Assembly (NCBI GenBank): GCA_003327425.1
Contig: QOQW01000007.1
Location: forward strand, 1-64,000
From: Candidatus Ozemibacter sibiricus
Lineage (GTDB): Bacteria; Muiribacteriota; Ozemobacteria; Ozemobacterales; Ozemobacteraceae
DNA length: 64,000 bases
Direction of reading: 5' to 3'
Under the pieces are notes generated by a model. The model was not told the DNA's origin. It was given only the letters and a program-made list of their open reading frames with translations, and made no database searches. Below are positions 1 to 64,000 of the stretch, one piece after another (within the stretch, counting starts at the first letter, position 1; every line of letters starts with the position of its first letter). The translations under genes were made by a program, and so were the position numbers.

Positions 1-29
1 CCTCCGCGAATGGGGTTTGTACCCAGTCT

Positions 30-938
30 ATGGCAATTCTTGCTCGGGTACAACCCCCCTTGGAAAGCCGTTCCGGAGCTACCCAGAAAATTCTCATGCC
101 CTTGAAGCTGTACGTCGGGAAAGTGCGCTTCAATTATGACCACTTCTCATTTTATGTTCAAAAAATTGAACCCAAGGATGGATTTATTGCTGTCAAGACC
201 AGGCGACGAGATGGATATACAAGGCATGCAATTGATGAACATTCGATTTTTTCTGTTTGCCCATTTCATGTTGATAATTCCCAAAAGATTGGCCTTGATC
301 AAAAGTTGGCAAATGCCCTTTTTCAGCTCTGGAACAAACAAAATAAGGAATTCCTTTTGCTATCGGAAGCCATTTTTTATTTTCTTATGGCCAACAAAGA
401 TAGCTTCGAAATTTCTGGATACCAAGAATGTGTTTTGTTGGTAAGTGCGATTGAGAGGCTCTACAATTGTTCAATGGGCAAAGAAAAAGATTTGCAAAAT
501 GCATTAAATTCAGTATTTTCCGGTTTCAAAACAATATCAAAAAAACAGAGTCGGTTTTCCAAAATAAAAAAGTATAATGATGATGATTTTTTGATCGATC
601 TTTGGATAAAAGATTTCTACCAACTGCGAAGCGAATATGCTCACGGAAAATTAACATCGAATCGAATCAGTTTTTGGTCGCAAGCTGAGCATCTTCTTCT
701 TGGTTCCTTTATTTTTCCAGTTCTTGTAAAACACAAGTTGTCTGACATTGGTTTTTATACCCTATCCGAAGAAGATGAATTCAAACTATTTGTTTTCGAG
801 CATTTTCTAAATGAAGAATTGTTTAATAAACCTGAGGACCAAATGAATTCTTCAGACTACCCTTGGAATCGGATCTGGAGCGATAAAAGGTTTGAATTTG
901 CGATTAGAAAAACAATTTACAAATTAGGTTCCACATAA
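30..938 (+). CDS. HEPN-domain protein (ApeA-like), left-truncated
   Basis: The frame is open to base 1 with no upstream stop, so the first ATG at base 30 may be internal and the protein is probably longer. The visible 302 residues carry an RX4H motif (Arg200 to His205 in LRSEYAHGK), the signature of HEPN domains and closest in feel to the ApeA-HEPN type. HEPN proteins are often RNases in toxin-antitoxin, abortive-infection or CRISPR-linked systems. The gene is clearly AT-rich, with A/T-ending codons and homopolymer A runs, while everything after base 938 is GC-rich, so recent horizontal transfer is likely. No partner is visible. RNase activity is inferred from the family, not shown. Confidence 0.75.
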   Translation: MAILARVQPPLESRSGATQKILMPLKLYVGKVRFNYDHFSFYVQKIEPKDGFIAVKTRRRDGYTRHAIDEHSIFSVCPFHVDNSQKIGLDQKLANALFQLWNKQNKEFLLLSEAIFYFLMANKDSFEISGYQECVLLVSAIERLYNCSMGKEKDLQNALNSVFSGFKTISKKQSRFSKIKKYNDDDFLIDLWIKDFYQLRSEYAHGKLTSNRISFWSQAEHLLLGSFIFPVLVKHKLSDIGFYTLSEEDEFKLFVFEHFLNEELFNKPEDQMNSSDYPWNRIWSDKRFEFAIRKTIYKLGST

Positions 939-1067
939 ATGGGCGATCGGCCGTCCCGCCCGCCCGATCTCGCCGAGAACCGGCGCCGCGCGGCCGCTCG
1001 CCGCATCCATCGTCGGCCTCCTGTCGCCAACCGTTGCCGCAGCCTGCCTCGACGAGCCTGCTACGGC

Positions 1068-1097
1068 TTGACGAGAGGGTGCAGGACGGCTTACAGT
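1068..1097 (+). promoter_or_regulatory. sigma70-like promoter of the PLD gene
   Basis: A -35 box TTGACG (1068-1073) and a -10 box TACAGT (1092-1097) are separated by 18 bases and lie about 36 bases before the ATG at 1134. The match is good for the -35 and moderate for the -10. Confidence 0.45.
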
Positions 1098-1133
1098 GGA
1101 GAGGTCCTCGACTTTTCCCGGTTGGAGGAGAGT

Positions 1134-2669
1134 ATGTCGTATCGGCGATCGCAGGGCCTGGTGTCCCTGGTACTGGTGGCGGTGGTCGTCCTGGTGGCGT
1201 GGTCCGGCTTGGTCCGGGCGGGCGAGATCGTCCCGACCAACCCCGCCTTGGTGAAGGCGTTCGAGGCCATCCAGGCGGGTGACGGCGATTTGATGACCCA
1301 GGTCCGTTTCTTGTGGAAGAACGATGAAGCCTGGTACGCCCGCTGGAAGATGATCGAAGATGCCCGGCAGACCATCGATTGTACCTACTTCATCATCGAC
1401 AAGGACATCTTCGGTCAGGCCTTCCTCGGCTTGCTGGCCAAGAAAGCCCGGCAGGGCGTCAAGATCCGGTTGATGTGCGATTGGCGCATCGCCCATTCCG
1501 GGTACATGAAGGGCGTCATGGACAAACTCCAGGAGATGGCCGCCCTGCCCAACCTGCAGATCAAGCTGTACAACTCGTGCGTCAAGAACCTCGCCAGTCT
1601 GTTCACCGATTTCAAGAAGCTGGTGGCCAACAACCATGACAAGATCATCATCGTCGATGGGCAGACCTGCATCACCGGCGGGCGCAACATCGGGGCCGAC
1701 TACTATGCGGGCGAAGGGGAGTACGAGATCGTCTACCGCGATTCCGACATCCTGATGCGCGGGACCCTGGCCTGCCAGCAGCTGAAGAAGGCCTTCGACG
1801 AAGAATGGAATTACCTCAAGAACACGGTGGTCAAGCCTGACCGCATCAATCTCGAAGATCAGTCGGCCCGGATCGATCTGGCCTATCGGGTCATGAGCCG
1901 CTACATGCAAGGGCGTGGCTTGTACAACCCGGAGGAGCTGCCGACGTTGTCCGACAAGTTGCGCCAGGCCCTGGAGGAGATGAACAAAGAGATTGCCAAG
2001 TTCAAGAACATTTCGAGCTATGCCGCCTTCGAACTGTGGCGGGGCGAACGGGCCAAGCCGGTCAAGATCATCGACAAGACTGCCAAAACCGGTTCTCTCA
2101 ACGGCATCACGCCTGCTCTGATCAGTTTCATCGACGCCGCCAAAGACGAGATCCTCATCCAGAATCCCTACGTGGTGCTGACCGAGGCGGCCGAGGCCGC
2201 GCTGGAACGCGCGTCCAAACGCGGCGTCAAGATCATCTTCCATTCGAACAGCGGCGGTTCCACCGATTCGCTCTTCCCCCAGGCCTTCCTGATGAACGAT
2301 CTCGATCGCTTGCTGATCAAGATGCCGACCTGCCGCTTCCTGGTCGCGCCCACCCACAAGGAGCGCCTGCATTCGAAGGTATTCGTCTTCGATCGCCAGA
2401 TCACCGTGGTCGGCAGCTACAACATGGATCCGCTGAGCGAGCAGATCAACTCCGAGGTGGTCGCTGCCGTCCATGACAAGCAGTTCGGCACCATGGTCGC
2501 CTTGCGCACCTGGAAGGACATCGAGGGGCGGGTCGTCGAGTACAAGGCCAAACTCGACGAACGTGGCCGGCCGGTCACGGTGTTCGGCCCCAAAGACCAC
2601 CTTCCTCCCGAGATCATCAGGAAGATGAACCTGATGCGCAAAATCGGCTGGATTCGCCCTCTGATCTGA
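1134..2669 (+). CDS. secreted phospholipase D / cardiolipin synthase-like protein
   Basis: The start at 1134 was chosen because GGAGGAG lies just upstream and a classic signal peptide follows (basic MSYRRSQG, then a Val/Leu-rich core ending near GLVRAGE). The reading frame is open back to 939 but that part has no start signal. The 511-residue protein has two HKD active-site motifs: HDKIIIVDG near residue 167, followed by GGRNIG, and LHSKVFVFD near residue 412, followed by GSYNMD. This pattern defines the PLD superfamily (phosphatidyltransferases, phospholipases and some nucleases). Export suggests an envelope or extracellular lipid substrate, but the substrate cannot be read from sequence. 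It is transcribed alone and convergent with the next gene. Confidence 0.88.
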   Translation: MSYRRSQGLVSLVLVAVVVLVAWSGLVRAGEIVPTNPALVKAFEAIQAGDGDLMTQVRFLWKNDEAWYARWKMIEDARQTIDCTYFIIDKDIFGQAFLGLLAKKARQGVKIRLMCDWRIAHSGYMKGVMDKLQEMAALPNLQIKLYNSCVKNLASLFTDFKKLVANNHDKIIIVDGQTCITGGRNIGADYYAGEGEYEIVYRDSDILMRGTLACQQLKKAFDEEWNYLKNTVVKPDRINLEDQSARIDLAYRVMSRYMQGRGLYNPEELPTLSDKLRQALEEMNKEIAKFKNISSYAAFELWRGERAKPVKIIDKTAKTGSLNGITPALISFIDAAKDEILIQNPYVVLTEAAEAALERASKRGVKIIFHSNSGGSTDSLFPQAFLMNDLDRLLIKMPTCRFLVAPTHKERLHSKVFVFDRQITVVGSYNMDPLSEQINSEVVAAVHDKQFGTMVALRTWKDIEGRVVEYKAKLDERGRPVTVFGPKDHLPPEIIRKMNLMRKIGWIRPLI

Positions 2670-2692
2670 CCGTTCGCCTTTGCCGCCCGCGT

Positions 2693-2725
2693 ACCCGCCT
2701 CTCGCTCGAGGGGCGGGTCGCTTTT
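2693..2725 (+). terminator. Rho-independent-like terminator after the PLD gene
   Basis: ACCCGCC (2693-2699) pairs with GGCGGGT (2712-2718), with an inner CTCG/CGAG pairing, and CGCTTTT follows. It lies 24 bases after the PLD stop codon. Confidence 0.5.
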
Positions 2726-3039
2726 CTGGGCGGATCCGCTCAGCCTGATCGAGGGGGCTCTGCTCCGGCTGAGAAAGCGCAGGCGCGTTGCGGCCAAGAG
2801 GTTTCCGACGGGAGCGAAGGAGACCTTTCTGCAAGGCTTGGGCCGGTTGCGCGGCCGGTGGGGCGGTAGGCCGGTATTGGCCCAGCCGGAGCCGGTCCTC
2901 GCTCGCCTCTTTCCTTGCTGGTCAGAGCAGACGGCTGCCCGCCCTCGGGCAGGTCTGGCGCGCTTGCCCTTTCCTGGGCGCGCGCCGTCCCTTGCTGGGC
3001 CCCCTAAGGGAAGAAAAGACGGTCGTTTGGTCAGGAAGG
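2726..3039. other. convergent intergenic region
   Basis: With the terminator, about 370 bases separate two convergent stop codons. I see no convincing gene. Open frames here are GC-rich shadows without ribosome sites. A small hairpin (CTGCCCG at 2935-2941 with CGGGCAG at 2946-2952) is the only structure noticed. Confidence 0.5.
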
Positions 3040-4887
3040 TCAGGGTTGATCGGCCGGCAACGGATCAGGGACGGAAGGGCGTGGCAGGACCAGCATGGGA
3101 TCGGTGGCCAGGTCTGGCATGGGGATCGCGGGCTCCCCGGCGCCCGGCGTCGTCGAGGCGCCTGTCTCCTCCGAGGAGGCGGCGGGTTCCGAGGGGGGCT
3201 GCTCGGTGGCTGGCTGAGCCGAAGCGTGTTCCGTGCCAGTGGTGGCTGGGGAGGAAGGTGGCGTCACGGTACCTGGCGAGGGGGTGTCGGCGGAAGAAGG
3301 TTGGAGGGCCGGCACGCTGCCGTCAGCAGCGGCCGGCGACTCCGGAGCCCCTGGACCGACCGGCCCTTCCGACGTTGCTGGCCCCTCTGGCGTTGCTGGC
3401 CCCTCTGGCGTTGCTGGCCCCTCGGGCGTCGTCGGCCCCTCTGGCGTTGTCGACCCCTCCGACGAGGGCGGTGCATCGTGGGAGGTCGGCCAGCCGTCGG
3501 GCGGGACCATCATTGCTTCGGGCGCCGTGAGACGACCAGCGGCGTCGGCGGGAGCGGGCTTTTCCAGGGTATGGGCCGGCAATGGTTCCGACCCTTCCTG
3601 GGTGCTCACGGCGGGCTCGACGAACGGCGGCGCGGTCTCGGGGATGCCGGCGATCATCTCCTGGCGGGCGGCTTCGCGGGCCTCGCGGGCTTTCAACGTC
3701 AGGTCGGAGAACCACTCGACGATCCCGTCCTTGTTCATGACGGTGAGGGGGCGCGAGCGGTGCGCCATCAGCAGCGGCAGATCTTCGGGCGTGATCTCGA
3801 TCAGGCCCTTCCAGGCCAGTTCGCCCATCTCGTGGACTTCGATCCGGCGCTGCTCGTAGTTGGTGTTCATCAGGGTGGCCAGGCCGGCGCCGATCTCCCC
3901 GCGCACCGTCGGATTGAGGCTGAACCCGATCGGGTTGAGGAACAGGGCGAGGTGGAGGACCAGCGCCAGCAGCAGCACCCCCACCAGTCGGGTGGCGGTC
4001 GACAGCGGCTCGATGTCGGCGAGATGGAGGAAGATGAGATAGGCGCCCACCAGAATGAAGCAAGGCACATACGAGGGATCGAGGAGGGACAGCACCCCGG
4101 TGAAGGCGTAGAAGATGAGGCTGGGCAGATCTTCTTCGCCCATGCGGGGGAGGACCAGCAGGTTGGGTATGAGGAAGATGCCCCCCAGCAGCGTCAACAT
4201 CCTGGCATCGTCGGGGCGCTGGAACATGGTCGACAGCGGGGCGTGCAGCACCGAGCTGGCGGCGCCTTCGGGGAAGAACAGGATACCGATGAGACCGCAG
4301 AGGATCAGGGTCAGCCGGAACTCGTCATTGACCAGCACATGGACCATGATCAGCACGAGCAGCAGCCAGCTGTTCAGGCCGAGCGCGCTGGCGGCGGCGG
4401 TCACCGGCACGAGGGCCACGCCGAACGAGTCTTTCAGGTAATCGCCATCGAACATGCTGATCAGCCCGGCCAGGAAGAGGAGCTGGAGCGTCCAGCGCAG
4501 GGTCAGGATCGGTTGCAGGCCGAGCGCGAAGATGCCGAGCACGACGATGCCGGGCAGCACCTCTTTCCCTTTGAACGCCCAGACGGCGACGATGCAGCAC
4601 AGCAGGAAGAAGGCGATGTGGTAGATGGTCTTCAGGCCCGCCATCGAGGCGGACGACTGGACGATGAGGTAGGCGAGGTTCTCGGGAAGCAGGGCCCAGC
4701 CGATGTTCAGATCGAAATCGCGGGCGAAGAGGAGATCCCAGTAGGTGCCGGCCGGAAACGGACTGGCGCGCGTGTAGAAGAACAGGATGACGAAGGTGGC
4801 GCCCAGCAGGAACAAGCGCTCCCAGTCCATCGGCAGGTCGTCTTCGGTCAGGAGGTCGACGTGGGTGGTCTTGGTTTCGGCGCTCAT
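3040..4887 (-). CDS. polytopic membrane protein with Pro-rich repetitive tail
   Basis: The start at 4887 (MSAETKTTH) is preferred over the frame's first ATG at 4908 because GAGGGATACCG precedes it. The first ~330 residues hold about ten hydrophobic segments, beginning with LFLLGATFVILFFYT. A soluble region of about 100 residues follows. The last ~200 residues are Pro/Ala/Ser/Thr/Glu-rich with tandem TPEGPA hexapeptides encoded by 18-base repeats. I do not recognise a family. The membrane part resembles uncharacterised polytopic proteins and the tail looks like a flexible linker or disordered domain. The tail may vary in length between strains. Confidence 0.75.
   Translation of the reverse strand: MSAETKTTHVDLLTEDDLPMDWERLFLLGATFVILFFYTRASPFPAGTYWDLLFARDFDLNIGWALLPENLAYLIVQSSASMAGLKTIYHIAFFLLCCIVAVWAFKGKEVLPGIVVLGIFALGLQPILTLRWTLQLLFLAGLISMFDGDYLKDSFGVALVPVTAAASALGLNSWLLLVLIMVHVLVNDEFRLTLILCGLIGILFFPEGAASSVLHAPLSTMFQRPDDARMLTLLGGIFLIPNLLVLPRMGEEDLPSLIFYAFTGVLSLLDPSYVPCFILVGAYLIFLHLADIEPLSTATRLVGVLLLALVLHLALFLNPIGFSLNPTVRGEIGAGLATLMNTNYEQRRIEVHEMGELAWKGLIEITPEDLPLLMAHRSRPLTVMNKDGIVEWFSDLTLKAREAREAARQEMIAGIPETAPPFVEPAVSTQEGSEPLPAHTLEKPAPADAAGRLTAPEAMMVPPDGWPTSHDAPPSSEGSTTPEGPTTPEGPATPEGPATPEGPATSEGPVGPGAPESPAAADGSVPALQPSSADTPSPGTVTPPSSPATTGTEHASAQPATEQPPSEPAASSEETGASTTPGAGEPAIPMPDLATDPMLVLPRPSVPDPLPADQP
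3356..3463 (-). repeat. 18-bp coding tandem repeat
   Basis: About six 18-base units (for example 3374-3391, 3392-3409, 3410-3427, 3428-3445, 3446-3463) encode (TPEGPA)n-type hexapeptides in the membrane protein's C-terminal tail. The central two units are identical and the flanking ones diverge by a few bases. Confidence 0.85.
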
Positions 4888-5025
4888 CGGTATCCCTCGA
4901 GGGTGCACGGACGGTTCTCCCGCCCGGGAGGATCGATCTGGGGGGCCGGGACAGCCGCGCCCGACCAGGGGCGCCGAGTGGCGGCGCCCGGCGTTGCCCT
5001 GCTCTGGGAGGTCGCGACCGCGGGG

Positions 5026-7320
5026 CTAGGCATGGGCGGCAGCGACTGGTGATGCTTTGCTCACCAGTTTTTCGGGCTTGATCGGCAGGATGCGAATGCG
5101 CTGCCCGGTGGCGTTGTAGACGGCGTTGGCGATGGCCGGGGCGATGCCCATCAACGGGACCTCGCCGAACCCTTTCGCCCCGTAGGGCCCCTCGCTGTAG
5201 GGATGTTCGACGATGATCGGCCGCAGTTCGGGAACATCCTCCATCGTGGGCAGGATATAGGTGGCGAACGCATGGTTGAGGAGACGGCCCTGGGCATCAT
5301 GGCGGATCTCTTCCATCAAACAGTAGCCGAGGCCTTGCAGGGTCCCGCCTTCGATCTGGCCTTCGACCTGTTGCGGGTTGATGGCCCGCCCCATGTCGTG
5401 GGCCGAGGTGATGCGCACCACCCGCACCTCGCCGGTCTCGGTATCGACCTCGACTTCGGCGACATTGGTGCACCAGCTGTAGACGAAATAGGCGGCCCCC
5501 TGACCGGTCTCCTTGTCGAAATCGGTGTGCGGGGCGACATACCAACCGAACGCGCTGGGCATCAGCCGCCGTTGGTACATCTCTTTGACCAGGTCGAGGT
5601 AGGGAATCTTCGGCCCGGCCGGGTCGCTCTTGCGGAAGCCGTACCCGTCGACCAGGTCGACCTCGTCGGGACTGGCGGCGCCGAGCTTCTCGGCCAGCAC
5701 CGGCAGCAGGCGCCCTTTCAGCTCGCGGCCCGCCGCGACCAGAGCATTGCCCGACATGAAGGTCGTGCGGCTGGCCACCGTCGGCCCGGAGTCGGGCACA
5801 TAGGCGGTGTCGGCTTCGATGACGTTGACCAGGTCGTAGGGGGCGCCCAGGGCGTCGGCCGCGATCTGCGACAGCACGGTGCGGGCGCCCTGCCCCATCT
5901 CGGTGTTGCCGACGGCGCAGAAGACCGTGCCGTCCTTCATGATGGTCATGCTGGCCCCGGCTCGGTCGAGGTGCTTGCCGCCGGCTCCCAGCCCGACGCC
6001 GTAATAGATCGTGCTCACGCCGATGCCCGGCCGGACCTTGCCGGTGCGGGTCGCGGGCGGTCGCCACTTCTTCGTCCATTCGGCGGCGGCGGTGGCCTTG
6101 TCGAGCGTCTCGGCCAGCCCGCAGGACTGGTCGATCGTCTGGCCGGTGACGGTCTTCGCCCCGAGCTGCAGGATGTTGCGGCGCCGCAGTTCGACCGGGT
6201 CGAGCTGCAGGTCGGCGGCGATCTCATCCATCAGCGATTCGGCGGCGAAGATCACCTGGGGCGAGCCGAAGCCGCGGTAGGCTCCGCACGGCACCTTGTT
6301 GGTCGCCATCGCATACGATCTGATCAAGACGTGGTCGCAGATGTAGGGCCCGAGCGCATGGACGGTGCCGCGCCAGAGGACGATGGGACTCAACGTGGCG
6401 TAGGCCCCGGCGTCGATGTAGTAGGAAATCTCGGCGGCGACCAGCCGACCGTCGCCATCGACCCCGACTTTCATCTTGACCAGGGACGGGTGCCGTTTCG
6501 AACTGCCGATGATGTCTTCTTCCCGCTTGTAGATGAGCTTGACCGGCCGACCCAGCACGCGCGCCGCCAGGGCCGCCTGCCCCGCCACCACCGAGGGGAA
6601 GTCCTCCTTGCCGCCGAACCCGCCGCCCGTGGCGGTCTGCACGATCCGGACCTTGTTGCGGGGCAGCCCCAGGATCTGCGAAACGGCGTCATGCACGTAG
6701 AACGGGCATTGCATCGAACCATAGACGGTCATCTGGTCTTCGGCGCCCGGCACGGCCATCATGCCGTTGGGTTCGAGGTAGGCGTGCTCCTGGTAGGGGG
6801 TCTCGTACTCCCGCTCGTAGATCTTGGCGGCTCGGGCAAAGGCCGTCGCCGTGTCACCCCGCTTGATGGTATACGAGCTGAAGACGTTATCGCTCTTGTA
6901 CAAGCGCGGGGCGTCCGGTTTCAGCGCGTCGCGGATCGACAGCACCGGCGTCAGCGGCGTGATGTCGGGCTTCACCAGCTCGGCGGCCGCGTAGGCGGCT
7001 TCGGGGGTCTCGGCCACCACCAGGGCGATCGGCTCGCCCCAGAAGCGCACCTCGGTCTCGGCCAGGAAGACCTGATCGTCGAGCACCAGCGGGTTGATGT
7101 TGCGTCCAGGGATGTCTTTCGCGGTCAGGATGCGGACAACGCCGGGGTAGGTGGCGGCCGCGACGGTATCCAGCCCATGCAGTTGGCCATAGGCCACGGG
7201 CGAGCGCACGGTGGCCGCATAGAGCAGGCCCGGCGCCGACAGATCATCGACGTACTGCGTCTTCCCGGTGACTTTGTCCCAGGCGTCCTTGCGGGGAACC
7301 GATTGACCGACCGCCGGCAT
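5026..7320 (-). CDS. xanthine dehydrogenase / aldehyde oxidase family, molybdopterin-binding subunit
   Basis: The start at 7320 (MPAVGQSVPRKDAWDKVTG) follows GGGAGGTCGCTC; the longer frame to 7380 has no ribosome site. The 764-residue protein shows the large-subunit pattern of the xanthine oxidase family: a DAWDKVTGKTQYVDDL N-terminus (xanthine oxidase a/b hammerhead domain), the Moco-binding GGGFGGKE near residue 232, GAYRGFGSP near 347, MGQGA near 480, and GAKGFGE near 713, whose Glu is the likely base catalyst. These enzymes hydroxylate purines or aldehydes and need 2Fe-2S and FAD partners. Neither partner gene is adjacent here, which is unusual. The substrate is not predictable; nicotinate, purine or aldehyde are all possible. 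Confidence 0.92.
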   Translation of the reverse strand: MPAVGQSVPRKDAWDKVTGKTQYVDDLSAPGLLYAATVRSPVAYGQLHGLDTVAAATYPGVVRILTAKDIPGRNINPLVLDDQVFLAETEVRFWGEPIALVVAETPEAAYAAAELVKPDITPLTPVLSIRDALKPDAPRLYKSDNVFSSYTIKRGDTATAFARAAKIYEREYETPYQEHAYLEPNGMMAVPGAEDQMTVYGSMQCPFYVHDAVSQILGLPRNKVRIVQTATGGGFGGKEDFPSVVAGQAALAARVLGRPVKLIYKREEDIIGSSKRHPSLVKMKVGVDGDGRLVAAEISYYIDAGAYATLSPIVLWRGTVHALGPYICDHVLIRSYAMATNKVPCGAYRGFGSPQVIFAAESLMDEIAADLQLDPVELRRRNILQLGAKTVTGQTIDQSCGLAETLDKATAAAEWTKKWRPPATRTGKVRPGIGVSTIYYGVGLGAGGKHLDRAGASMTIMKDGTVFCAVGNTEMGQGARTVLSQIAADALGAPYDLVNVIEADTAYVPDSGPTVASRTTFMSGNALVAAGRELKGRLLPVLAEKLGAASPDEVDLVDGYGFRKSDPAGPKIPYLDLVKEMYQRRLMPSAFGWYVAPHTDFDKETGQGAAYFVYSWCTNVAEVEVDTETGEVRVVRITSAHDMGRAINPQQVEGQIEGGTLQGLGYCLMEEIRHDAQGRLLNHAFATYILPTMEDVPELRPIIVEHPYSEGPYGAKGFGEVPLMGIAPAIANAVYNATGQRIRILPIKPEKLVSKASPVAAAHA

Positions 7321-7388
7321 GAGCGACCTCCCGGTTGGATCTGGTGGTACGGCCCCTAGTGTAGCACACCCCTCTCTCACCAGACCAC

Positions 7389-7410
7389 CCCCCTCCCAAG
7401 TTGGAGGGGG
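7389..7410 (-). terminator. hairpin downstream of the clostripain-like gene
   Basis: CCCCCTCC (7389-7396) pairs perfectly with GGAGGGGG (7403-7410) around a 6-base loop. No T tract follows on either strand, so this is a weak terminator candidate in the 236-base gap between the protease stop (7557) and the hydroxylase start (7320). Confidence 0.3.
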
Positions 7411-7556
7411 CTATTCTGCGCTCTGGGCTGGAACAAGGGGCCGACCATGGAGCCGCCGGGCCCGTCTGGCCGGCGTCCCTGCCAGATAGCTGGGCAGGAG
7501 ACGGCGGCGAGCTGGCGCGAGGGCCGAGGTCGCACTCGAGGTCGAGCTCGATCGGG

Positions 7557-10493
7557 TCAGGGCTCGATGGCGGGGGTGGGAACCGGCGTGGGGGTGGGGC
7601 GCGCGGCGGGCCGGGGGGCGGGCACGAGCGCCGGATCGAGGAACCGGAGGGCGGCGGCCAGCAACTGGGCCCTGGTGTCTTCCCCGGTGATGGCCTCGAA
7701 CCGGAAGCCCAGGAAAACGCCCCGATACGGGGCTTCCCCGGCGCCGGCCTGGGCGATGGCGATCCCGGCGCCTCGGCCGTCGGCCGTCTTGACGAACAGC
7801 TCGGCTGGCGGGGCGCATTCCATGATCGTCACATCGCGGGCGGTCGGCACCGACTCTTCGCCATTGAGCAGAATCGGGCGGCTCTTCCCCGTGGCGTCGG
7901 TGAAGGTCATGGGGGGCAGTTCCTTGTCGTCTTCGATATACCGGAATTTGAAGAATTCTTCGAGCAGGCGGGTGTTGGTGTTCTGCTGCTCGATCGACTG
8001 GGCGGCGATCAGCACCCGGCCGCCCGCCTCCAGATAGCCGATCAGATCGTCGGCCGACGGGGCCACCTGACCGAACGAGTTGACCGAGACGCTGTCGGTC
8101 AGCACCACCCCGTTACGGTAGTGGGCCAGGATCTCAGGAAATCGGTAACCGAAGACCTTCGGATCCCAGAGGATGTCGGGGCGCAGCCCGAGCGTCTTGC
8201 AGGCCTTCAGCACGGGCAGCAGCGAGGGGATGTCCTCGACCATGCCGCCGGTCAGCAACAGGTTCGAACTGGCCTCATACTTCGGAATGCGGGAGATGAA
8301 TTCGTCCCAGGCGGTGTCTTTGGCGAACTGCAGGGTCTTGTAGGCGGTGCGGAACTCGAGACAGTAGGGGTAGTAGATCGAGATGCCGTAGCTGTTGCCC
8401 ATGCCCTGGGTGTGGCCTTCAGCCACCAGCGGCGAATGCGCGGGGAACTGGGTCACCAGCGTATACTCGCGCCCGGTGCGGGCGGTGAGGTCGGGCCCCT
8501 TCTTGCCGTCGGGGGTCAGGATGTAGAAGTTGATTTCCCGCACGAACTCGCGCTGCTTGGCGACCGGGTCGACCACCGTGGTGAACGGCCCGATGCGGCA
8601 GGTGTACTCGCCCTGGTCGTCGGGCCCGGTCAGCGGCGTGGCGCAGAACCGGGAATGGTAGATCGTCGTCTTGGGCGGGCGGATCTCCTTGGGCGGGGTC
8701 TTCCAGCCGTTGTACCCCCAGATGACGAGGCCCGGCGACCGGCGCGCGATGACGATGGGCTGGGCCAGCCGATCTTCGAGGCGCGGATACCCCAGCAACG
8801 CGATGATGGCTTCCCCGATGGTGCGCGTCTCGGCGGGCAGGCGCTCGATCGTCAGCAGTTTCTGCACGAAGTCGTGCAGGTCGACGAAGCTGTCGTCGTT
8901 GTAGCGCCGGATGCGGGCGAAGACGCCGTACTCGTCGACCAGCATCCGCGTGTAGGCGGCATGGTTGGTCGAAAGAGAGGCGCCGAGCCGGCCGACCAGG
9001 TCGGCCAGCGGCTCGATCCGCGACAGATCGTAGGCGGCTTTGGTGACCGACGCGCCCTTGATGCGCCGCGTGGTCTGCGACCCGCCCGTCGCGTAGGACT
9101 TGACGTAGGCGCTGATCATGGCCTTGGCCAGTTGCCGCGGCGTGATGGTCGGGTCGTCTTTGAGAGGACGCAAGGTGTCTTGATAGGGCATGCCCTGCCC
9201 GGGCTCGGTCTCTTCGGAAGCGAGCAGGAAATCGGTCACATCGCGCAGCTCGTAGGCCACTTCGAGCATGCCCATCAGGCAGGCGTCGAAATCGATGATG
9301 TCGAACTTCGGGTGCCGAGGATTGACCTTGGCCAGGGAAGGGAGGGCCTGACGGCAGGCCCACAGCACGTCGGGTACCGACATCATGCGGCCCGAATCGT
9401 CATCGGAGGAGATGCCCTTCCAACCGGCGCCGTGGTTCCAGATGACGACCACGTACCGGTCGGCCGGGTAGGTCTCGACGCCCCACTGCAGGAACCCGGC
9501 CAGCTCCTTGCGGTCGCCCATGTCGCGCTCGCCCAGGTTCATCACCAGTTTGCTGGCGATCTTCTTCGTGCGATCTTTGACCACCTCGTAGCGGCGGGTG
9601 CCGATCCAGTTGCCGTCGGCGATGGTGTCGCCCCGCGCGCCTTTCTGGCGGTCGATCTGCACGACGATGTTCAGATGCTCGTCGGAGCCGATCTGCTCCA
9701 TTTCGTTGAGATCGGCCAGGCCGCTGGCTTCGAGGTCGTTGTCGGCGTTGAGGAAGACCAGCACCGTCCATTTCTTGCGGCCTCGGGTCCCTGGGGCGGC
9801 GGGCTGCTCGCCCTGGGTGATGTAGCCGACGTCATGCTGGGCATCGTCATACCACCAGATCGGGATCTCGCGGAGTTCCTTCTTGGCATACAGGGCTTGC
9901 ACGGCCGGATACGGATCCCGGTCGGCTTCGCTCTCGAGCCGCTGGCGCAGCTTCTGGACCCGCTCGTGCAGAGCGGCGGCGGTGGCCCCCCCGCGCTCCT
10001 CGGCCCCGCGCTGGGCCATCTGGAAGGCCAGGATCTCGTCGATCCGCTTGAGCGAGGGGGCGAACCCCGCGCCCAGCGGGAAAGGCGTGGCTTCGACCGT
10101 CTCCAGCAGGGCGGTGGTCAGCTCGGCCGACACCCCGGCCAGGCGGGCCAGGTCTTGATTCAATTCGGCCAGCTTGGCGTCGAAATTGCCCAGCAGCACC
10201 TTGCGGTAGGCCCCGGTGATGTTGGCCCGGAAGTTCTTTTTCAGAGGGTCGGGGAAGGTCTTCAGCAGGTCGTTCAGCAGCGCCTTTGAGCGCGGGTCGG
10301 CCAGCCAGTTCAGCGTCACCTTCTTCAATTGCACCTCGAGGATCTGCGCGGTCAGTCCTGCGAGGTCGGCGGTCGTGCCGCCGCCGGCGGCCGGATCCGT
10401 CGCCGGCGCGCTGGCCAGGGGCCCGGCGGTGAGCAGCAGTCCCGCCAGGAACATCAGCAGACCGGACAGGCGACGAATGATGCGAGGTGACAT
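7557..10493 (-). CDS. secreted clostripain-family (C11) cysteine peptidase
   Basis: The start at 10493 (MSPRIIRRLSG) is chosen because AAGGAG lies 8 bases upstream and a signal peptide follows. The protein has 978 residues. A catalytic-domain core is visible: VVIWNHGAGWKG (His near residue 351) and DFDACLMGM (Cys near 403), the His/Cys dyad of clostripain peptidases, which cleave after Arg or Lys. A helical domain of ~200 residues precedes it and a ~400-residue C-terminal part follows, including a Rossmann-like stretch (GGRVLIAAQ). The enzyme is probably exported and self-processing like other C11 members, which is inferred. It is divergent from smc. Confidence 0.88.
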   Translation of the reverse strand: MSPRIIRRLSGLLMFLAGLLLTAGPLASAPATDPAAGGGTTADLAGLTAQILEVQLKKVTLNWLADPRSKALLNDLLKTFPDPLKKNFRANITGAYRKVLLGNFDAKLAELNQDLARLAGVSAELTTALLETVEATPFPLGAGFAPSLKRIDEILAFQMAQRGAEERGGATAAALHERVQKLRQRLESEADRDPYPAVQALYAKKELREIPIWWYDDAQHDVGYITQGEQPAAPGTRGRKKWTVLVFLNADNDLEASGLADLNEMEQIGSDEHLNIVVQIDRQKGARGDTIADGNWIGTRRYEVVKDRTKKIASKLVMNLGERDMGDRKELAGFLQWGVETYPADRYVVVIWNHGAGWKGISSDDDSGRMMSVPDVLWACRQALPSLAKVNPRHPKFDIIDFDACLMGMLEVAYELRDVTDFLLASEETEPGQGMPYQDTLRPLKDDPTITPRQLAKAMISAYVKSYATGGSQTTRRIKGASVTKAAYDLSRIEPLADLVGRLGASLSTNHAAYTRMLVDEYGVFARIRRYNDDSFVDLHDFVQKLLTIERLPAETRTIGEAIIALLGYPRLEDRLAQPIVIARRSPGLVIWGYNGWKTPPKEIRPPKTTIYHSRFCATPLTGPDDQGEYTCRIGPFTTVVDPVAKQREFVREINFYILTPDGKKGPDLTARTGREYTLVTQFPAHSPLVAEGHTQGMGNSYGISIYYPYCLEFRTAYKTLQFAKDTAWDEFISRIPKYEASSNLLLTGGMVEDIPSLLPVLKACKTLGLRPDILWDPKVFGYRFPEILAHYRNGVVLTDSVSVNSFGQVAPSADDLIGYLEAGGRVLIAAQSIEQQNTNTRLLEEFFKFRYIEDDKELPPMTFTDATGKSRPILLNGEESVPTARDVTIMECAPPAELFVKTADGRGAGIAIAQAGAGEAPYRGVFLGFRFEAITGEDTRAQLLAAALRFLDPALVPAPRPAARPTPTPVPTPAIEP

Positions 10494-10873
10494 GGCCGCA
10501 GCTCCTTTTGGACGACAGAACTTCCTTCCCATGTTTCCCGGGAAGCGTTCTTTCCATCCTAAGAATTTTCCCGGGTTTGTCAACCCGCCGGCCGCCTCCC
10601 CAGCGTGTTGCCCCTTGGCGATACGGGGTACCGGCGCAGGCGACGGGTCGTTTGCCACCGCTGGTTCTTGCCGCATCCTCGTTGCCACCGCCGAACAGGA
10701 ATGGCTGGACCAGACCAATCCCTCTGGTCAACGGGGGGGAAATGTGGTACTACTATCGTGCCCGCCTGTTCCGAGGCGGGTGCGCGGGCTCTTCGTCCGC
10801 CGCGGGGCCCGCGGCCGGGGCTTCCCACCCTGTGGGGGCCAGGAACGTTCGACGCACAAAGGAATGGTCGCGC
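10494..10873. other. divergent promoter region between C11 peptidase and smc
   Basis: This 380-base gap holds the strong minus-strand promoter described separately. It also has two TTTCCCGGG copies near that promoter's -10 (10534-10542 and 10567-10575), the first part of the palindrome TTCCCGGGAA (10535-10544), and a GACCAGA/TCTGGTC inverted repeat (10708-10714, 10723-10729). No good promoter for smc was found. The SMC frame is open through this region but has no ribosome site. Confidence 0.5.
10556..10583 (-). promoter_or_regulatory. strong promoter of the C11 peptidase gene
   Basis: Read on the minus strand, a perfect -35 TTGACA (10583-10578) and a -10 TAGGAT (10561-10556) are separated by 16 bases, about 63 bases before the ATG. 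TTTCCCGGG occurs on both sides of the -10 box and could be an operator. Confidence 0.6.
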
Positions 10874-13800
10874 ATGTATTTGAAGTCTCTCGAACTCATG
10901 GGGTTCAAGTCCTTCGGCAAGAAGACCGTCTTCGATTTCCAGCCGGGCATCACCGCCATCATCGGGCCCAACGGGTCGGGCAAGAGCAACGTCTGTGACG
11001 CCATCCGATGGGTGCTCGGCGAGCAGAGCGCCAAGGCGCTGCGCGGCACCAAGATGTCCGAGGTCATCTTCGCCGGAACCCCCCAGCTGCGACCGGCCGC
11101 CTTTTCCCAGGTCAAACTGGTCCTCGACAACCAGGACCACCTCATGCCCATCGATTACAGCGAAGTGGCCATCGGGCGTCAGCTGTTCCGGTCGGGCGAG
11201 AGCCACTACTTCCTCAACAGCTCCAAGGCCCTCCTGTCGGATATCAAAGAAATGCTCATGGATACCGGGATCGGCAAGGAAGGCTACTCGATCATCGGCC
11301 AGGGCGACATCGATGACATCGTCTTCCAGCGCATCCAGAACCGGCGCACCCTCATCGAGGAGGCGGCCGGCATCACCAAGTTCAAGCATCGCAAGCACAG
11401 CACCCTGCAGAAGCTCGAGCACACCCGGGCCAACATCACCCGCTTGCGCGATATCGTCGGCGAGATCGAGCTGCAGCTCGGGCCGCTCGCCGTCCAGGCC
11501 GAGAAGACCCGCCAATACCAGGCCCTGGCCGCCGAGATCCGCACCCTCGAGATCGACCTCGTCCTGTTCGACCTGACCCAGCTCTATGGTGAGCATGAAA
11601 GCGTCGATTCGATGCGGCGCGGCTTGCTGTCGAAGATCGCCGAGATCGAGACCTTCCTCGCCGAGATCGGCTCCAAGAAAGCCGCGGCCCGCGAGCGCCT
11701 GGCCCAGACCGAGTCGACCTTGCGCGAGCACCAGGCTCGACACCGCGAGATCACCGCCACCATCGAAGCCGGTCGCGCGAAAGGGGCCGCCCTCCGCGAG
11801 GAGATCCGCAGCCATGAGGCTCGCTGCCAGGCCATCAACGAGGAGATCGCCGCCATCGAGACCCGTCTCCAGGATGGCGGCCAGGAGATCGCCGACGCCG
11901 AGACCCGGCTGCGCGACGAAGAAGAGGCCGAGCTCGGGATCCACCACCGCCTCGCCGAGATCGAGGCCAACCTGGGCCGGGTCCAGGCCGAACTCGACCA
12001 GCACCTGAAAGAGGTCTCGCAGGATCGCGAATCGTCCTTCCAGATCGCGGTGCAGATGGCCGACAAGAAGAATCGCATCAACACCGCCGTCCAGCAGATG
12101 CAGATGATCACCCGTCAGCTCGAGAAGGGCGCCTCGGATGTGGCCTCGCTCGAAGGCGGGATCGCCACCCTCGTCCGCGACAAGGAGCGCCTGGAAAAGG
12201 AGATCAAGACCCTCGACGCCGAGATCGCCGATGGCGAGAAGCAGCTGGCCGACGACCAGAACCGGCTGCGCACCGTCGAGCGCGATCTGCGCAAAGCCGA
12301 GGAAGAGCTGACGGCAGCGACCGATCAGATCAAGATCGCGCAGGCCCGCCGCTCCATTCTCGAAGAGCTGAAGAACCGGGCCGAGAGCGGCATCGCCCGC
12401 GGGGTGCGCGAAGTGCTCGCCCTGGCCGGCACCGACCTGCCCGGTATCTTCGGCATGGTCGGCGATCTGATCAAAGTGCCGCGCGGTTATGAGATCGCCT
12501 TCGAGACGGCCCTCGGCGCCAGCATCCAGGATGTCATCACCCGCGATGCCGCCACCGCCCAGGCCGCCATCGAGCTGCTCAAGCAGCGCAAGGCCGGGCG
12601 GGCCACCTTCCTGCCCCTCGATCTCATCCAGCCCCCGCCTCGCATCGATCACCCCAAGGTCAAGGGCTGCCTGGGCGTGGCCCTCGATCTCGTCGAGTAC
12701 GATGCCCGATTCTACTCGATCATGAATCACCTGCTCGGCCGCATCCTGATCTTCGACTCCCTCGATGCCGCCGTCGCCTACGCCCGCACCAATCGCAACT
12801 TCAACCGCCTCGTCACCCTCGACGGCGATGTGGTCCGCTCGTCCGGGGCCATGACCGGCGGGGCCGAGGGCGCCAAGACCGGCGGCCTGCTGGCCCGCAA
12901 GCGCGAACTCGAGGAACTCGAAGAGAAGCTGGCCGCCCTGGTCAAGAGCGAAAAACAGCTGGCCGGCCGCCTCCAGAAGCTCGCTCCCGAACGGGCCAAC
13001 CTGCTCGAGAGCATCCGACGCCGCGAGGAGCATCTCGTGCGGCGGAAACAATCGGTCGAGTTCTTCCGCAAGAATCTCGAGAAGCAGGCCGCCGACCTGG
13101 CGGCCCGTCAGTCCGAATTCGCCGGGCTTCAGGCCGATCGGCGCGATCTCGAAACCGAGCTGGCCCGGCTGCAGCAGGTGCAGACCGAGGCCCAGGCCGA
13201 ACTCGCCCGTCTCGAGAGCCAGAACCAGGATCTGACCGCCCGGCTGCAAGCCCTGTCCGGGAAGGAAGCGGGCATCCAGGCCCGCCTCGCCGCCCTGCGC
13301 GGCCTGCAACACGACGAGAAGCTCGCCCTGGCGCAGGTCGGCGAACGCAAGAAAGCCATTCGCAAAGAGATCGAATCGGCCGTCCGGCGCCGGCGCGAGG
13401 CGCAGGAGCGGCGCGAACGGGCGGCCGCCGAGGTGACCCGCCTGCAGGAGGCCATCGCCGAGGTCAACCGCCAGCTCGCCGCCCACCAGGCCACCCTGCA
13501 GGACCTCGAAATCCAGAAGGCCGGGCTCGAGAAGACCATGGAAGACCTGCAGAATCAGTACCATGCCGGTGCGAAGGAGCTGGACACCTTCGATCACACC
13601 TTCCAGAGCCGGTCCAAGATGCTCGATAACACCCGCGCCAAGCTGGGCGAACTCGATGTCAAGCTCGCCGAGATCAAGACCAACATCTCCAACAAAGAAG
13701 GGGTCCTGGCCGGCGAATTCAACTTCGACATCACCGAGGCCCGCACCGCGCTGCGCAAATACGAGAGCCGGGACGAGCTGACCCATCGCCTCGCCGCTCG

Positions 13801-14596
13801 CAAGGCCGAACAGGAGGCCCTCGAGCCAGTCAACCTCCTGGCCATCGAAGATTACGAGAAGACCAAGGAACGCTACGATTTCCTCAACGGCCAGATCAAA
13901 GACATGACCGATGCCGCCGCCTCCCTCGAGCAGGTCATCGCCGAGATCGAGAAGATCTCGGGCGAACGCTTCATGGCGACGTTCAAGCAGATCGATCTCG
14001 CCTTCCAAGGCATCTTCCCGGTCCTCTTCCCGGGGGGGGAAGGCCAGCTCCGGCTCACCAACCCTGATGATGTCCTCAACAGCGGCGTCGATATCGTCTG
14101 CCGCCCTCCCGGCAAAAAGCTGTCGACCCTCGAATTGTTCTCGGGCGGCGAGAAATCGATGGTGGCGATCGCCCTGCTCTTCGCCATCCTGCAGGTCAAG
14201 CCGCCGGCCTTCTGCGTGCTCGACGAGGTCGAGGCCGCTCTCGACGAGGTCAACGTCAAGCGGTTCATCCGCCTGCTGCGCAGCTTCGCCGACAAGACCC
14301 AGTTCCTGGTCATCACCCACAACAAGGAAACCATGCAAGCGGTCGATGTCATCTACGGCATCACCCTCGAAAAGGAAGGGATCTCTCGTCAGATCTCGAT
14401 CCGCCTCGAAGATCAGGAAAAGATCAAGGAATTCACGGTCCGCAAGCCGGTCTCGGCGGCGGCTCGCCAGCGCCTCGCGCAGGTGGCGGCGGCCGATGCC
14501 GCGGCGGCCGCCCTCTCGGGCACCGCGGCGGTCGCCGGCGGCGGAGACGCCGCCGCTGCGGCTGACCTGCCCGTGTCACCGGAGAAAGTGCAATGA
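10874..14596 (+). CDS. smc: chromosome segregation protein SMC
   Basis: This is a complete 1240-residue SMC. It has an N-terminal ATPase half (MYLKSLELMGFKSFG, Walker A GPNGSGKSN), a long coiled coil, a hinge domain at about 520-665 (from GIFGMVGDLIKV to SSGAMTGG), a returning coiled coil, the ABC signature LFSGGEKSM near 1088 and Walker B FCVLDEVEAALDE near 1115. SMC dimers with ScpA/B condense and segregate chromosomes. The start at 10874 is set by the conserved N-terminus, with AAAGGA 13 bases upstream. The last ~45 residues are a low-complexity Ala-rich extension beyond the usual SMC end. The gene overlaps ftsY by 4 bases (ATGA), a known pairing. Confidence 0.97.
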   Translation: MYLKSLELMGFKSFGKKTVFDFQPGITAIIGPNGSGKSNVCDAIRWVLGEQSAKALRGTKMSEVIFAGTPQLRPAAFSQVKLVLDNQDHLMPIDYSEVAIGRQLFRSGESHYFLNSSKALLSDIKEMLMDTGIGKEGYSIIGQGDIDDIVFQRIQNRRTLIEEAAGITKFKHRKHSTLQKLEHTRANITRLRDIVGEIELQLGPLAVQAEKTRQYQALAAEIRTLEIDLVLFDLTQLYGEHESVDSMRRGLLSKIAEIETFLAEIGSKKAAARERLAQTESTLREHQARHREITATIEAGRAKGAALREEIRSHEARCQAINEEIAAIETRLQDGGQEIADAETRLRDEEEAELGIHHRLAEIEANLGRVQAELDQHLKEVSQDRESSFQIAVQMADKKNRINTAVQQMQMITRQLEKGASDVASLEGGIATLVRDKERLEKEIKTLDAEIADGEKQLADDQNRLRTVERDLRKAEEELTAATDQIKIAQARRSILEELKNRAESGIARGVREVLALAGTDLPGIFGMVGDLIKVPRGYEIAFETALGASIQDVITRDAATAQAAIELLKQRKAGRATFLPLDLIQPPPRIDHPKVKGCLGVALDLVEYDARFYSIMNHLLGRILIFDSLDAAVAYARTNRNFNRLVTLDGDVVRSSGAMTGGAEGAKTGGLLARKRELEELEEKLAALVKSEKQLAGRLQKLAPERANLLESIRRREEHLVRRKQSVEFFRKNLEKQAADLAARQSEFAGLQADRRDLETELARLQQVQTEAQAELARLESQNQDLTARLQALSGKEAGIQARLAALRGLQHDEKLALAQVGERKKAIRKEIESAVRRRREAQERRERAAAEVTRLQEAIAEVNRQLAAHQATLQDLEIQKAGLEKTMEDLQNQYHAGAKELDTFDHTFQSRSKMLDNTRAKLGELDVKLAEIKTNISNKEGVLAGEFNFDITEARTALRKYESRDELTHRLAARKAEQEALEPVNLLAIEDYEKTKERYDFLNGQIKDMTDAAASLEQVIAEIEKISGERFMATFKQIDLAFQGIFPVLFPGGEGQLRLTNPDDVLNSGVDIVCRPPGKKLSTLELFSGGEKSMVAIALLFAILQVKPPAFCVLDEVEAALDEVNVKRFIRLLRSFADKTQFLVITHNKETMQAVDVIYGITLEKEGISRQISIRLEDQEKIKEFTVRKPVSAAARQRLAQVAAADAAAAALSGTAAVAGGGDAAAAADLPVSPEKVQ

Positions 14597-16098
14597 ACAA
14601 CGAAAGCGGCTCGTCCCCCTCCCCGGTCACCACCCCTCCCCTGCCCCGCCACACCGGGCAATGGGAGGAACCCCGCGTTGTCGTCCTGCTGATCGGCATC
14701 GTGCTGTTGCTCGAGGGCATCTTCATCTACCTCCAGGCCGGCGTCGATCAGCTCATCGTCGCTTCGGTCACCGGCGTGGCCGGCCTTACCCTGGTGCTGT
14801 TCGCCTGGCTGGTGCCGCTCGAAGAGGAGCCCCCTGCCAGCGAAGCCCCGCCTCCGACCGTGAGTGAACCGACGGCGGTTCCGCCCGGTGGCGCTGCCAC
14901 TGGCCCCACTCCCGCTGCCTCGGCGGAGGCGGCGGCCAGAGTGTCCACCGCTGGCGACGCTTCTTCTGGCGTGGCGGTCGCTCCCCCGCCCGTCGCCCAG
15001 GCGCCCGCCGCGCCGCCGCCGGCCGTCCCTTCGGCCGGGAGCGCGCCGGCCGCGGCAGACACGGTGAGCGCCCAGGCGACCCCGCCGGCGCCCGCCCCCT
15101 CGCCCATCCCGCCGGCACCCGCCGAGGAAGAAGAAGCGCCGCGGTCATGGTTCGACCGGCTGCGGGCCGGTCTCAAAAAGACCCGCGATAGCTTCGTCAC
15201 CAAGGTCAAGCACCTCGTCTTCGGCAAGACCAAGATCGATGACGATCTGCTCGACGAACTCGAAGGCACGCTGTTCGAGGCCGATATCGGGGTCAAGACG
15301 ACCCAGGAGCTCCTGACCTACCTCCACAAAGAGGTCGAGGCCCGCGATGCCAAAGATCCCGAACTCGTCTACCGCCTGCTCAAAGAGCAATTGCGGCAGC
15401 GGTTGACCCGGTTCCCGCCCGACCTGAAAATGAATCCGGGCGGGCTCACCGTGTTTTTGATCATCGGCGTCAACGGCGTGGGCAAGACCACCACCATCGC
15501 CAAGCTGGCCCGCCGCTTCATCAAGGAGGGCAAGAAGGTCGTGCTGGCGGCCGGCGATACCTTCCGGGCCGCCGCCATCGATCAGCTCAGCATCTGGGGC
15601 CAGCGGGTCGGGGCCGAGGTCATCAAGGGGCAGGAGGGCGGCGACCCCGGCGCTCTCGTCTTCGACGCCATCCATGCCGCTCGCAAGCGGCAGGCCGACC
15701 TGCTGCTCATCGATACCGCCGGCCGGATGCATGTCAAGGTCAATCTGATGGACGAGCTGAAGAAGGTCCGCAAGATCGTCGAGAAGGAGAGCGACGGCGG
15801 TCCCCACGAGATCCTGCTCGTGCTCGATGCCACCACCGGTCAGAACGCGGTGCAGCAAGCCAAGCTGTTCCATGAGGCGCTGCCCATCACCGGGATCGTC
15901 ATGACCAAACTCGACGGCACGGCCAAAGGCGGGGTGCTGTTCGCGGTCGAAGAGCAGATCGCGGCCCCCGTCAAATTCATCGGGGTCGGCGAGAAGATGG
16001 ATGATTTGATGACCTTCGATCCCGAGAAATTCCTCGATGCCCTCTTCGAAGACGACTCGGGGAAGACCAAGGAAAGCGACTACCAGGTCCTGCACTGA
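14593..16098 (+). CDS. ftsY: signal recognition particle receptor FtsY with N-terminal membrane anchor
   Basis: The C-terminal ~300 residues are a standard SRP-GTPase NG domain: GVNGVGKTTT near residue 292 (G1), DTAGR near 373 and TKLDGTAKGG near 437. FtsY receives ribosome-SRP complexes at the membrane and delivers them to SecYEG. The N-terminal ~180 residues are unusual. Two hydrophobic helices (VVVLLIGIVLLLEGIFIYL and VAGLTLVLFAWLV) are followed by ~100 residues of Ala/Pro/Ser/Thr-rich linker, in place of the acidic A domain of the E. coli protein. The protein is therefore predicted to be integrally anchored. It is translationally coupled to smc. Confidence 0.96.
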   Translation: MNNESGSSPSPVTTPPLPRHTGQWEEPRVVVLLIGIVLLLEGIFIYLQAGVDQLIVASVTGVAGLTLVLFAWLVPLEEEPPASEAPPPTVSEPTAVPPGGAATGPTPAASAEAAARVSTAGDASSGVAVAPPPVAQAPAAPPPAVPSAGSAPAAADTVSAQATPPAPAPSPIPPAPAEEEEAPRSWFDRLRAGLKKTRDSFVTKVKHLVFGKTKIDDDLLDELEGTLFEADIGVKTTQELLTYLHKEVEARDAKDPELVYRLLKEQLRQRLTRFPPDLKMNPGGLTVFLIIGVNGVGKTTTIAKLARRFIKEGKKVVLAAGDTFRAAAIDQLSIWGQRVGAEVIKGQEGGDPGALVFDAIHAARKRQADLLLIDTAGRMHVKVNLMDELKKVRKIVEKESDGGPHEILLVLDATTGQNAVQQAKLFHEALPITGIVMTKLDGTAKGGVLFAVEEQIAAPVKFIGVGEKMDDLMTFDPEKFLDALFEDDSGKTKESDYQVLH

Positions 16099-16104
16099 CC
16101 CGGT

Positions 16105-16860
16105 TCACGGCTCCAGGAGAAGGCGCGTCCGCCAGGCGGTGCGCTCCGTACCGATGAGGGCGAGCAACGAGGGCCAGGTCGTCTGCAGCAGGGCTTCCTG
16201 CTCAGGGGGAGCTGCCTGGCGCACGGGTCGCCAGCGCTGGCGGATCGCCTCGAGGTGATCGAGCAGCCGTTCGGCGCTGTTGGGGAACTCGGCGGCCAGG
16301 AACCCGCGCAGTCCCAATACTGGCCTGATCACCGAGGCTTCCAGCCATGCGGTGCAGGAAGCGACGGTCGGACCGGTGATCAGCTCTGCAGGCGGGCTGG
16401 CGGTCCAGGCGTCCAGCCAGGCATGCACAGTCTGGCGGGCTTCGGGCTGTACCAGCAGATACAGCGGAAGGACGGCCGGTTCGCCGTCGTCGTGTCCGGG
16501 GGCCTGGTCGATCAGCCGGCGGATGCTCAAGCCCACTTCCCGCATGGCCAGGCGCCAGGTGCCCGTGGCGATGTCGGCATGGAATGGCGGGGGAGCTTCT
16601 CCGTGCTCGAGGTAGAAATCGATCCAGGTTTTGACGAGGCGGCCGGTCAGCAGCTCGGCGTCGGGATGCCCGACGCGCCGGGCCACCGCCACTTCCTGCA
16701 CGCCTTCGACCAGGCGGCGACAGTTGTTGTAGAACTGGTCGGGGATGATCTCGCCGCCCGTGCAGGCCCGCGCCGGATCAGCATCCAGAAGGGCCAGTCG
16801 CAGAGCGACCAGCAGGGCGAGGAAGAAGGGCCCCCGTCCGGGGGCCCTTCGGCGAGCCAA
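16105..16860 (-). CDS. hypothetical exported protein
   Basis: I do not recognise a family. The frame ends 6 bases from the convergent ftsY stop. The coding start is unclear: the only ATG upstream of the signal-like region (16992) lies inside the preceding gene, so I place it tentatively at TTG 16860. That start gives RRRAPGRGPFF, a hydrophobic core and a possible cleavage at ARA|CTGGE. The mature part (about 215 residues) is helical with several Trp and Arg residues and no motif. A perfect 11-base hairpin overlaps the first codons, which argues either for a later start or for weak expression. Confidence 0.45.
   Translation of the reverse strand: MARRRAPGRGPFFLALLVALRLALLDADPARACTGGEIIPDQFYNNCRRLVEGVQEVAVARRVGHPDAELLTGRLVKTWIDFYLEHGEAPPPFHADIATGTWRLAMREVGLSIRRLIDQAPGHDDGEPAVLPLYLLVQPEARQTVHAWLDAWTASPPAELITGPTVASCTAWLEASVIRPVLGLRGFLAAEFPNSAERLLDHLEAIRQRWRPVRQAAPPEQEALLQTTWPSLLALIGTERTAWRTRLLLEP
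16826..16849 (-). terminator. perfect 11-bp hairpin after the large secreted-protein gene
   Basis: AAGGGCCCCCG (16826-16836) pairs with CGGGGGCCCTT (16839-16849). It sits 31 bases after the stop of the 1583-residue gene on the minus strand. No T run follows, and it overlaps the start region of the downstream hypothetical gene. Confidence 0.4.
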
Positions 16861-16880
16861 GGGAGAGGAGCGAAGCAGAC

Positions 16881-19800
16881 TCAGCGGCGATTCTCTCGAC
16901 TTTCCAGGACCCGGGTTTCGAACGAGCTGTCGACGATGCGCACCGGGATGACCAGGGCGCGGGTATTGCCGCTGGCGTCGGTGGCCGAACACTCGATCTT
17001 GACCTGGTAGACGCTGGGCACCGCCTGGGCCGGATCGACCTTCATCGGCATATCGGCGGCGAACCGCCCGCGCGGCAGATTGGGGGGCGGGCAGGCCGGA
17101 TTGAGCACATTGTTGCCCTCGCGATAGACGTTGATGAGATTGATGTCGGGCGGGGTGCCGCCGAGCAGATTGGCGCCCGTCTTCTCTTTGATCTCGAAGC
17201 TGGCCCGGCTGAAGTCGAGGTAGTCGACGTTGTCGGTGAACCGGAAGTTGGCCTGCAGTCGGCCAGAGCGGCGCACGGTCGGCAGCAGCGCCTTGACGGA
17301 ATCGTCGAGCAGACTGCCGAGGCCGGCCGGCGTCTCATCGATGATGATCTTCTCGCGGCTGTTGAGCGGCGCCTTGGCGCTGCCCGGCACGTCCAGGGTC
17401 ACCGACCCGACCAGCGCGTTGTCGAGGTTGTAGGCCGCGATCACCAGTTGGCAGTCGGCCAGTTGATCTTCGCTCTGGGGATTGGAGACCGCATCGCGGA
17501 CTCCTTCCAGGAGCTGGATCTCCCAGCGGCGATTGTCGGCTTGCGAAATCAGGGTCACGAACAGACTGGGGGGGTCGTTGTCATGGCGGAGCAGCCCGAT
17601 CTTGTTGGTGGGGATCTTGCGGGGGAACTCGGCCGGGGTCGCCGACGCCGTGAACAGATGCATGTCGACCTCGTTGAGCGGCCAGTCGGGACCATAGCCG
17701 TCGTGCATCGGGGCTTCCACCGAGAACTCCAGGGCGCCGATCCAGTTCTCGTAGGGCTGGCCGGCGTCGAACTTGTTGTACTCGTCCACCAACGCGGTAT
17801 AGGTGGCGAAGATGACGTAATCGTCGCGCTGGTAGAAGTTCCGGTCGGTGGGTTTGGGGCCCGGAGCGGCCACGCGGGCGGCAGGCTTGAAGCGATCTTC
17901 CAGATCGGTGCGATGGCGGGGATATTTGGGGAACTGGTAGCGGACCTGCATGTCACCCGCATCGGGCGGGAATCGGACATTCGGGTTGTTGTCGCTCATC
18001 CGGACGGTCAGGTTGACCGGCGGGACCGGGTCGCCCGTGCTTTGCACGATGGGATCGAAGTCGGTGGTCATCGAGGCATAGCCGACCTCAGTATCGCGCG
18101 CCCGGATGAACCACGAGTCGCCGCGCGGGAAGAGGGCATCGGCCCCATTGCTGAGGTTCCAGGCGGTGCCGCTGTCGGAGCCCCGCACCGTCGTGACCAC
18201 GCCCACCGGCAGGTCATCGGGAACGATGCTGCGGTACTGGGCCAGGGTGGCGTCGGGACCGGTCTTGTACTCGATCCATTTGACGCGGGGGTAGACGATC
18301 TCCAGGCGCAGGCGGTAGGCGCCGGGGTCGATCGGGGTGTTGATCGAGCGCAGGGCCGTCGCGGGGATGGGAACTTCGAGATGGAACTTGCGATATTCGG
18401 CCGGCCCGACCTGGGTGACCGTGGCGTTGCGGCAATCGCCCTCGGCGAACAGCTCGCCGGGGCCGGTGGTGGGGAAGGTGGAGGTCGGGGCGCCGTTGAA
18501 GGTCGGGTAGATGAACAGCCGCCAGCGCAGCGCCTTCAGATCTTTCTGGGTGAGGGGGTCGACCACCTTGGTGCCATGGTCGGCCTTGCGGTCGGGGTCG
18601 CCGGGTTTGTTCCAGCCGGGGTTGTAGACCAGATTGGGGGTATTGGGGCCTTCGTAATTGTAGACATGGCCGTCGGCATCGCCGTAATCCCAGACGCCGA
18701 CGCCGCCGAAGGTCTCGAAGACCCTGAGCAGGTCGTCTCGGTTGGCGTCACGCACGAACTGGGCGTCGAACCCGAAGGAAAGGGCGGTGGGGGTGGCGTT
18801 CTCGGGCAGATTGTAGAAATCGCCACCGCCGCTGTCGTTGCCGACTCCTTGCAGGTAGCCCTGATTGGACAGGGTCACATTGCTGATGTAGCTGTCGACC
18901 TTCGTGTTCGGGTCGGACTGGACCTGGTACAAAACCTTGGTTGTGGTGACCGGCCCCCAGATTTTGCGCACCTTGTGCAGATCGCTGGGGCGATCGGTCT
19001 GGGCGAGATCTTCGAACCGGAAGTAGTTGTAGGTGACCCGCGCATAGACGCGGTAGTTGCCCGGCTGCGGGAAGCGGAAATCGTAGGTGTGGTAGGTGGT
19101 GTTCTTGGAGGGAGCCCCGCTCTCGAATCGGCGGAGCACCTTGCTGGCATCGCAGTTCGGATCGGCCGAATCGATCAGCTCGACGACCCACTCCACGCTG
19201 GTTTTGAACGAGGGAGATTCGAAAATGCTCGACGGGAAGCCGCCGGCATTGCCGTCGCCGTCTTCATCGTAGTCGATGAACGGCGGGTTCATGTTGACGA
19301 AGGTGTCGCCCCCGAGTTCAGGGAAGTTGCCGCACCAGACGTAATCCTGGCGGGCGCCGTTGACCCAGGGTTTGTAGCCTTCGAGTTTGAATGAGACGGT
19401 ATCGCCTTCGTAGATGGGGGTGCGGGAGGTGGTGCGGTCGTCGCGGCAGATCGAGTATTTGCAGACTTCGGGTGGATGGAAGGTCTGCGGGGGGTAGGCG
19501 ATGTTGACCACGGCGAACTCGGCCTTGATGTTGGCGACCCGATCTTCTACCACTTTGGTATGGCGCCAGCCGAGACCGTCCTTCCAGGCGAAGGAGCTGC
19601 CGCCGCGGAACTCGAGGGTGCGGGCGATGGTGTCATAGCCGGCTTCGACGCGCCCGCGTTCTTCCATGCTCGAGGGCAGGTAGCCGCCGCCGGCGCTGGC
19701 GGTGTAGCGGCGGGCGACCTTGTAGACCCGTTGCCGGAAGAAGATATCGAGATAGTCGCCCGGCTGCAGCGGCATGGTCGCCTCTTTGTCGGGTTCGGCC

Positions 19801-21632
19801 GCGGGGTTGCTGGACGGCCGCATCCATTTGCCGGTGCCCAGGTAGTCGGGATGGGAGGTCATGGCGCCACTCGGCCAGGCCGGGTCGAAATCATAGCCTT
19901 TCGGCGTGCCCAGCGGATTGGGCCAGGCCGGTTCGTTGGGACACTCGAGTTCGGTGGTGAGCACATAGAGGAAGCCCTGGCCGTCGACCCCGATCGCATC
20001 GACCGCGCCGGGAAATTCCCCGACGTCTTCGGCGGGGGGCACGAGCGAGGCGGTGTAGTTCAGGCGATAGATGTGCCCCTTCTTGAACGTTTTACCGGTC
20101 GGCGTGGTCAGGTCGTTGGCGAAGTATTCGAAGCCCAGGCCGCCGATGCCCCACCAGGAATCCTGCATGACGAACTTGTCGGCGATCGACCCGTACAGGA
20201 AGTCGGGCGCGGTCGTGACCGGGACCGGGACCGGGCTGAATTTGGAGGAGGTGCCCATGCGGGTGATCTTGTTGGGCTGGTAGCCGAGGCTGCTGAGGTA
20301 GCTGGTGTTGCGGATGTTGGTGGCATTCAGATCGAGATTGTAGGTCACGCCATTGTGGACGACCCGCAGGGCCGCATCATTCGCCCCATACGGGCCAGTG
20401 GTCTTGCCGAAGGGGTTGAAGCCGTACCGACGGCCGGTCGTCGAGGTGAACACCTGCACCGTCGATTCGATCTTGCCGACCGCCTGCGGATTCATCTCGC
20501 CGCCTGGAATGCAGCCGTCGCCGCAGGTCTTGCCGTAGCTTTCGGTGATGTCGAGATCGGTGGCCGACAGCACGCCGGCCGCATCGCAGGTCGGGCGGTT
20601 GGGATACGGCGGAGCCGGGGGCGGCACGACGACATCGCGGTACGAGTACAGGTCGAGGTTGCGGTCGCGCTTCTTGTAGGTGCGCTTCACGACGGCCGAG
20701 ATATACTGGGCATCCCAGTAGGGGCTCATGAGGGGAATCCAGTAATTGACGCCATTGTAGGTCACTTCGCGGCGGAATCCGCCGGAAACATTGTCGTGCT
20801 TCAGCCGGAAGTCATACTGGGTCATTTCGGGGCGCCCATCGCGGCCATCCATCAGTTGATACGGATACGGCGAGCGGTTGGTGCCGAAGGCGAACCAGGA
20901 GATGCCGCCCCACTTGTTGGGGAGCACGACCTTGTACGGATCGGTCGGATGCCGGATGCCCGCGGCCCCGGCGCCCGGTCCGTTCCAGAGGGGGAGGTTC
21001 TTGTGAGAAGCGGGGGCGCCCGGGTTGAATTTGTAATTGCAGGTGTTGCCGGCAGCGTCAGTGTAGTTGACCTTGGTGTAGGCCGCGTGGGTGTGAGGCC
21101 AGCCGGAAGGATAGTGCGGCGTCGCCGGATAGGGACCATAATCCCAGAAATCACCGTCGTAGTTGGTTGTGCCGTGTTCATACTGCCGGTTGGGCATGGG
21201 CCCGGTGATGTCCTGGGAGACCTGGTCGGCCGAGAAGGGCTGCCCGATCAGCTTGATGTAGGCCGGGGAATCGGGGTCGAATGCTCCGGGAGGGATCCAG
21301 CCTTCCTGGGTGACTTCGACGTAGTCGCCGCTGACGGCGGGGCAGACGAACAGGAACAGCTTGTTGCGCTGGTCGACCGCCAGGCCGTTGACGGTGGTGG
21401 CCACCGAGAAGTTCAGGTCGAAGATCCGGGTGGCCAGCGCCAGGGGGCCATACGGCTCGGAATAGGAATTGAGGCGGTAGACACCGTCCATTCGGGCCGG
21501 GATCTCCTTGGGAAGCAAAACATAAGCGACCCCGTTGGTGGGTCTGGGCTCGGTCTGTCCTCCCACCGGCAGCAGACAACCCAGCACCAGGAATGCCAGC
21601 CCGATGGCATGCATCTTCCCTACTCGATTCAT
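16881..21632 (-). CDS. very large secreted protein, possible pilus-tip (PilY1-like) protein
   Basis: A strong ribosome site (GAGGAGGTAGGCC) precedes ATG 21632, and a signal peptide follows (FLVLGCLLPVGGQ). The mature ~1550 residues are rich in Tyr, Pro, Asn, Asp and Gly, typical of beta-rich extracellular proteins. An acidic calcium-type motif DYDEDGDGN lies near residue 786. The C-terminal third has several segments like immunoglobulin-fold modules. No family is recognised. Its position as last large gene after pilV-, pilX- and pilW-like genes mirrors the pilV-pilW-pilX-pilY1 arrangement, so a pilus-tip adhesin role is a reasonable inference. Sequence similarity to PilY1 was not established. 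Confidence 0.7.
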   Translation of the reverse strand: MNRVGKMHAIGLAFLVLGCLLPVGGQTEPRPTNGVAYVLLPKEIPARMDGVYRLNSYSEPYGPLALATRIFDLNFSVATTVNGLAVDQRNKLFLFVCPAVSGDYVEVTQEGWIPPGAFDPDSPAYIKLIGQPFSADQVSQDITGPMPNRQYEHGTTNYDGDFWDYGPYPATPHYPSGWPHTHAAYTKVNYTDAAGNTCNYKFNPGAPASHKNLPLWNGPGAGAAGIRHPTDPYKVVLPNKWGGISWFAFGTNRSPYPYQLMDGRDGRPEMTQYDFRLKHDNVSGGFRREVTYNGVNYWIPLMSPYWDAQYISAVVKRTYKKRDRNLDLYSYRDVVVPPPAPPYPNRPTCDAAGVLSATDLDITESYGKTCGDGCIPGGEMNPQAVGKIESTVQVFTSTTGRRYGFNPFGKTTGPYGANDAALRVVHNGVTYNLDLNATNIRNTSYLSSLGYQPNKITRMGTSSKFSPVPVPVTTAPDFLYGSIADKFVMQDSWWGIGGLGFEYFANDLTTPTGKTFKKGHIYRLNYTASLVPPAEDVGEFPGAVDAIGVDGQGFLYVLTTELECPNEPAWPNPLGTPKGYDFDPAWPSGAMTSHPDYLGTGKWMRPSSNPAAEPDKEATMPLQPGDYLDIFFRQRVYKVARRYTASAGGGYLPSSMEERGRVEAGYDTIARTLEFRGGSSFAWKDGLGWRHTKVVEDRVANIKAEFAVVNIAYPPQTFHPPEVCKYSICRDDRTTSRTPIYEGDTVSFKLEGYKPWVNGARQDYVWCGNFPELGGDTFVNMNPPFIDYDEDGDGNAGGFPSSIFESPSFKTSVEWVVELIDSADPNCDASKVLRRFESGAPSKNTTYHTYDFRFPQPGNYRVYARVTYNYFRFEDLAQTDRPSDLHKVRKIWGPVTTTKVLYQVQSDPNTKVDSYISNVTLSNQGYLQGVGNDSGGGDFYNLPENATPTALSFGFDAQFVRDANRDDLLRVFETFGGVGVWDYGDADGHVYNYEGPNTPNLVYNPGWNKPGDPDRKADHGTKVVDPLTQKDLKALRWRLFIYPTFNGAPTSTFPTTGPGELFAEGDCRNATVTQVGPAEYRKFHLEVPIPATALRSINTPIDPGAYRLRLEIVYPRVKWIEYKTGPDATLAQYRSIVPDDLPVGVVTTVRGSDSGTAWNLSNGADALFPRGDSWFIRARDTEVGYASMTTDFDPIVQSTGDPVPPVNLTVRMSDNNPNVRFPPDAGDMQVRYQFPKYPRHRTDLEDRFKPAARVAAPGPKPTDRNFYQRDDYVIFATYTALVDEYNKFDAGQPYENWIGALEFSVEAPMHDGYGPDWPLNEVDMHLFTASATPAEFPRKIPTNKIGLLRHDNDPPSLFVTLISQADNRRWEIQLLEGVRDAVSNPQSEDQLADCQLVIAAYNLDNALVGSVTLDVPGSAKAPLNSREKIIIDETPAGLGSLLDDSVKALLPTVRRSGRLQANFRFTDNVDYLDFSRASFEIKEKTGANLLGGTPPDINLINVYREGNNVLNPACPPPNLPRGRFAADMPMKVDPAQAVPSVYQVKIECSATDASGNTRALVIPVRIVDSSFETRVLESRENRR

Positions 21633-21690
21633 GGCCTACCTCCTCGATGCGCTCGCCCGTCAGGCGACCCGCTCATGCTCGTCGTGGGCT

Positions 21691-22653
21691 TCAGTAGTTC
21701 TTGGCTTCCGCTTCAAGGTATTTCTGGATGACCTCGCTGTGCAGCTTGGCGACCTTGTATTTCTGGTAGATATGATGGACCACCGCCGGCGTCATGTTGA
21801 CGCCGCCTTTGATGAACATCTTGTCGAGCCGAGGATCGTAGCAGGTGCGGAACGCCCAGCGCTGTGCGCCGGTCCAGGCGCGGAAGGTCATGAACAGCGG
21901 CGGGCGGCCGTCGGTACCGTGCTTGTACAGGACATCTTCGGCGGCGCCTTCCAGGGTGGCGGCAAAATAACTCTTCATGGGGTTCTCGGGAGTGAACTGG
22001 GGGGTGCCCGGCACCCGGTCGATGGCAAACGAACTGTTGAAGACGAAGGGGACCTGGTAGTGGGAAGCGACGACGTCGATCGCCTGGTAGACGTCGTCGA
22101 GCATCAGTTTGAAGGCCTTCTGCGTTTCTTCCATGGTGGTCAGATGCAGGACCTGGGTCTCCTTGTCGAGTTCGGCCAACGCATGGTCAGCGAGTTTCAG
22201 GTCTTCCTGAAGCTCGTTGCGCCGTTGCCAGTATTTCCGATCGATGATCCCTTTCTTCCTATTATATTCATTCAAGAGGGGGGTACGGGCGGTGGCCGGC
22301 AGGGCATTCAGGCGTGCCTGCAGATCGGAAAGTTCGCCCAGGTCTTTCTGGAAGGCCTGGTCAAGTTCATCCAGTGATTTGACGGTGGCCTCCCGTTGCT
22401 TGACCAGGGTATTGCGGCGATCCACCAGTTCCTGGCGCAGGGCGCCCCGGTCGCGGGCCTCTTTGGCACCCAGCGCGGCCAGTTCGAAGCGCCCAGCCTT
22501 GATATCGAAGCGGGCCATCAAGGGGTGCAGGGCCAGGGCTTCGGCGACGTTGACATACCCGAAGGATCCCGGCGTCACTGGCTGGCCCTCGAGGGGAATA
22601 GTCAGGGCGACCAGGAACAGGACGACGACGGCGTGGAACGCGTGGCGGGACAT
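21691..22653 (-). CDS. OmpH/Skp-like periplasmic coiled-coil protein
   Basis: A signal peptide (MSRHAFHAVVVLFLVALTIP) precedes GYVNVAEALALHPLM, which resembles the N-terminal strand of OmpH/Skp chaperones. About 150 residues of charged coiled coil follow (near residues 55-190, with repeated E/K/R/L heptads). The C-terminal ~110 residues lack the coil pattern. Skp family members hold unfolded outer-membrane proteins in the periplasm; here the length (320) is about twice that of Skp, so the function may differ. It lies between the pilW-like gene and the giant secreted-protein gene, in the same direction with 18- and 58-base gaps, so it may assist export or assembly of that protein. Confidence 0.6.
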   Translation of the reverse strand: MSRHAFHAVVVLFLVALTIPLEGQPVTPGSFGYVNVAEALALHPLMARFDIKAGRFELAALGAKEARDRGALRQELVDRRNTLVKQREATVKSLDELDQAFQKDLGELSDLQARLNALPATARTPLLNEYNRKKGIIDRKYWQRRNELQEDLKLADHALAELDKETQVLHLTTMEETQKAFKLMLDDVYQAIDVVASHYQVPFVFNSSFAIDRVPGTPQFTPENPMKSYFAATLEGAAEDVLYKHGTDGRPPLFMTFRAWTGAQRWAFRTCYDPRLDKMFIKGGVNMTPAVVHHIYQKYKVAKLHSEVIQKYLEAEAKNY

Positions 22654-22671
22654 GGCACTATCCTCCAGGGG

Positions 22672-23388
22672 TCAGGGTTTGGCTTTGACGGCGGCCACGT
22701 TGGGAACGACCGTGATGGTGTCCCCGCGGCGCGTATAGCCGCGAGGATATTTGCAATGGATCTCGAGGAACACGGGGGTGCCAGTGGCGACGGCCTCCTG
22801 GATCCCGACCCGGACCAGTTCGACGTCTTCGATGAGTTCTTGGGCTTCTTGCAAGGCCGCGGTCGGAGGAGGGATGTCGGGCAGGGGAACGCCCTTCATG
22901 TAATCAGGCGGCGAGGTGAAGGCGATCGTCTCCTGGAAGCGGTGGTAGAGGATCTTGCCGGCCCGCGAAAGCGAATAGATATGATAGGTCAACTGGGCGG
23001 GCACTTCGGGGTCGAAGCCTCGTCGCTCCGGAAGCGCTTCGACGAACCAGATCAGTTTGGTGGCCACCTCGTTCTTGCTGGCGACGGCGAGGCAGGCCGT
23101 GGCCAGCAGGGTGCCGTTCTCGTTCACCCGCAGGCGGAAATCCTCGCTGGTGTTCTCGATGATTTTGGACGGATAGACCAGCGTGGAAGGATAGGACGAC
23201 TGCTGGACTTTCTGTGACAGGTGGCGGGCCGTATTGCGCAGGGCGGTCGCCGTTTTCTGCATCCAGAAGGCGGTGCCGCTGGCCGACTGGCCGCCCGAGT
23301 ACAAGGCGAACAGGCCGCCCAGCAACAGGGTCAGCAACCCGGTGGCGATGACCAGCTCGGTGATGGTGATGGCGCGCCGGCCGTTCAT
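22672..23388 (-). CDS. pseudopilin, PilW/GspJ-like
   Basis: The N-terminus has a short basic leader MNGRRA followed by ITITELVIATGLLTLLLG, a type III (prepilin) signal with Glu at +5, and a single hydrophobic helix. The remaining 200 residues are a soluble domain with no clear motif. Length 238 fits PilW/GspJ-type minor pilins. It overlaps the upstream pilX-like gene by 4 bases (ATGA), so the two are translationally coupled. Confidence 0.75.
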   Translation of the reverse strand: MNGRRAITITELVIATGLLTLLLGGLFALYSGGQSASGTAFWMQKTATALRNTARHLSQKVQQSSYPSTLVYPSKIIENTSEDFRLRVNENGTLLATACLAVASKNEVATKLIWFVEALPERRGFDPEVPAQLTYHIYSLSRAGKILYHRFQETIAFTSPPDYMKGVPLPDIPPPTAALQEAQELIEDVELVRVGIQEAVATGTPVFLEIHCKYPRGYTRRGDTITVVPNVAAVKAKP

Positions 23389-24104
23389 AGGGGGCGGTCT
23401 CGGGCCACGCGCACGGTGCGGGAGAACTCCTCGGTGAAGGTGTCCTGCTGTCCGCCGTAGACGCGGGGGAAGTTGACGGTGGCGGCGACGGTGACCTTGA
23501 CCACGACTTGATTGGTCACCCGTTTCTGGGTGGCGTTCTCCTCGGTGTGCTGGGCCAGCACTTCGATGGCCGTCGTTTCATACTGGCCGGTGAAGGGTTC
23601 GCGCATGCGGTCGCGGATCTGAGCGGGAAGAGGGCTCATCACCATGACCGTATCGCGGGAGGTCAGATCGGCCCGGAAGACGTCCAGCCAGCGATTGGGC
23701 GGGGTGCGCGTGCTGCTGAGCCGGGCCGCCAGGTCGGCCTGGGAGATGAATCCGTAGGCGTTGGGGGTGGCATCGCCTGCCCAGATGCAGTATTTGGGAC
23801 CGGGATTGGTGGCCAGGTCGAGCGGACGCGAGAAATCGAACAGGGGGTTGCGCCCCTGGGCGAGGCAGGCTGCGTCGAACAGTTCGCGATGCAGATATTT
23901 GACCTTCAGGAGGGCATGTTCCATGCCGGCGCGAGCGGCGAAGGTGGCCTGGAGCTGATTGTAGCTGGTCTGGTTCTGCCGGAAGTTCTGGGTGTTGCTG
24001 CGCAGGATGAAGGTGGCCAGCAGGCTGAGCACGGCGGCGAAGATGAGAACGATGGGGACGGCCATGCCGCGTCGGCGATGCGTTCTCGTCATCCTGGCCA
24101 TCAA
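23385..24104 (-). CDS. PilX-like minor pilin
   Basis: A basic leader (RTHRRRG) is followed by MAVPIVLIFAAVLSLLATFIL and then QNQTSYNQLQATFAARAGMEHALLK. This combination (no Glu5, then a helix rich in Gln/Ala with ARAG) is typical of PilX/GspK-type proteins. There are 239 residues. The start could be 24104 or the internal Met at 24092. It overlaps both neighbours by 4 bases. Confidence 0.7.
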   Translation of the reverse strand: MMARMTRTHRRRGMAVPIVLIFAAVLSLLATFILRSNTQNFRQNQTSYNQLQATFAARAGMEHALLKVKYLHRELFDAACLAQGRNPLFDFSRPLDLATNPGPKYCIWAGDATPNAYGFISQADLAARLSSTRTPPNRWLDVFRADLTSRDTVMVMSPLPAQIRDRMREPFTGQYETTAIEVLAQHTEENATQKRVTNQVVVKVTVAATVNFPRVYGGQQDTFTEEFSRTVRVARDRPL

Positions 24105-24871
24105 TCCACCCGTGAGAGATTGGCTTTGGCGGTATAGACTTCCAGGAACCGTTCCCGGTTGGGCGGCATCCGCCAGCGGATGCGCAAAAGGAAGCGCTTC
24201 ATCATGCAGTAGCGCTCGGAGGCGTTGGTGCCGAACGGAACACCCAGGTTCCGGGCGTTGGTCTGAATCGGATTGAGTTCGTAGTCATACGGCCGATTCA
24301 CCCCAGGTGGCACGAATTCATCGGATGTGTACCAGGCTGGATGTCCTCCCACATTGGCCTGTTCGAACAGGGGGCGGGGCAGGTAGGTCAGCACCAGCTC
24401 TTGCGTGGGGTCGGGAATGTTGGTGTCGAGCCCTTCCACCGGGAAGATGAGGAGCTTGACTGCATAGCTCGTTCCCCGACTGTCGGTCAGCGTTCCCCGA
24501 CCCAGCTGGTCGGTCTTGTTGCCGAGAAGGGCCAGGAAGGATGCCACTTGATAGGAAGGGGTGTCGGTGAAGCGGGCCACGTGGTCTTCGGCGTTGCTGC
24601 CGTCGAGGTCGGCGACGGTGCCGGGCTCGAGATGGACGCACTCGAACGGCACGCTGTCGAGGAGGTTCTCGAGAATGCTGCGCGCGGCGGTCTGGGCGAA
24701 GATGTACGAGTTGGTGACATCGGTGTCGCTGGTGCCGGTGCCGATCACTCCGACGAGCGGGATGAAGGCGAACGCCAGGATGAGCAAGGCCGCCATGATC
24801 TCCAGGAGCGTGATCCCGCGCTCCTGGGAGGAGAGCGTCCGACACGTTCGTGCCGCCGAAAACGTGCGCAT
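24101..24871 (-). CDS. pseudopilin, PilV-like
   Basis: This is the first gene of the minus-strand pilin operon. The leader of ~19 residues ends in QERG, followed by ITLLEIMAALLILAFAFIPLVG, a classic type III signal with Glu at +5. Then comes TNSYIFAQTAARSILENLL, as in PilV/GspI-like proteins. There are 256 residues. The promoter is 27 bases upstream. The frame overlaps the pilX-like gene by 4 bases. Confidence 0.75.
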   Translation of the reverse strand: MRTFSAARTCRTLSSQERGITLLEIMAALLILAFAFIPLVGVIGTGTSDTDVTNSYIFAQTAARSILENLLDSVPFECVHLEPGTVADLDGSNAEDHVARFTDTPSYQVASFLALLGNKTDQLGRGTLTDSRGTSYAVKLLIFPVEGLDTNIPDPTQELVLTYLPRPLFEQANVGGHPAWYTSDEFVPPGVNRPYDYELNPIQTNARNLGVPFGTNASERYCMMKRFLLRIRWRMPPNRERFLEVYTAKANLSRVD

Positions 24872-24897
24872 GCCTTCTTGGAGTCCCTCCCCTTCCG

Positions 24898-24926
24898 ACT
24901 ATAGCACACCCTGGAAAGGCCGGCAA
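24898..24926 (-). promoter_or_regulatory. promoter of the pilV-like operon
   Basis: On the minus strand, -35 TTGCCG (24926-24921) and an extended -10 TGC-TATAGT (-10 at 24903-24898) are separated by 17 bases. It lies 27 bases before the ATG at 24871 and presumably drives the genes down to 16881. Confidence 0.6.
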
Positions 24927-24968
24927 TCGACTTGATGAACGTGGCAGGGCGCGCAAGGCAGAAAAAAC

Positions 24969-24997
24969 TTGACATCCGTCGACTTCCCTGGTAATCT
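24969..24997 (+). promoter_or_regulatory. promoter of the tRNA cluster
   Basis: A perfect -35 TTGACA (24969-24974), a 17-base spacer and a weak -10 TAATCT (24992-24997) lie 15 bases before tRNA-Leu. Confidence 0.55.
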
Positions 24998-25012
24998 GAT
25001 GGCGGTCTTTCC

Positions 25013-25096
25013 GCCGGGATGGCGGAATAGGCAGACGCACCGGACTTAAAATCCGGTGGGGTAACTCCCGTGCCGGTTCAAGCCCGGCTCCCGGCA
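25013..25096 (+). tRNA. tRNA-Leu (UAA)
   Basis: The 84-base class II tRNA has acceptor GCCGGGA/TCCCGGC and discriminator A. The anticodon stem CCGGA/TCCGG holds the loop CTTAAAA (anticodon TAA), and there is a long variable arm (TGGGGTAACTCCCGT) and a GGTTCAAGC T-loop. CCA is not encoded. Confidence 0.96.
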
Positions 25097-25108
25097 CATT
25101 CTCTTCGA

Positions 25109-25182
<74 letters not shown>

Positions 25183-25195
25183 CCGCCTTCCAAAG

Positions 25196-25220
25196 CCGGA
25201 TCCCTCCGGATCCGGTTTTT
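25196..25220 (+). terminator. Rho-independent terminator after tRNA-fMet
   Basis: The perfect 8-bp stem CCGGATCC (25196-25203) / GGATCCGG (25208-25215) with a 4-base loop is followed by five Ts. It ends the tRNA-Leu/tRNA-fMet unit but lies 5 bases before tRNA-Met(CAU), which must be made by read-through or another promoter. Confidence 0.8.
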
Positions 25221-25225
25221 CATTT

Positions 25226-25299
25226 GGCAAGGTAGCTCAGTTGGTCAGAGCACACGGTTCATACCCGTGATGTCGAGGGTTCGACTCCCTCCCTTGCTA
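25226..25299 (+). tRNA. tRNA-Met (CAU), elongator type
   Basis: The acceptor GGCAAGG pairs with CCTTGCT (G1-U72 wobble), discriminator A. The D-arm GCTCAGTTGGTCAGAGC, anticodon stem CACGG/CCGTG with loop TTCATAC and T-arm GAGGG/CCCTC are all regular. The body resembles elongator tRNA-Met, but tRNA-Ile2, whose CAU anticodon is converted by TilS, shares this anticodon, and tilS lies downstream. Identity as Met is favoured, not proven. CCA is not encoded. Confidence 0.9.
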
Positions 25300-25429
25300 T
25301 TCCAGACCGCATCAGGCGGTCTCGTTCCTTGTGCAAAACCCGCTGTTCGGCGGGTTTTGTGCCTTTCAGGAGGTCTGATGGCCGCGGCAATCGCCCCGAC
25401 GATGAGGCGCCGGCTCGCCCGATTGGCCC
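25296..25429 (+). repeat. direct repeat, copy 1 (tRNA-Met 3' end to tilS 5' end)
   Basis: These 134 bases match 26137-26270 with nine mismatches and no gaps. The copy begins with the last four bases of tRNA-Met and includes a terminator hairpin, a ribosome site and the first 17 codons of tilS. The two copies flank the toxin-antitoxin pair with a period of 841 bases. Confidence 0.95.
25335..25358 (+). terminator. terminator after tRNA-Met
   Basis: AAAACCCGC (25335-25343) pairs fully with GCGGGTTTT (25350-25358) around TGTTCG, with the T tract forming part of the stem. Confidence 0.75.
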
Positions 25430-25464
25430 TGAAAAGGTCTGTCAGGCCCGAGTTCCCGCCATGA
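25378..25464 (+). pseudogene. truncated duplicate of tilS 5' end
   Basis: An ATG with the same GGAGGTCTG ribosome site as intact tilS begins MAAAIAPTMRRRLARLA. Sequence identity to tilS stops after about 17 codons and an unrelated tail reaches a stop at 25462-25464, giving 28 residues. The ATP-binding loop of TilS is missing, so it is a remnant created by the duplication or insertion that placed the toxin-antitoxin genes here. Confidence 0.8.
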
Positions 25465-25470
25465 TATAGT
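25462..25470 (+). promoter_or_regulatory. extended -10 promoter of the toxin-antitoxin pair
   Basis: TGATATAGT (extended -10, TGnTATAGT) lies 21 bases before the antitoxin ATG; no good -35 box is present. Confidence 0.4.
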
Positions 25471-25491
25471 TGAATGGAGAGGGAGGAAGCT

Positions 25492-25680
25492 ATGTCACCG
25501 ATCAAGCAGCAGGCCATCAAGGCCATCGAAGCCCTGCCGGATGATGCAACACTTGATGACATCATCTACAGCTTATATTTCCGGGCCCATGTCGAGGAGG
25601 GGTTGCGGCAGCTCGACGAGGGGAAAGGCATTCCTTTGGCCGAAGTGAAGCGGCAGGTCAAGGAATGGCTCTCGAAGTAG
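25492..25680 (+). CDS. antitoxin of a ParE-type toxin-antitoxin system
   Basis: ATG 25492 follows GGGAGG at the right spacing, so the longer frame from 25474 is not used. The 62-residue acidic/helical protein contains LPDDATLDDIIYSLYF, then EEGLRQLDEGKGIPLAEVKRQ. This pattern is common in small antitoxins encoded directly upstream of ParE/RelE toxins, where the C-terminus typically wraps the toxin. Its stop overlaps the toxin start by 16 bases, the usual coupling in such modules. Confidence 0.8.
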   Translation: MSPIKQQAIKAIEALPDDATLDDIIYSLYFRAHVEEGLRQLDEGKGIPLAEVKRQVKEWLSK

Positions 25681-25952
25681 TCTGGTCTCCTCGCGCCCTG
25701 TGGGATCTGCGACAAATCCGGGCGTTCATTGCGGCCGATTCCCCCGGAGCAGCGGACGTGTTCTGTCTGCGCTTGGTGGAAATGTCGGAGGAGATCGGCC
25801 GGTTTCCCGAAGCGGGCCGAGTGGTTCCAGAGGTCAACAAGCCTGAGGTCCGGGAACGGATCGTTGGGGCTTACCGGATGGTCTACCGGATCGGAACGGC
25901 GGCCGTGGAAATTGTCGCTATCTCCCATGGGGCGCGGCTTCTCCGAATTTGA
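25665..25952 (+). CDS. parE: ParE/RelE-superfamily toxin
   Basis: The 95-residue protein has the full ParE pattern: VVWSPRALWDLRQI at the N-terminus, DSPGAADVF, FPEAGRVVPE in the middle, ERIVGAYRMVYRI, and the C-terminal AISHGARLLRI. ParE toxins usually poison DNA gyrase and related RelE toxins cut mRNA; the sequence alone does not decide which. The frame starts inside the end of the antitoxin gene. The module is bounded by the two direct repeats. Confidence 0.88.
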   Translation: MALEVVWSPRALWDLRQIRAFIAADSPGAADVFCLRLVEMSEEIGRFPEAGRVVPEVNKPEVRERIVGAYRMVYRIGTAAVEIVAISHGARLLRI

Positions 25953-26136
25953 CCCGCAAAGTGGTTCCAGGATGGCCCTGCCCTCGGTCTGTAGGTTGGC
26001 CTCCCACGACCGTTGCCGAAAATGTGAAAGCCCGTTGTGGAGGTCTCCCGTGATTGCTGGGGGGTATCGGTGTTCCGTGGTTGGATGAAATGTTTGGTTG
26101 CAGCCGAGGCGCGGGGAAAAATGGATCGTCGCCCGA

Positions 26137-26270
26137 GCTATTCCAGGCCGCGCCAGGCGGTCGCGTTCCTTGTGCAAAACCCGCTGCTCGGCGGGTATTG
26201 TGCCTTTCAGGAGGTCTGATGGTCGCGGCAATCGCCCCGACGATGAGGCGCCGGCTCGCCCGGCTGGCCC
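26137..26270 (+). repeat. direct repeat, copy 2 (upstream and 5' end of intact tilS)
   Basis: This is the second copy of the 134-base repeat. It keeps the hairpin AAAACCCGC/GCGGGTATT (26176-26199, one mismatch relative to copy 1) and leads directly into the intact tilS. It begins with GCTATTCCA as copy 1 does, but no tRNA precedes it. Confidence 0.95.
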
Positions 26271-27706
26271 GGGCCCTTCCGGCCAACCGCATCGGCGTGG
26301 CGGTATCGGGGGGCGCCGACTCGGTCGCCCTTCTCCTGCTGCTGGTGCGAGTGGCGGCCGACCATCCCCTCGAACTGGTCGTCTTCCATGTCGATCACGG
26401 GCTGCGCCCCGAGAGCCGGGCCGATGCCCGCTGGGTCGAGCGCCTGGCCAGGCGGCTGGGGGTGCCGTGTGTGAGGCGGCGTCTGCCGAACCCGCCGGGG
26501 GCGTTGGGAGCCCACGGCGGCCTGGAAGCCTGGGCGCGCCGGGAACGGTTGCGGGCGCTGGCCGATCTGGCCCGCCAGGCTGGCGTGGAGTGGGTCGCGC
26601 TCGGGCATCATGCCGACGATCAGGCCGAGACCATCCTCGCCCGGATCCTGCGCGGCACCTCCCTGAGCGGTCTGGGGGGCATGCGGCCGCGGCAGCGCTT
26701 GACCGTGGAAGGACGCCCGCTGCGCTTGTGGCGCCCGCTGCTGACCTGGGCGCGGGCCGATCTGCGCCGGTGGCTGTCAGAACTCGGCCAGGACTGGCGA
26801 GAAGATCGCACCAACCAGCTCCCCTGTTTCGAACGGAATCGACTCCGGAACGAGGTGCTGCCCGTGCTGGAAGCCATCCGGCCGGGGGTGGCGCGCCGTC
26901 TGGTCGCGCTGGGTCAGGATGCCCGGCAGGCGTTGCGGGCGCTGGCCGCCACCACCCGCCAGGATGGGCGCGACCCCGACCGCCATGGCACCATCTTCTC
27001 GCTGGCCGGCCCCCTTCCGCCGTCATTCGTTCTGGCCGAGCAGCTGCGGCGGTGGGTGATCGGTCTGGGCGAGGGGGAGCGCCTGTCACGGGCGCTGCTC
27101 CAGCGGTTGGTCGATCTCGCCCGCTGCCCGCGCACCGGTCGGCGCCTTCCTCTCGGCCACCGGGTGATCGTCCGCACCGCCACCGGCCTGGAAGTGCTCG
27201 CCCCAGCTCCCCCGTCCGAGGCTGGCGGTGTCCTGCGGCATCTGGTCCGCGGGCAGCCGGTCGAGCTGAATGGCTTCCGCTACCACCTGACACGGCGTCG
27301 GCCATCATCGACCTGGGAAGGATGCTGGATTCCTCGCGCGGTGGCCGAGGCCGGCCTGGTGCTGCGCTCGCGGCGGCCGGGCGATCGGTTCCGACCCGCG
27401 GGCGGTGCCGGCAGCAAGAAGCTCAGCCGGTGGCTGATCGATCGGAAAGTACCAGCCCATCAGCGCGATGGGCTGGTGCTGGTGACCACCACCAGCGGCG
27501 ATATTCTCTGGATTCCGGGATGGGGGCGATCGGCGGCGACCCGCGACCATCCCGACGAAGATCATGTGTTCGTGGGGCGCGTCGCGGTGTGCCCGCGTGA
27601 AAGCTCGCCAGAACGAATCGCGAGCCCCGCAGCCGAGGCTCGCGACCCGTTCCCTGCGAGAGCGGAAGCGATCAGAACTCGCGGCCGCTCATCACGTAGG
27701 TCTTGA
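26219..27706 (+). CDS. tilS: tRNA(Ile)-lysidine synthase
   Basis: ATG 26219 follows CAGGAGGTCTG; the open frame further upstream is the repeat. The 495-residue protein has the PP-loop ATP-binding motif SGGADSV near residue 29, the VDHGLRPESRADA stretch, and GHHADDQAETILARILRG, all diagnostic of TilS, plus a C-terminal TilS domain with RRPGDRFRP and KLSRWLIDRKVP. TilS converts C34 of tRNA-Ile(CAU) to lysidine so that it reads AUA. The gene's end overlaps the convergent zincin gene by 35 bases, and the last ~35 residues are a low-complexity tail. Confidence 0.95.
   Translation: MVAAIAPTMRRRLARLARALPANRIGVAVSGGADSVALLLLLVRVAADHPLELVVFHVDHGLRPESRADARWVERLARRLGVPCVRRRLPNPPGALGAHGGLEAWARRERLRALADLARQAGVEWVALGHHADDQAETILARILRGTSLSGLGGMRPRQRLTVEGRPLRLWRPLLTWARADLRRWLSELGQDWREDRTNQLPCFERNRLRNEVLPVLEAIRPGVARRLVALGQDARQALRALAATTRQDGRDPDRHGTIFSLAGPLPPSFVLAEQLRRWVIGLGEGERLSRALLQRLVDLARCPRTGRRLPLGHRVIVRTATGLEVLAPAPPSEAGGVLRHLVRGQPVELNGFRYHLTRRRPSSTWEGCWIPRAVAEAGLVLRSRRPGDRFRPAGGAGSKKLSRWLIDRKVPAHQRDGLVLVTTTSGDILWIPGWGRSAATRDHPDEDHVFVGRVAVCPRESSPERIASPAAEARDPFPARAEAIRTRGRSSRRS
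27618..27645 (-). terminator. hairpin ending the zincin operon, inside the tilS 3' end
   Basis: TCGCGAGCC (27618-27626) pairs perfectly with GGCTCGCGA (27637-27645), loop 10. On the minus strand it lies 27 bases after the stop at 27672 and is followed by TTCGTT. It overlaps the last codons of tilS. Confidence 0.45.
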
Positions 27707-28838
27707 TGAATTCATATCGCTTGGGTTGGCGGGCTTTCATGGCCGGGCCGTCCTGCCAGTAGGCGCGCACCGATTCGGCCATGTCTTCGAGGTAGCTCGA
27801 ATTGCCATAGGAGGAGACCGAGGGAGGCCAGGGGCCGAGAAGGCCGCCCATCGGCCAGAAGGTCTTCTTCCAGAGTTGCGTGATCTCAGGGTGTTTGGCC
27901 TGGAAGCAATGGGTCATCTCGTGGACCAGGGTGCCTTGGAAGGTGCCTTGTTTGCAGGCGCTGTCCATCAGGTGGACCGTCGGCACGCCCATTCGGACGT
28001 ACCCCAAAACGTTCGGGCTCTGGAACATCCGATCGCGCTGGATCTTGGTCGTGCAGCTACGGAAGCCGGCAGGCAGGGTGGCCAGCACCTTGTTGGCCTC
28101 TTCGAGCTGGCGTTGGCTCCAGGAGGCGCCATCGCCGTCCACCGGGGTGATGCCGAAGCGCTGGGTCATGTATTTCTTCAGCCCGGAAATGGTGCCGGGC
28201 AGCGAGCCCGGCGGGGGCGTCGTCGGTGGCGTGGTGGTCGGCGGGGGCGAGGGCGGCGGCGTGGTGGTGCCGCCACCGATGATGATGACGATCTTGCTGC
28301 CTTTGGGCAGGTTGGCGCCGAACCAGTTGAGGATCTTGCGGAGGAATTCAGGGATTTTGATGGTCCAGCGTTTGGTCGGGGTGGCGGAGGGTGAGGCGGC
28401 CGTCGCCGGCTGGGGGGCTGCGCTTGATACCATGACCCTGCCTTGTTGGGGGCAGGTGCCGTGGGGGCGTCGGGCGAGCCGCGCCTTCACCCGCTGCAGG
28501 CGGTCACGGCCTCGCGTGGGTTGAGGATCGGGCGGATTGGCTGGGGAGACCGTCGGTAACGGTTCGGGCGCTCCGCTGCGGATGATGCCGATGCGAGCTA
28601 TGCCCAACAGCGGATCGGCCATCAACGAAGGGGAACCTCGACCGGGCGACCGAGGCACCATGGGGGTGGTCGAGGGACCGGGCCGGGGTTGGGCAGGGTC
28701 CAGCATGGGCCCGGGTTCGGTCATCTGGTCTTCGGTGGTGATGAGGACATCCTGGAAGGGGGAGCCCGCCATGCTGGGAGAAGAGACCCAACCCACCGCC
28801 AGGATGACCAGTCCCAGAAGGAAGAACTGCCGCGTCAT
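27672..28838 (-). CDS. secreted zincin-like metallopeptidase (paralogue B)
   Basis: ATG 28838 follows CAGGAGACAAGGT; a signal peptide (FFLLGLVILAVGWVSSPSMAG) follows. The ~250-residue middle is Pro-rich, with a PPPSPPPTTTPPTTPPP linker. The C-terminal ~180 residues contain VHEMTHCFQ (HExxH near residue 307) and a downstream EDMAESVRAYW (Glu near 354), a gluzincin-like arrangement. Substrate unknown. It pairs with the paralogue at 29393-30436; both end in YEFIK-x-x-V-x-x-G-x-EF. Both lie in one operon with the small exported protein between them. Confidence 0.75.
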   Translation of the reverse strand: MTRQFFLLGLVILAVGWVSSPSMAGSPFQDVLITTEDQMTEPGPMLDPAQPRPGPSTTPMVPRSPGRGSPSLMADPLLGIARIGIIRSGAPEPLPTVSPANPPDPQPTRGRDRLQRVKARLARRPHGTCPQQGRVMVSSAAPQPATAASPSATPTKRWTIKIPEFLRKILNWFGANLPKGSKIVIIIGGGTTTPPPSPPPTTTPPTTPPPGSLPGTISGLKKYMTQRFGITPVDGDGASWSQRQLEEANKVLATLPAGFRSCTTKIQRDRMFQSPNVLGYVRMGVPTVHLMDSACKQGTFQGTLVHEMTHCFQAKHPEITQLWKKTFWPMGGLLGPWPPSVSSYGNSSYLEDMAESVRAYWQDGPAMKARQPKRYEFIKTYVMSGREF

Positions 28839-28894
28839 ACCTTGTCTCCTGAAAAGGAATGACCCCGGCCGGCGGGCCGGGGTCGAACGCCACG

Positions 28895-29380
28895 TCATTG
28901 CTGGGTGTCTTTGATCAGGGCTTCGAGCTGGGCCATGGTCGTGCCGAAGCCCATGCCGAGAGGCTTGCCGTGCGGATCGAGGGGCCACAGCCCCTGGACG
29001 AGATTGACGGTCTGCAGACTGCCGTCGGCCGCCCTTTCGAGGAACAGGATCACGCGGAAGCCCTTGGGCGGGACATCGGGCTGGTCTTCGAGCCAGCCGA
29101 TCTGGCCGGGTTCTCCGCATTTCTTGGTCATCAAGGTGATCGGCTCGCGGGGATTCCAGTCGCCTTTGAGGACCCGTTCGGGGAGGAGGACGTTTTTGAT
29201 CGTGCTGATCTGGTGCTGGTCGACGGCGATCTCGGTCTGCTGAGCGACCTTGGCGATGATGATGTACTGGGCCTTGCGCACGAGGTCAGGCAACGCCCAG
29301 GTCTTGATCATGCCCAGCGCCGGAGCCAGCGTCAGGACGCCCAGGAGAAGGGCCAGAGAGGTTATTCGGGAAGATGACAT
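28895..29380 (-). CDS. small exported protein of unknown function
   Basis: I do not recognise the family. There is a signal peptide (SLALLLGVLTLAPALG), then TWALPDLVRKAQYIIIAKVAQ and a beta-rich 110-residue mature part with PKGFRVILFLER. The total is 161 residues. It lies between the two zincin paralogues with gaps of 12 and 56 bases on the same strand, so it may be their inhibitor, chaperone or partner. That is inferred from position only. Confidence 0.65.
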   Translation of the reverse strand: MSSSRITSLALLLGVLTLAPALGMIKTWALPDLVRKAQYIIIAKVAQQTEIAVDQHQISTIKNVLLPERVLKGDWNPREPITLMTKKCGEPGQIGWLEDQPDVPPKGFRVILFLERAADGSLQTVNLVQGLWPLDPHGKPLGMGFGTTMAQLEALIKDTQQ

Positions 29381-29392
29381 AGGGTTCGAACC

Positions 29393-30436
29393 TCAGAATT
29401 CCTTGCCGTCGAAGACGTTGTTCTTGATGAATTCGTAGCGGGCCGGGTTGGTCTGTCGCATGTAGGCCCCGGCCTGCCAGTACTGGCGGCAGGATTCAGC
29501 AAAATCTTCGACCGGTTGGGTGTTGCCGTAGCTCGATACCGACGACGAGATCGGCCCGCCGTAGCGGCCATTGGGCCAGAACTGGCGCTCGAACGCCGCC
29601 TGGACGGCGGGGAAATTGGCCTGGAAGCAGTGGGCCATCTCATGCACCAGCGTGCCTTGGAAGGTGCCTTGATAACAAGCGGAATTCAATAGGTGCACCG
29701 TCGGGATGCCGGGCTGGACCCACCCCAGGACCCCTGGCGGCATGCCGGGCAGACCGCCGGCATCGCGCTGGATGTTCTTGGTGCAGGAGCGGTACCGTTC
29801 GGGGAGGCTGGCCAGGACTTTGAGCGCTTCTTCCAGCTGGCGGGCCGACCAGTCGGCGCCGCCATAGCCGGCGGTGGCGTTGATGCCGTATTTGCTGCGC
29901 ATCTCGGCTTTCAAGCCAGCGATATCGCCAGCGTTGGCGCTGGTGCCGGTTCCCGTGCCAGTGCCGGTGCTGGGTCCCGTCCCGGTGCCGGTCCCGGTGC
30001 CAGTGGAAATGCCGGTGCCGGTGGACGGGCCCGTGGAGGTGCCGGTGCCGCCGCCGGGGCTGGTGATGCCACCGCAGCCAGGGGTGCGGATGATGATGAT
30101 GCGCACGCCGCACCCGCCGCCCGCGCTCATGATCTGGGCGATGATCCGGCGGATCAGCTCTTCGAGCTGGGCCTGGGTCATTGTGCTGCCGCCGCACTGG
30201 TAGTTGATCTCGCTTTCGCCAGGAACGGCGGAAGACGAAACCTCGGCCGGAGGAGCGGCTGGAGCTTCAGGGGCGGCCGGTTCGGCCGGGGTCAGCTCGT
30301 CGGCCCGTCCTTCGTCATGGTCGGTCGCCTGATACAGCGAATCGATGTAGCTGCCGGACTGCGCCTGAACGGGCGTCGTGCCGAGGGCGAGCACCAGGGC
30401 CAGGAGCGGAATCAGAGAGCGCCAACGTCGATTCAT
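29393..30436 (-). CDS. secreted zincin-like metallopeptidase (paralogue A)
   Basis: ATG 30436 follows GGGGAGGCGTGT; the alternative at 30472 has no ribosome site. A signal peptide (LIPLLALVLALGTTPVQAQ) is followed by an acidic Ala/Pro region, a short CGG-containing stretch (QLEELIRRIIAQIM) and a Gly/Thr dipeptide-repeat linker. The C-terminal zincin-like domain has LVHEMAHCFQ (HExxH near residue 265) and EDFAESCRQYW (Glu near 310). Total 347 residues. It is paralogous to 27672-28838 over the C-terminal ~180 residues while the linkers differ. Secreted or cell-surface action is inferred. Confidence 0.78.
   Translation of the reverse strand: MNRRWRSLIPLLALVLALGTTPVQAQSGSYIDSLYQATDHDEGRADELTPAEPAAPEAPAAPPAEVSSSAVPGESEINYQCGGSTMTQAQLEELIRRIIAQIMSAGGGCGVRIIIIRTPGCGGITSPGGGTGTSTGPSTGTGISTGTGTGTGTGPSTGTGTGTGTSANAGDIAGLKAEMRSKYGINATAGYGGADWSARQLEEALKVLASLPERYRSCTKNIQRDAGGLPGMPPGVLGWVQPGIPTVHLLNSACYQGTFQGTLVHEMAHCFQANFPAVQAAFERQFWPNGRYGGPISSSVSSYGNTQPVEDFAESCRQYWQAGAYMRQTNPARYEFIKNNVFDGKEF
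29938..30055 (-). repeat. GT-rich low-complexity coding repeat
   Basis: Imperfect 6- and 12-base units (CCGGTGCCGGTC-like on the plus strand) encode a Gly-Thr/Ser linker (TGTGTGPSTGT) in the zincin paralogue. Such tracts are prone to length change. Confidence 0.7.
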
Positions 30437-30471
30437 ACACGCCTCCCCGTACAAGAGATATCTCCCATTCA

Positions 30472-30500
30472 ATTATACCTGTGAATTCAGACTTTTGGAA
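30472..30500 (-). promoter_or_regulatory. promoter of the zincin operon
   Basis: On the minus strand a perfect -10 TATAAT (30477-30472) lies 17 bases after a weak -35 TTCCAA (30500-30495), about 36 bases before the ATG. CCCATTCAATT occurs just beside the -10 (30464-30474) and again at 30526-30536. Confidence 0.6.
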
Positions 30501-30516
30501 CGAAATACCCCCAGTC

Positions 30517-31101
30517 TCACTTTCCCCCATTCAATTGCCGATTGAGGCGCACCGGAAACAGCTTGGTGGCGATGATCGCCGGCCGGGAAGTCAGGCCTGG
30601 GCGTCCCTGGCCGCCCAGGGTGAGCTGCAGGTCCAACCAGATCCGGCGGGTGCCGGAACCGGGGCCGGGGGCGGTTTCTTCGCCCAACTGCCAGGCGAGG
30701 CTGGCGACCCGATTCTGGACCAGGGGGCGGGGTGTCTTCGTGCCCAACGCGCGACTGATGCTGCCGCCATTCGCGCCAGGGGTGAAAGCATAGGTGACCC
30801 GTTCGGTCCGGCCCTGGTCATCGCTGAACACCAGAAAGCTCACCCGGTCGGGAGTGACGACCAGGGCCGCATCCTGCCAGCGGCCAGGGGGGGCGTTCTT
30901 GTCGAGGACGGCGTTGATCAGATCGTTCCTGAGAGAACCCAGGAGAAGAGCGGCCTCCTGAAGAACCACCGCTGATCCTTCTCCTTTTTCGTACCCTCGG
31001 CGGAACTGAATGAAGGCATAGATCAATCCGCCTCCGACCATGATCAGCAGGCCGGAGGCCACCAGGATCTCGACCAGGGTCAGGCCGCGTCTAGGTTTCA
31101 T
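30517..31101 (-). CDS. pseudopilin, GspJ/PilW-like
   Basis: This is the last gene of the six-gene pseudopilin operon. Leader MKPRRG is followed by LTLVEILVASGLLIMVGGG (Glu at +5). After the helix come 165 residues with AALLLGSLRNDL, as in GspJ-type proteins. It overlaps the upstream pilin gene by 11 bases. Confidence 0.8.
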   Translation of the reverse strand: MKPRRGLTLVEILVASGLLIMVGGGLIYAFIQFRRGYEKGEGSAVVLQEAALLLGSLRNDLINAVLDKNAPPGRWQDAALVVTPDRVSFLVFSDDQGRTERVTYAFTPGANGGSISRALGTKTPRPLVQNRVASLAWQLGEETAPGPGSGTRRIWLDLQLTLGGQGRPGLTSRPAIIATKLFPVRLNRQLNGGK

Positions 31102-31528
31102 TGGCCACCAGCGTTTTCAGGGTCACCGTGCGGCCGCTCGGTTTTCCGGAGCGGTCGAGGAGGGTGATCCGGACTTCGAGCCGCTTGAACCGCACCTGCG
31201 CTCCCGAACGGATCTCCTTGATGTCGAGGGCGCGCTCCAGGCCCGGCACCGCCGAAAGGCGGAAGGCCAGCGGATGGCCAGGCCCCATGGGGAGCCCGTC
31301 CCGCAATTGGGCATCGCTGAACGTGCCGACGGGGATCAAGGCGAAGGGAGTGGCGGCCAGTTGCTCGATCAGCTCGAGGGCGGCATTGTGGGCCGTGAAC
31401 TCCTCGGCGGTCATCTGGATGCCGCGGGTTCCCGAGCCGAAGGTGAGCAGGACCGGCGTCATCAGGGCCGCCAGCAGCCCCACCGCGATGAGGATCTCGA
31501 CCAGCGACAGACCGCAGCGTCTATTCAT
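31091..31528 (-). CDS. pseudopilin, GspI/PilV-like
   Basis: Leader MNRRCG is followed by LSLVEILIAVGLLAALMTPVL, a clean type III signal with Glu at +5. At 145 residues it is close to GspI/PilV minor pilins. It overlaps its neighbours by 8 and 11 bases. Confidence 0.8.
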   Translation of the reverse strand: MNRRCGLSLVEILIAVGLLAALMTPVLLTFGSGTRGIQMTAEEFTAHNAALELIEQLAATPFALIPVGTFSDAQLRDGLPMGPGHPLAFRLSAVPGLERALDIKEIRSGAQVRFKRLEVRITLLDRSGKPSGRTVTLKTLVANET

Positions 31529-33611
31529 GCCAGATGGAATCTTGGGGTTCGATATGGATCTTGGTGAAGGCGAGGGCCGACGGGCGCGAGGGGTCGGTCG
31601 CCTCGCGGAAGCGGAGGGTGCCTCCCTGGGTGCATCCCGTTGGGGAGATATCGCTGGCGGCGAGGCTGCCGAACACCTGGATCGGCGCCTGGGCGGTCAC
31701 TTCCGCGCCGGGGGCGAACAGGTGGACGTGATTGGGCTGACCGCTGGCGAAGGTGATGGTGCGGCCTCTAACCAGAACGATACTGAGCGCTTCCTGGGGA
31801 TCGGTGACCACCACCCCCCCCAGCACCAGGTTGCCTTGTTCGAGCACGATCATCCCTCCCCCGCTGACCTTCAAGGGCGCCGGCTGCCCGGCGGGCGGCA
31901 GGAACAGATCGCGTTGCTCTGGATTACGGATGCGGACGACGCTGTCGAGAACGAGGGCGCCTCCCTTGCGGTCGAGGTAGGTGTCCCAGAAATCGGCGAT
32001 CGACGACACCTCGGCCTGCACCCGCCCCTGGATCACCTCGAGCTGTCGCGGCCCGGCTTCGACCGGGCCTTTGTAGCACAGCACATGCTCGTGGCGGATC
32101 TCGAGGTCGCTGCCCAGATCTTCGCTCAAGATGGTCTTCTCGGGGGGGAAGACGCGGACCGGCTTGCGGGCCAGCACATCCTGCATGGCGTTGTACGAGG
32201 TCACATAGGGCAGTTCGACGATGCCGCTCATCACCTTGGCATACTCGGCCCAGTTGGAGAACAGCATGCCGGCCGTCAGGATGGGGCCGCCCACCCGCCG
32301 GCCCCGAGCGTCTTTGATTTCGCGGCCCGGATCGTAGGCCCGCTCGGGCATCGACGGCACCGGATACAGGGGGCGAGCGTTGGTCAGCATTTCCTGGACG
32401 TCTGTCTCGGGGGAACTCACCTGCAGGACGCTGAATCGCGGGAAGGCGGCCACCACCCGGCCGAGCACCCGCGTGCGCGATTGATAGCCTTTTCTGGCTT
32501 CCCCGTACAGGTGCAGCAGGTTCGAACGCGAGGTGTAGATCTGGCGTTCGAGGGGCGACAGGATGTCGCCATCGTACATGGCGTCGACGTCTTTCTTGCT
32601 GCTCTTGTCGTGGAAGCCTTCGAAGACGAACCCGTGTTCGAACGTATACTGCACCTGGCGGGCGGGGTTGAGGTCGACGCGATCCCAATAGAGCAGGACG
32701 GGATTGCTGAACACGGCGGGGATCTGGCTGGGCGGGCTCTTGAACTGGATGGGCTGGAAGGTGTTGGGGTTGCTGACGTCGTAGATGTGGAAGATCTCCC
32801 CGTAGGCGCCGGCGCCCGAGGTGATGTTGAGCCGTACCTTGCCTCCGCCCAGCCAGATCCAGCCGCGTTTCTGCCAGATCTGCTCATCGGCCTCCGCCGA
32901 CAGGATCTCGCCGATCGATCTCGCTTCGAACGGGGAATCGGGGGTGGCATGATTGAGGCAGACGAGCGGGCGCGGCCCCTCGACAACATTGCTCTGGTAG
33001 TCGTTGCGCACGACGTTGAAGCGGCCCTCCTGGCCGCGGCTGGCATCTTTCAAGTGCAGGGTGAACCGGCTCGTCAGCGGTGGCAGGATGGAGGCCACCC
33101 GGATCCGGCGCTTGACGGTCAGGGTGCGTTCGACCTCGCGGTAGCGGCCAGTGGCCTCGATGGACAGCCAGCCGGCTTTGGCCAGGGGATCGGCCCAGCG
33201 GGACGGATCGGTCTCGGTGGCCTCGAACCCGCGCAGCCAGACCTCGACCCGGATGCTGGCCGTCTTGTCGACGTCGGCGGCGAAGGCTTTCAGCTCCTGG
33301 TTCCAGGAATCTTTCAAATACGGCATCAGCGAGGTGTCGGCCAGCGGGTTCGGCTGCCGCAGGATCTTCTGCAGGGCGCTGTCGCCGCTCTCCAGGCCGG
33401 CCGCCTGCAGGGCTTCCCGTACCTGCCGGATGGAGCTGCTGATGCCGGCTTCGGCCAGCAGGTGGGCCACCTCTCCCCAGGCCAGCACATGGACGCTTTC
33501 GTGCTGCTGGCCGACGAACCGGAACAGGGTCATGCCCAGCAAGACCAGCACCACCCCGATCGCCAGCACCATCACCAGGGCGAACCCCCGGGACCTGCGG
33601 TCAGCCTTCAT
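31521..33611 (-). CDS. large PilX/GspK-like pilin-related protein
   Basis: After a leader MKADRRSRG, FALVMVLAIGVVLVLLGMTLF forms the N-terminal helix without Glu5, followed by AHLLAEAGISSSIRQV, the AEAG-type stretch seen in PilX/GspK proteins. At 696 residues it is about twice the length of GspK, so it carries an extra large periplasmic domain of unknown fold. It sits in the middle of the operon, 12 bases from the next upstream gene. Confidence 0.7.
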   Translation of the reverse strand: MKADRRSRGFALVMVLAIGVVLVLLGMTLFRFVGQQHESVHVLAWGEVAHLLAEAGISSSIRQVREALQAAGLESGDSALQKILRQPNPLADTSLMPYLKDSWNQELKAFAADVDKTASIRVEVWLRGFEATETDPSRWADPLAKAGWLSIEATGRYREVERTLTVKRRIRVASILPPLTSRFTLHLKDASRGQEGRFNVVRNDYQSNVVEGPRPLVCLNHATPDSPFEARSIGEILSAEADEQIWQKRGWIWLGGGKVRLNITSGAGAYGEIFHIYDVSNPNTFQPIQFKSPPSQIPAVFSNPVLLYWDRVDLNPARQVQYTFEHGFVFEGFHDKSSKKDVDAMYDGDILSPLERQIYTSRSNLLHLYGEARKGYQSRTRVLGRVVAAFPRFSVLQVSSPETDVQEMLTNARPLYPVPSMPERAYDPGREIKDARGRRVGGPILTAGMLFSNWAEYAKVMSGIVELPYVTSYNAMQDVLARKPVRVFPPEKTILSEDLGSDLEIRHEHVLCYKGPVEAGPRQLEVIQGRVQAEVSSIADFWDTYLDRKGGALVLDSVVRIRNPEQRDLFLPPAGQPAPLKVSGGGMIVLEQGNLVLGGVVVTDPQEALSIVLVRGRTITFASGQPNHVHLFAPGAEVTAQAPIQVFGSLAASDISPTGCTQGGTLRFREATDPSRPSALAFTKIHIEPQDSIWHE

Positions 33612-33623
33612 GCGAGATGGGCA

Positions 33624-34103
33624 TCAACGCCCAGGGTCGGCGCCCCCGTCGGGAAGGAACTCGACCTGCCAGCGAGGGCGGCCAGCGGTGGGAATCTCTG
33701 GCAGCGGCACGGTCGGGTCGGCCGGGGCGGGCGGGAGGCAGGTGGCCTGGGCGGCCAGGCGGCGGATGAACCCGTGGCCTTCCACCCGGGCCTCGAAACG
33801 GATGACATCGGTGGCGAGCCGATGGCTGAGCAGGGAGAGGACCAGCCCGGGAGCGATCTCATGGCTCTTGAGGTCGAGCGCTTCGGGGGTGAGGCTGGTG
33901 CTGCCTGAGGCCAGGAACCGGATCTTCTGCATGACCATGGTGATGGCCGATTCCATCTGGTAGTCGGCCTTCAGTTTCAGCAACAGCGAGGCGGCGCTCT
34001 GGCGACGAGCCTCGCGCATGTACCAGATCGCGCCGCTCATGAACCCGGCCAGGAGAAGGCAGAGCAGGAGATACAGGGGCAGATTCCCGCGTCGGCTCAC
34101 CAC
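33624..34103 (-). CDS. small single-helix membrane protein of the pseudopilin operon
   Basis: The N-terminus MVSRRG NLPLYLLLCLLLAGFMSG looks like a degenerate prepilin signal, lacking Glu5. The remaining ~125 residues are soluble, with QMESAITMVMQKIRF. Family not recognised. It overlaps the upstream gene by 7 bases and is probably a diverged minor pilin. Confidence 0.6.
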   Translation of the reverse strand: MVSRRGNLPLYLLLCLLLAGFMSGAIWYMREARRQSAASLLLKLKADYQMESAITMVMQKIRFLASGSTSLTPEALDLKSHEIAPGLVLSLLSHRLATDVIRFEARVEGHGFIRRLAAQATCLPPAPADPTVPLPEIPTAGRPRWQVEFLPDGGADPGR

Positions 34104-34537
34104 GGACCTCCGCGCAGGGCGAAAGAGGTGAAGAAGGGTGGAGCGAAGGAGTCGGCGGGAATCAGCCAGATGCTGACCAGTTTCGGTTCGTGGTCGGTGT
34201 GGACGAACCCGCCGGAATGCAGACCGGTCAGCAGGGTCTGGGCCGGATCGGCGCCGGATTGCCGGGTCAGGGCGCCATCGCGGAGGAGGTAGGTCAGGTG
34301 CAGGCCGCGCGGGCCCGTCAGGACGAGGGCATCTTGGGTGACCCGGGCGGTGGCCGCTTCCCGGCAGTCGGCCCGCAAGCGTTCGAACAGGCGGTGGTAG
34401 GTGCGCAGCAGTTCGGTCGAAGCGGTGGCGGGCGGCTGGCCCGCCATGAACTGGTAGACCGAGAGGGCGGTGGCGCCCAGCATCACCACGAACACCAGCC
34501 CGAGGATCGTTTCCAGGCTTCCCGTGCCGCGGGTCAT
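34097..34537 (-). CDS. pseudopilin-like protein
   Basis: Leader MTRGTG is followed by SLETILGLVFVVMLGATALSVYQF, a type III-like signal with Glu at +3 rather than +5. The ~115-residue mature domain has TYHRLFERLRADCREA. The family beyond minor pilin is unclear. It overlaps both neighbours (4 and 7 bases). Confidence 0.65.
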   Translation of the reverse strand: MTRGTGSLETILGLVFVVMLGATALSVYQFMAGQPPATASTELLRTYHRLFERLRADCREAATARVTQDALVLTGPRGLHLTYLLRDGALTRQSGADPAQTLLTGLHSGGFVHTDHEPKLVSIWLIPADSFAPPFFTSFALRGGPW

Positions 34538-35061
34538 GGCCCGATCTCCAGGATGGGCTGGGGCGGCTGATGGGCCAGGAGGCGTTCGAGGAAGACCCGC
34601 TTCTTGCGGCCAGCTTCCTCGTAGCCGATGTAGACGATCACCTTGTACAAATAATCATCGAGATAGTAGGTGTCGACCTGGCAGGTGAAGGGCTTCAAGG
34701 CCCAGTACAATTTGGGGTTGTCGACTTCTTCGAGCCCGAGATCCTTCCCGAGGAGAGGCCGGAAATATTCGGAGACGACGCGGAACCCCTCGGGAGTGAC
34801 GACGATCGGCTCCTCGGTGGTCATGGACGGGAGAGTATCGGGGGAGGCGTGCTGGCGGGCGAGAATCTTCTCGAGAACGTGATGGGCCAGCAGCGTGGCC
34901 GTGAATTCCATCTCCGATTCGCGCTCCGGGGGGCGCGACAATTTGACCACATAGAACAGGGGAGCCAGCGAGAGGCTCAGCAAGCAGGCCACCAGCAGCA
35001 GTTCGAACAAGCTGGTCCCGCCGCGGGGCCAGCCCCGGGCAGGAAGGTCAGGACATCGCAT
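34534..35061 (-). CDS. pseudopilin, first gene of the six-gene operon
   Basis: A long leader rich in Pro and Arg ends in RGG, then TSLFELLLVACLLSLSLAPLF (Glu at +5) and 130 further residues. There is no Shine-Dalgarno sequence: the ATG at 35061 is 6 bases after an extended -10 box, so translation may start on a leaderless mRNA. The helix and ATLLAHHVLEKIL resemble PilV/GspI-type pilins. Confidence 0.72.
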   Translation of the reverse strand: MRCPDLPARGWPRGGTSLFELLLVACLLSLSLAPLFYVVKLSRPPERESEMEFTATLLAHHVLEKILARQHASPDTLPSMTTEEPIVVTPEGFRVVSEYFRPLLGKDLGLEEVDNPKLYWALKPFTCQVDTYYLDDYLYKVIVYIGYEEAGRKKRVFLERLLAHQPPQPILEIGP

Positions 35062-35067
35062 GGGGTG

Positions 35068-35076
35068 ATTATAGCA
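35068..35076 (-). promoter_or_regulatory. perfect extended -10 box, 6 bases before the ATG
   Basis: TGCTATAAT on the minus strand (35076-35068); a weak -35 CCCACA stands 17 bases upstream. The predicted transcription start coincides with the A of the ATG. Confidence 0.65.
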
Positions 35077-35175
35077 TGGCGGTCTGGCCTTGTGGGCAAC
35101 TGCCTACTCAACTCCCGACCGTGGGATGCCGATGGGTTCCCATAGGAATTCCATCCCGGGAAGGAGCCTAGGCGA

Positions 35176-35802
35176 ATGTTGAGCCGATATCACATCCTGA
35201 TCTCCCTGGTCCTCGGACTGAGCCTGTTGACGGCCGTCGGCTGCGGAACCAGAACCACCCTCCGGGGGAGCATCGTCGGAACCGTCGTCGATTCCCAGAC
35301 CGGGATCGGAGTGGCCGGCGCTTCGGTCATGACATCGCCCTCCACCAGCACGGTGCTGACCGACGTCAATGGGAACTTCACCATCGGGGATGTCCAGCCC
35401 GGGGTTTACACCGTCACCGCTCATGCCAATGACTACAATTCCAATTCGGTGACGGTCACCATCGACAGCGGCCTGACCGCCACCACCAATCTGGTGCTGG
35501 TCTCGATGGGCGGCAGCTTCGCCCGCAACATCCTGCCTATTTTCATGGTCAACTGCTCGATCGTCGGCTGCCATGACGATGGCACGGCGGCGGGCGGCCT
35601 GCGCCTGAACAGCTATGCCAACGTCATGAAGGGCTCGCGCTATGGCGCGGTGATCTACCCCTACGATGCCCAGACCAGCAAACTGGTGCGCCGCATCAAG
35701 GGCATCGAGACCCCCCGCATGCCCAAGAATCGGCCTGCCCTGTCGACGTCCGACCAGGGGTTGATCGCCAACTGGATCAACGGCGGTGCCCGCAACAACT
35801 GA
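35176..35802 (+). CDS. lipoprotein with carboxypeptidase-regulatory-like and CX4CH domains
   Basis: AAGGAG lies 9 bases before ATG 35176. The signal LLTAVGCGT suggests lipidation at Cys23. Residues ~30-105 form a beta-sandwich of the CarboxypepD-regulatory type (GTVVDSQTGIGVAGASV, GNFTIGDVQPGVYTVTAH). The C-terminal ~90 residues contain NCSIVGCHDD (CX4CH, near 126) and end LIANWINGGA, a pattern shared by cytochrome c-like domains of Planctomycetes-type proteins, where ordinary members have CX2CH. Haem binding is possible but unproven. 208 residues. Confidence 0.75.
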   Translation: MLSRYHILISLVLGLSLLTAVGCGTRTTLRGSIVGTVVDSQTGIGVAGASVMTSPSTSTVLTDVNGNFTIGDVQPGVYTVTAHANDYNSNSVTVTIDSGLTATTNLVLVSMGGSFARNILPIFMVNCSIVGCHDDGTAAGGLRLNSYANVMKGSRYGAVIYPYDAQTSKLVRRIKGIETPRMPKNRPALSTSDQGLIANWINGGARNN

Positions 35803-35835
35803 CGCGGGAAAGAGCAATCGCGAGGAGAAAGGTAC

Positions 35836-36882
35836 ATGAGTTTCCAACGTGGTGTCCTGATCGGTTCTGCTCTCCTGGCCATCGGCAGCCTATCCTGGGC
35901 CTCGGCCTCGGCCCCGGCGGGGAAATCGCCTGCCGCCTCGGCCCTCAAGCCGGCGGCCAGCCCGACGACGACCAACAAGGTCTTGCCGCGTCTGCCGGCG
36001 GCGAAGATCGAGACCGTCTCCCAGATGCCGGCCAACCAGGATCTGGGCGGGGGCCTGAGTCTGGTCGCCCCTCCGGCCGAACTGCCCCGAGCGGTGACGC
36101 CGACGGCCATCCCTGCTCCGGCCGCCTCTGCCCATGAACCGACCGCTCGAGCCGGGGAGTCGCCCACGGTCGCGGCGGCCAGACCTGCCCCCGCCCCGGC
36201 GTCGGGCCAAGCCGCGGCGGCGCCGCGCTCGGCGAAATCGAGCGAACAGCTGAAAGCGCTGACCGAAAAAGTACGGGCCCAGCTGGCCGCCGAAACGACG
36301 GCCTCTGCTGCCCCGACCGCCAGGAAGCAGAACCGACCGCCGAGCGCTCTCGCGGCGGCGCCCGCGCCGGCCGCCGGGGAACTCACGATCGTTCCCGCTC
36401 CCCAGGAACGCCCCACGGGGCAGAAGGCTGCCGCCGCTCCGGGCAAGGCGGCCAACCCGCGCCAGCAGGTCCAGAGTGCCGCCGCGGCGGCCGCCAAGCC
36501 GGGCAAGCTGTTCTCCTATGTCCGCCTGCTGAACTATGCGCCCCACCCGACCGTCGAAGAGTTCCTCAAAGATCGCCCGCTCGTCCTGAAGGACCGCCAG
36601 TACTGGTTCAGCGTGAAGTACATCGAAGGCTGGAAGGCCCTCAACGATGAGGAGGGGTTGCTGCAGAACGTCTGCTTCGAAATCTCCCTGATGGATGGCG
36701 ATCGGAAGGTGCGCACCCTGCGCACGCCGAAAGTCGACCTCAAGCCGGAGAGGATCGCCAAGGGGCAGGTGCTGGGGATTGTCGAAGTGCCTCCCTATCG
36801 CTTCTACATCACGGTCGACCAGTTCACTCTGAAGAAGAAGGGCATCGCTGACCTCGTCTTCAAACTCGATCTCCTGGGCTGA
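35836..36882 (+). CDS. secreted Ala/Pro-rich protein with a compact C-terminal domain
   Basis: The signal peptide MSFQRGVLIGSALLAIGSLSWAS is followed by ~200 residues dominated by Ala, Pro, Ser and Thr, then a folded ~125-residue domain (FSYVRLLNYAPHPTVEEFL, RQYWFSVKYIEGWKAL, YRFYITVDQFTLKKKG). I do not recognise the family. It lies between the lipoprotein and motA on the same strand, and a hairpin follows its stop. Confidence 0.65.
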   Translation: MSFQRGVLIGSALLAIGSLSWASASAPAGKSPAASALKPAASPTTTNKVLPRLPAAKIETVSQMPANQDLGGGLSLVAPPAELPRAVTPTAIPAPAASAHEPTARAGESPTVAAARPAPAPASGQAAAAPRSAKSSEQLKALTEKVRAQLAAETTASAAPTARKQNRPPSALAAAPAPAAGELTIVPAPQERPTGQKAAAAPGKAANPRQQVQSAAAAAAKPGKLFSYVRLLNYAPHPTVEEFLKDRPLVLKDRQYWFSVKYIEGWKALNDEEGLLQNVCFEISLMDGDRKVRTLRTPKVDLKPERIAKGQVLGIVEVPPYRFYITVDQFTLKKKGIADLVFKLDLLG

Positions 36883-36901
36883 ACCAGCCTGGCAAGCGGC
36901 T

Positions 36902-36929
36902 GGGGGAAAGTCCGCGAGGGCTTTCCCCC
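36902..36929 (+). terminator. 9-bp hairpin between the secreted protein and motA
   Basis: GGGGGAAAG (36902-36910) pairs perfectly with CTTTCCCCC (36921-36929), loop 10. No T run follows. It could terminate transcription, protect an upstream message end or lower motAB expression. Confidence 0.4.
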
Positions 36930-36949
36930 TCGCTTCCTGAAGGAGGACC

Positions 36950-37759
36950 ATGGACAAGATCACTGCATTCGGAACGGCGTTCGGCATGTTGGCCCTGATC
37001 GTCGGGGTCAAGCTGGGAGGAGGGTCGATCCTCTCCTTCTTCGACATTCCATCCATGATCCTCGTGTTCGGCGGCTCGTTCGGCGGCATGTGCATCGCCT
37101 ACAGCTGGCCTCGCGTCAATATGATCTTTGGCGGGGTCAAGCTGGCCTATCTGGCCCCCAAGGAATTCGACTACCTCAAGCTGATCAGCAACATCCTCTC
37201 CATCTCCGAGATCGCCCGCAAAGAAGGGATCCTGGCGCTCGACACGCGGATCGCCGAGATCGAGGAGCCGATGCTGCAGCGCGGCCTGCAGATGGTGGTC
37301 GACGGGATCGACGTCAACCTCATCCGCGAAGTGCTGGACAACGAGATCGAGAGCGCCGCCGACCGGCATGCCGACATCAAATCCTCCATCGATTTCTTCG
37401 CGTCGGTGGCGCCCGCCTTCGGTCTGATCGGCACCATCCTCGGTCTGATCGGATTGCTGCGCAACATGGACGATCCCTCGGCCATCGGTCCCTCGATGGC
37501 TCTGGCCCTGGTCACCACCCTCTATGGCGCCATCTTTGCCAACATGTTCATGATGCCCTTCGGCAAAAAACTCGAAGAACGCAGCAACGACGAGAAGCTG
37601 TTCGGTCAGATCATCGCCAAAGGGTGTCTGATGATCTCGGCGGGCGTTCATCCCCGGATCATCCAGGAGCGTCTGCTGTCCTACCTGTCGGCCAGCAACC
37701 GTGCCAAATTCGTGGAGCTGCACCTTTCCGAGGAATTGAAAAAGGGTGGCGAAAAGTAA
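36950..37759 (+). CDS. motA: MotA-type proton-channel protein
   Basis: A strong GAAGGAGGACC precedes the ATG. The 269-residue protein has the MotA layout: four hydrophobic segments (two at the start, two at the end around PAFGLIGTILGLIGLLRNM and MALALVTTLYGAIFANMFM) and a cytoplasmic loop with acidic and basic residues. MotA with MotB forms a stator driven by ions. No flagellar gene is present in the window, so it may power flagella encoded elsewhere or another motor. It overlaps motB. Confidence 0.92.
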   Translation: MDKITAFGTAFGMLALIVGVKLGGGSILSFFDIPSMILVFGGSFGGMCIAYSWPRVNMIFGGVKLAYLAPKEFDYLKLISNILSISEIARKEGILALDTRIAEIEEPMLQRGLQMVVDGIDVNLIREVLDNEIESAADRHADIKSSIDFFASVAPAFGLIGTILGLIGLLRNMDDPSAIGPSMALALVTTLYGAIFANMFMMPFGKKLEERSNDEKLFGQIIAKGCLMISAGVHPRIIQERLLSYLSASNRAKFVELHLSEELKKGGEK

Positions 37760-38498
37760 GAAGAAGTACGACGATCCCTCCGCGCCGCTGTGGTGCCTGT
37801 CCTATGGGGACATGGTCACCAACATGCTCTGCTTCTTCGTCATGCTGATGATCTTCGCCAAATTCGACGCCCAGGACAAGACCAAAGCCAAGGAATCGCG
37901 GGCCCTGGAAGAGGCCTTCTCGGCGGCGTTCAGCCTGACGCCGGAGCGCGGCGCCCATCAATGGCTCATCGCCGGCGGCAAAGGCATCGTGCTCACGCCC
38001 CAACGGAAGGAGCAGAGCGAGATCCCGCGCATCGCCAACCGCGTCAAGAAGGCGTTGCAGACCGTGAGCATGCGGGACAAGATCCTCGTGCTGACCGACA
38101 ATCGCATGGTCAAGATCCGGATCCCATCGAAAGTCCTGTTCATGAGCGGCTCGGCCGTCCTGCGGCCCGGCTCGGAGGAAGTGCTGATGGCCCTGCTGCC
38201 GGTCATCAGCGAAGTGCCCAATGACATCCGGGTCGACGGCCATTCCGATGACGTGCCCACGCGCAATCCGATGTTCCCGACCAACTGGGAACTCTCGACC
38301 GCTCGGGCCTGCACGGTCGTCCGGTTCTACACCGAAAAGCTGAACCAGGATCCGACCCGGTTCGCCGCGCAGGGCTTCGCGGAATTCCAGCCGCAACGGG
38401 AGAATCGCACCGAAGCCGATCGTGAACTGAACCGGCGGGTCGAGATCAACATCCTCACCAGCAAGCAGAAGCGGCCGGCGAACTTCCAGTGGGAATGA
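37746..38498 (+). CDS. motB: MotB-type stator protein with OmpA domain
   Basis: The start is GTG at 37746, 14 bases inside motA. The 250-residue protein has a short basic N-terminus, the membrane helix YGDMVTNMLCFFVMLMIF with the Asp of the proton path, then an OmpA-like domain (VDGHSDDVPTRN, NWELSTARA, NRTEADRELNRRVEI) that binds peptidoglycan. The typical plug region is present but short. Confidence 0.92.
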   Translation: MAKSKKKYDDPSAPLWCLSYGDMVTNMLCFFVMLMIFAKFDAQDKTKAKESRALEEAFSAAFSLTPERGAHQWLIAGGKGIVLTPQRKEQSEIPRIANRVKKALQTVSMRDKILVLTDNRMVKIRIPSKVLFMSGSAVLRPGSEEVLMALLPVISEVPNDIRVDGHSDDVPTRNPMFPTNWELSTARACTVVRFYTEKLNQDPTRFAAQGFAEFQPQRENRTEADRELNRRVEINILTSKQKRPANFQWE

Positions 38499-38529
38499 GC
38501 GCGCCGCCCGCGGCGGGGAGCGTGGAACG

Positions 38530-39444
38530 TCAGGGCCGGCGATCGTCGGGGCGCGGCCAGCGGCGCTGACGGGTGGCGGGGCCGGCCCGCGCCTGGCGAT
38601 AGAGCTCGTCGACCATCTCGCGCGACAGGGAGTTGTCAAGCTCGCGCTCACCGGCGACGAAGGGGTCGAGCAGCGTCACTGCTTCCCGGAAGCGACCCAG
38701 GCCCAGGCAGCTGCGGGCTTTGCCGACCAGCCACGTCGGCCGGTCGGGCTCTGCCGACAGCAACTTCGAATAGAGCAGATAGGCAGGCAGGAACTGGTGC
38801 CGCGCCAGGGCGTCTTCAGCGTCGCGGGCCCACCCATCTCGTACGAGCCGATCCGATGTCGGGTAGAGCGATGATCGGGAGAGGATCGGCTCGAGGGTGG
38901 GGGGAGCCGAACCGAGCGGGGTGGCGATCGGGACCGGGGCGGTGGCCAAGGCCGAGTCGAGGCGGGGGGCGGTGTGCAGGAAGCTGGGGCCGAACCAGCC
39001 TTTGCGGAACCGGCGGGCGGTCAGGTCGGGATCGGGCCCCGGGAGGGGCAGGTAGTCGGTCGTGAGCGGCCCGTGTCGGTGTTCCCAGGCCGCGAAGAGC
39101 TGGCGATAGGTCTGCACGAGCGGATGACGGGGCGAGATGGCCCCCGCCAGGCGGATCCAGGTCCAGGCGTCGGCCAGCCGGCCCGCGGCGACGTCGATCC
39201 GGCCGAGCAGCAGCAGCGGTTCGATCTCGCGGGGGAAGGCCCGGTGGACCGACAGCGCCAGGGTGCGAGCCTCGTCGAACCGCCCCGCCTGGAACAGCCC
39301 GGCCGCTTCGCGGAGAGGGCGGGGCATCTCTCCGGCCAGCGCCGGGGCGGGGCCGGCGGTGCACAGATGCCAGCCGAGGATGGCCAGACAGGCCAGCGCC
39401 ACGACCGGCGTGGACAGGCCCAGGGCGCGGCGGAACCTTCGCAC
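38530..39444 (-). CDS. exported tetratricopeptide-like protein, end of the pilus operon
   Basis: An N-terminal signal or anchor (PVVALACLAILGWHL) precedes helical repeats with TPR features (EAAGLFQAGRFDEARTLAL, GRLADAWTWIRLAGAISPRHP, and later GLGRFREAVTLLDPF). 304 residues. It is the last gene of the long minus-strand pilus operon, 7 bases after the previous gene. A lipoprotein-like PilF/PilW stator or assembly role is possible but not shown. Confidence 0.65.
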   Translation of the reverse strand: MRRFRRALGLSTPVVALACLAILGWHLCTAGPAPALAGEMPRPLREAAGLFQAGRFDEARTLALSVHRAFPREIEPLLLLGRIDVAAGRLADAWTWIRLAGAISPRHPLVQTYRQLFAAWEHRHGPLTTDYLPLPGPDPDLTARRFRKGWFGPSFLHTAPRLDSALATAPVPIATPLGSAPPTLEPILSRSSLYPTSDRLVRDGWARDAEDALARHQFLPAYLLYSKLLSAEPDRPTWLVGKARSCLGLGRFREAVTLLDPFVAGERELDNSLSREMVDELYRQARAGPATRQRRWPRPDDRRP

Positions 39445-39451
39445 GCGGAAC

Positions 39452-39769
39452 TCAGTCGGCTTTGCCCGGATTGCCGATCTGATTCAGATCGATGTCGGGC
39501 TGGTCGAGCGGTGGCAATTCCTGCGGCGGGCTGCCAGGGACGGGGAGCGGGCCGGAGCCGAGGAGTTCGGGCGGCACATCGATCGGCTGCCCGGCCCCCG
39601 GCCCGCTCTGGTGCTCGAGATCATAGGAATCGCCCTGCTTGTAGTCGTCCGGCGGGGGGTAGTCCTCCTGGCTGGTGACGGCGATATACGCCTGGTTGGC
39701 TACCATGATGAAGATCGCCAGCAGGATCAGGACCAGACCCCACTTCCATGTTTCATTGCCGATTTCCAT
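39452..39769 (-). CDS. small membrane protein with Pro-rich tail
   Basis: ATG 39769 follows CAGGAGCACGT. A 105-residue protein: one hydrophobic helix (WKWGLVLILLAIFIMVANQAYI), then ~70 residues rich in Pro, Asp and Gln (PPPDDYKQGDSYD...). The position just after PilO and the single anchor with flexible tail recall PilP or GspC, but no homology can be claimed. Confidence 0.6.
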   Translation of the reverse strand: MEIGNETWKWGLVLILLAIFIMVANQAYIAVTSQEDYPPPDDYKQGDSYDLEHQSGPGAGQPIDVPPELLGSGPLPVPGSPPQELPPLDQPDIDLNQIGNPGKAD

Positions 39770-39801
39770 ACGTGCTCCTGTCTGCGCAGTTGGTGTGATG
39801 G

Positions 39802-40566
39802 TCAATCGCCGTGGGAGGGAGCTTCATCCGAGTCGCCGCCTTCGGTCGAGAAAGCCGGGGCGGTCGGCGGGGAGGCGCCCGGAACCGGACTCGGGGCCGG
39901 GGCGGAGGAAGGAGACGGCGCCGGAGGGGCGGTTTTGGCCAGCACCGGGAAGACCAGAATGGCTTTGCCTTTGACGATCCCTGATTCCTCGATGCCCAGG
40001 TCGAGCGACCGGACGTGGAACCTGGGCAGGCTTCGCTTGGCGTGCAGGAAGAACCCGACGATGCCGGCGAACAGGCCTTTCATCTCGACCCGCACGGGCA
40101 GGATCTCCACGCCGGGCCATTCGTTGTCGCCGTCGTCGGTCTCGGCGCCGACCGCCTGGCCGGTCCGTTCATCGAACTGGGGAAGTTCTTCCGGCGGGGC
40201 GGTCGGCGCCGGGCGGCCGCTCTGATCGCTGGTGGCGCCTTTCAGATGGAAGATCGGCAGGAATTCGAACTTCCGCATGATGATCTGGGTGCCGGAGGCG
40301 GCATCGAACAGACCGCGCAGGAGGGTGGCCTCTTCGCCGATCCCCAGCCAGCGGAGCGGCAAGCGGGCCGGGGCGCTGGCCAGGCTGGCCTTCAGGGCAT
40401 CGTGCTCGGCCGTCAGTCGAGCTAGTTCGGCGGTCTCCTGCTCCTGGCGGAGGGTCTCCTCGGCGATCCGGGATTCGAGATCGCCCAGCAGGAACCAGCG
40501 GCCGAGCAGGAAGAGCAGGAGCAGGGCCAGCCCGGTGACGATCAGGGAAACAGTCAGGCGGTTCAT
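39802..40566 (-). CDS. PilO/GspM-like assembly protein
   Basis: Short N-terminus, one helix (TVSLIVTGLALLLLFLLGRWFL), then a coiled coil (ESRIAEETLRQEQETAELARL) and a ferredoxin-like soluble domain: the PilO layout. The gene follows the PilM-PilN fusion with a 4-base overlap, as PilO follows PilN in pilMNOPQ. The last ~40 residues are Pro-rich. PilO bridges PilN and the secretin-side PilP. Confidence 0.72.
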   Translation of the reverse strand: MNRLTVSLIVTGLALLLLFLLGRWFLLGDLESRIAEETLRQEQETAELARLTAEHDALKASLASAPARLPLRWLGIGEEATLLRGLFDAASGTQIIMRKFEFLPIFHLKGATSDQSGRPAPTAPPEELPQFDERTGQAVGAETDDGDNEWPGVEILPVRVEMKGLFAGIVGFFLHAKRSLPRFHVRSLDLGIEESGIVKGKAILVFPVLAKTAPPAPSPSSAPAPSPVPGASPPTAPAFSTEGGDSDEAPSHGD

Positions 40567-42257
40567 GGCAGTTCCCCTTTCAGGATGAAGCGCTGGTCGC
40601 CGCTGCCTTTGGGCACCAGACGGAGCTGGCGGATCCGTCGGAGGACCCGGGCCTGGACGAGCCCTTCGGCGAAGGCGGCCAGCCCTTCATAGCCTCTCGT
40701 CCACCCGTGGATCGTCAGGAATTCGCCGCCGGGATCATCGATGGTTTCCTGCTCCTGGGCCTGGCTGGGGCCGCTGGGGGGCGGGGGTGGGGCGGGCTGA
40801 CCAGCTTCATCGCCGTCGGCCGGAGCCCCCTGGCTCTGATCAGGCGCCGCCTCCTCTTCCTCGGCGATCTCGTCTTCGTTCTGCGAACGGCTCTGAATGA
40901 GAATCCTGGTCAGCCGAAGGCCGGGGGGGCGTTTGCGCTCGGCCAGGAACAGGATCTCGTCGGCCGAGCGCTGCGGCCGCAGGAAGGGCTGCAACGCGCT
41001 CTGGTCGCGGGGCGACAGCTTGACTTCCGGCACTCGGGCCTGGTGCAGTCTCGTCAGGCGGACGCGCGTGGAGATCAGATCGTTGGCCGTGATGTTCGCC
41101 TTCTGCCGGACCTGGTCGAGCTGGTCGGCGAGCGAGATCCGCCAGAACAGCAGGACGATCGTCACCACCATGGCGCCGGAGAGGCCGAGCCAGAGCGGGA
41201 GCAGCGCGGTGAGGCGCGCCATTCTGGCTTCCCAGGCGAGTTCATGCAGTCGGGCCTGCAGGTTGGCGGCCGGGGCCGCCGGATCGGCATGGGCACGGAA
41301 GACGCCCAGGGCTGGCAGGAAGGGCAGCAGCTTGACGTGGCGCGGCCCGGGCCCCGGCGGTTCGGCCATCTGCGGCAGGATGGGCGAGATGTCGATGGCG
41401 TTCGAGACATCGAGGGTGTCGACCTTGCCGGGGGCGAAGTAGTCGCGGGCGAAGCTGAAGAACTCGGGGCGCGTGGCGCCGCCGCCGTACAGCCGCAGCT
41501 CGTCGATGTGGCCGAGCTTGCTGACCGCCCGGAAGTAGTCGAAGCTGAAGCGGATCTTCTGGGCGAAGCCCTCCATTTCGCCCGGGAGCGCGGGTTGGGA
41601 AAAATCCCCCGCTCCGGAGGGGATGAACCGGTAGAACTTGAGTTCGCCCGAGGCGAAGATCTGCAGGTGGGTGCCGGCATGCCCGAGATTGATCAGCGAC
41701 AGGGCGGGCAGACCCAGGTTGGCGCTGCCCTCCTTGAGGGCCAGACTGCCGAAGACCTCGGCATAGGTCCCGGTCAGGTGGATGCCGGCCGCCGTGTACA
41801 GGTCGTCGTGCCGTTGCAGGATGGCCTGGGGGATGACCGCCAGGATGGCGGAGGGCGGCGATTCGCGCAGGAGCCGCCAGCCGAACATGAACGGCTCGTT
41901 GCGGTAGGTGGGAGACAGGAGTTTCTTGGCCTCCCAGGCCAGGACGCTCGGGAGCTTGTCGGGCGGCACCTGACTGGGGGGCTCCACCAGCTTCGCCTGC
42001 AGCTCGCGGCTGTTGAACACCGACAGGCATTCGCGGATCTCGCCCATCGGCAGACGAGCGGCCACCAGTTTCAGTTGCTGGACGAGGTGCTCCCGGAACT
42101 CCGCTTCGCCAGGAAACTCGCCGAGCGGCTGGACCAGCTCGCTCTCCAGGGCGACCACCCGGTCTTTGCCCGACCGTCGCTCGATCAGGATGGCCTTGAC
42201 GGCGTAGGAACCGACATCGAACACGGCATAGAAGCCGTCTGCGAGGGATGTCTTCAT
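40563..42257 (-). CDS. pilM: PilM-PilN fusion (GspL-like)
   Basis: ATG 42257 follows CCTGGAGGCTTC. Residues 1-350 are an actin-like ATPase domain of the PilM type: YAVFDVGSYAVKAIL (phosphate-1), ALSLINLGHAGTHLQIF (phosphate-2) and DELRLYGGGATRP (adenosine). A single membrane helix (LWLGLSGAMVVTIVLLFW) and a periplasmic coiled part then resemble PilN. In GspL of type II secretion these halves are also one chain, so the machine here is intermediate between pilus and secretion architectures. 564 residues. Confidence 0.8.
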   Translation of the reverse strand: MKTSLADGFYAVFDVGSYAVKAILIERRSGKDRVVALESELVQPLGEFPGEAEFREHLVQQLKLVAARLPMGEIRECLSVFNSRELQAKLVEPPSQVPPDKLPSVLAWEAKKLLSPTYRNEPFMFGWRLLRESPPSAILAVIPQAILQRHDDLYTAAGIHLTGTYAEVFGSLALKEGSANLGLPALSLINLGHAGTHLQIFASGELKFYRFIPSGAGDFSQPALPGEMEGFAQKIRFSFDYFRAVSKLGHIDELRLYGGGATRPEFFSFARDYFAPGKVDTLDVSNAIDISPILPQMAEPPGPGPRHVKLLPFLPALGVFRAHADPAAPAANLQARLHELAWEARMARLTALLPLWLGLSGAMVVTIVLLFWRISLADQLDQVRQKANITANDLISTRVRLTRLHQARVPEVKLSPRDQSALQPFLRPQRSADEILFLAERKRPPGLRLTRILIQSRSQNEDEIAEEEEAAPDQSQGAPADGDEAGQPAPPPPPSGPSQAQEQETIDDPGGEFLTIHGWTRGYEGLAAFAEGLVQARVLRRIRQLRLVPKGSGDQRFILKGELP

Positions 42258-42817
42258 GAAGCCTCCAGGAATCGGCCGATGCCGGTCCGGCCGGGGCATG
42301 GCTGGATCTCGCGCCGCTCCACCCGCCGACGGGCCACCGGCCGGCCTCCCTCCAGGATGGTGGCGGTCGCGATCAGATCGAGCCCGACGCGGGCCGGCCG
42401 GGCGGTGACCTGCACCTCGACCTGCCGGAACGGCCCGAGCGGCGAGACGTACGTGGCGGTGAAGGGGCGGAACGACCGGCGCAGGCGGGCCAGACCCCGC
42501 TCCAGGCCCCCGTCGGCGGCCTGGAAGCCGATCACTTCGAGGGCGGTGGTCCGTCCGTGGTCGAGCGTGAGGCGGACGATGTCCTGCCCGCCCAGCACCA
42601 GGAAGAACAAGACGGTGGTCACCAGGAAGGCCAGGTAGAGGGCGAATCCCCGCCGCGGGTGGATGGGCCGTCGCCGGCCTGCCCGCGCCGCACGGCTGGC
42701 GGCGCCTGTGTCAGCCGGTGGGCGCGGCCTGGCTGGGGGTGGCGGCCGCCGGAGCGCCGGCCGCCCCCACCTTCCGCCCTTGGTTCCGGTTTGTCGGGCC
42801 AGTATGCCTGGGTTCAT
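42254..42817 (-). CDS. PilX/GspK-like minor pilin
   Basis: Start ATG 42817 overlaps the upstream TGA (ATGA). A long Arg/Pro-rich leader of ~55 residues ends in PRRG, then FALYLAFLVTTVLFFLVLGGQDI without Glu5. The mature 110 residues contain FQAADGGLERGLARL, the ADGG/AEAG-type stretch of PilX-like proteins. The leader is unusually long and could be shortened by a later start, but no good alternative was found. Confidence 0.65.
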   Translation of the reverse strand: MNPGILARQTGTKGGRWGRPALRRPPPPARPRPPADTGAASRAARAGRRRPIHPRRGFALYLAFLVTTVLFFLVLGGQDIVRLTLDHGRTTALEVIGFQAADGGLERGLARLRRSFRPFTATYVSPLGPFRQVEVQVTARPARVGLDLIATATILEGGRPVARRRVERREIQPCPGRTGIGRFLEAS

Positions 42818-43209
42818 CGGTCCGATCTCGTGCAGAAGACCCATACTTGTGGCGGCAGCCACTCGCTCGTCTCGGGCCGGCCGTTCCGGTTGCGGTCGGC
42901 GAACAGGCGGGCCTGGACGAACACGGCCTGGGGTGGATGCGGCGTCCAGCTCCAGGTGGCCACTCGCACCAGTCCTTGCTCGGTGAGGTTGAGGGGCAGG
43001 GTCAGGGACGCCAGCCCGCCGCTGGCGGCGGCCCGCCGGAACTGCCGGTGCAGGGCGGCGATCGCCTGGCGCTCGCGCCAGCCGGCATCGAAGGCGGCAT
43101 ACTGCAGCTGGCCGAACCGCAGCAGGTTGAGCAACCCGGTGACCGACAGCCCGAGGATGAACATGGCGATGGTGACCTCGAGCAGCGAGAACCCGCCGTG
43201 CCGGCTCAT
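42814..43209 (-). CDS. pseudopilin, GspI/PilV-like
   Basis: MSRHGG followed by FSLLEVTIAMFILGLSVTGLL (Glu +5) and LLRFGQLQYAAFDAGWRERQ. 131 residues. Overlaps both neighbours by 4 bases. Confidence 0.8.
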   Translation of the reverse strand: MSRHGGFSLLEVTIAMFILGLSVTGLLNLLRFGQLQYAAFDAGWRERQAIAALHRQFRRAAASGGLASLTLPLNLTEQGLVRVATWSWTPHPPQAVFVQARLFADRNRNGRPETSEWLPPQVWVFCTRSDR

Positions 43210-43637
43210 CGGGAGCCTCGCTTCGGCAGAGCGGCGGGCGCCGTCAGCGACGGCAGGAACAGGAACGATTCCACCTGGAGATCGACCCCGGCCCGTTGCG
43301 TCACGCGCGCCGCGAGGCGGACGGTGCCTTCCTCGGCCAGCGGGGCCCAGCGCAGCCGGGTCTGCCAGCCGGGGGGCAGCCGGAATCGGCCCCGGGCCAC
43401 GCCTTGCGGTGGTCGCCGCGCCGCCAGCAGATCGTTCTTCAGCAGTTCGAGTTCGCGCTCGGCGACGCGGGCGGCTCGATCTTCCCCCCGCGCCTGCCGG
43501 TCGAGCAGCTCGGCGGCCTGCATGCCGGTGAAATACAGGCCGATCGATCCCGCCATGACGAGCAGCGACAGCAGGATCTCGATCAGGGTGAATCCTGGGC
43601 GGGCCGGCGGCCGTCGCGACCAGGGGGGGCAGGGCAT
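43206..43637 (-). CDS. pseudopilin, minor pilin
   Basis: ATG 43637 follows TAGGAGGACC. Leader MPCPPWSRRPPARPG, then FTLIEILLSLLVMAGSIGLYF (Glu +5) and a coiled stretch AARVAERELELLKNDLL. 143 residues; the longer frame from 44063 is the shadow of the preceding pilin. Overlaps the next gene by 4 bases. Confidence 0.75.
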   Translation of the reverse strand: MPCPPWSRRPPARPGFTLIEILLSLLVMAGSIGLYFTGMQAAELLDRQARGEDRAARVAERELELLKNDLLAARRPPQGVARGRFRLPPGWQTRLRWAPLAEEGTVRLAARVTQRAGVDLQVESFLFLPSLTAPAALPKRGSR

Positions 43638-43651
43638 CGCCAGCGGTCCTC

Positions 43652-44063
43652 CTACCAGGTCAGGCTGACCGTGGCGACGCCCTCGCCAGGCAGGCGCACC
43701 AGCAGTTCGAGCCGCTGCAGCGGCATCCCATCGGCCCGCCAGCACTGGGTGCCGGCGAAGCGGAGGCCGTGCAGGTCGGACCGGGTCGGATCGACCAGCG
43801 GCGGGAGGGGACACGACAGGGCCGGTGCCTCGGCGGCCACCAGGCGCTGGCCGCGAATCTCGAGGGTGATGGGCAGCCCGCGCTGCTCGGCCCGGGACCG
43901 GCAGGCGCCCAGGAAGGCCGCCAGCGTGTCGGCGATGGTGCGCAGGCGGGTGTCGCGGGCGACCTGGCGGAAGAACCCCGCGCCGGTGGCCGACAGGATT
44001 CCGATCACCAGCAGCACGATCAGCAATTCGACCAGGGTGAAGCCCTGGCATGGGGTTGGGCAT
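43652..44063 (-). pseudogene. GspH/FimT-like pseudopilin with a probable one-base frameshift in its leader
   Basis: The frame ending at 43652 encodes QGFTLVELLIVLLVIGIL, a perfect prepilin signal, and a ~105-residue domain with LRTIADTLAAFLGACRSRAEQ. No ATG, GTG or usable TTG lies before the signal; the frame is open upstream through ATT/ATC codons to a stop. An ATG at 44063 is in another frame. Removing one base from the C4 run at 44055-44052 would join it as MPNPCQGFTLVELL. The disruption may be a sequencing error, a real inactivation or phase variation. The downstream codons look intact. If not disrupted, the start is a non-standard codon near 44116. Confidence 0.6.
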
Positions 44064-44105
44064 CCGGGAGGGGGCGGGTTGGAGGCGGTGCGACGGGCCC
44101 CTCGG

Positions 44106-44621
44106 TTACCAGTAATGATGGGCGCTGTCCTTGGAGCCGTCGGGCCCCATCTGGCCGTTCATGCCGATCCAGCGGGGGCCGAGGCGGAGCGCGCAGACCA
44201 CCCCGCGGCCGCCCATGGCGCCGCTGGAGCCGATGATCCACAGGCCGGTGTTGTCGGTGTTGTAGAACCGATAGCTGGAGCCCGGCCAGGTGTAGCCCCA
44301 CCGGTTGGAGGCCTCGGGGCAGATGAACAGCTTGGAGTCCTTGGCGATGTCGTTCAGCTGCAACAGGGCGTTGGAATATTTCCAGCGCATATTGCCCGAC
44401 CGGTCGATCCAGGCGAACCGGTTCTTGCCCGGGTCGAGTTCGAAGTTCTTCGCTTCCCAGAGGGAGATCAGGCTTTCGATGGCCTTCTGGTTGGACAGGC
44501 ACGATTTGGCCCGTGCCACCGCGGCGATGCTCTGATACCGGGGGATGGCGATCACCACCAGGATCCCGATGACCAGAACCACGATCAACAGCTCGACCAG
44601 GGAGAATCCGTTGCGATTCAT
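44106..44621 (-). CDS. type IV prepilin / GspG-like major pseudopilin
   Basis: ATG 44621 follows GGAGGCC. MNRNG then FSLVELLIVVLVIGILVVIAIPRY is the standard major-pilin N-terminus (Glu +5, Pro22), then VARAKSCLSNQKAIESLISLW. The C-terminal half carries SNRWGYTWPG and RFYNTDNTGLW. 171 residues. Its place just after PilC suggests it is the main subunit. Its ribosome site lies within a 12-base palindrome (44621-44632). Confidence 0.85.
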   Translation of the reverse strand: MNRNGFSLVELLIVVLVIGILVVIAIPRYQSIAAVARAKSCLSNQKAIESLISLWEAKNFELDPGKNRFAWIDRSGNMRWKYSNALLQLNDIAKDSKLFICPEASNRWGYTWPGSSYRFYNTDNTGLWIIGSSGAMGGRGVVCALRLGPRWIGMNGQMGPDGSKDSAHHYW

Positions 44622-44672
44622 GGAGGCCTCCAAGACCAAAGTTCCCGCGCCCACGAGGGGCCTCGACCTACT

Positions 44673-45890
44673 CTACCTTACCATCTTGACCAAGTCAAAC
44701 AGGGGCATGTACATCGCCAGGGCCAGGATCACCACGAAGATGGCCATGAAGATGACCAGGATGGGCTGGATCAGGGTGACCACCGCGTCGATGGTCGTCT
44801 CCAGATCGCGCTCGTACATCGCACCCGCTTTCTCCAGCATGTCGCCGGTGTTGCCGCTGCGCTCGCCGACGTCGGCCATCAGGATCAGGCTGTCGGGGAA
44901 CAGATCGCGTCGCCGGCTCATGCCCTGCGAGAGCGATTCGCCGCGGGCCACGCCCGCCTTGATCTCGGCCAGGGCTTCTTTGTAGACGGCGTTGCCTTGC
45001 GCCCGCTCGACCGCTCCCAGCGAGGTCAGGATCGGCACGCCGCATTTGAGGAGGGTGCCGAGGGTGCGGGAGAACAGGGCCAGTTCGACGTGGCGCAGCA
45101 GGGCTCCGAGCAGCGGGATCTGCAAGCCGGTCTGGCCGAGCAGCCGGCTGCCTCGCTCGGATCGCCGGAAGGCAGCGAACAGGAAGCTGGCGCCGACCAG
45201 GGCGGCCAGCAGGTGCCAGCTGTACGACCCCAGGAACTGGGAAACCCCCAGGACCAGCCGAGTAGGCGGGGGCAGAGGCTGGCCGCTCCCCTCGAAATTG
45301 GCGACGAAGTTGGGGAAGACCCAGACCAGCAGGGCCCAGGCCACGACGATGGTGACGACCAGCAGAATGGCCGGATAGATCATCGAACGGATGACCTTGG
45401 CCTGGATGTGGTACATGGCGTCATACAGCTGGGCATACCGCTCGAGCACCTGATCGAGGATGCCGCCGACCTCGCCGACCTCCACCATGGTGATGAAGAG
45501 GCTGGAGAACACGCGCGGGTGATTCTTCAGGGCATCCGAGAACGACTTGCCGGTCTCGATCTTCTCTTTCAGGTCTTTCAGCAGGGTCTTGAGGTTGCCG
45601 GCGGGCAGCTGCCGGTGGAGGGCCTGCAGGCTCATGATCAGGGGGCAGCCGGCGTTGAGCAGGCTCGACAGTTGCAGCAGCAGGTAGTTCATCTCGCGCT
45701 GGGAGATGGTCAGCGGCCGTGTCGACAGGGCCGCCAGGGTGCCCAGCGGCGCAGCGGTGATCTCGAGCACGAAATACTGGCGATCGGCCAGCCAGGCGCC
45801 GACCTCTTCGGCAGTGCGCGCGTCCATGAACCCTTCGAGCGGCTTGCCGCGGGCGTCGAGAGCCTTGTAGGCGAACCGCTGGATCGTCAT
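44673..45890 (-). CDS. pilC: PilC/GspF inner-membrane platform protein
   Basis: The 405-residue protein has two homologous T2SF domains (LLLQLSSLLNAGCPLIMSL near 73 and ALFSRTLGTLLKCGVPILTSL near 270), each followed by GE-G-L/EVGE-type helical hairpins (MVEVGEVGGILDQ, MADVGERSGNTGD) and a membrane anchor, and a C-terminal hydrophobic segment. This is the GspF/PilC pattern. It is coupled to pilB by a 4-base overlap. Confidence 0.93.
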   Translation of the reverse strand: MTIQRFAYKALDARGKPLEGFMDARTAEEVGAWLADRQYFVLEITAAPLGTLAALSTRPLTISQREMNYLLLQLSSLLNAGCPLIMSLQALHRQLPAGNLKTLLKDLKEKIETGKSFSDALKNHPRVFSSLFITMVEVGEVGGILDQVLERYAQLYDAMYHIQAKVIRSMIYPAILLVVTIVVAWALLVWVFPNFVANFEGSGQPLPPPTRLVLGVSQFLGSYSWHLLAALVGASFLFAAFRRSERGSRLLGQTGLQIPLLGALLRHVELALFSRTLGTLLKCGVPILTSLGAVERAQGNAVYKEALAEIKAGVARGESLSQGMSRRRDLFPDSLILMADVGERSGNTGDMLEKAGAMYERDLETTIDAVVTLIQPILVIFMAIFVVILALAMYMPLFDLVKMVR

Positions 45891-47641
45891 GCGCGGCCGG
45901 TCGACCCTCGCTCGGTGGCCTGCTCCAGTTCCTCGCGGCGGGTCAGGCGGACCACCTCGTCATACGTGGTGATCCCCTTGGCCACTTTCTTGAGGCCGTC
46001 GAGCCGCATGGTGCGCATGCCGCCCTTGATCGCCGCCTGCCGGATCGTGCGGGCGGAAGCGGAGGCCAGGATGAGGGAATGGATCTCGTCGTTGATGGTC
46101 ATGATCTCATGGATGGCGGTGCGGCCCAGAAACCCGCTCTTGCGGCAGGTCAGGCAGCCGGTGCCCCGGAAGACGCGCTGCGCCGGCAGATGCAGCTTCT
46201 CGAGGGCGGCCTTGACGTGGGGTTCTGGGATGGCGGTGGTCTTGCAGGAGGTGCAGATCTTGCGCACGAGGCGCTGGGCACCGACCCCGATGACGGCCGA
46301 GGCGACGAGGTAGGGCTCGACACCCATCTCGATCAGGCGGGTGACGGCCGAGGCGGCATCGTTGGTGTGCAGGGTCGAGAAGACGAGATGGCCGGTCAAG
46401 GCCGATTCGATGGCGATCTGGGCGGTCTCGAAATCGCGGATCTCGCCGATCAGGATGACGTTGGGGTCCTGGCGGAGGATGGCGCGCAGGGTGCGCGCGA
46501 AGGTCAGGCCGATGTCGGGCCGCACCTGCACCTGGTTGATGCTGGGAATCAGGTATTCGACGGGGTCTTCGACCGTCGTGATGTTGATCTGGCCGTTGCG
46601 GATGAAGTTGATGGCGGCGTAGAGGGTCGAGGTCTTGCCCGAACCGGTCGGTCCGGTCATCAGGATGATGCCGTTGGGCGACAGGCTGAGCGTCTTGAAC
46701 AGCTCGAGGAGCTGCTCGTCGAAGCCGACCTGCTCGAGGGTGAGCTGCATGCGGCTTTTGTCGAGGATGCGGATGACGATCTTCTCGCCATAGACGGTCG
46801 GCAGGGCCGAGACGCGCAGGTCGATCGAGGTGTCCTTCACCTTGACCTTGATGCGGCCGTCCTGCGGCAGGCGCTTCTCGGAGATGTCCATCTGGGCCAT
46901 GATCTTCAGACGGGAGACCAGCTCGCTCTGGATGCTCTTGGGCGCTTTCATCAGCTCGTTGAGGATGCCGTCGAGCCGGTAGCGGACCCGGATCACCTCT
47001 TCGTCGGGCTCGATGTGGATATCGCTGGCCCGATCGTTGATCGCCTGCTGGATGACCGTGTTCACCAGATTGATGATGGGGGCGCTCTGATCGCCGCTGC
47101 CGAGGTCGAAGGTGCTGAAGAAGGCCTCGTCGAGCCGGACATCGTCCTTGCGGGCGGCGGTCAGGGTGTCGACGGCGGCCTGCAGGGTATCGCTGGTACC
47201 GTAGTAATGCCGGATGGCGGCCTCGATCTGCGACTCGGGACTGATGGCGATGCGGACCTCGTAGCCGGTCTGGTAGGTGATCTCGTCGATGATGAAGACG
47301 TCGAGCGGGTCGGCCATCGTGACCTGGAGAACGTTGCCCTCGAGGCTGATGGGCAGGAGATTGTGGCTGCGCACGATGCCCTCGGGAATGGTGGTGAGGG
47401 CCTCGGGCGGGATGTTCACCTCGTTGAGGTTGAGGAAGGGGATGTTCATCTGCCGGGCCAGGGTCTTGCCGATGCTTTCCTCGGTGGCCAGGTTCATCTC
47501 GACCAGCACCTTGCCGAGACGCTTGCCGAGGGTCTTCTGCTTGGCGAGGGCGTCCTTGAGCTGCTCGGCGGTGATCAGGCCGGCTTCGACGAGGGTGTCG
47601 CCGAGCCGTTTGCGCTGGGTGGTGGCGGGTTTGGCCTGCAT
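45887..47641 (-). CDS. pilB: PilB/GspE assembly ATPase
   Basis: The start at 47641 (MQAKPATTQRKRLGD) is inferred from the family, since no strong ribosome site precedes it. The longer frame to 48118 overlaps the TPR gene in another frame. Residues ~10-160 form the GspE N-domain (LGDTLVEAGLITAEQL). The ATPase core has Walker A GPTGSGKTS near 328, SDIHIEP in front of it, and RAILRQDPNVILIGEIRDFETAQ (Asp and Walker B), then a tetracysteine zinc site CTSC...CLTC near 462-498. 584 residues. It powers pilus extension or secretion. Confidence 0.93.
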   Translation of the reverse strand: MQAKPATTQRKRLGDTLVEAGLITAEQLKDALAKQKTLGKRLGKVLVEMNLATEESIGKTLARQMNIPFLNLNEVNIPPEALTTIPEGIVRSHNLLPISLEGNVLQVTMADPLDVFIIDEITYQTGYEVRIAISPESQIEAAIRHYYGTSDTLQAAVDTLTAARKDDVRLDEAFFSTFDLGSGDQSAPIINLVNTVIQQAINDRASDIHIEPDEEVIRVRYRLDGILNELMKAPKSIQSELVSRLKIMAQMDISEKRLPQDGRIKVKVKDTSIDLRVSALPTVYGEKIVIRILDKSRMQLTLEQVGFDEQLLELFKTLSLSPNGIILMTGPTGSGKTSTLYAAINFIRNGQINITTVEDPVEYLIPSINQVQVRPDIGLTFARTLRAILRQDPNVILIGEIRDFETAQIAIESALTGHLVFSTLHTNDAASAVTRLIEMGVEPYLVASAVIGVGAQRLVRKICTSCKTTAIPEPHVKAALEKLHLPAQRVFRGTGCLTCRKSGFLGRTAIHEIMTINDEIHSLILASASARTIRQAAIKGGMRTMRLDGLKKVAKGITTYDEVVRLTRREELEQATERGSTGRA

Positions 47642-47649
47642 GGCGAGGC

Positions 47650-48408
47650 TCAGCGCTTCCAGAAGCGCTGGCGGGCGGTCTCGTAGCGGGGGTTGATCTC
47701 GAGCGCCCGCCGGTAGGCCAGTTTGGCTTCGGTGTGCAGGCCTTTGGCCTCCAGCGCCTGGCCGAGCTTGTAGTGGGCGTCGGCGAAGCCGGGGAACTTC
47801 TGGACGAACCGCCGCAACTGTCGGATCGATTCCTCGATGAGATCGGGGTTGTCGAACAGGACCGAGATCTCGTAGTTGTAGGCGTCGGCGTCCTGGGCCT
47901 GGTATTCGGCGAAGAAGAGCGCGATGACTTTTTTGTACTCGATCAGCGCTTCGTCGGGGCGGCCCAGGGCTTCCAGCACCTGCCCGCGTTCGTTGAGGGC
48001 TTCGCGGTATTTGGGATGGAGGGCGATGGCCTCGCGCAGGTGGCGATCGGCCTCGGCGAGATCGCCCAGGCCGCGGAAGGCGAGGGCCAGATGGTAGTGG
48101 GCGTCGGGCCATCGGCAACCGGCGGCCAGCACCTCGCCGAAAGCGGCCAGGGCTCGTTCATACTGGCCGGCGTTCAGCAGGGCCTTGCCGTAGTGGTTCC
48201 AGTATTCCGGCGTGGCGTGGGTGTTCAGGAGCGTGCGATACTCCTCGAGGGCCTCCTCGAGCCGGCCGAGCTGGGTCAGGGCGTTGGCCAGGCTGCAGCG
48301 CAGGACATGGTTGTCGGGGTCGGCGGCGAGCTTCTTGCGGTTCTCCTCGCACAGCTCTTCGAGCAGGCCCTCGCTGTAGTAGGTCGATGTCCCCGACGTG
48401 CCGGTCAC
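47650..48408 (-). CDS. TPR-repeat protein of the pilus operon
   Basis: 252 residues with about six TPR units: HVLRCSLANALTQLGRLEEAL, EYWNHYGKALLNAGQYERAL, PDAHYHLALAFRGLGDLAEA, YREALNERGQVLEALGRPDEA and ADAHYKLGQALEAKGLHTEA. No signal peptide is evident. The gene is 8 bases upstream of pilB and may be a cytoplasmic scaffold. Confidence 0.78.
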   Translation of the reverse strand: MTGTSGTSTYYSEGLLEELCEENRKKLAADPDNHVLRCSLANALTQLGRLEEALEEYRTLLNTHATPEYWNHYGKALLNAGQYERALAAFGEVLAAGCRWPDAHYHLALAFRGLGDLAEADRHLREAIALHPKYREALNERGQVLEALGRPDEALIEYKKVIALFFAEYQAQDADAYNYEISVLFDNPDLIEESIRQLRRFVQKFPGFADAHYKLGQALEAKGLHTEAKLAYRRALEINPRYETARQRFWKR

Positions 48409-48436
48409 GGGCGGGCTTCCTGACTGGACTGGCCGG

Positions 48437-49252
48437 TCAATGACGCGGCAGGGCCGGCGCGATCCGCTCGAACCGGGTCTTCAGCTGGAGGCCGGTGGGG
48501 GGTGAGGCGAGGCCTGGGGCCAACGGGGAAGACGGCGGTTCGACGGGCGGCGGGGGCGTCAGGCGCACGCTCGTCGTGCTGGGGCTGCCCTCGAGGGTGC
48601 GTTCATCAACCCGCTGCAGGCGAGGCAGCGGACTGCCCGGGATCGGCGGCAGGGGGCCGCGGACGACGTTCTTCTCGCGGGGCGGTTCGGCTGCCTTGGC
48701 GTCTGATTGGGCGGCGGGTTTGTCGCCGGGGCGTTCCCAGTTCCGGTATTCTTCTTCGGGCCCGGAGGGCGAGTAGAACTGGAGGAACTGGCAGACATCG
48801 CCGCTGTCATTGCGGTATTCATGGAAGGTCTGGGGCGGGATGTAGGCGGTGGTGTCGGGCCCCATGACCTTGGTCTCCTGGCCGATGCGGAGGGTCAGAT
48901 TGCCTTTGAGCACGTAGATGACCTCGGTCACGTAGACATGGCGATGCGGTTTCACGTGGGCGCCCGGCAGATAGGTGAGATGCTGCAGGGCCGTCAGGGT
49001 CGGCCCGACCCGGGCGGAATCGATCATCAGCTTGGCGCCGATGCGCTGGTCGGGCGAGGTGTAGTAGGGGGCGTCGCTGAAGGCGAAGAAGTGGTGAGAA
49101 TCGCCCTGGGGGACTCGGGGCTTCGCCTTGGACCTCGCCGCCGCGGAGTCGGGCGGGAGCGCCAGCAGAATGGTACAGAGGAGCAGGCTCCCCAGGCGGG
49201 GAAAGACCTGCCGGAAGGCCGACGAGCGAACAGGCGTATAGGCGGTATTCAT
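48437..49252 (-). CDS. exported cupin-domain protein
   Basis: A signal peptide (LGSLLLCTILLALPPDSAAA) precedes a cupin fold at residues ~75-170: PGAHVKPHRHVYVTEVIYVLKG (first metal motif with His, His and Glu), IPPQTFHEYRN (second motif with His). The C-terminal ~100 residues are Pro-rich. 271 residues. Cupins bind metals and have enzymatic or binding roles; none can be assigned. It is the first gene on the minus strand before the TPR and pilus genes (28-base gap), and its own ATG may be leaderless. Confidence 0.75.
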   Translation of the reverse strand: MNTAYTPVRSSAFRQVFPRLGSLLLCTILLALPPDSAAARSKAKPRVPQGDSHHFFAFSDAPYYTSPDQRIGAKLMIDSARVGPTLTALQHLTYLPGAHVKPHRHVYVTEVIYVLKGNLTLRIGQETKVMGPDTTAYIPPQTFHEYRNDSGDVCQFLQFYSPSGPEEEYRNWERPGDKPAAQSDAKAAEPPREKNVVRGPLPPIPGSPLPRLQRVDERTLEGSPSTTSVRLTPPPPVEPPSSPLAPGLASPPTGLQLKTRFERIAPALPRH

Positions 49253-49259
49253 GCCGGGG

Positions 49260-49289
49260 ATTCTAGTGCCTCCCCAGAGGGAAAGTCAA
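49260..49289 (-). promoter_or_regulatory. promoter of the cupin-pilus operon
   Basis: -35 TTGACT (49289-49284), 18-base spacer, -10 TAGAAT (49265-49260) on the minus strand, both 5/6 matches. Only 7 bases separate the -10 from the ATG at 49252, so the message would begin at the start codon. Confidence 0.65.
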
Positions 49290-49347
49290 GAATGCCGCGC
49301 TCGATCGGCGCTGGCTCTCCCCTGGCATCAGGGGTCGGAATCGTGGT

Positions 49348-49387
49348 GGCGGAGGCGGACCCGGGCGGGGCTGGGGCCGCCTCCGCC
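49348..49387. repeat. 11-bp perfect inverted repeat in the argF upstream region
   Basis: GGCGGAGGCGG (49348-49358) pairs with CCGCCTCCGCC (49377-49387), loop 18, 102 bases before argF. It could be an operator, an attenuator-like hairpin or a structural element. No argF promoter better than TTGCAC at 49389-49394 plus a poor -10 was found. Confidence 0.6.
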
Positions 49388-49488
49388 GGTTGCACCGGAC
49401 CGCAGGGGTATGGTAGATGATGGGCCCGACGGCCTCCGGGGCCGCTCGCTTGGACAGAACCATCATCAGAAAGGAAAGGGGAATACCC

Positions 49489-50469
49489 ATGGCGATCAAT
49501 CTGACCGGACGACACTTTCTGCGACTCGAAGACTTCACGCCCGAGGAGATCCAGTATCTGCTCGATCTCGCGGCCGACCTGAAGCGGTTGAAGCGGGCCG
49601 GCGTCAAGCCCCGCAACCTCGAGGGCAAGAGCATCGCGCTGATCTTCGAGAAGCCCTCCACCCGCACCCGCTGTGCCTTCGTCGTCGCCTGCGTCGACGA
49701 GGGCGCCCATCCCGAATATCTGGGCAAGGGCGATATCCAGTTGGGCAAGAAGGAAACGGTCAAAGACACGGCCCGCGTGCTGGGGCGGATGTTCGACGGC
49801 ATCCAGTTCCGCGGGTTCAAGCACGAGACCGTCGAAGAACTGGCGAAGTATGCCGGCGTTCCCGTCTGGAACGGATTGACCGACAAATACCACCCCACCC
49901 AGGTGCTGGCCGATTTCCAGACGGTCATCGAGCAGTTCGGCCGCCTCAAGGACATCAGCTTCGCCTACCTCGGCGACGGTCGCAACAACATGGGCAACAC
50001 GCTGATGATCGGCGCCGCCATGATGGGCATGGATTTCCGCATCGTCGCTCCCAAATCGCTGTTCCCGGAAAAGGAACTGGTGCAGACGGCGGAGCGGTTC
50101 GCCAAGGAGACCGGGGCCCGCATCACCCTGACCGAAGATGTGGAGAAGGGGGTCAAGGGGGCCGATGTCCTGTACACCGACGTCTGGGCCAGCATGGGCG
50201 AAGAGGCTGAAATGGCCGCCCGCATCAAGCTGCTGAAGCCGTATCAGGTCACCATGAAGCTGCTGAAGGCGACGGGCAAGGAGAACCCCATCTTCCTCCA
50301 CTGCCTGCCCGCCTTCCACAATCACGACACCGAAGTGTCCCGCGAGATCGGGGCCATGGAGGTGACCGACGAGGTGTTCGAGAGCAAGTATTCCAAGGTG
50401 TTCGACCAGGCCGAGAACCGCCTGCACACCATCAAAGCCGTCATGGTCGCCACCATCGGCCTGCGCTGA
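49489..50469 (+). CDS. argF: ornithine carbamoyltransferase
   Basis: ATG 49489 is preceded by AAAGGAAAGG. The 326-residue protein has the carbamoyl-phosphate loop KPSTRTR (near residue 54), the family [11 protein letters not shown] stretch, and the ornithine-binding HCLPAFH (near 270) with [15 protein letters not shown] at the end. It makes citrulline from ornithine and carbamoyl phosphate, a step of arginine biosynthesis or of the reverse catabolic reaction. No other arginine gene is nearby, so it is a lone argF. Confidence 0.95.
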
Positions 50470-50484
50470 ACGGCATTTTCGATT

Positions 50485-50511
50485 CCCGCGCCGCTTCTGG
50501 CGCGGGTTTTT
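50485..50511 (+). terminator. Rho-independent terminator of argF
   Basis: Stem CCCGCGCC (50485-50492) / GGCGCGGG (50499-50506), 6-base loop, followed by five Ts, 15 bases after the stop. Confidence 0.85.
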
Positions 50512-50577
50512 CCTTTTCGGGAAGATCGCGATCAACAATGGTGACGATGAATCTGCCAGAAAAAGTGGCGAAAACGC

Positions 50578-50606
50578 TTGCATCGAATGGCAGATTCAGT
50601 TAAAGT
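50578..50606 (+). promoter_or_regulatory. promoter of the winged-helix protein gene
   Basis: -35 TTGCAT (50578-50583), 17-base spacer, -10 TAAAGT (50601-50606), 36 bases before the ATG. Confidence 0.5.
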
Positions 50607-50641
50607 GATTTTGTAGGCAAATTCACTTACAGGAGATCCCG

Positions 50642-51283
50642 ATGGCCAAGAAGATCAGCCTCTCTGCGATCCGTCACCTGCTGCAGGGCATCCTCGACGG
50701 CACCCTGGAAATCCATTATCGGGAAGGCGCTCGCTCGAAGACAGCGGCTGCGGCGAATGCCGGTCGGCCCAAGACCGCCAGGCGTTCCCCAGGCCGCCGC
50801 CGCAAGCCGGGGCGCAAGCCCATGTCGCCCTCCGCCCGCCAGAAGGCGTTGCTGCGCGCCAAGCGGGAGAAGCTGCGGCAGGCCCGCCAGGCGTTGCCCA
50901 CCCCCCGGCAGATCTTCGAGGCCCTGCACGGCAAGACGGATGGCCTCAAACTGTCGGCGCTGGCCAAGCATTTCCAGGCCCCGCGCACCCTGCTCAAGGG
51001 GCTGCTGGCCAAGCTGGTGAAGAAAAACGATATTCAGCTGGTCAAAGACGTCTACTACCTGCGGCGCCGCATCCGCACGGGGGAAGGTAGCGCCGCCCGC
51101 AAGTCGCCGCCCATCGAGCCTGCCGCCGTGCTGGCCTATCTCGAAGAACATCCCGGCGCCACGCTGGTCGAAATGACCAAAAGTCTCGGCGCCGAGAGCT
51201 ACCAGAAGCTCAACAAGGTGATCAACCTCCTCAAGCGCGAAAACAAGGTCGTCGTCAACGGGAAGAGCTACTCGCTCGCCTGA
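50642..51283 (+). CDS. basic winged-helix, histone-like DNA-binding protein
   Basis: CAGGAG precedes ATG 50642. The 213-residue protein begins with ~30 helical residues, followed by a strongly basic segment (GRPKTARRSPGRRRKPGRKP) of Lys/Arg/Pro/Ala and two winged-helix-like units (ALHGKTDGLKLSALAKHFQAP..LLKGLLAKLVKKNDI and VLAYLEEHPGATLVEMTKSLG..LNKVINLLKRENKVVVN). It resembles histone-H1-like bacterial nucleoid proteins and could act as a nucleoid or transcription factor; no known regulator family is named. It is monocistronic. Confidence 0.72.
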   Translation: MAKKISLSAIRHLLQGILDGTLEIHYREGARSKTAAAANAGRPKTARRSPGRRRKPGRKPMSPSARQKALLRAKREKLRQARQALPTPRQIFEALHGKTDGLKLSALAKHFQAPRTLLKGLLAKLVKKNDIQLVKDVYYLRRRIRTGEGSAARKSPPIEPAAVLAYLEEHPGATLVEMTKSLGAESYQKLNKVINLLKRENKVVVNGKSYSLA

Positions 51284-51322
51284 GCCTCTCCGGCCTTCCC
51301 GGCCGTCCGTTCGTGCCTCGTT

Positions 51323-51354
51323 CCGCGCCCTGAGTCGTCCGGCCCGGGGCGCGG
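51323..51354 (+). terminator. hairpin between the winged-helix gene and the MoxR operon
   Basis: CCGCGCCC (51323-51330) pairs with GGGCGCGG (51347-51354), loop 16, 40 bases after the stop and immediately before the -35 box of the next promoter. Only a short TTGCCTTTCC follows. Confidence 0.4.
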
Positions 51355-51383
51355 TTGCCTTTCCTGGGGGCTGATGCCATAAT
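51355..51383 (+). promoter_or_regulatory. promoter of the MoxR/ABC/vWA operon
   Basis: -35 TTGCCT (51355-51360), 17-base spacer, -10 CATAAT (51378-51383), 25 bases before ATG 51408, which has a GAGGAGGAGG ribosome site. Confidence 0.55.
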
Positions 51384-51407
51384 AGCCTCACATCCTGAGG
51401 AGGAGGC

Positions 51408-52856
51408 ATGGAGAGTCCCGAGGTCCTTGCGCTGCACGCCCGGTTCCGGCACCGGATCCAGCGGTTCCTGTTCCTCGAAAGCGCGCTGGAGGCAGCCTCG
51501 TTCTGGTGCTTCCTCGGCGGAACCGCTGTCCTCCTCTTCCGTTCGGTCTGGGGCATCACCCACCCTTCCATGGTATGGGTGGTGCCGGGGCTGGTCCTGG
51601 CCGTCCTCTACGGTGCCTGGCAATCCGGGCGACGCCTGCCGGATGACGGAACCTTGCTGGCGCTGCTCGACCGCGAGAACAGGGCGGGCGGGCTGATCCT
51701 GGCGGCCGGGGAGAGGCCGCTGGGGGCGTGGGCCGCCGTCCTCGGCCGGCCGGTCGAACCGCCGGTCGTCTGGCAGGGCGGTCGGAGTCTGCTGCTGTTC
51801 GCGGTGGCCCTGGCGTATCTGGCGATCGGGTTTCTGTTGCCGCAGCGGCTGGTCAAAGCGCCGGAATCCCGGGCCCTCGATCTGCAGGCCGAGGCCGCGC
51901 GCTTGCAGGAACGCCTCGATGTGCTGCGGGACGAAGGGCTGATCGACGCCACCCAGGCCGAGAAGATGCAGGAGAAGCTGGCCAGCCTGATGAAGGAGGC
52001 CACCAACGACGATCCGGCCAAGACCTACGAAGCCCTCGACCACCTCGAGGAGATGCTGGCCAAAGTGACCGGCAAGGCGCTGGACAAGGCGCTCGAGCAA
52101 AGCCGCAAGCTGGCTGAAGCTGGCGCCCTGGCCGAAGGGTTGCTGGCCGATCCCGCCTCGGCCTCGTTCGACAGCCGGCTGGGCGCCCTCCAGGAGCAGG
52201 TGCAGGGCCTCTCCCGCCCCGGCAGCGAAACGGCCTGGCCGCCCGGCGTCAACGATCCCGATCTGGTCACGCCCCTCGAGGGGGATGTCGCTCCCGAGCA
52301 GATCAAGCAGCTGCTCGAGCGTCTGGCCAGCCAGCAGATCCAGCTCGACGCCACATTGATCAAGCTGGGGAAGGTCGGCCTGATCGACAAGAAGACCTTC
52401 GAAGCCTTGCAGAAGAAAGCCCAACCCGGCTCGGCGACCGCCGCCTCGCCATCCGACACTGGCCTGATCGTCTTCGATGAGACTGACCCGGCGGGCGGTC
52501 CTGCCTCCGAAGCGATCCTCCTCGATCTGCCCGGCGCCGACGCCCCGCCCGGGTCGGGGGGCATCGATCGGGGCGGCGGTCCGGCGCCGCTCTCCTTCAC
52601 CGGCCAGACCAAGGAAGGCGGGGTCACGTTCAAAGATGAAGCGCTGCCGCCCGCCAAACTGCCGGCCCTCGAGCACAGCCAGACGCTCGGGGTCGGCATG
52701 AGCGCCCCCGCCGTCGAGACCACGTTCGCGCCGGTCGGGGGAGCGGGCTACGGCGACCAGGCCGGCCGTCAGGCCGCCGCCTACACCCACCGGATCCTTC
52801 CCCACCATCGTTCCGCCGTCCGGCGGTTCTTCGAACGCCAGCAAGGAGGCAACTGA
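51408..52856 (+). CDS. membrane-anchored coiled-coil protein of the MoxR operon
   Basis: Three hydrophobic segments in the first ~145 residues (near 30-48, 55-72, 122-142), then a long charged coiled coil (about 150-330), and a ~120-residue Pro/Gly/Ala-rich C-terminal region. 482 residues. No family is recognised. As first gene of the operon, 30 bases before moxR, it may be a membrane receptor or scaffold for the AAA+ ATPase. Confidence 0.7.
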   Translation: MESPEVLALHARFRHRIQRFLFLESALEAASFWCFLGGTAVLLFRSVWGITHPSMVWVVPGLVLAVLYGAWQSGRRLPDDGTLLALLDRENRAGGLILAAGERPLGAWAAVLGRPVEPPVVWQGGRSLLLFAVALAYLAIGFLLPQRLVKAPESRALDLQAEAARLQERLDVLRDEGLIDATQAEKMQEKLASLMKEATNDDPAKTYEALDHLEEMLAKVTGKALDKALEQSRKLAEAGALAEGLLADPASASFDSRLGALQEQVQGLSRPGSETAWPPGVNDPDLVTPLEGDVAPEQIKQLLERLASQQIQLDATLIKLGKVGLIDKKTFEALQKKAQPGSATAASPSDTGLIVFDETDPAGGPASEAILLDLPGADAPPGSGGIDRGGGPAPLSFTGQTKEGGVTFKDEALPPAKLPALEHSQTLGVGMSAPAVETTFAPVGGAGYGDQAGRQAAAYTHRILPHHRSAVRRFFERQQGGN

Positions 52857-52886
52857 TCGGACGTTCCGGTCAGCCAGACATCCGCC

Positions 52887-53964
<1,078 letters not shown>

Positions 53965-53972
<8 letters not shown>

Positions 53973-55749
53973 CCGCCCCGCTGTCGTTCGCACTGTCCGG
54001 CCTCGGTGGCCGGTCCTGCTCGTGCTGGGGCTGGCCCTGGCCGGGCTCGGCGCCCCGCGTCCCGCCTGGGCCGAGGTCTTCGGCGACCTGTCGATCGAGG
54101 TCGAGCCCGCGTATGCCGAATCCATCTCCCATGGCTACACGGACTACCGGCTCATTCTCGTCAACCGCTCGGCCGCCATCGGGCACGAAGTGCTCCTGGA
54201 ATTCAGCTCCGACTCGCCGGGGGGACGGGCGGCCGACATCGAAACGATCCGGCGGACCGTCTTCGTGGGCCCCGGCGCCGAGGTGAACGTTTCCCTCTTC
54301 CAGCCCTATCTGTCGTTCGATGGCGATGCGATCAGGGTCTGGATCGATGGTCTTCTCCAACCGCGCCCGCTCGCCCTCCGGTCGGCGCTGACCTATCTTC
54401 GGCGCACTCGCAATCCGCTCCTGTTCATGGATCGCAGCCTCGACCTCGATGTGTTCGAAGAACAGCTGGGCATCAAACACAAGTCGGCCTACAACCGCGA
54501 TCTCTCCATCACCGAGTCATCGACGCAGATGGGGAAATGGCCCACCGTCTGGCTGGGCTACTCGCGGTACGATGGCGTGATCGTGGCGGCCCGCGAGTTC
54601 GGACAGGCGCCGCCCGAGGTGAAAGGAGCGCTGGTCCGGTATGTCGAGGCTGGCGGCACCTTGTTGATGATCGGCGACGGCGAAGTTCCCCCGCCGTGGC
54701 AGGCGATGGTCAGCCAGGAAGACGCCTTGCGCATCCATGCGGTGGGGTTCGGGCGCTGGATGGTCTTCCCGGGAGCCGATCCCCGCTACCTGACCGAGTC
54801 GCAGTGGAAGGCCATTCGCCGCATCTGGGAAGAAGGGGCCTATTTCTGGTCGACCGAGATCACCGAGGAAGAAGCCAACCGGCGGCTGCCCGTCACCGAA
54901 GGAACCGGGGTGCCGGTCCGGGCGATGTTCCTGTTGATCTTCGTATTCACGCTGGCCATCGGGCCGGTCAACCTGTGGGTGCTGTCGCGCCTCAAACGGA
55001 AGATCTGGATCTTCTGGACGATTCCGCTGTTCTCGGTGCTGACCTGCGCGGTCATCTTCGGGTATGCCGCTCTGGCCGAAGGCTGGAACATCATCGCCCG
55101 GTCGGTATCGTTCACCATCCTCGATGAGACCACCCACCGGGCCACCACCATCGGCTGGGCCGGGTTCTATTCGCCTCTCACCTACAGCGAAGGGTTCCGG
55201 TTCCCGACCGAGGCCGAAGTCTCGCTGTGCGCCTCCACCTACCGCTACAATCGTCCGACCCGTAGCCGCCAGATCGACTGGGGGCATGTGCAGCGGTTCG
55301 GGCAGGGCTGGCTGGCGGCGCGGGTGCCCACGCATTTCCTGGTGCGGCGATGCGAGACGCGGCGCGAACGGCTGACCCTGAACCGGCTCGGCGACGGAGG
55401 GCTGGCTGTGGTCAACGGCCTGGGCAAGCGGATCAAGCGGCTCTGGCTCTGCGACCGGGCGGGGCGTCTCTACCAGGGTGCCGACCTGGAGCCGGGCCAG
55501 GAGCGCCGCTTGTCCCTCGACCCCGGCGGCCGGGCCGCCTCTTCGCTGGGAGAGCTGCGTTCCCTCTACGTCAATGACTGGCTGAACCGCATTCGCGAGG
55601 CGGGCCGGTCACCGGGGCGGCTCCTGGTTCCGGGTTCCTATCTGGCCGAACTCGAGGCGGCCCCCTTCTTCGAATGCCCACTGGCCAATCCGGCCCAGCT
55701 CACCGAGGAGAGCGTCGTGCTGGGGTTGCTGAAGAGCGACGGCGAATGA
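53965..55749 (+). CDS. exported membrane protein with a ThuA/GldG-like domain
   Basis: A signal anchor (WPVLLVLGLALAGLG) precedes a beta-rich segment to ~130, then a Rossmann-like region near 180-235 (DGVIVAAREFG, VKGALVRYVEAGGTLLMIGDG), two helices near 317-370 (FLLIFVFTLAIGPVNLWVL, FWTIPLFSVLTCAVIFGYA) and a ~210-residue C-terminal domain. The arrangement recalls glutamine-amidotransferase-like membrane proteins beside ABC-2 exporters. 594 residues. Family assignment is uncertain. Confidence 0.7.
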
Positions 55750-55762
55750 CAGGAGACGGCGC

Positions 55763-56695
55763 ATGAGACTGGAAGTGCGGCATCTACGACGCTATTACGG
55801 AACCACCCGCGCCCTCGACGACGTTTCCTTCGCCATCGAGGCCGGCCAGATCGTGGGCTTCGTCGGGCCCAACGGCGCCGGCAAGACGACCACCATGCGG
55901 ATCCTGGCCACGCTCGACGAGCCGACCTCGGGCGATGCGTTGCTGGACGGGATTTCCCTGCTCGAACATCCGGAGCGGGCGCGGGCGGTCATCGGGTATG
56001 TGCCCGACTCGCTGCCGGTGCATCGCGACATCACCATCCACGAGTACCTCGACTTCTTCGCCCGCGCCTACGGCATCGGCCGGCTGCGCCGCGAGAGCCT
56101 CATCCAGAGCCTCGAGGAATTCACCAACCTGACCGGCATCCGGGAGAAGATGCTGGGCGAGCTGTCGAAGGGCATGAAACAGCGGGTCAGTCTGGCCCGG
56201 GCCCTGATCCATGATCCGCAGATCCTGCTGATGGACGAGCCGGCCGCCGGTCTCGATCCGCGGGCGCGCATCGAATTGCGCGAGCTGGTGCGGGTGCTGG
56301 CGGCGCGGGGCAAGGGGATCCTGATCAGTTCGCACATCCTGACCGAGCTGGCCGAGATCTGCGATGCCGCGCTGATCATCGAACAGGGACGCCTGCTGCG
56401 GTCGGGCAGCCTCGACGAGATCACGGCGGCCGAGAAGGCGGTCGGTCGCGCCATCCTGATCCGGGTGGTGGAGCGGGCGCCGCAGCTGGTCGAGGCCCTG
56501 CTGCTCATGCCGGGCGTGCAGGCGGCGCGGCTGGTCGGCGACGACGTCGAGGTGGATGTCGAGGGGGATGAGCGGGCCAGCGCCGCTCTGCTGACCGAGA
56601 TCGTCCGGCGCGGCTTCCCTGTGCATGAATTCCGGCCGCGCCTGAGCAACCTCGAGGCGGTCTTCATGAACGTGACCAAGGGAGATGTCCAGTGA
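55763..56695 (+). CDS. ABC-2-type exporter ATP-binding protein
   Basis: CAGGAGACGGCGC precedes the ATG. Walker A GPNGAGKTTT near residue 35, signature LSKGMKQR near 133 (replacing the usual LSGGQ) and Walker B LLMDEPAAGLDPRAR near 154; the C-terminal ~75 residues are the extra domain of this subclass. 310 residues. It pairs with the two permeases that follow, starting with a 4-base overlap. Confidence 0.93.
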   Translation: MRLEVRHLRRYYGTTRALDDVSFAIEAGQIVGFVGPNGAGKTTTMRILATLDEPTSGDALLDGISLLEHPERARAVIGYVPDSLPVHRDITIHEYLDFFARAYGIGRLRRESLIQSLEEFTNLTGIREKMLGELSKGMKQRVSLARALIHDPQILLMDEPAAGLDPRARIELRELVRVLAARGKGILISSHILTELAEICDAALIIEQGRLLRSGSLDEITAAEKAVGRAILIRVVERAPQLVEALLLMPGVQAARLVGDDVEVDVEGDERASAALLTEIVRRGFPVHEFRPRLSNLEAVFMNVTKGDVQ

Positions 56696-58194
56696 ATCTG
56701 CTGGAACGGGCCCTGACCCGGCTGGACGATGCGCTCAATCCCATCGTGGTCAAGGAGCTGCGGCAGGCGGTGCAGGGCAAGTTCATCACCGGCATCCTGA
56801 TCCTGTTCCTGTTCTTCCAGATCGGGACCCTGGGCTTTTCCCTGATCGACCGGGCGGCCGCCAGCAACTTCGAGCTCGGGCGCGAGACCTTCACCGTTTT
56901 GATGATGTTCGTGCTGCTGGCGGGGACGCTGGCCGTCCCCATCTACAGCGGCTACCGGTTCGCCACCGAACGGTCCGATCTCGACTCCGACCTGCTGTTC
57001 ATCACCACCATCACCCCGGCGGCCATCATCCGTGGGAAGTTCCAGGCGGCCATGGCCATCGTGCTGCTGTTCTACGCCGTCAGTCTGCCCTACATGACGA
57101 TCACCTACTTCTTCCGCGGGATCGACCTGCTCTCGATTTTCTGGGTGGTGGTCTTTTCCCTGAGCGGGGTGGTGCTCAACCTGTCGATCTGCCTGTTCAT
57201 CGCCTGCCTGCCCCTCAATTTCCCTCTGCGGGTGATGATCGGGCTGTGCGCCTTGATCCCGCTGTTCTGGGTGTTCGGCGGGTCGGTGGCCATGGTCTCC
57301 GAATTCCTCCGCATGGGAATCGGGGCCCGTGTCCTGAGCTGGGCGTTCTGGCGCGACCTGTTCCCTTCGGTGCTCCTCTTCGGTTTCGGGCTGGGCCTGT
57401 TGTATGTGCTGTCGGTGGCGGCCATCGCGCCGGCGCCGACCAATCGGGCCTACGGGATTCGGCGCTTCGTCTCGGCGTTCTGGGCCCTCTCGCTGCTCGG
57501 CATGACGTTCTACGCGGCCAATGGCGGAGGCAGCCAGGCGCTGGGCGGGTGGATCATCTTCGCGACGCTCGTGTTCTCCGCCTTCCTCCCGGTGGCGGTC
57601 AGCGAACGGACGTGGTGCGGACGCCGGGTGGCGCGGACGATTCCTGGGGACGCGCTGGGGCGGCGCCTCGCCTTCCTCTTCTACAGCGGGGCAGCCGGCG
57701 GACTGATCTGGGCGCTCACGTTCATGGTCCTGACCCACGTTGTGCCGGTCTTCGCTCTCCCCGTCATCGGGGCGACCAATTTCGGCTCCAGCTTCGAGCA
57801 TGATCGCGAAGGCGTCATCATTCTGGCCCTCTACACCCTCGGCTACAGTCTACTGGGGGCGCTGGTCCGGCGGCTGTTCCTGGCCGACCGGGTGCCGGTC
57901 GCCTCCACGTGGTTCCTGGCGCTGCTGCTGGCCGGCCTCGGCGGCGCCGTGCCGCCCATCCTGGGGTTCATCCTGTTCGGGTCCGATCGCGAGGAATGGC
58001 TGCTGGGCAATCCCCTCCTGGCGCTGCAGAGCACGGCCTGGCGGGAATCCTGCCTGCTTTTTGCGGCCGGGTTCGCTGGCGTACTGCTGCTGGTGAACCT
58101 GCCCTGGATGAAATCCCAATGGGAGCAGTTCCGCCCCTACGGCGATGAGGAACCCCCGCCGGACGGGGAAGACGCCCCGGCCCTGCCTGTCTAG
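56692..58194 (+). CDS. ABC-2-type permease, paralogue 1
   Basis: GTG start overlapping the ATPase stop. The 500-residue protein has about 12 membrane segments and begins LDDALNPIVVKELRQAVQGKF, a sequence shared with the next permease (LNP-x-x-VK-x-LRQA). No ATPase domain. It is the membrane channel of the exporter; the cargo is unknown. Confidence 0.85.
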   Translation: MNLLERALTRLDDALNPIVVKELRQAVQGKFITGILILFLFFQIGTLGFSLIDRAAASNFELGRETFTVLMMFVLLAGTLAVPIYSGYRFATERSDLDSDLLFITTITPAAIIRGKFQAAMAIVLLFYAVSLPYMTITYFFRGIDLLSIFWVVVFSLSGVVLNLSICLFIACLPLNFPLRVMIGLCALIPLFWVFGGSVAMVSEFLRMGIGARVLSWAFWRDLFPSVLLFGFGLGLLYVLSVAAIAPAPTNRAYGIRRFVSAFWALSLLGMTFYAANGGGSQALGGWIIFATLVFSAFLPVAVSERTWCGRRVARTIPGDALGRRLAFLFYSGAAGGLIWALTFMVLTHVVPVFALPVIGATNFGSSFEHDREGVIILALYTLGYSLLGALVRRLFLADRVPVASTWFLALLLAGLGGAVPPILGFILFGSDREEWLLGNPLLALQSTAWRESCLLFAAGFAGVLLLVNLPWMKSQWEQFRPYGDEEPPPDGEDAPALPV

Positions 58195-58212
58195 CCGCGC
58201 CGCGAGATCACG

Positions 58213-59778
58213 ATGACCACGCTGCTTCACCGGTTCGTTCTCTGGTGCGACGACCATCTGAACCCTCTGCTGGTCAAAGATCTCCGTCAAGCCTGCCTCG
58301 GGTGGTTCTTTCCGGGAGCGCTGCTGCTGTTCATGCTCCTGCAGTTGCTGGTCCTGTTCCTCCAACTCGAGACCGAGGTGCAGCAGGAGTCGTGGCGGGC
58401 GGGAGGGGAAGTCTTCCTGGCGCTCGTCAACTTGCTGGTCTTCACCACTATGGGTCTGCTCCCCATGATCATGGGGTATCGTGTGAGCCAGGATTTCGTT
58501 CCCGGTGAACAGGATCTGTTCATGATCACGGCGCTGACCCCCCGGCAGATCATCCATGGGAAGGTGCTGGCGGCGTGGGTGATGACCGCCATGTTCTATG
58601 CCCTGCACCTGCCGCTGGCCACGCTGACCGTCTTTCTGCGCGGCGTCGACTTCCCCACCATCTTCACGATCCTCGGTGCGGGCTTCCTGTATACCGGCCT
58701 GATCCATCTGCTGGTGGTCATGGTGGTGGTCGGGCCGATGAAAGAGCACTCGGGTGGCGCTACCCTGCTGGGTGGCGGATTGTTCCTGTACCTGCTGAAC
58801 GGCTTGTTCCAGGGGTTCATCCATGTGGTGCGCTCCGGTCAAGCTGGTGGCGTGCTCGGGCTGATCGCCGAATACTGGCCGGTTCTGCTCATTCTGGGGT
58901 TCATGGCCGGGGCCTCGTACGAGTGGGCGGTCGCGCAGGTCAGCCCGCTGTCGGCCAATCGGTCGCGCGGCCTGCGGGTGTTCGTCACCGTCTTCCTGGC
59001 CGTGGTGTATCCGGTGGCGTTGTGGCTGTCGGTGCGCCAGGGGAGAGGCGAGCCGTTCGGCGTCTGGGCGATGTTCACCACGGTGGTGATGCTGCTTGCC
59101 TTTCCGGTCGGGGCCAGCGAGCGGATGTTCCCCAGCCGACGGGTGTTGGAGGAGATCCCGGCGGGGTGGCTGGGCAGGCTGCGCGGCTTCCTGTTCGCGA
59201 GCGGGGTGGCGGGCGGCCTCGCCTGGGCCGTGGCCATGACGGGCGGGCTGGTCGTGGGCTTTGCGGCCGGTTGTCGCCTCCTGGAAGCGATCGGCGTGAA
59301 TCGGGTGTACGATCAAGACGCCGTTTGGGGGTTCACGGGCGCCCTCTTGTACTCTTGCAACATCGCTTTGTCGGGGTTCCTCCTGCGACGTCTGTCTCTT
59401 CGTCTGGGGCTGGCTGACGAGTATGGAGCCCACTTCCCTCTGGGGTTGTTCCTGGTGACAGGGATCCTCCCGTTCACCGCGATGGCGGTGCTCGAACTGC
59501 AGGCCGGGGATCTGTTCGGCCTCGCCTATCTCTCTCCCTTCCTGGCCTGGCACCGCGAGCATCGCGCCGTCGTCCTGTGGTGCCAGGCGGGGTGGGCCCT
59601 CGTGGTTTGGGGGTTGTTCCTGCCCTGGTTCATCGAGCAATGGCAGGCCTTCCGACCCTCGGCGGCCGCGGGGACGGCGCCCGTTTCGAGCATGGCGGCG
59701 GGCGGCGATCGTGGGGTGGCAGCCCGGGAGGGCCAGGGCCCCAGCGCCGCGGGGGCAGACGAGGTCGGGCATGGGTGA
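58213..59778 (+). CDS. ABC-2-type permease, paralogue 2
   Basis: 521 residues with about 12 hydrophobic segments and the DDHLNPLLVKDLRQACLGWFF start that matches its neighbour. The two permeases are likely a heterodimer with one ATPase dimer. It ends overlapping the DUF58 gene by 8 bases. Confidence 0.85.
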   Translation: MTTLLHRFVLWCDDHLNPLLVKDLRQACLGWFFPGALLLFMLLQLLVLFLQLETEVQQESWRAGGEVFLALVNLLVFTTMGLLPMIMGYRVSQDFVPGEQDLFMITALTPRQIIHGKVLAAWVMTAMFYALHLPLATLTVFLRGVDFPTIFTILGAGFLYTGLIHLLVVMVVVGPMKEHSGGATLLGGGLFLYLLNGLFQGFIHVVRSGQAGGVLGLIAEYWPVLLILGFMAGASYEWAVAQVSPLSANRSRGLRVFVTVFLAVVYPVALWLSVRQGRGEPFGVWAMFTTVVMLLAFPVGASERMFPSRRVLEEIPAGWLGRLRGFLFASGVAGGLAWAVAMTGGLVVGFAAGCRLLEAIGVNRVYDQDAVWGFTGALLYSCNIALSGFLLRRLSLRLGLADEYGAHFPLGLFLVTGILPFTAMAVLELQAGDLFGLAYLSPFLAWHREHRAVVLWCQAGWALVVWGLFLPWFIEQWQAFRPSAAAGTAPVSSMAAGGDRGVAAREGQGPSAAGADEVGHG

Positions 59779-60643
59779 GGCGGAACGGTCGTTCCTGCGG
59801 GAAGGCGAGCTGGCGGGGGCCCCCTACCGGCTGGGCGTTCCCCATCAGTTGCAACGTGGCCTGGCCGGCACCCGGGTCGGTCGCGGCGTCGGCAGCTCCC
59901 TCGAATTCCTCGACCACCGCGAGTACCAGCCCGGAGATGACATCCGGCACATCAACTGGCAGGCGCTCGCGCGCAGCGATCGGCTGTCGATCAAGCTGTT
60001 CCGCGAGGAGATCTCGCCGCATGCCGACGTGCTGTTCGACACTTCGGCCTCGATGGACCTGCCGGGGACGCCCAAGGGCCGGGCGGCCCTCGGCCTGACC
60101 GCTCTGCTGGCCAAAGCCGCCGACAACGCCGGATTCACCTGCACCCCCTGGCGGATCGCCGCCGGTTGCGAGCGGGTGCGCGACGGCCATCTCCCGCCCT
60201 CGGCCTGGGAAGGCATCGACCTCGCCGCCGGCGAAGACGGCGGCGAGGCGCTGGCCCGCCTACCGCCAGCCTGGCGGCCGCACGGTCTCCGGGTGCTGAT
60301 CAGCGATCTGCTGTGGGCGACCGATCCGGCGGCGATGCTGCGCCTGCTGGCGCACCAGGCGGCTGCCGTGCTGGTCGTGCAGGTGCTGGCGCAGAGCGAG
60401 CTGCAGCCGGACTTCCAGGGGAACATCCGGCTCATCGATCGGGAGACCGGCCGCGAAGAAGAGGTCTTCCTCGATCAGGCCGCCATCGCTCGCTATCAGG
60501 CGCACCTGGCCCGCCATCAAGATCACTGGCTGCTCGCCTGTCGACGGGTGGGGGCCACCCTGGTCACGATCGTCGCCGAGCGGCTGGTGGCCGACTGGAA
60601 ACCGACCCCCATCGTGGAACAGCAGTTCCTGACGACGGCCTGA
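59771..60643 (+). CDS. DUF58-domain protein
   Basis: ATG 59771 lies inside the end of the permease gene. A RVGRGVGSSLEFLDHREYQPG stretch, DDIRHINWQALARSDRLSIKLF, then a vWA-like part with VLFDTSASMDLPG. This is the DUF58 signature, usually found downstream of MoxR. 290 residues. The DTSAS of the MIDAS-like motif is present. Confidence 0.88.
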   Translation: MGEAERSFLREGELAGAPYRLGVPHQLQRGLAGTRVGRGVGSSLEFLDHREYQPGDDIRHINWQALARSDRLSIKLFREEISPHADVLFDTSASMDLPGTPKGRAALGLTALLAKAADNAGFTCTPWRIAAGCERVRDGHLPPSAWEGIDLAAGEDGGEALARLPPAWRPHGLRVLISDLLWATDPAAMLRLLAHQAAAVLVVQVLAQSELQPDFQGNIRLIDRETGREEEVFLDQAAIARYQAHLARHQDHWLLACRRVGATLVTIVAERLVADWKPTPIVEQQFLTTA

Positions 60644-60775
60644 TATGAGGATGACGAACACGGTCTTGCCGTGGCCGTGCCGAGCGTCGACTCGCGCGAG
60701 CACGGGGCGGGGCAGGGCCTACGGCACGGGCGGCGGCGTGGAGATGTCGACTCGCGCCCACGCCAGGAGGGGGAG

Positions 60776-62587
60776 ATGGCCATGACGCTCACCTTCGCCG
60801 AGGCGTTGTGGGGCGGCGCCGCCATCATCGCCGTCCTGGTCGGGGTCTATCTGTTCCGGACCCGCTCGCAGCCGCGGGTGGTGGGCTCGCTGCTGCTCTG
60901 GGTCGAGCACCATCGGCCCGCGGAAGGCGGCCAGTGGCTGCAGCGGCCGCAGATGCCGCTGCTGCTGGCGCTGGAGATCCTGATCGTCCTGTTGGTGGCC
61001 CTGGCCGCCGCCAGCCCGCGCGGGATCGCGCCCGGCCAGGGTCTTCCCCTGGTGGTCGTGCTCGATGATTCCTATTCGATGCGGGCGGGCGGCGCCGACT
61101 CGCCACGGGAACAGGCCATCCGGGCGATCGAGCAGGAGGTGGCCGCCCAGGCCGGCTATCAGGTGCGCCTGCTCCTGGCCGGCCAACGCCCCGAGTTTCT
61201 GGGCGAGACCTGTCGGGCGGTGGCCCAGCTTCGCCAGCTCTGGCCGCTCTGGACGTGCTGTTCCCCCCAGGGGGACCTCGACCTCGCCATCGCTCTGGCC
61301 CGGGAGACGCGCGATCACCGCACCCGCCTGCTGGTGGTGACCGATCGCGCCCCGGCCGATCCGCCCACCGATGGACGGGTGCAATGGTGGGCGTTCGGGC
61401 GGCCGCGGGCCAACCTGGCCTTCATCAACGGCGGTCGCACCATGTTCGGGGTCAAAGACCGCGGCTTCTTCGAGGTGGCCAATCTATCCTCGCAACCGGT
61501 GCGGGTCGAAGGAACCATTGACAACGGGCGGGAACGCCGATTCATGCTGGAGATCGCGGCCACCGAGACCCGGCGTGAGGTCTTCGACCTCGAACTGCCC
61601 TCGGCTTCTGTGCGGATCCGCCTGCCGGGCGACGATCTGCCCAACGATGATGAGCTGATCCTGCTGCCGCCGCCCCAGCGTCCGGTCCGGACCGCCGTGC
61701 TGCTGGAGCCGGGGCCGCTCCGCGAGCTGACCGAGCGGGCGCTGGCGGCGACCGGGCTGGCGAGCCTGGCGACCGCCGCCGCCCCCGCCGTGGCGTCGGG
61801 ACTGGCGACCACGGCGGCGGGGCTGTCGACCGCGGCCGACCTCGTGGTGCGGGCGGCGGCGGAAGCGCCGCCTTCGCCTGGGCAGTGGGTCTGGGAATTC
61901 CTGCCCGCTTCTGGGACCGAAGCCTTCCTGGGGCCTTTCGCCCTCGATCGGGCCAACCCTCTGGTCGAAGGACTCGCCCTCGATGGCGTGGTCTGGGCCA
62001 GTCCGGCGACGGGCTCGGTGCCGGGGATTCCCGTCATCCTGCTGGCCAACACCCCGCTGGTGACCGAGGAGCGGTTGGCGCAAGGGGCGCGGCGCTTCCG
62101 CATGCGCTACGATCCGATCCGCTCCACCCTGCATCAGACCCCGAACTGGCCCATCCTGTTCTGGAACCTGGTGCGCTGGCGGCAGAGCTTCCTGCCCGGC
62201 CCGGCGCATCCCAACCTGCGCCTGGGCATGGAGGTGCGGTTGCAGGTGCCGGCAGGGCGCGGTGCGGTGCAGGTCACCGCCCCCGATGGCCAGACCATCT
62301 CCCTGCCGGCGGTCGGCGAGGCGGTCGTCTTTCAGCCCGCCGCGCCCGGCCTGTATGCCGTCCGGTGCGGCGGGGAATCCTTCGCCTTCGCGGTCAACTG
62401 CCTGGCCCGCCAGGAGTCCGATCTGCGGCAATCCGCCAGCGGCAGGTGGGGCGACTGGACGCGATCCGAAGCCTTCCGTCAAGAATCGCTCGACCTGGGC
62501 TGGGCCTTCCTGCTGCCGGCCGCGTTGCTGCTGGGGGTCCATCTCTTCCTGATCTCGGTGGGCGGCGGGGGAGGGCGGCGACCATGA
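60776..62587 (+). CDS. vWA-domain membrane protein (BatA-like)
   Basis: Start chosen at ATG 60776, 5 bases after AGGAGG (60765-60770); ATG 60782 is also possible. The layout is one N-terminal helix, a BatA-type membrane segment (LLALEILIVLLVALAAA), a vWA domain with MIDAS DDSYS near residue 97, then a long beta-rich region and a C-terminal helix (FLLPAALLLGVHLFLIS). 603 residues. Overlaps the next gene by 4 bases (ATGA). Confidence 0.82.
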   Translation: MAMTLTFAEALWGGAAIIAVLVGVYLFRTRSQPRVVGSLLLWVEHHRPAEGGQWLQRPQMPLLLALEILIVLLVALAAASPRGIAPGQGLPLVVVLDDSYSMRAGGADSPREQAIRAIEQEVAAQAGYQVRLLLAGQRPEFLGETCRAVAQLRQLWPLWTCCSPQGDLDLAIALARETRDHRTRLLVVTDRAPADPPTDGRVQWWAFGRPRANLAFINGGRTMFGVKDRGFFEVANLSSQPVRVEGTIDNGRERRFMLEIAATETRREVFDLELPSASVRIRLPGDDLPNDDELILLPPPQRPVRTAVLLEPGPLRELTERALAATGLASLATAAAPAVASGLATTAAGLSTAADLVVRAAAEAPPSPGQWVWEFLPASGTEAFLGPFALDRANPLVEGLALDGVVWASPATGSVPGIPVILLANTPLVTEERLAQGARRFRMRYDPIRSTLHQTPNWPILFWNLVRWRQSFLPGPAHPNLRLGMEVRLQVPAGRGAVQVTAPDGQTISLPAVGEAVVFQPAAPGLYAVRCGGESFAFAVNCLARQESDLRQSASGRWGDWTRSEAFRQESLDLGWAFLLPAALLLGVHLFLISVGGGGGRRP

Positions 62588-64000
62588 TGCTGCTGGCTCC
62601 GGCCTGGTTGCTGCTGCTGATTCCGCTGGGCGCGCTGCTGGCCTGGCGCCCTCCGCCTTCCGCGGGCACCTGGTGGTTGCGGGCGGCGGTATTCCTGCTG
62701 CTGGCCCTGGCGCTGGCCGAGCCGATCGTGCCGCTGCCCGACCGCGAAGGCGTGGTCGTGGTGGTGGCTGATCGCAGCCGTTCGATGCCGCCTGAAGCCG
62801 ATGTCCAGCACCAGGAGACGATCGCCCGGGTGCGGGCGGCCATGCCCGCGCATGGTCGGCTGGCGGTGGTCGCCTTCGGCGAGACCGCGGCCGTCGAGCT
62901 GGCCCCCGGGCAGGCCCCCTTCCAGGGGTTCGTCCAGGAAATCGGCCGTGATGGGTCGGTGCTGGGGGAAGCCCTCGACAAAGCCCTGTCGTTGATTCCG
63001 GCCGATGCCCCCGGCCGCCTGCTGGTCCTTTCCGATGGGAACTGGACCGGCATCGACCCCGCTCGGGCCGTCCATCGCGCCGGCCGCCGGCAGGTGCCGA
63101 TCGACTACCGGCTGTACGGGCGGTCGGGGCTGCTCGATCTGGCCTTCGACCGGATCGACGTGCCCGCCATGGTCCAGCCCCGGGAATCGTTCCTGCTCAC
63201 CTGCTGGGTCCGCTCGCCGATCGCCCAGGAGGTCAGGTTCGAGGCCTGGCGTGGCCAGGTCCGCCTCGCCAGCGGGATGAGGAAGGTGCCCGCCGGCCTC
63301 AGCCGCCTGTTCGTGCGCGATCAGGCCGGCGATGAGGGCGGGGTGCTGCGGTACTCCTTCAAACTGAGCGCGCCGGCCCCCGACCCCTTCCCCGAGAACA
63401 ATGCGGCGCAGGCCCTGGTGGCGGTGGCCGGCCCGCGGCCGCTCCTGCTGGTCACCAACCACCCCGGGTCGGCCTTTCCGCGGCTGGTCGGTCCGGCCGG
63501 GTTGAAGATCAAGATGGCGGGACCGGGCGAGCTGGCCTGGAGCCTCGATGAACTGGCGAAATACTGCGGGATCGTGCTCGACAACATCCCGGCTGGCCAG
63601 CTCGGGCTGCATGGCCTGCAGACCGTGCGGGCCTGGGTGACCGAAGCCGGCGGCGGTCTGCTGATGGCCGGGGGCAAGAACAGTTTCGGGCCGGGCGGGT
63701 ATTTCCGCTCGGCGCTCGATCCGCTGCTGCCGGTGTCGATGGAGCTGCGCAGCGAGCATCGCAAGATGTCGATGGCCATCGTCATCGTCATGGACCGCAG
63801 CGGCAGCATGGCGATGGCGGCCGGCGGCGGGCGCACCAAGATGGATCTGGCCAACCTGGCCGCGGTCGAGGTTCTGCACCTGCTCACCCCCAACGATGAG
63901 ATCGGGGTGCTGGCGGTCGACACCGCGCCCCACGTCGTGGTGCCGATCGGGCCCATCGGCAATGCCGCCGATCTGCGGAATCGCATCCTGTCGGTCGAAT
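62584..64000 (+). CDS. second vWA-domain membrane protein, cut by the window end
   Basis: The first ATG overlaps the upstream TGA. The 472 visible residues open with a membrane segment (LLAPAWLLLLIPLGALLAW) and a second helix (VFLLLALALAEP), then a vWA-like domain with DRSRS near residue 63, a ~240-residue middle part (with a Rossmann-like WVTEAGGGLLMAGG) and a second vWA domain with a full DRSGS MIDAS near 404 in the last ~75 residues. Two vWA domains in one protein are unusual. The frame is open with no stop at the right edge. Confidence 0.85.
   Translation, partial: MMLLAPAWLLLLIPLGALLAWRPPPSAGTWWLRAAVFLLLALALAEPIVPLPDREGVVVVVADRSRSMPPEADVQHQETIARVRAAMPAHGRLAVVAFGETAAVELAPGQAPFQGFVQEIGRDGSVLGEALDKALSLIPADAPGRLLVLSDGNWTGIDPARAVHRAGRRQVPIDYRLYGRSGLLDLAFDRIDVPAMVQPRESFLLTCWVRSPIAQEVRFEAWRGQVRLASGMRKVPAGLSRLFVRDQAGDEGGVLRYSFKLSAPAPDPFPENNAAQALVAVAGPRPLLLVTNHPGSAFPRLVGPAGLKIKMAGPGELAWSLDELAKYCGIVLDNIPAGQLGLHGLQTVRAWVTEAGGGLLMAGGKNSFGPGGYFRSALDPLLPVSMELRSEHRKMSMAIVIVMDRSGSMAMAAGGGRTKMDLANLAAVEVLHLLTPNDEIGVLAVDTAPHVVVPIGPIGNAADLRNRILSVE

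What the first reader, a model, noticed from the sequence alone, without database searches (positions are those of the whole stretch)
25226..26270. Toxin-antitoxin pair between two copies of the tRNA-Met/tilS junction
Bases 25296-25429 and 26137-26270 are 134-bp direct repeats with nine mismatches, each running from the last four bases of tRNA-Met (GCTA) through a hairpin and ribosome site into tilS codon ~17. Between them are a ParE-type toxin, its antitoxin and ~180 bases of unexplained sequence, leaving a 28-codon tilS remnant upstream. This looks like a cassette inserted with duplication of a tRNA-adjacent target, or a tandem duplication into which the cassette moved. No integrase or transposase is present, so the mechanism is unexplained.
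Basis: partly seen in the sequence, partly recalled or inferred. Interest (0 to 1): 0.75.

Follow-up and report, generated by a model that had tools for sequence, protein, structure and literature searches.

The report
Toxin-antitoxin operon inserted with target duplication
In an uncultured Riflebacteria bacterium, a small toxin-antitoxin gene pair has been inserted between a tRNA gene and the gene tilS, leaving the 134 bases at that junction present twice; a sister species still has the empty site, and a third carries the same gene pair at the same place. It looks like a known, recombinase-free way in which 'addictive' genes enter genomes.

Summary
25296-25429 and 26137-26270 are 134-bp direct repeats with nine mismatches, bracketing 707 bp that hold a compact antitoxin/ParE operon (genes overlap by 16 nt, own extended -10 promoter). 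The genome belongs to the Riflebacteria (relatives' names). Three same-genus states were found. The sister G002 (84% DNA identity over the 10 kb upstream) has the empty site tRNA-Met-terminator-tilS. The more distant G001 carries the orthologous operon (98% and 93% aa) in the same tRNA-Met/tilS gap, with no direct repeat. The window's genome has repeat-operon-repeat-tilS. Each 134-bp copy is a complete empty-site junction, so the immediate ancestor was probably empty. The repeats (d about 0.07) are roughly ten times younger than the operon's divergence from G001 (dS 0.58-0.77). Best reading: the operon entered an empty site recently by recombinase-independent recombination that duplicated the target, probably import from a TA-bearing relative. 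This matches the 'insertion with long target duplication' described for restriction-modification systems; a TA example is a modest extension. No integrase, terminal inverted repeats or attC-type features were seen. The mechanism is inferred, not shown.

The parts
25013..25097 (+). tRNA-Leu (TAA), first of the tRNA cluster at the junction
   Evidence: ARAGORN
25109..25184 (+). tRNA-Met (CAT), initiator type by its C1:A72 end
   Evidence: ARAGORN; initiator assignment read from the sequence
25225..25300 (+). tRNA-Met (CAT), elongator type; its last four bases GCTA (25296-25299) begin the repeat
   Evidence: ARAGORN; Rfam tRNA 25226-25299
25296..25429 (+). repeat copy a: tRNA 3' end, two hairpins (the second an intrinsic terminator), ribosome site, tilS codons 1-17
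   Evidence: terminator stem -21.7 kcal/mol, z -5.5
25378..25464 (+). 28-codon tilS 5' remnant plus stop, left by the insertion
   Evidence: sequence
25462..25470 (+). extended -10 promoter element TGnTATAGT of the TA operon, conserved in G001
   Evidence: alignment with G001 (GCCRTGRTATAGT); weak match, about 1% of shuffles as good
25492..25680 (+). antitoxin, 62 aa, three predicted helices, no Pfam/NCBIfam family
25665..25952 (+). ParE-type toxin, 95 aa
   Evidence: PF05016 E 1.4e-15; PDB ParE relatives 6x0a, 5cw7
25953..26136 (+). 184 bp with no match in relatives; right-hand part of the 707-bp insert 25430-26136
26137..26270 (+). repeat copy b: terminator (degraded, T to A opposite the A-tract), ribosome site and start of the intact tilS
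   Evidence: stem -18.0 against -21.7 kcal/mol in copy a
26219..27706 (+). tilS, tRNA(Ile)-lysidine synthase, intact
   Evidence: PF01171 E 2.6e-47, PF11734 E 1.1e-15

Best explanation
A self-contained type II TA operon (promoter, antitoxin, ParE) entered an empty tRNA-Met/tilS junction by insertion with a long (134-bp) target duplication, without a dedicated recombinase. The most likely route is import of DNA from a TA-carrying relative. Either a fragment with the operon and one copy of the junction circularised and integrated by a single RecA crossover in the 134 bp, or a linear fragment joined homologously at the tilS side and illegitimately at the other. Copy b keeps tilS intact with its leader, copy a keeps the tRNA terminator intact, and the operon brings its own promoter, so the insertion does little harm. 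Addiction and strong purifying selection then keep it. Recombination between the repeats would excise it precisely. Shown: the anatomy, the empty site, the orthologous operon in the same gap, and the relative divergences. Inferred: import, the crossover route and addiction.
For: Empty site in sister G002: tRNA-Met, terminator, tilS with no remnant. G007 of another genus shows the same short gap. The operon is present in the same gap in G001, 98% and 93% aa identical, dN 0.007 and 0.042 against about 0.09-0.4 for neighbouring genes. Both 134-bp copies are complete empty-site junctions (terminator + ribosome site + tilS), an arrangement absent from G001's occupied allele, so an empty allele took part in the event. 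Repeat divergence 0.07 against dS 0.58-0.77 for the operon and 0.44-0.85 for ordinary neighbours between G000 and G002 makes the duplication recent. Homology between the G000 and G001 operons is found only from the promoter to the toxin stop. Of four differences that G002 can polarise (my reading of the alignment), three are derived in copy b, two of them in its unneeded hairpin/terminator region, and one in copy a, in its unneeded tilS remnant. No other copies in the genome. ComEC- and DprA-family genes are present, permitting but not proving DNA uptake. [quoted passage not shown] a 1577-bp duplication by one homologous plus one non-homologous junction (PMC4615327); circularised linear DNA integrating by single crossover (PMC3240628).
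Against: No donor carrying [operon-184 bp-junction copy] was found, so import is not shown directly. The operon's synonymous divergence from G001 lies within the range of vertically inherited neighbours, so the operon could be old at this locus. Gene conversion between repeats could make them look young. ComEC and DprA are nearly universal (also in E. coli and B. subtilis controls). One genome per species limits resolution. tilS shows no clean sign of a donor tract.
Confidence: 0.55

Rival explanations
1. Two steps: a short tandem duplication of the tRNA-tilS junction arose first (replication slippage or unequal exchange), and the TA operon later moved into the duplication junction or the tilS remnant.
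For: Gives the same final anatomy. Copy a is a non-essential landing site where an insertion is harmless.
Against: Needs two independent rare events, the second exactly at the end of copy a and start of copy b. No relative with the tandem duplication alone was found (G002 and G007 have single copies).
Confidence: 0.15
2. Old shared insertion: the operon entered the gap once in the genus ancestor with a target duplication. In G001 the useless halves of the two copies decayed; in G002 the repeats recombined and excised it precisely; in G000 the repeats were kept alike by gene conversion.
For: The same operon is in the same gap in G000 and G001 with synonymous divergence close to that of neighbours. 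G001 keeps the terminator at the tRNA side and tilS at the other, as decay would leave it. G002 is exactly the predicted excision product.
Against: The repeats' 7% divergence is about ten times too low for that age unless conversion is invoked. No detectable remnant of the second copy in G001.
Confidence: 0.22
3. Site-specific integration at the 3' end of tRNA-Met by an integrase supplied in trans, or an integron-like cassette.
For: The left edge falls at the tRNA 3' end. Relatives of this ParE in other phyla sit between direct repeats that look like cassette sites (e.g. L059, L077, L078).
Against: The repeat continues 130 bp past the tRNA into tilS and shares only four tRNA bases, so no displaced tRNA end is restored as in integrase islands. 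The repeat is ordinary host sequence, alignable with G002, not an attC-like site. No integrase near and no inverted repeats at the insert ends.
Confidence: 0.04
4. Assembly artefact in a metagenome-assembled or draft genome.
For: The window's genome is a draft of 58 contigs, so the join was not proven by a finished sequence.
Against: The copies differ at nine positions, the contig is 212 kb, and the same operon lies beside tilS in the independently assembled G001.
Confidence: 0.04

Closest known systems
Insertion with long target duplication of restriction-modification systems (Nobusato et al. 2000; Furuta et al. 2010, cited in PMC3874152 and PMC3031569)
   Same: A toxin-antitoxin-like two-gene unit inserted between two direct copies of about 100 bp of host target, empty site in a relative, no recombinase
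   Different: Here the unit is a ParE TA operon, the target is a tRNA/tilS junction in Riflebacteria, and an orthologous operon without repeats lies in the same gap of a relative. The two primary papers were not in the library; compared through papers that cite them.
Homology-facilitated illegitimate recombination / circularised-fragment single crossover (PMC3240628); one-sided duplication in H. pylori ELS37 (PMC4615327)
   Same: Predicts host duplication flanking incoming DNA with one homologous and one non-homologous joint
   Different: Known from laboratory crosses or one strain comparison; no donor was found here
ParDE/RelBE superfamily type II TA (PF05016 toxins; PDB 6x0a, 5cw7)
   Same: Toxin is a clear ParE by profile
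   Different: The antitoxin matches no Pfam or NCBIfam family and is predicted as three helices without the ribbon of ribbon-helix-helix ParD
Integron TA gene cassettes
   Same: TA operon with its own promoter between direct repeats
   Different: The repeats are host junction DNA, not attC; no integrase, no array

Membership tests
Insertion with long target duplication (as for RM systems) | Inserted unit flanked by direct copies, on the order of 100 bp, of host target | tested here: met
   134 bp, 93% identical, host tRNA/tilS junction
Insertion with long target duplication (as for RM systems) | Empty site with a single target copy in a close relative | tested here: met
   G002; G007 in another genus
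Insertion with long target duplication (as for RM systems) | No transposase, integrase or terminal inverted repeats | tested here: met
   707-bp insert holds only the two genes and 184 bp; no inverted repeat pairs the insert ends
Insertion with long target duplication (as for RM systems) | Cargo is a restriction-modification system | tested here: not met
   Cargo is a ParE TA operon; it works like this kind, with a different addictive cargo
ParE toxin family | Match to PF05016 over the full domain | tested here: met
   E 1.4e-15, profile 1-88 of 89, 58 bits against a cut-off of 23
ParE toxin family | Toxicity neutralised by the adjacent antitoxin | not testable with these tools
   Gene pairing and 16-nt overlap conserved from Riflebacteria to Cyanobacteria, activity untested
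Integron gene cassette | attC site with conserved core and an integrase | tested here: not met
   Repeat is coding/terminator host DNA alignable with the G002 empty site; no integrase in the insert
Genomic island at a tRNA gene | Island carries a copy of the tRNA 3' end at its far side, with an integrase | tested here: not met
   Only GCTA of the tRNA is shared; no integrase in the insert

The most novel reading that the evidence does not exclude
The operon repeatedly re-enters the same tRNA-Met/tilS junction in this genus without any recombinase of its own: a minimal mobile addiction unit that spreads by allelic import and can leave precisely by recombination between the duplicated target.
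Probability: 0.12. Interest if true: 0.6.

Novelty: new member of a known kind. Interest (0 to 1): 0.35.

Why it matters
Long target duplication is described mainly for restriction-modification systems, where how it arises is unsettled. A TA operon caught as an empty/occupied/occupied-without-repeat series in one genus supports the view that any addictive gene pair can be fixed this way, and it makes the age of the duplication against that of the cargo measurable. The antitoxin also represents a widespread ParE partner with no curated family in the two libraries searched.

Tried and rejected
Repeat or cassette elsewhere in the genome: none. Cassette DNA in 24 genomes: only G001 besides its own. 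The 184-bp tail and 50-bp head against G001 and G002 flanks: only the promoter box aligns, weakly. A decayed second copy in G001: none detected. An imported tilS tract by codon divergence: tilS dS to G002 is raised (1.11 against 0.44-0.85 for neighbours) but dN follows the species relationship, so inconclusive. Viral contigs carrying this ParE: none confirmed; plasmids: only distant (under 60%) relatives. A shared cargo gene explaining G001's larger gap: its 150-aa extra gene is unique to G001. Antitoxin fold match in PDB: none. Padloc: none.

Full report
Observation. The direct repeat is real and as described: 25296-25429 and 26137-26270, 134 bp, nine mismatches. It is the only such repeat in the window, and the same filter found only one other pair in about 1.4 Mb of the same genome, a 1.57-kb duplication. 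Between the copies lie 707 bp: 62 bp with an extended -10 box, the antitoxin (25492-25680), ParE (25665-25952, overlapping by 16 nt; PF05016 E 1.4e-15) and 184 bp without relatives.

Where it is. The window lies in a 5.68-Mb, 58-contig genome. G001, of the same genus, is JAAYVD010000109.1, a Candidatus Riflebacteria MAG, so the window is from the Riflebacteria.

Three states of one junction. G002, the sister by protein identity (84-91% for most neighbouring genes against 67-85% for G001), has tRNA-Leu, tRNA-Met, tRNA-Met, terminator, tilS and no operon. No match to either gene is found anywhere in G002. G007 of another genus has the same compact gap, so the empty site is likely ancestral. G001 has the three tRNAs, a terminator, about 1.2 kb with a 150-aa gene unique to G001, then the operon and tilS, with no direct repeat. 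G000 has tRNAs, copy a, operon, 184 bp, copy b, tilS.

Ages. The G000 and G001 operons are 87% identical in DNA, 98% and 93% in protein. dN is 0.007 and 0.042 while neighbours have about 0.09-0.4, so the operon is under strong purifying selection. dS is 0.77 and 0.58, at the low side of neighbours (0.43-1.24). The two repeat copies differ by d = 0.07. Unless gene conversion has acted, the duplication is far younger than the operon's presence in the genus. Moreover each copy is a complete empty-site junction, which an occupied allele of the G001 kind does not contain. An empty allele must therefore have taken part in the event. This is my inference from the anatomy.

Decay pattern. Using G002 to polarise (by eye on the alignment), copy b has changes that weaken its terminator (stem -18.0 against -21.7 kcal/mol), which no tRNA now needs, and copy a has a change in its useless tilS remnant. 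This fits divergence after duplication, but only four sites are informative.

Mechanism. Import of an operon-bearing fragment followed by a single crossover after circularisation, or one homologous and one illegitimate end, gives exactly this anatomy. Both routes are documented in other bacteria (PMC3240628; PMC4615327). Long target duplications of about 100 bp are described for RM systems (PMC3874152; PMC3031569). ComEC and DprA family genes are present but are not specific. The insertion leaves tRNA termination and tilS intact, which explains why it is tolerated beside a gene that is essential in most bacteria (established knowledge of TilS).

TA family. ParE with this small antitoxin occurs across Cyanobacteria, Desulfobacterota, Spirochaetes, Verrucomicrobia and others, with the same gene overlap in many. 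The antitoxin has no Pfam or NCBIfam match and is predicted as three helices at pLDDT 91, with no PDB fold match.

Verdict. The finding is real and the insertion reading holds, with an empty site and an occupied relative. It belongs to a known kind of event with a different addictive cargo. Interest is moderate. The mechanism remains inferred because no donor allele and no within-species variation could be sampled.

Noticed in passing
25492-25680 and homologues (alignment A3): A small antitoxin family paired with ParE in many phyla has no Pfam or NCBIfam model; predicted three-helix fold, no ribbon-helix-helix strand, only weak RelB/ParD model hits in four of 21 members.
   Followed up: partly
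L059:468-1249, L077:3374-4572, L078 throughout, L047:1310-2236, L075:3490-4489: Relatives of this ParE in other phyla also lie between direct repeats of 120-270 bp; in L078 the repeat occurs at least seven times, like a gene-cassette array, and L059 has an attC-like GTTGGGC end.
   Followed up: partly
L050 (G001 C5) 11196-11648: A 150-aa predicted exported protein unique to G001 sits in the same tRNA-Met/tilS gap, so the gap may be an accessory-gene hotspot.
   Followed up: partly
26219-27706: tilS and the next gene diverge much faster than other neighbours between these species (tilS 57% aa to G001, 72% to G002).
   Followed up: no
L143:2738-6942: A 1.57-kb direct duplication (78%), the only other close direct repeat found in the part of the genome scanned.
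   Followed up: no
window 43994-44049 and 44559-44614: A 56-bp, 80% direct repeat 565 bp apart, not examined.
   Followed up: no
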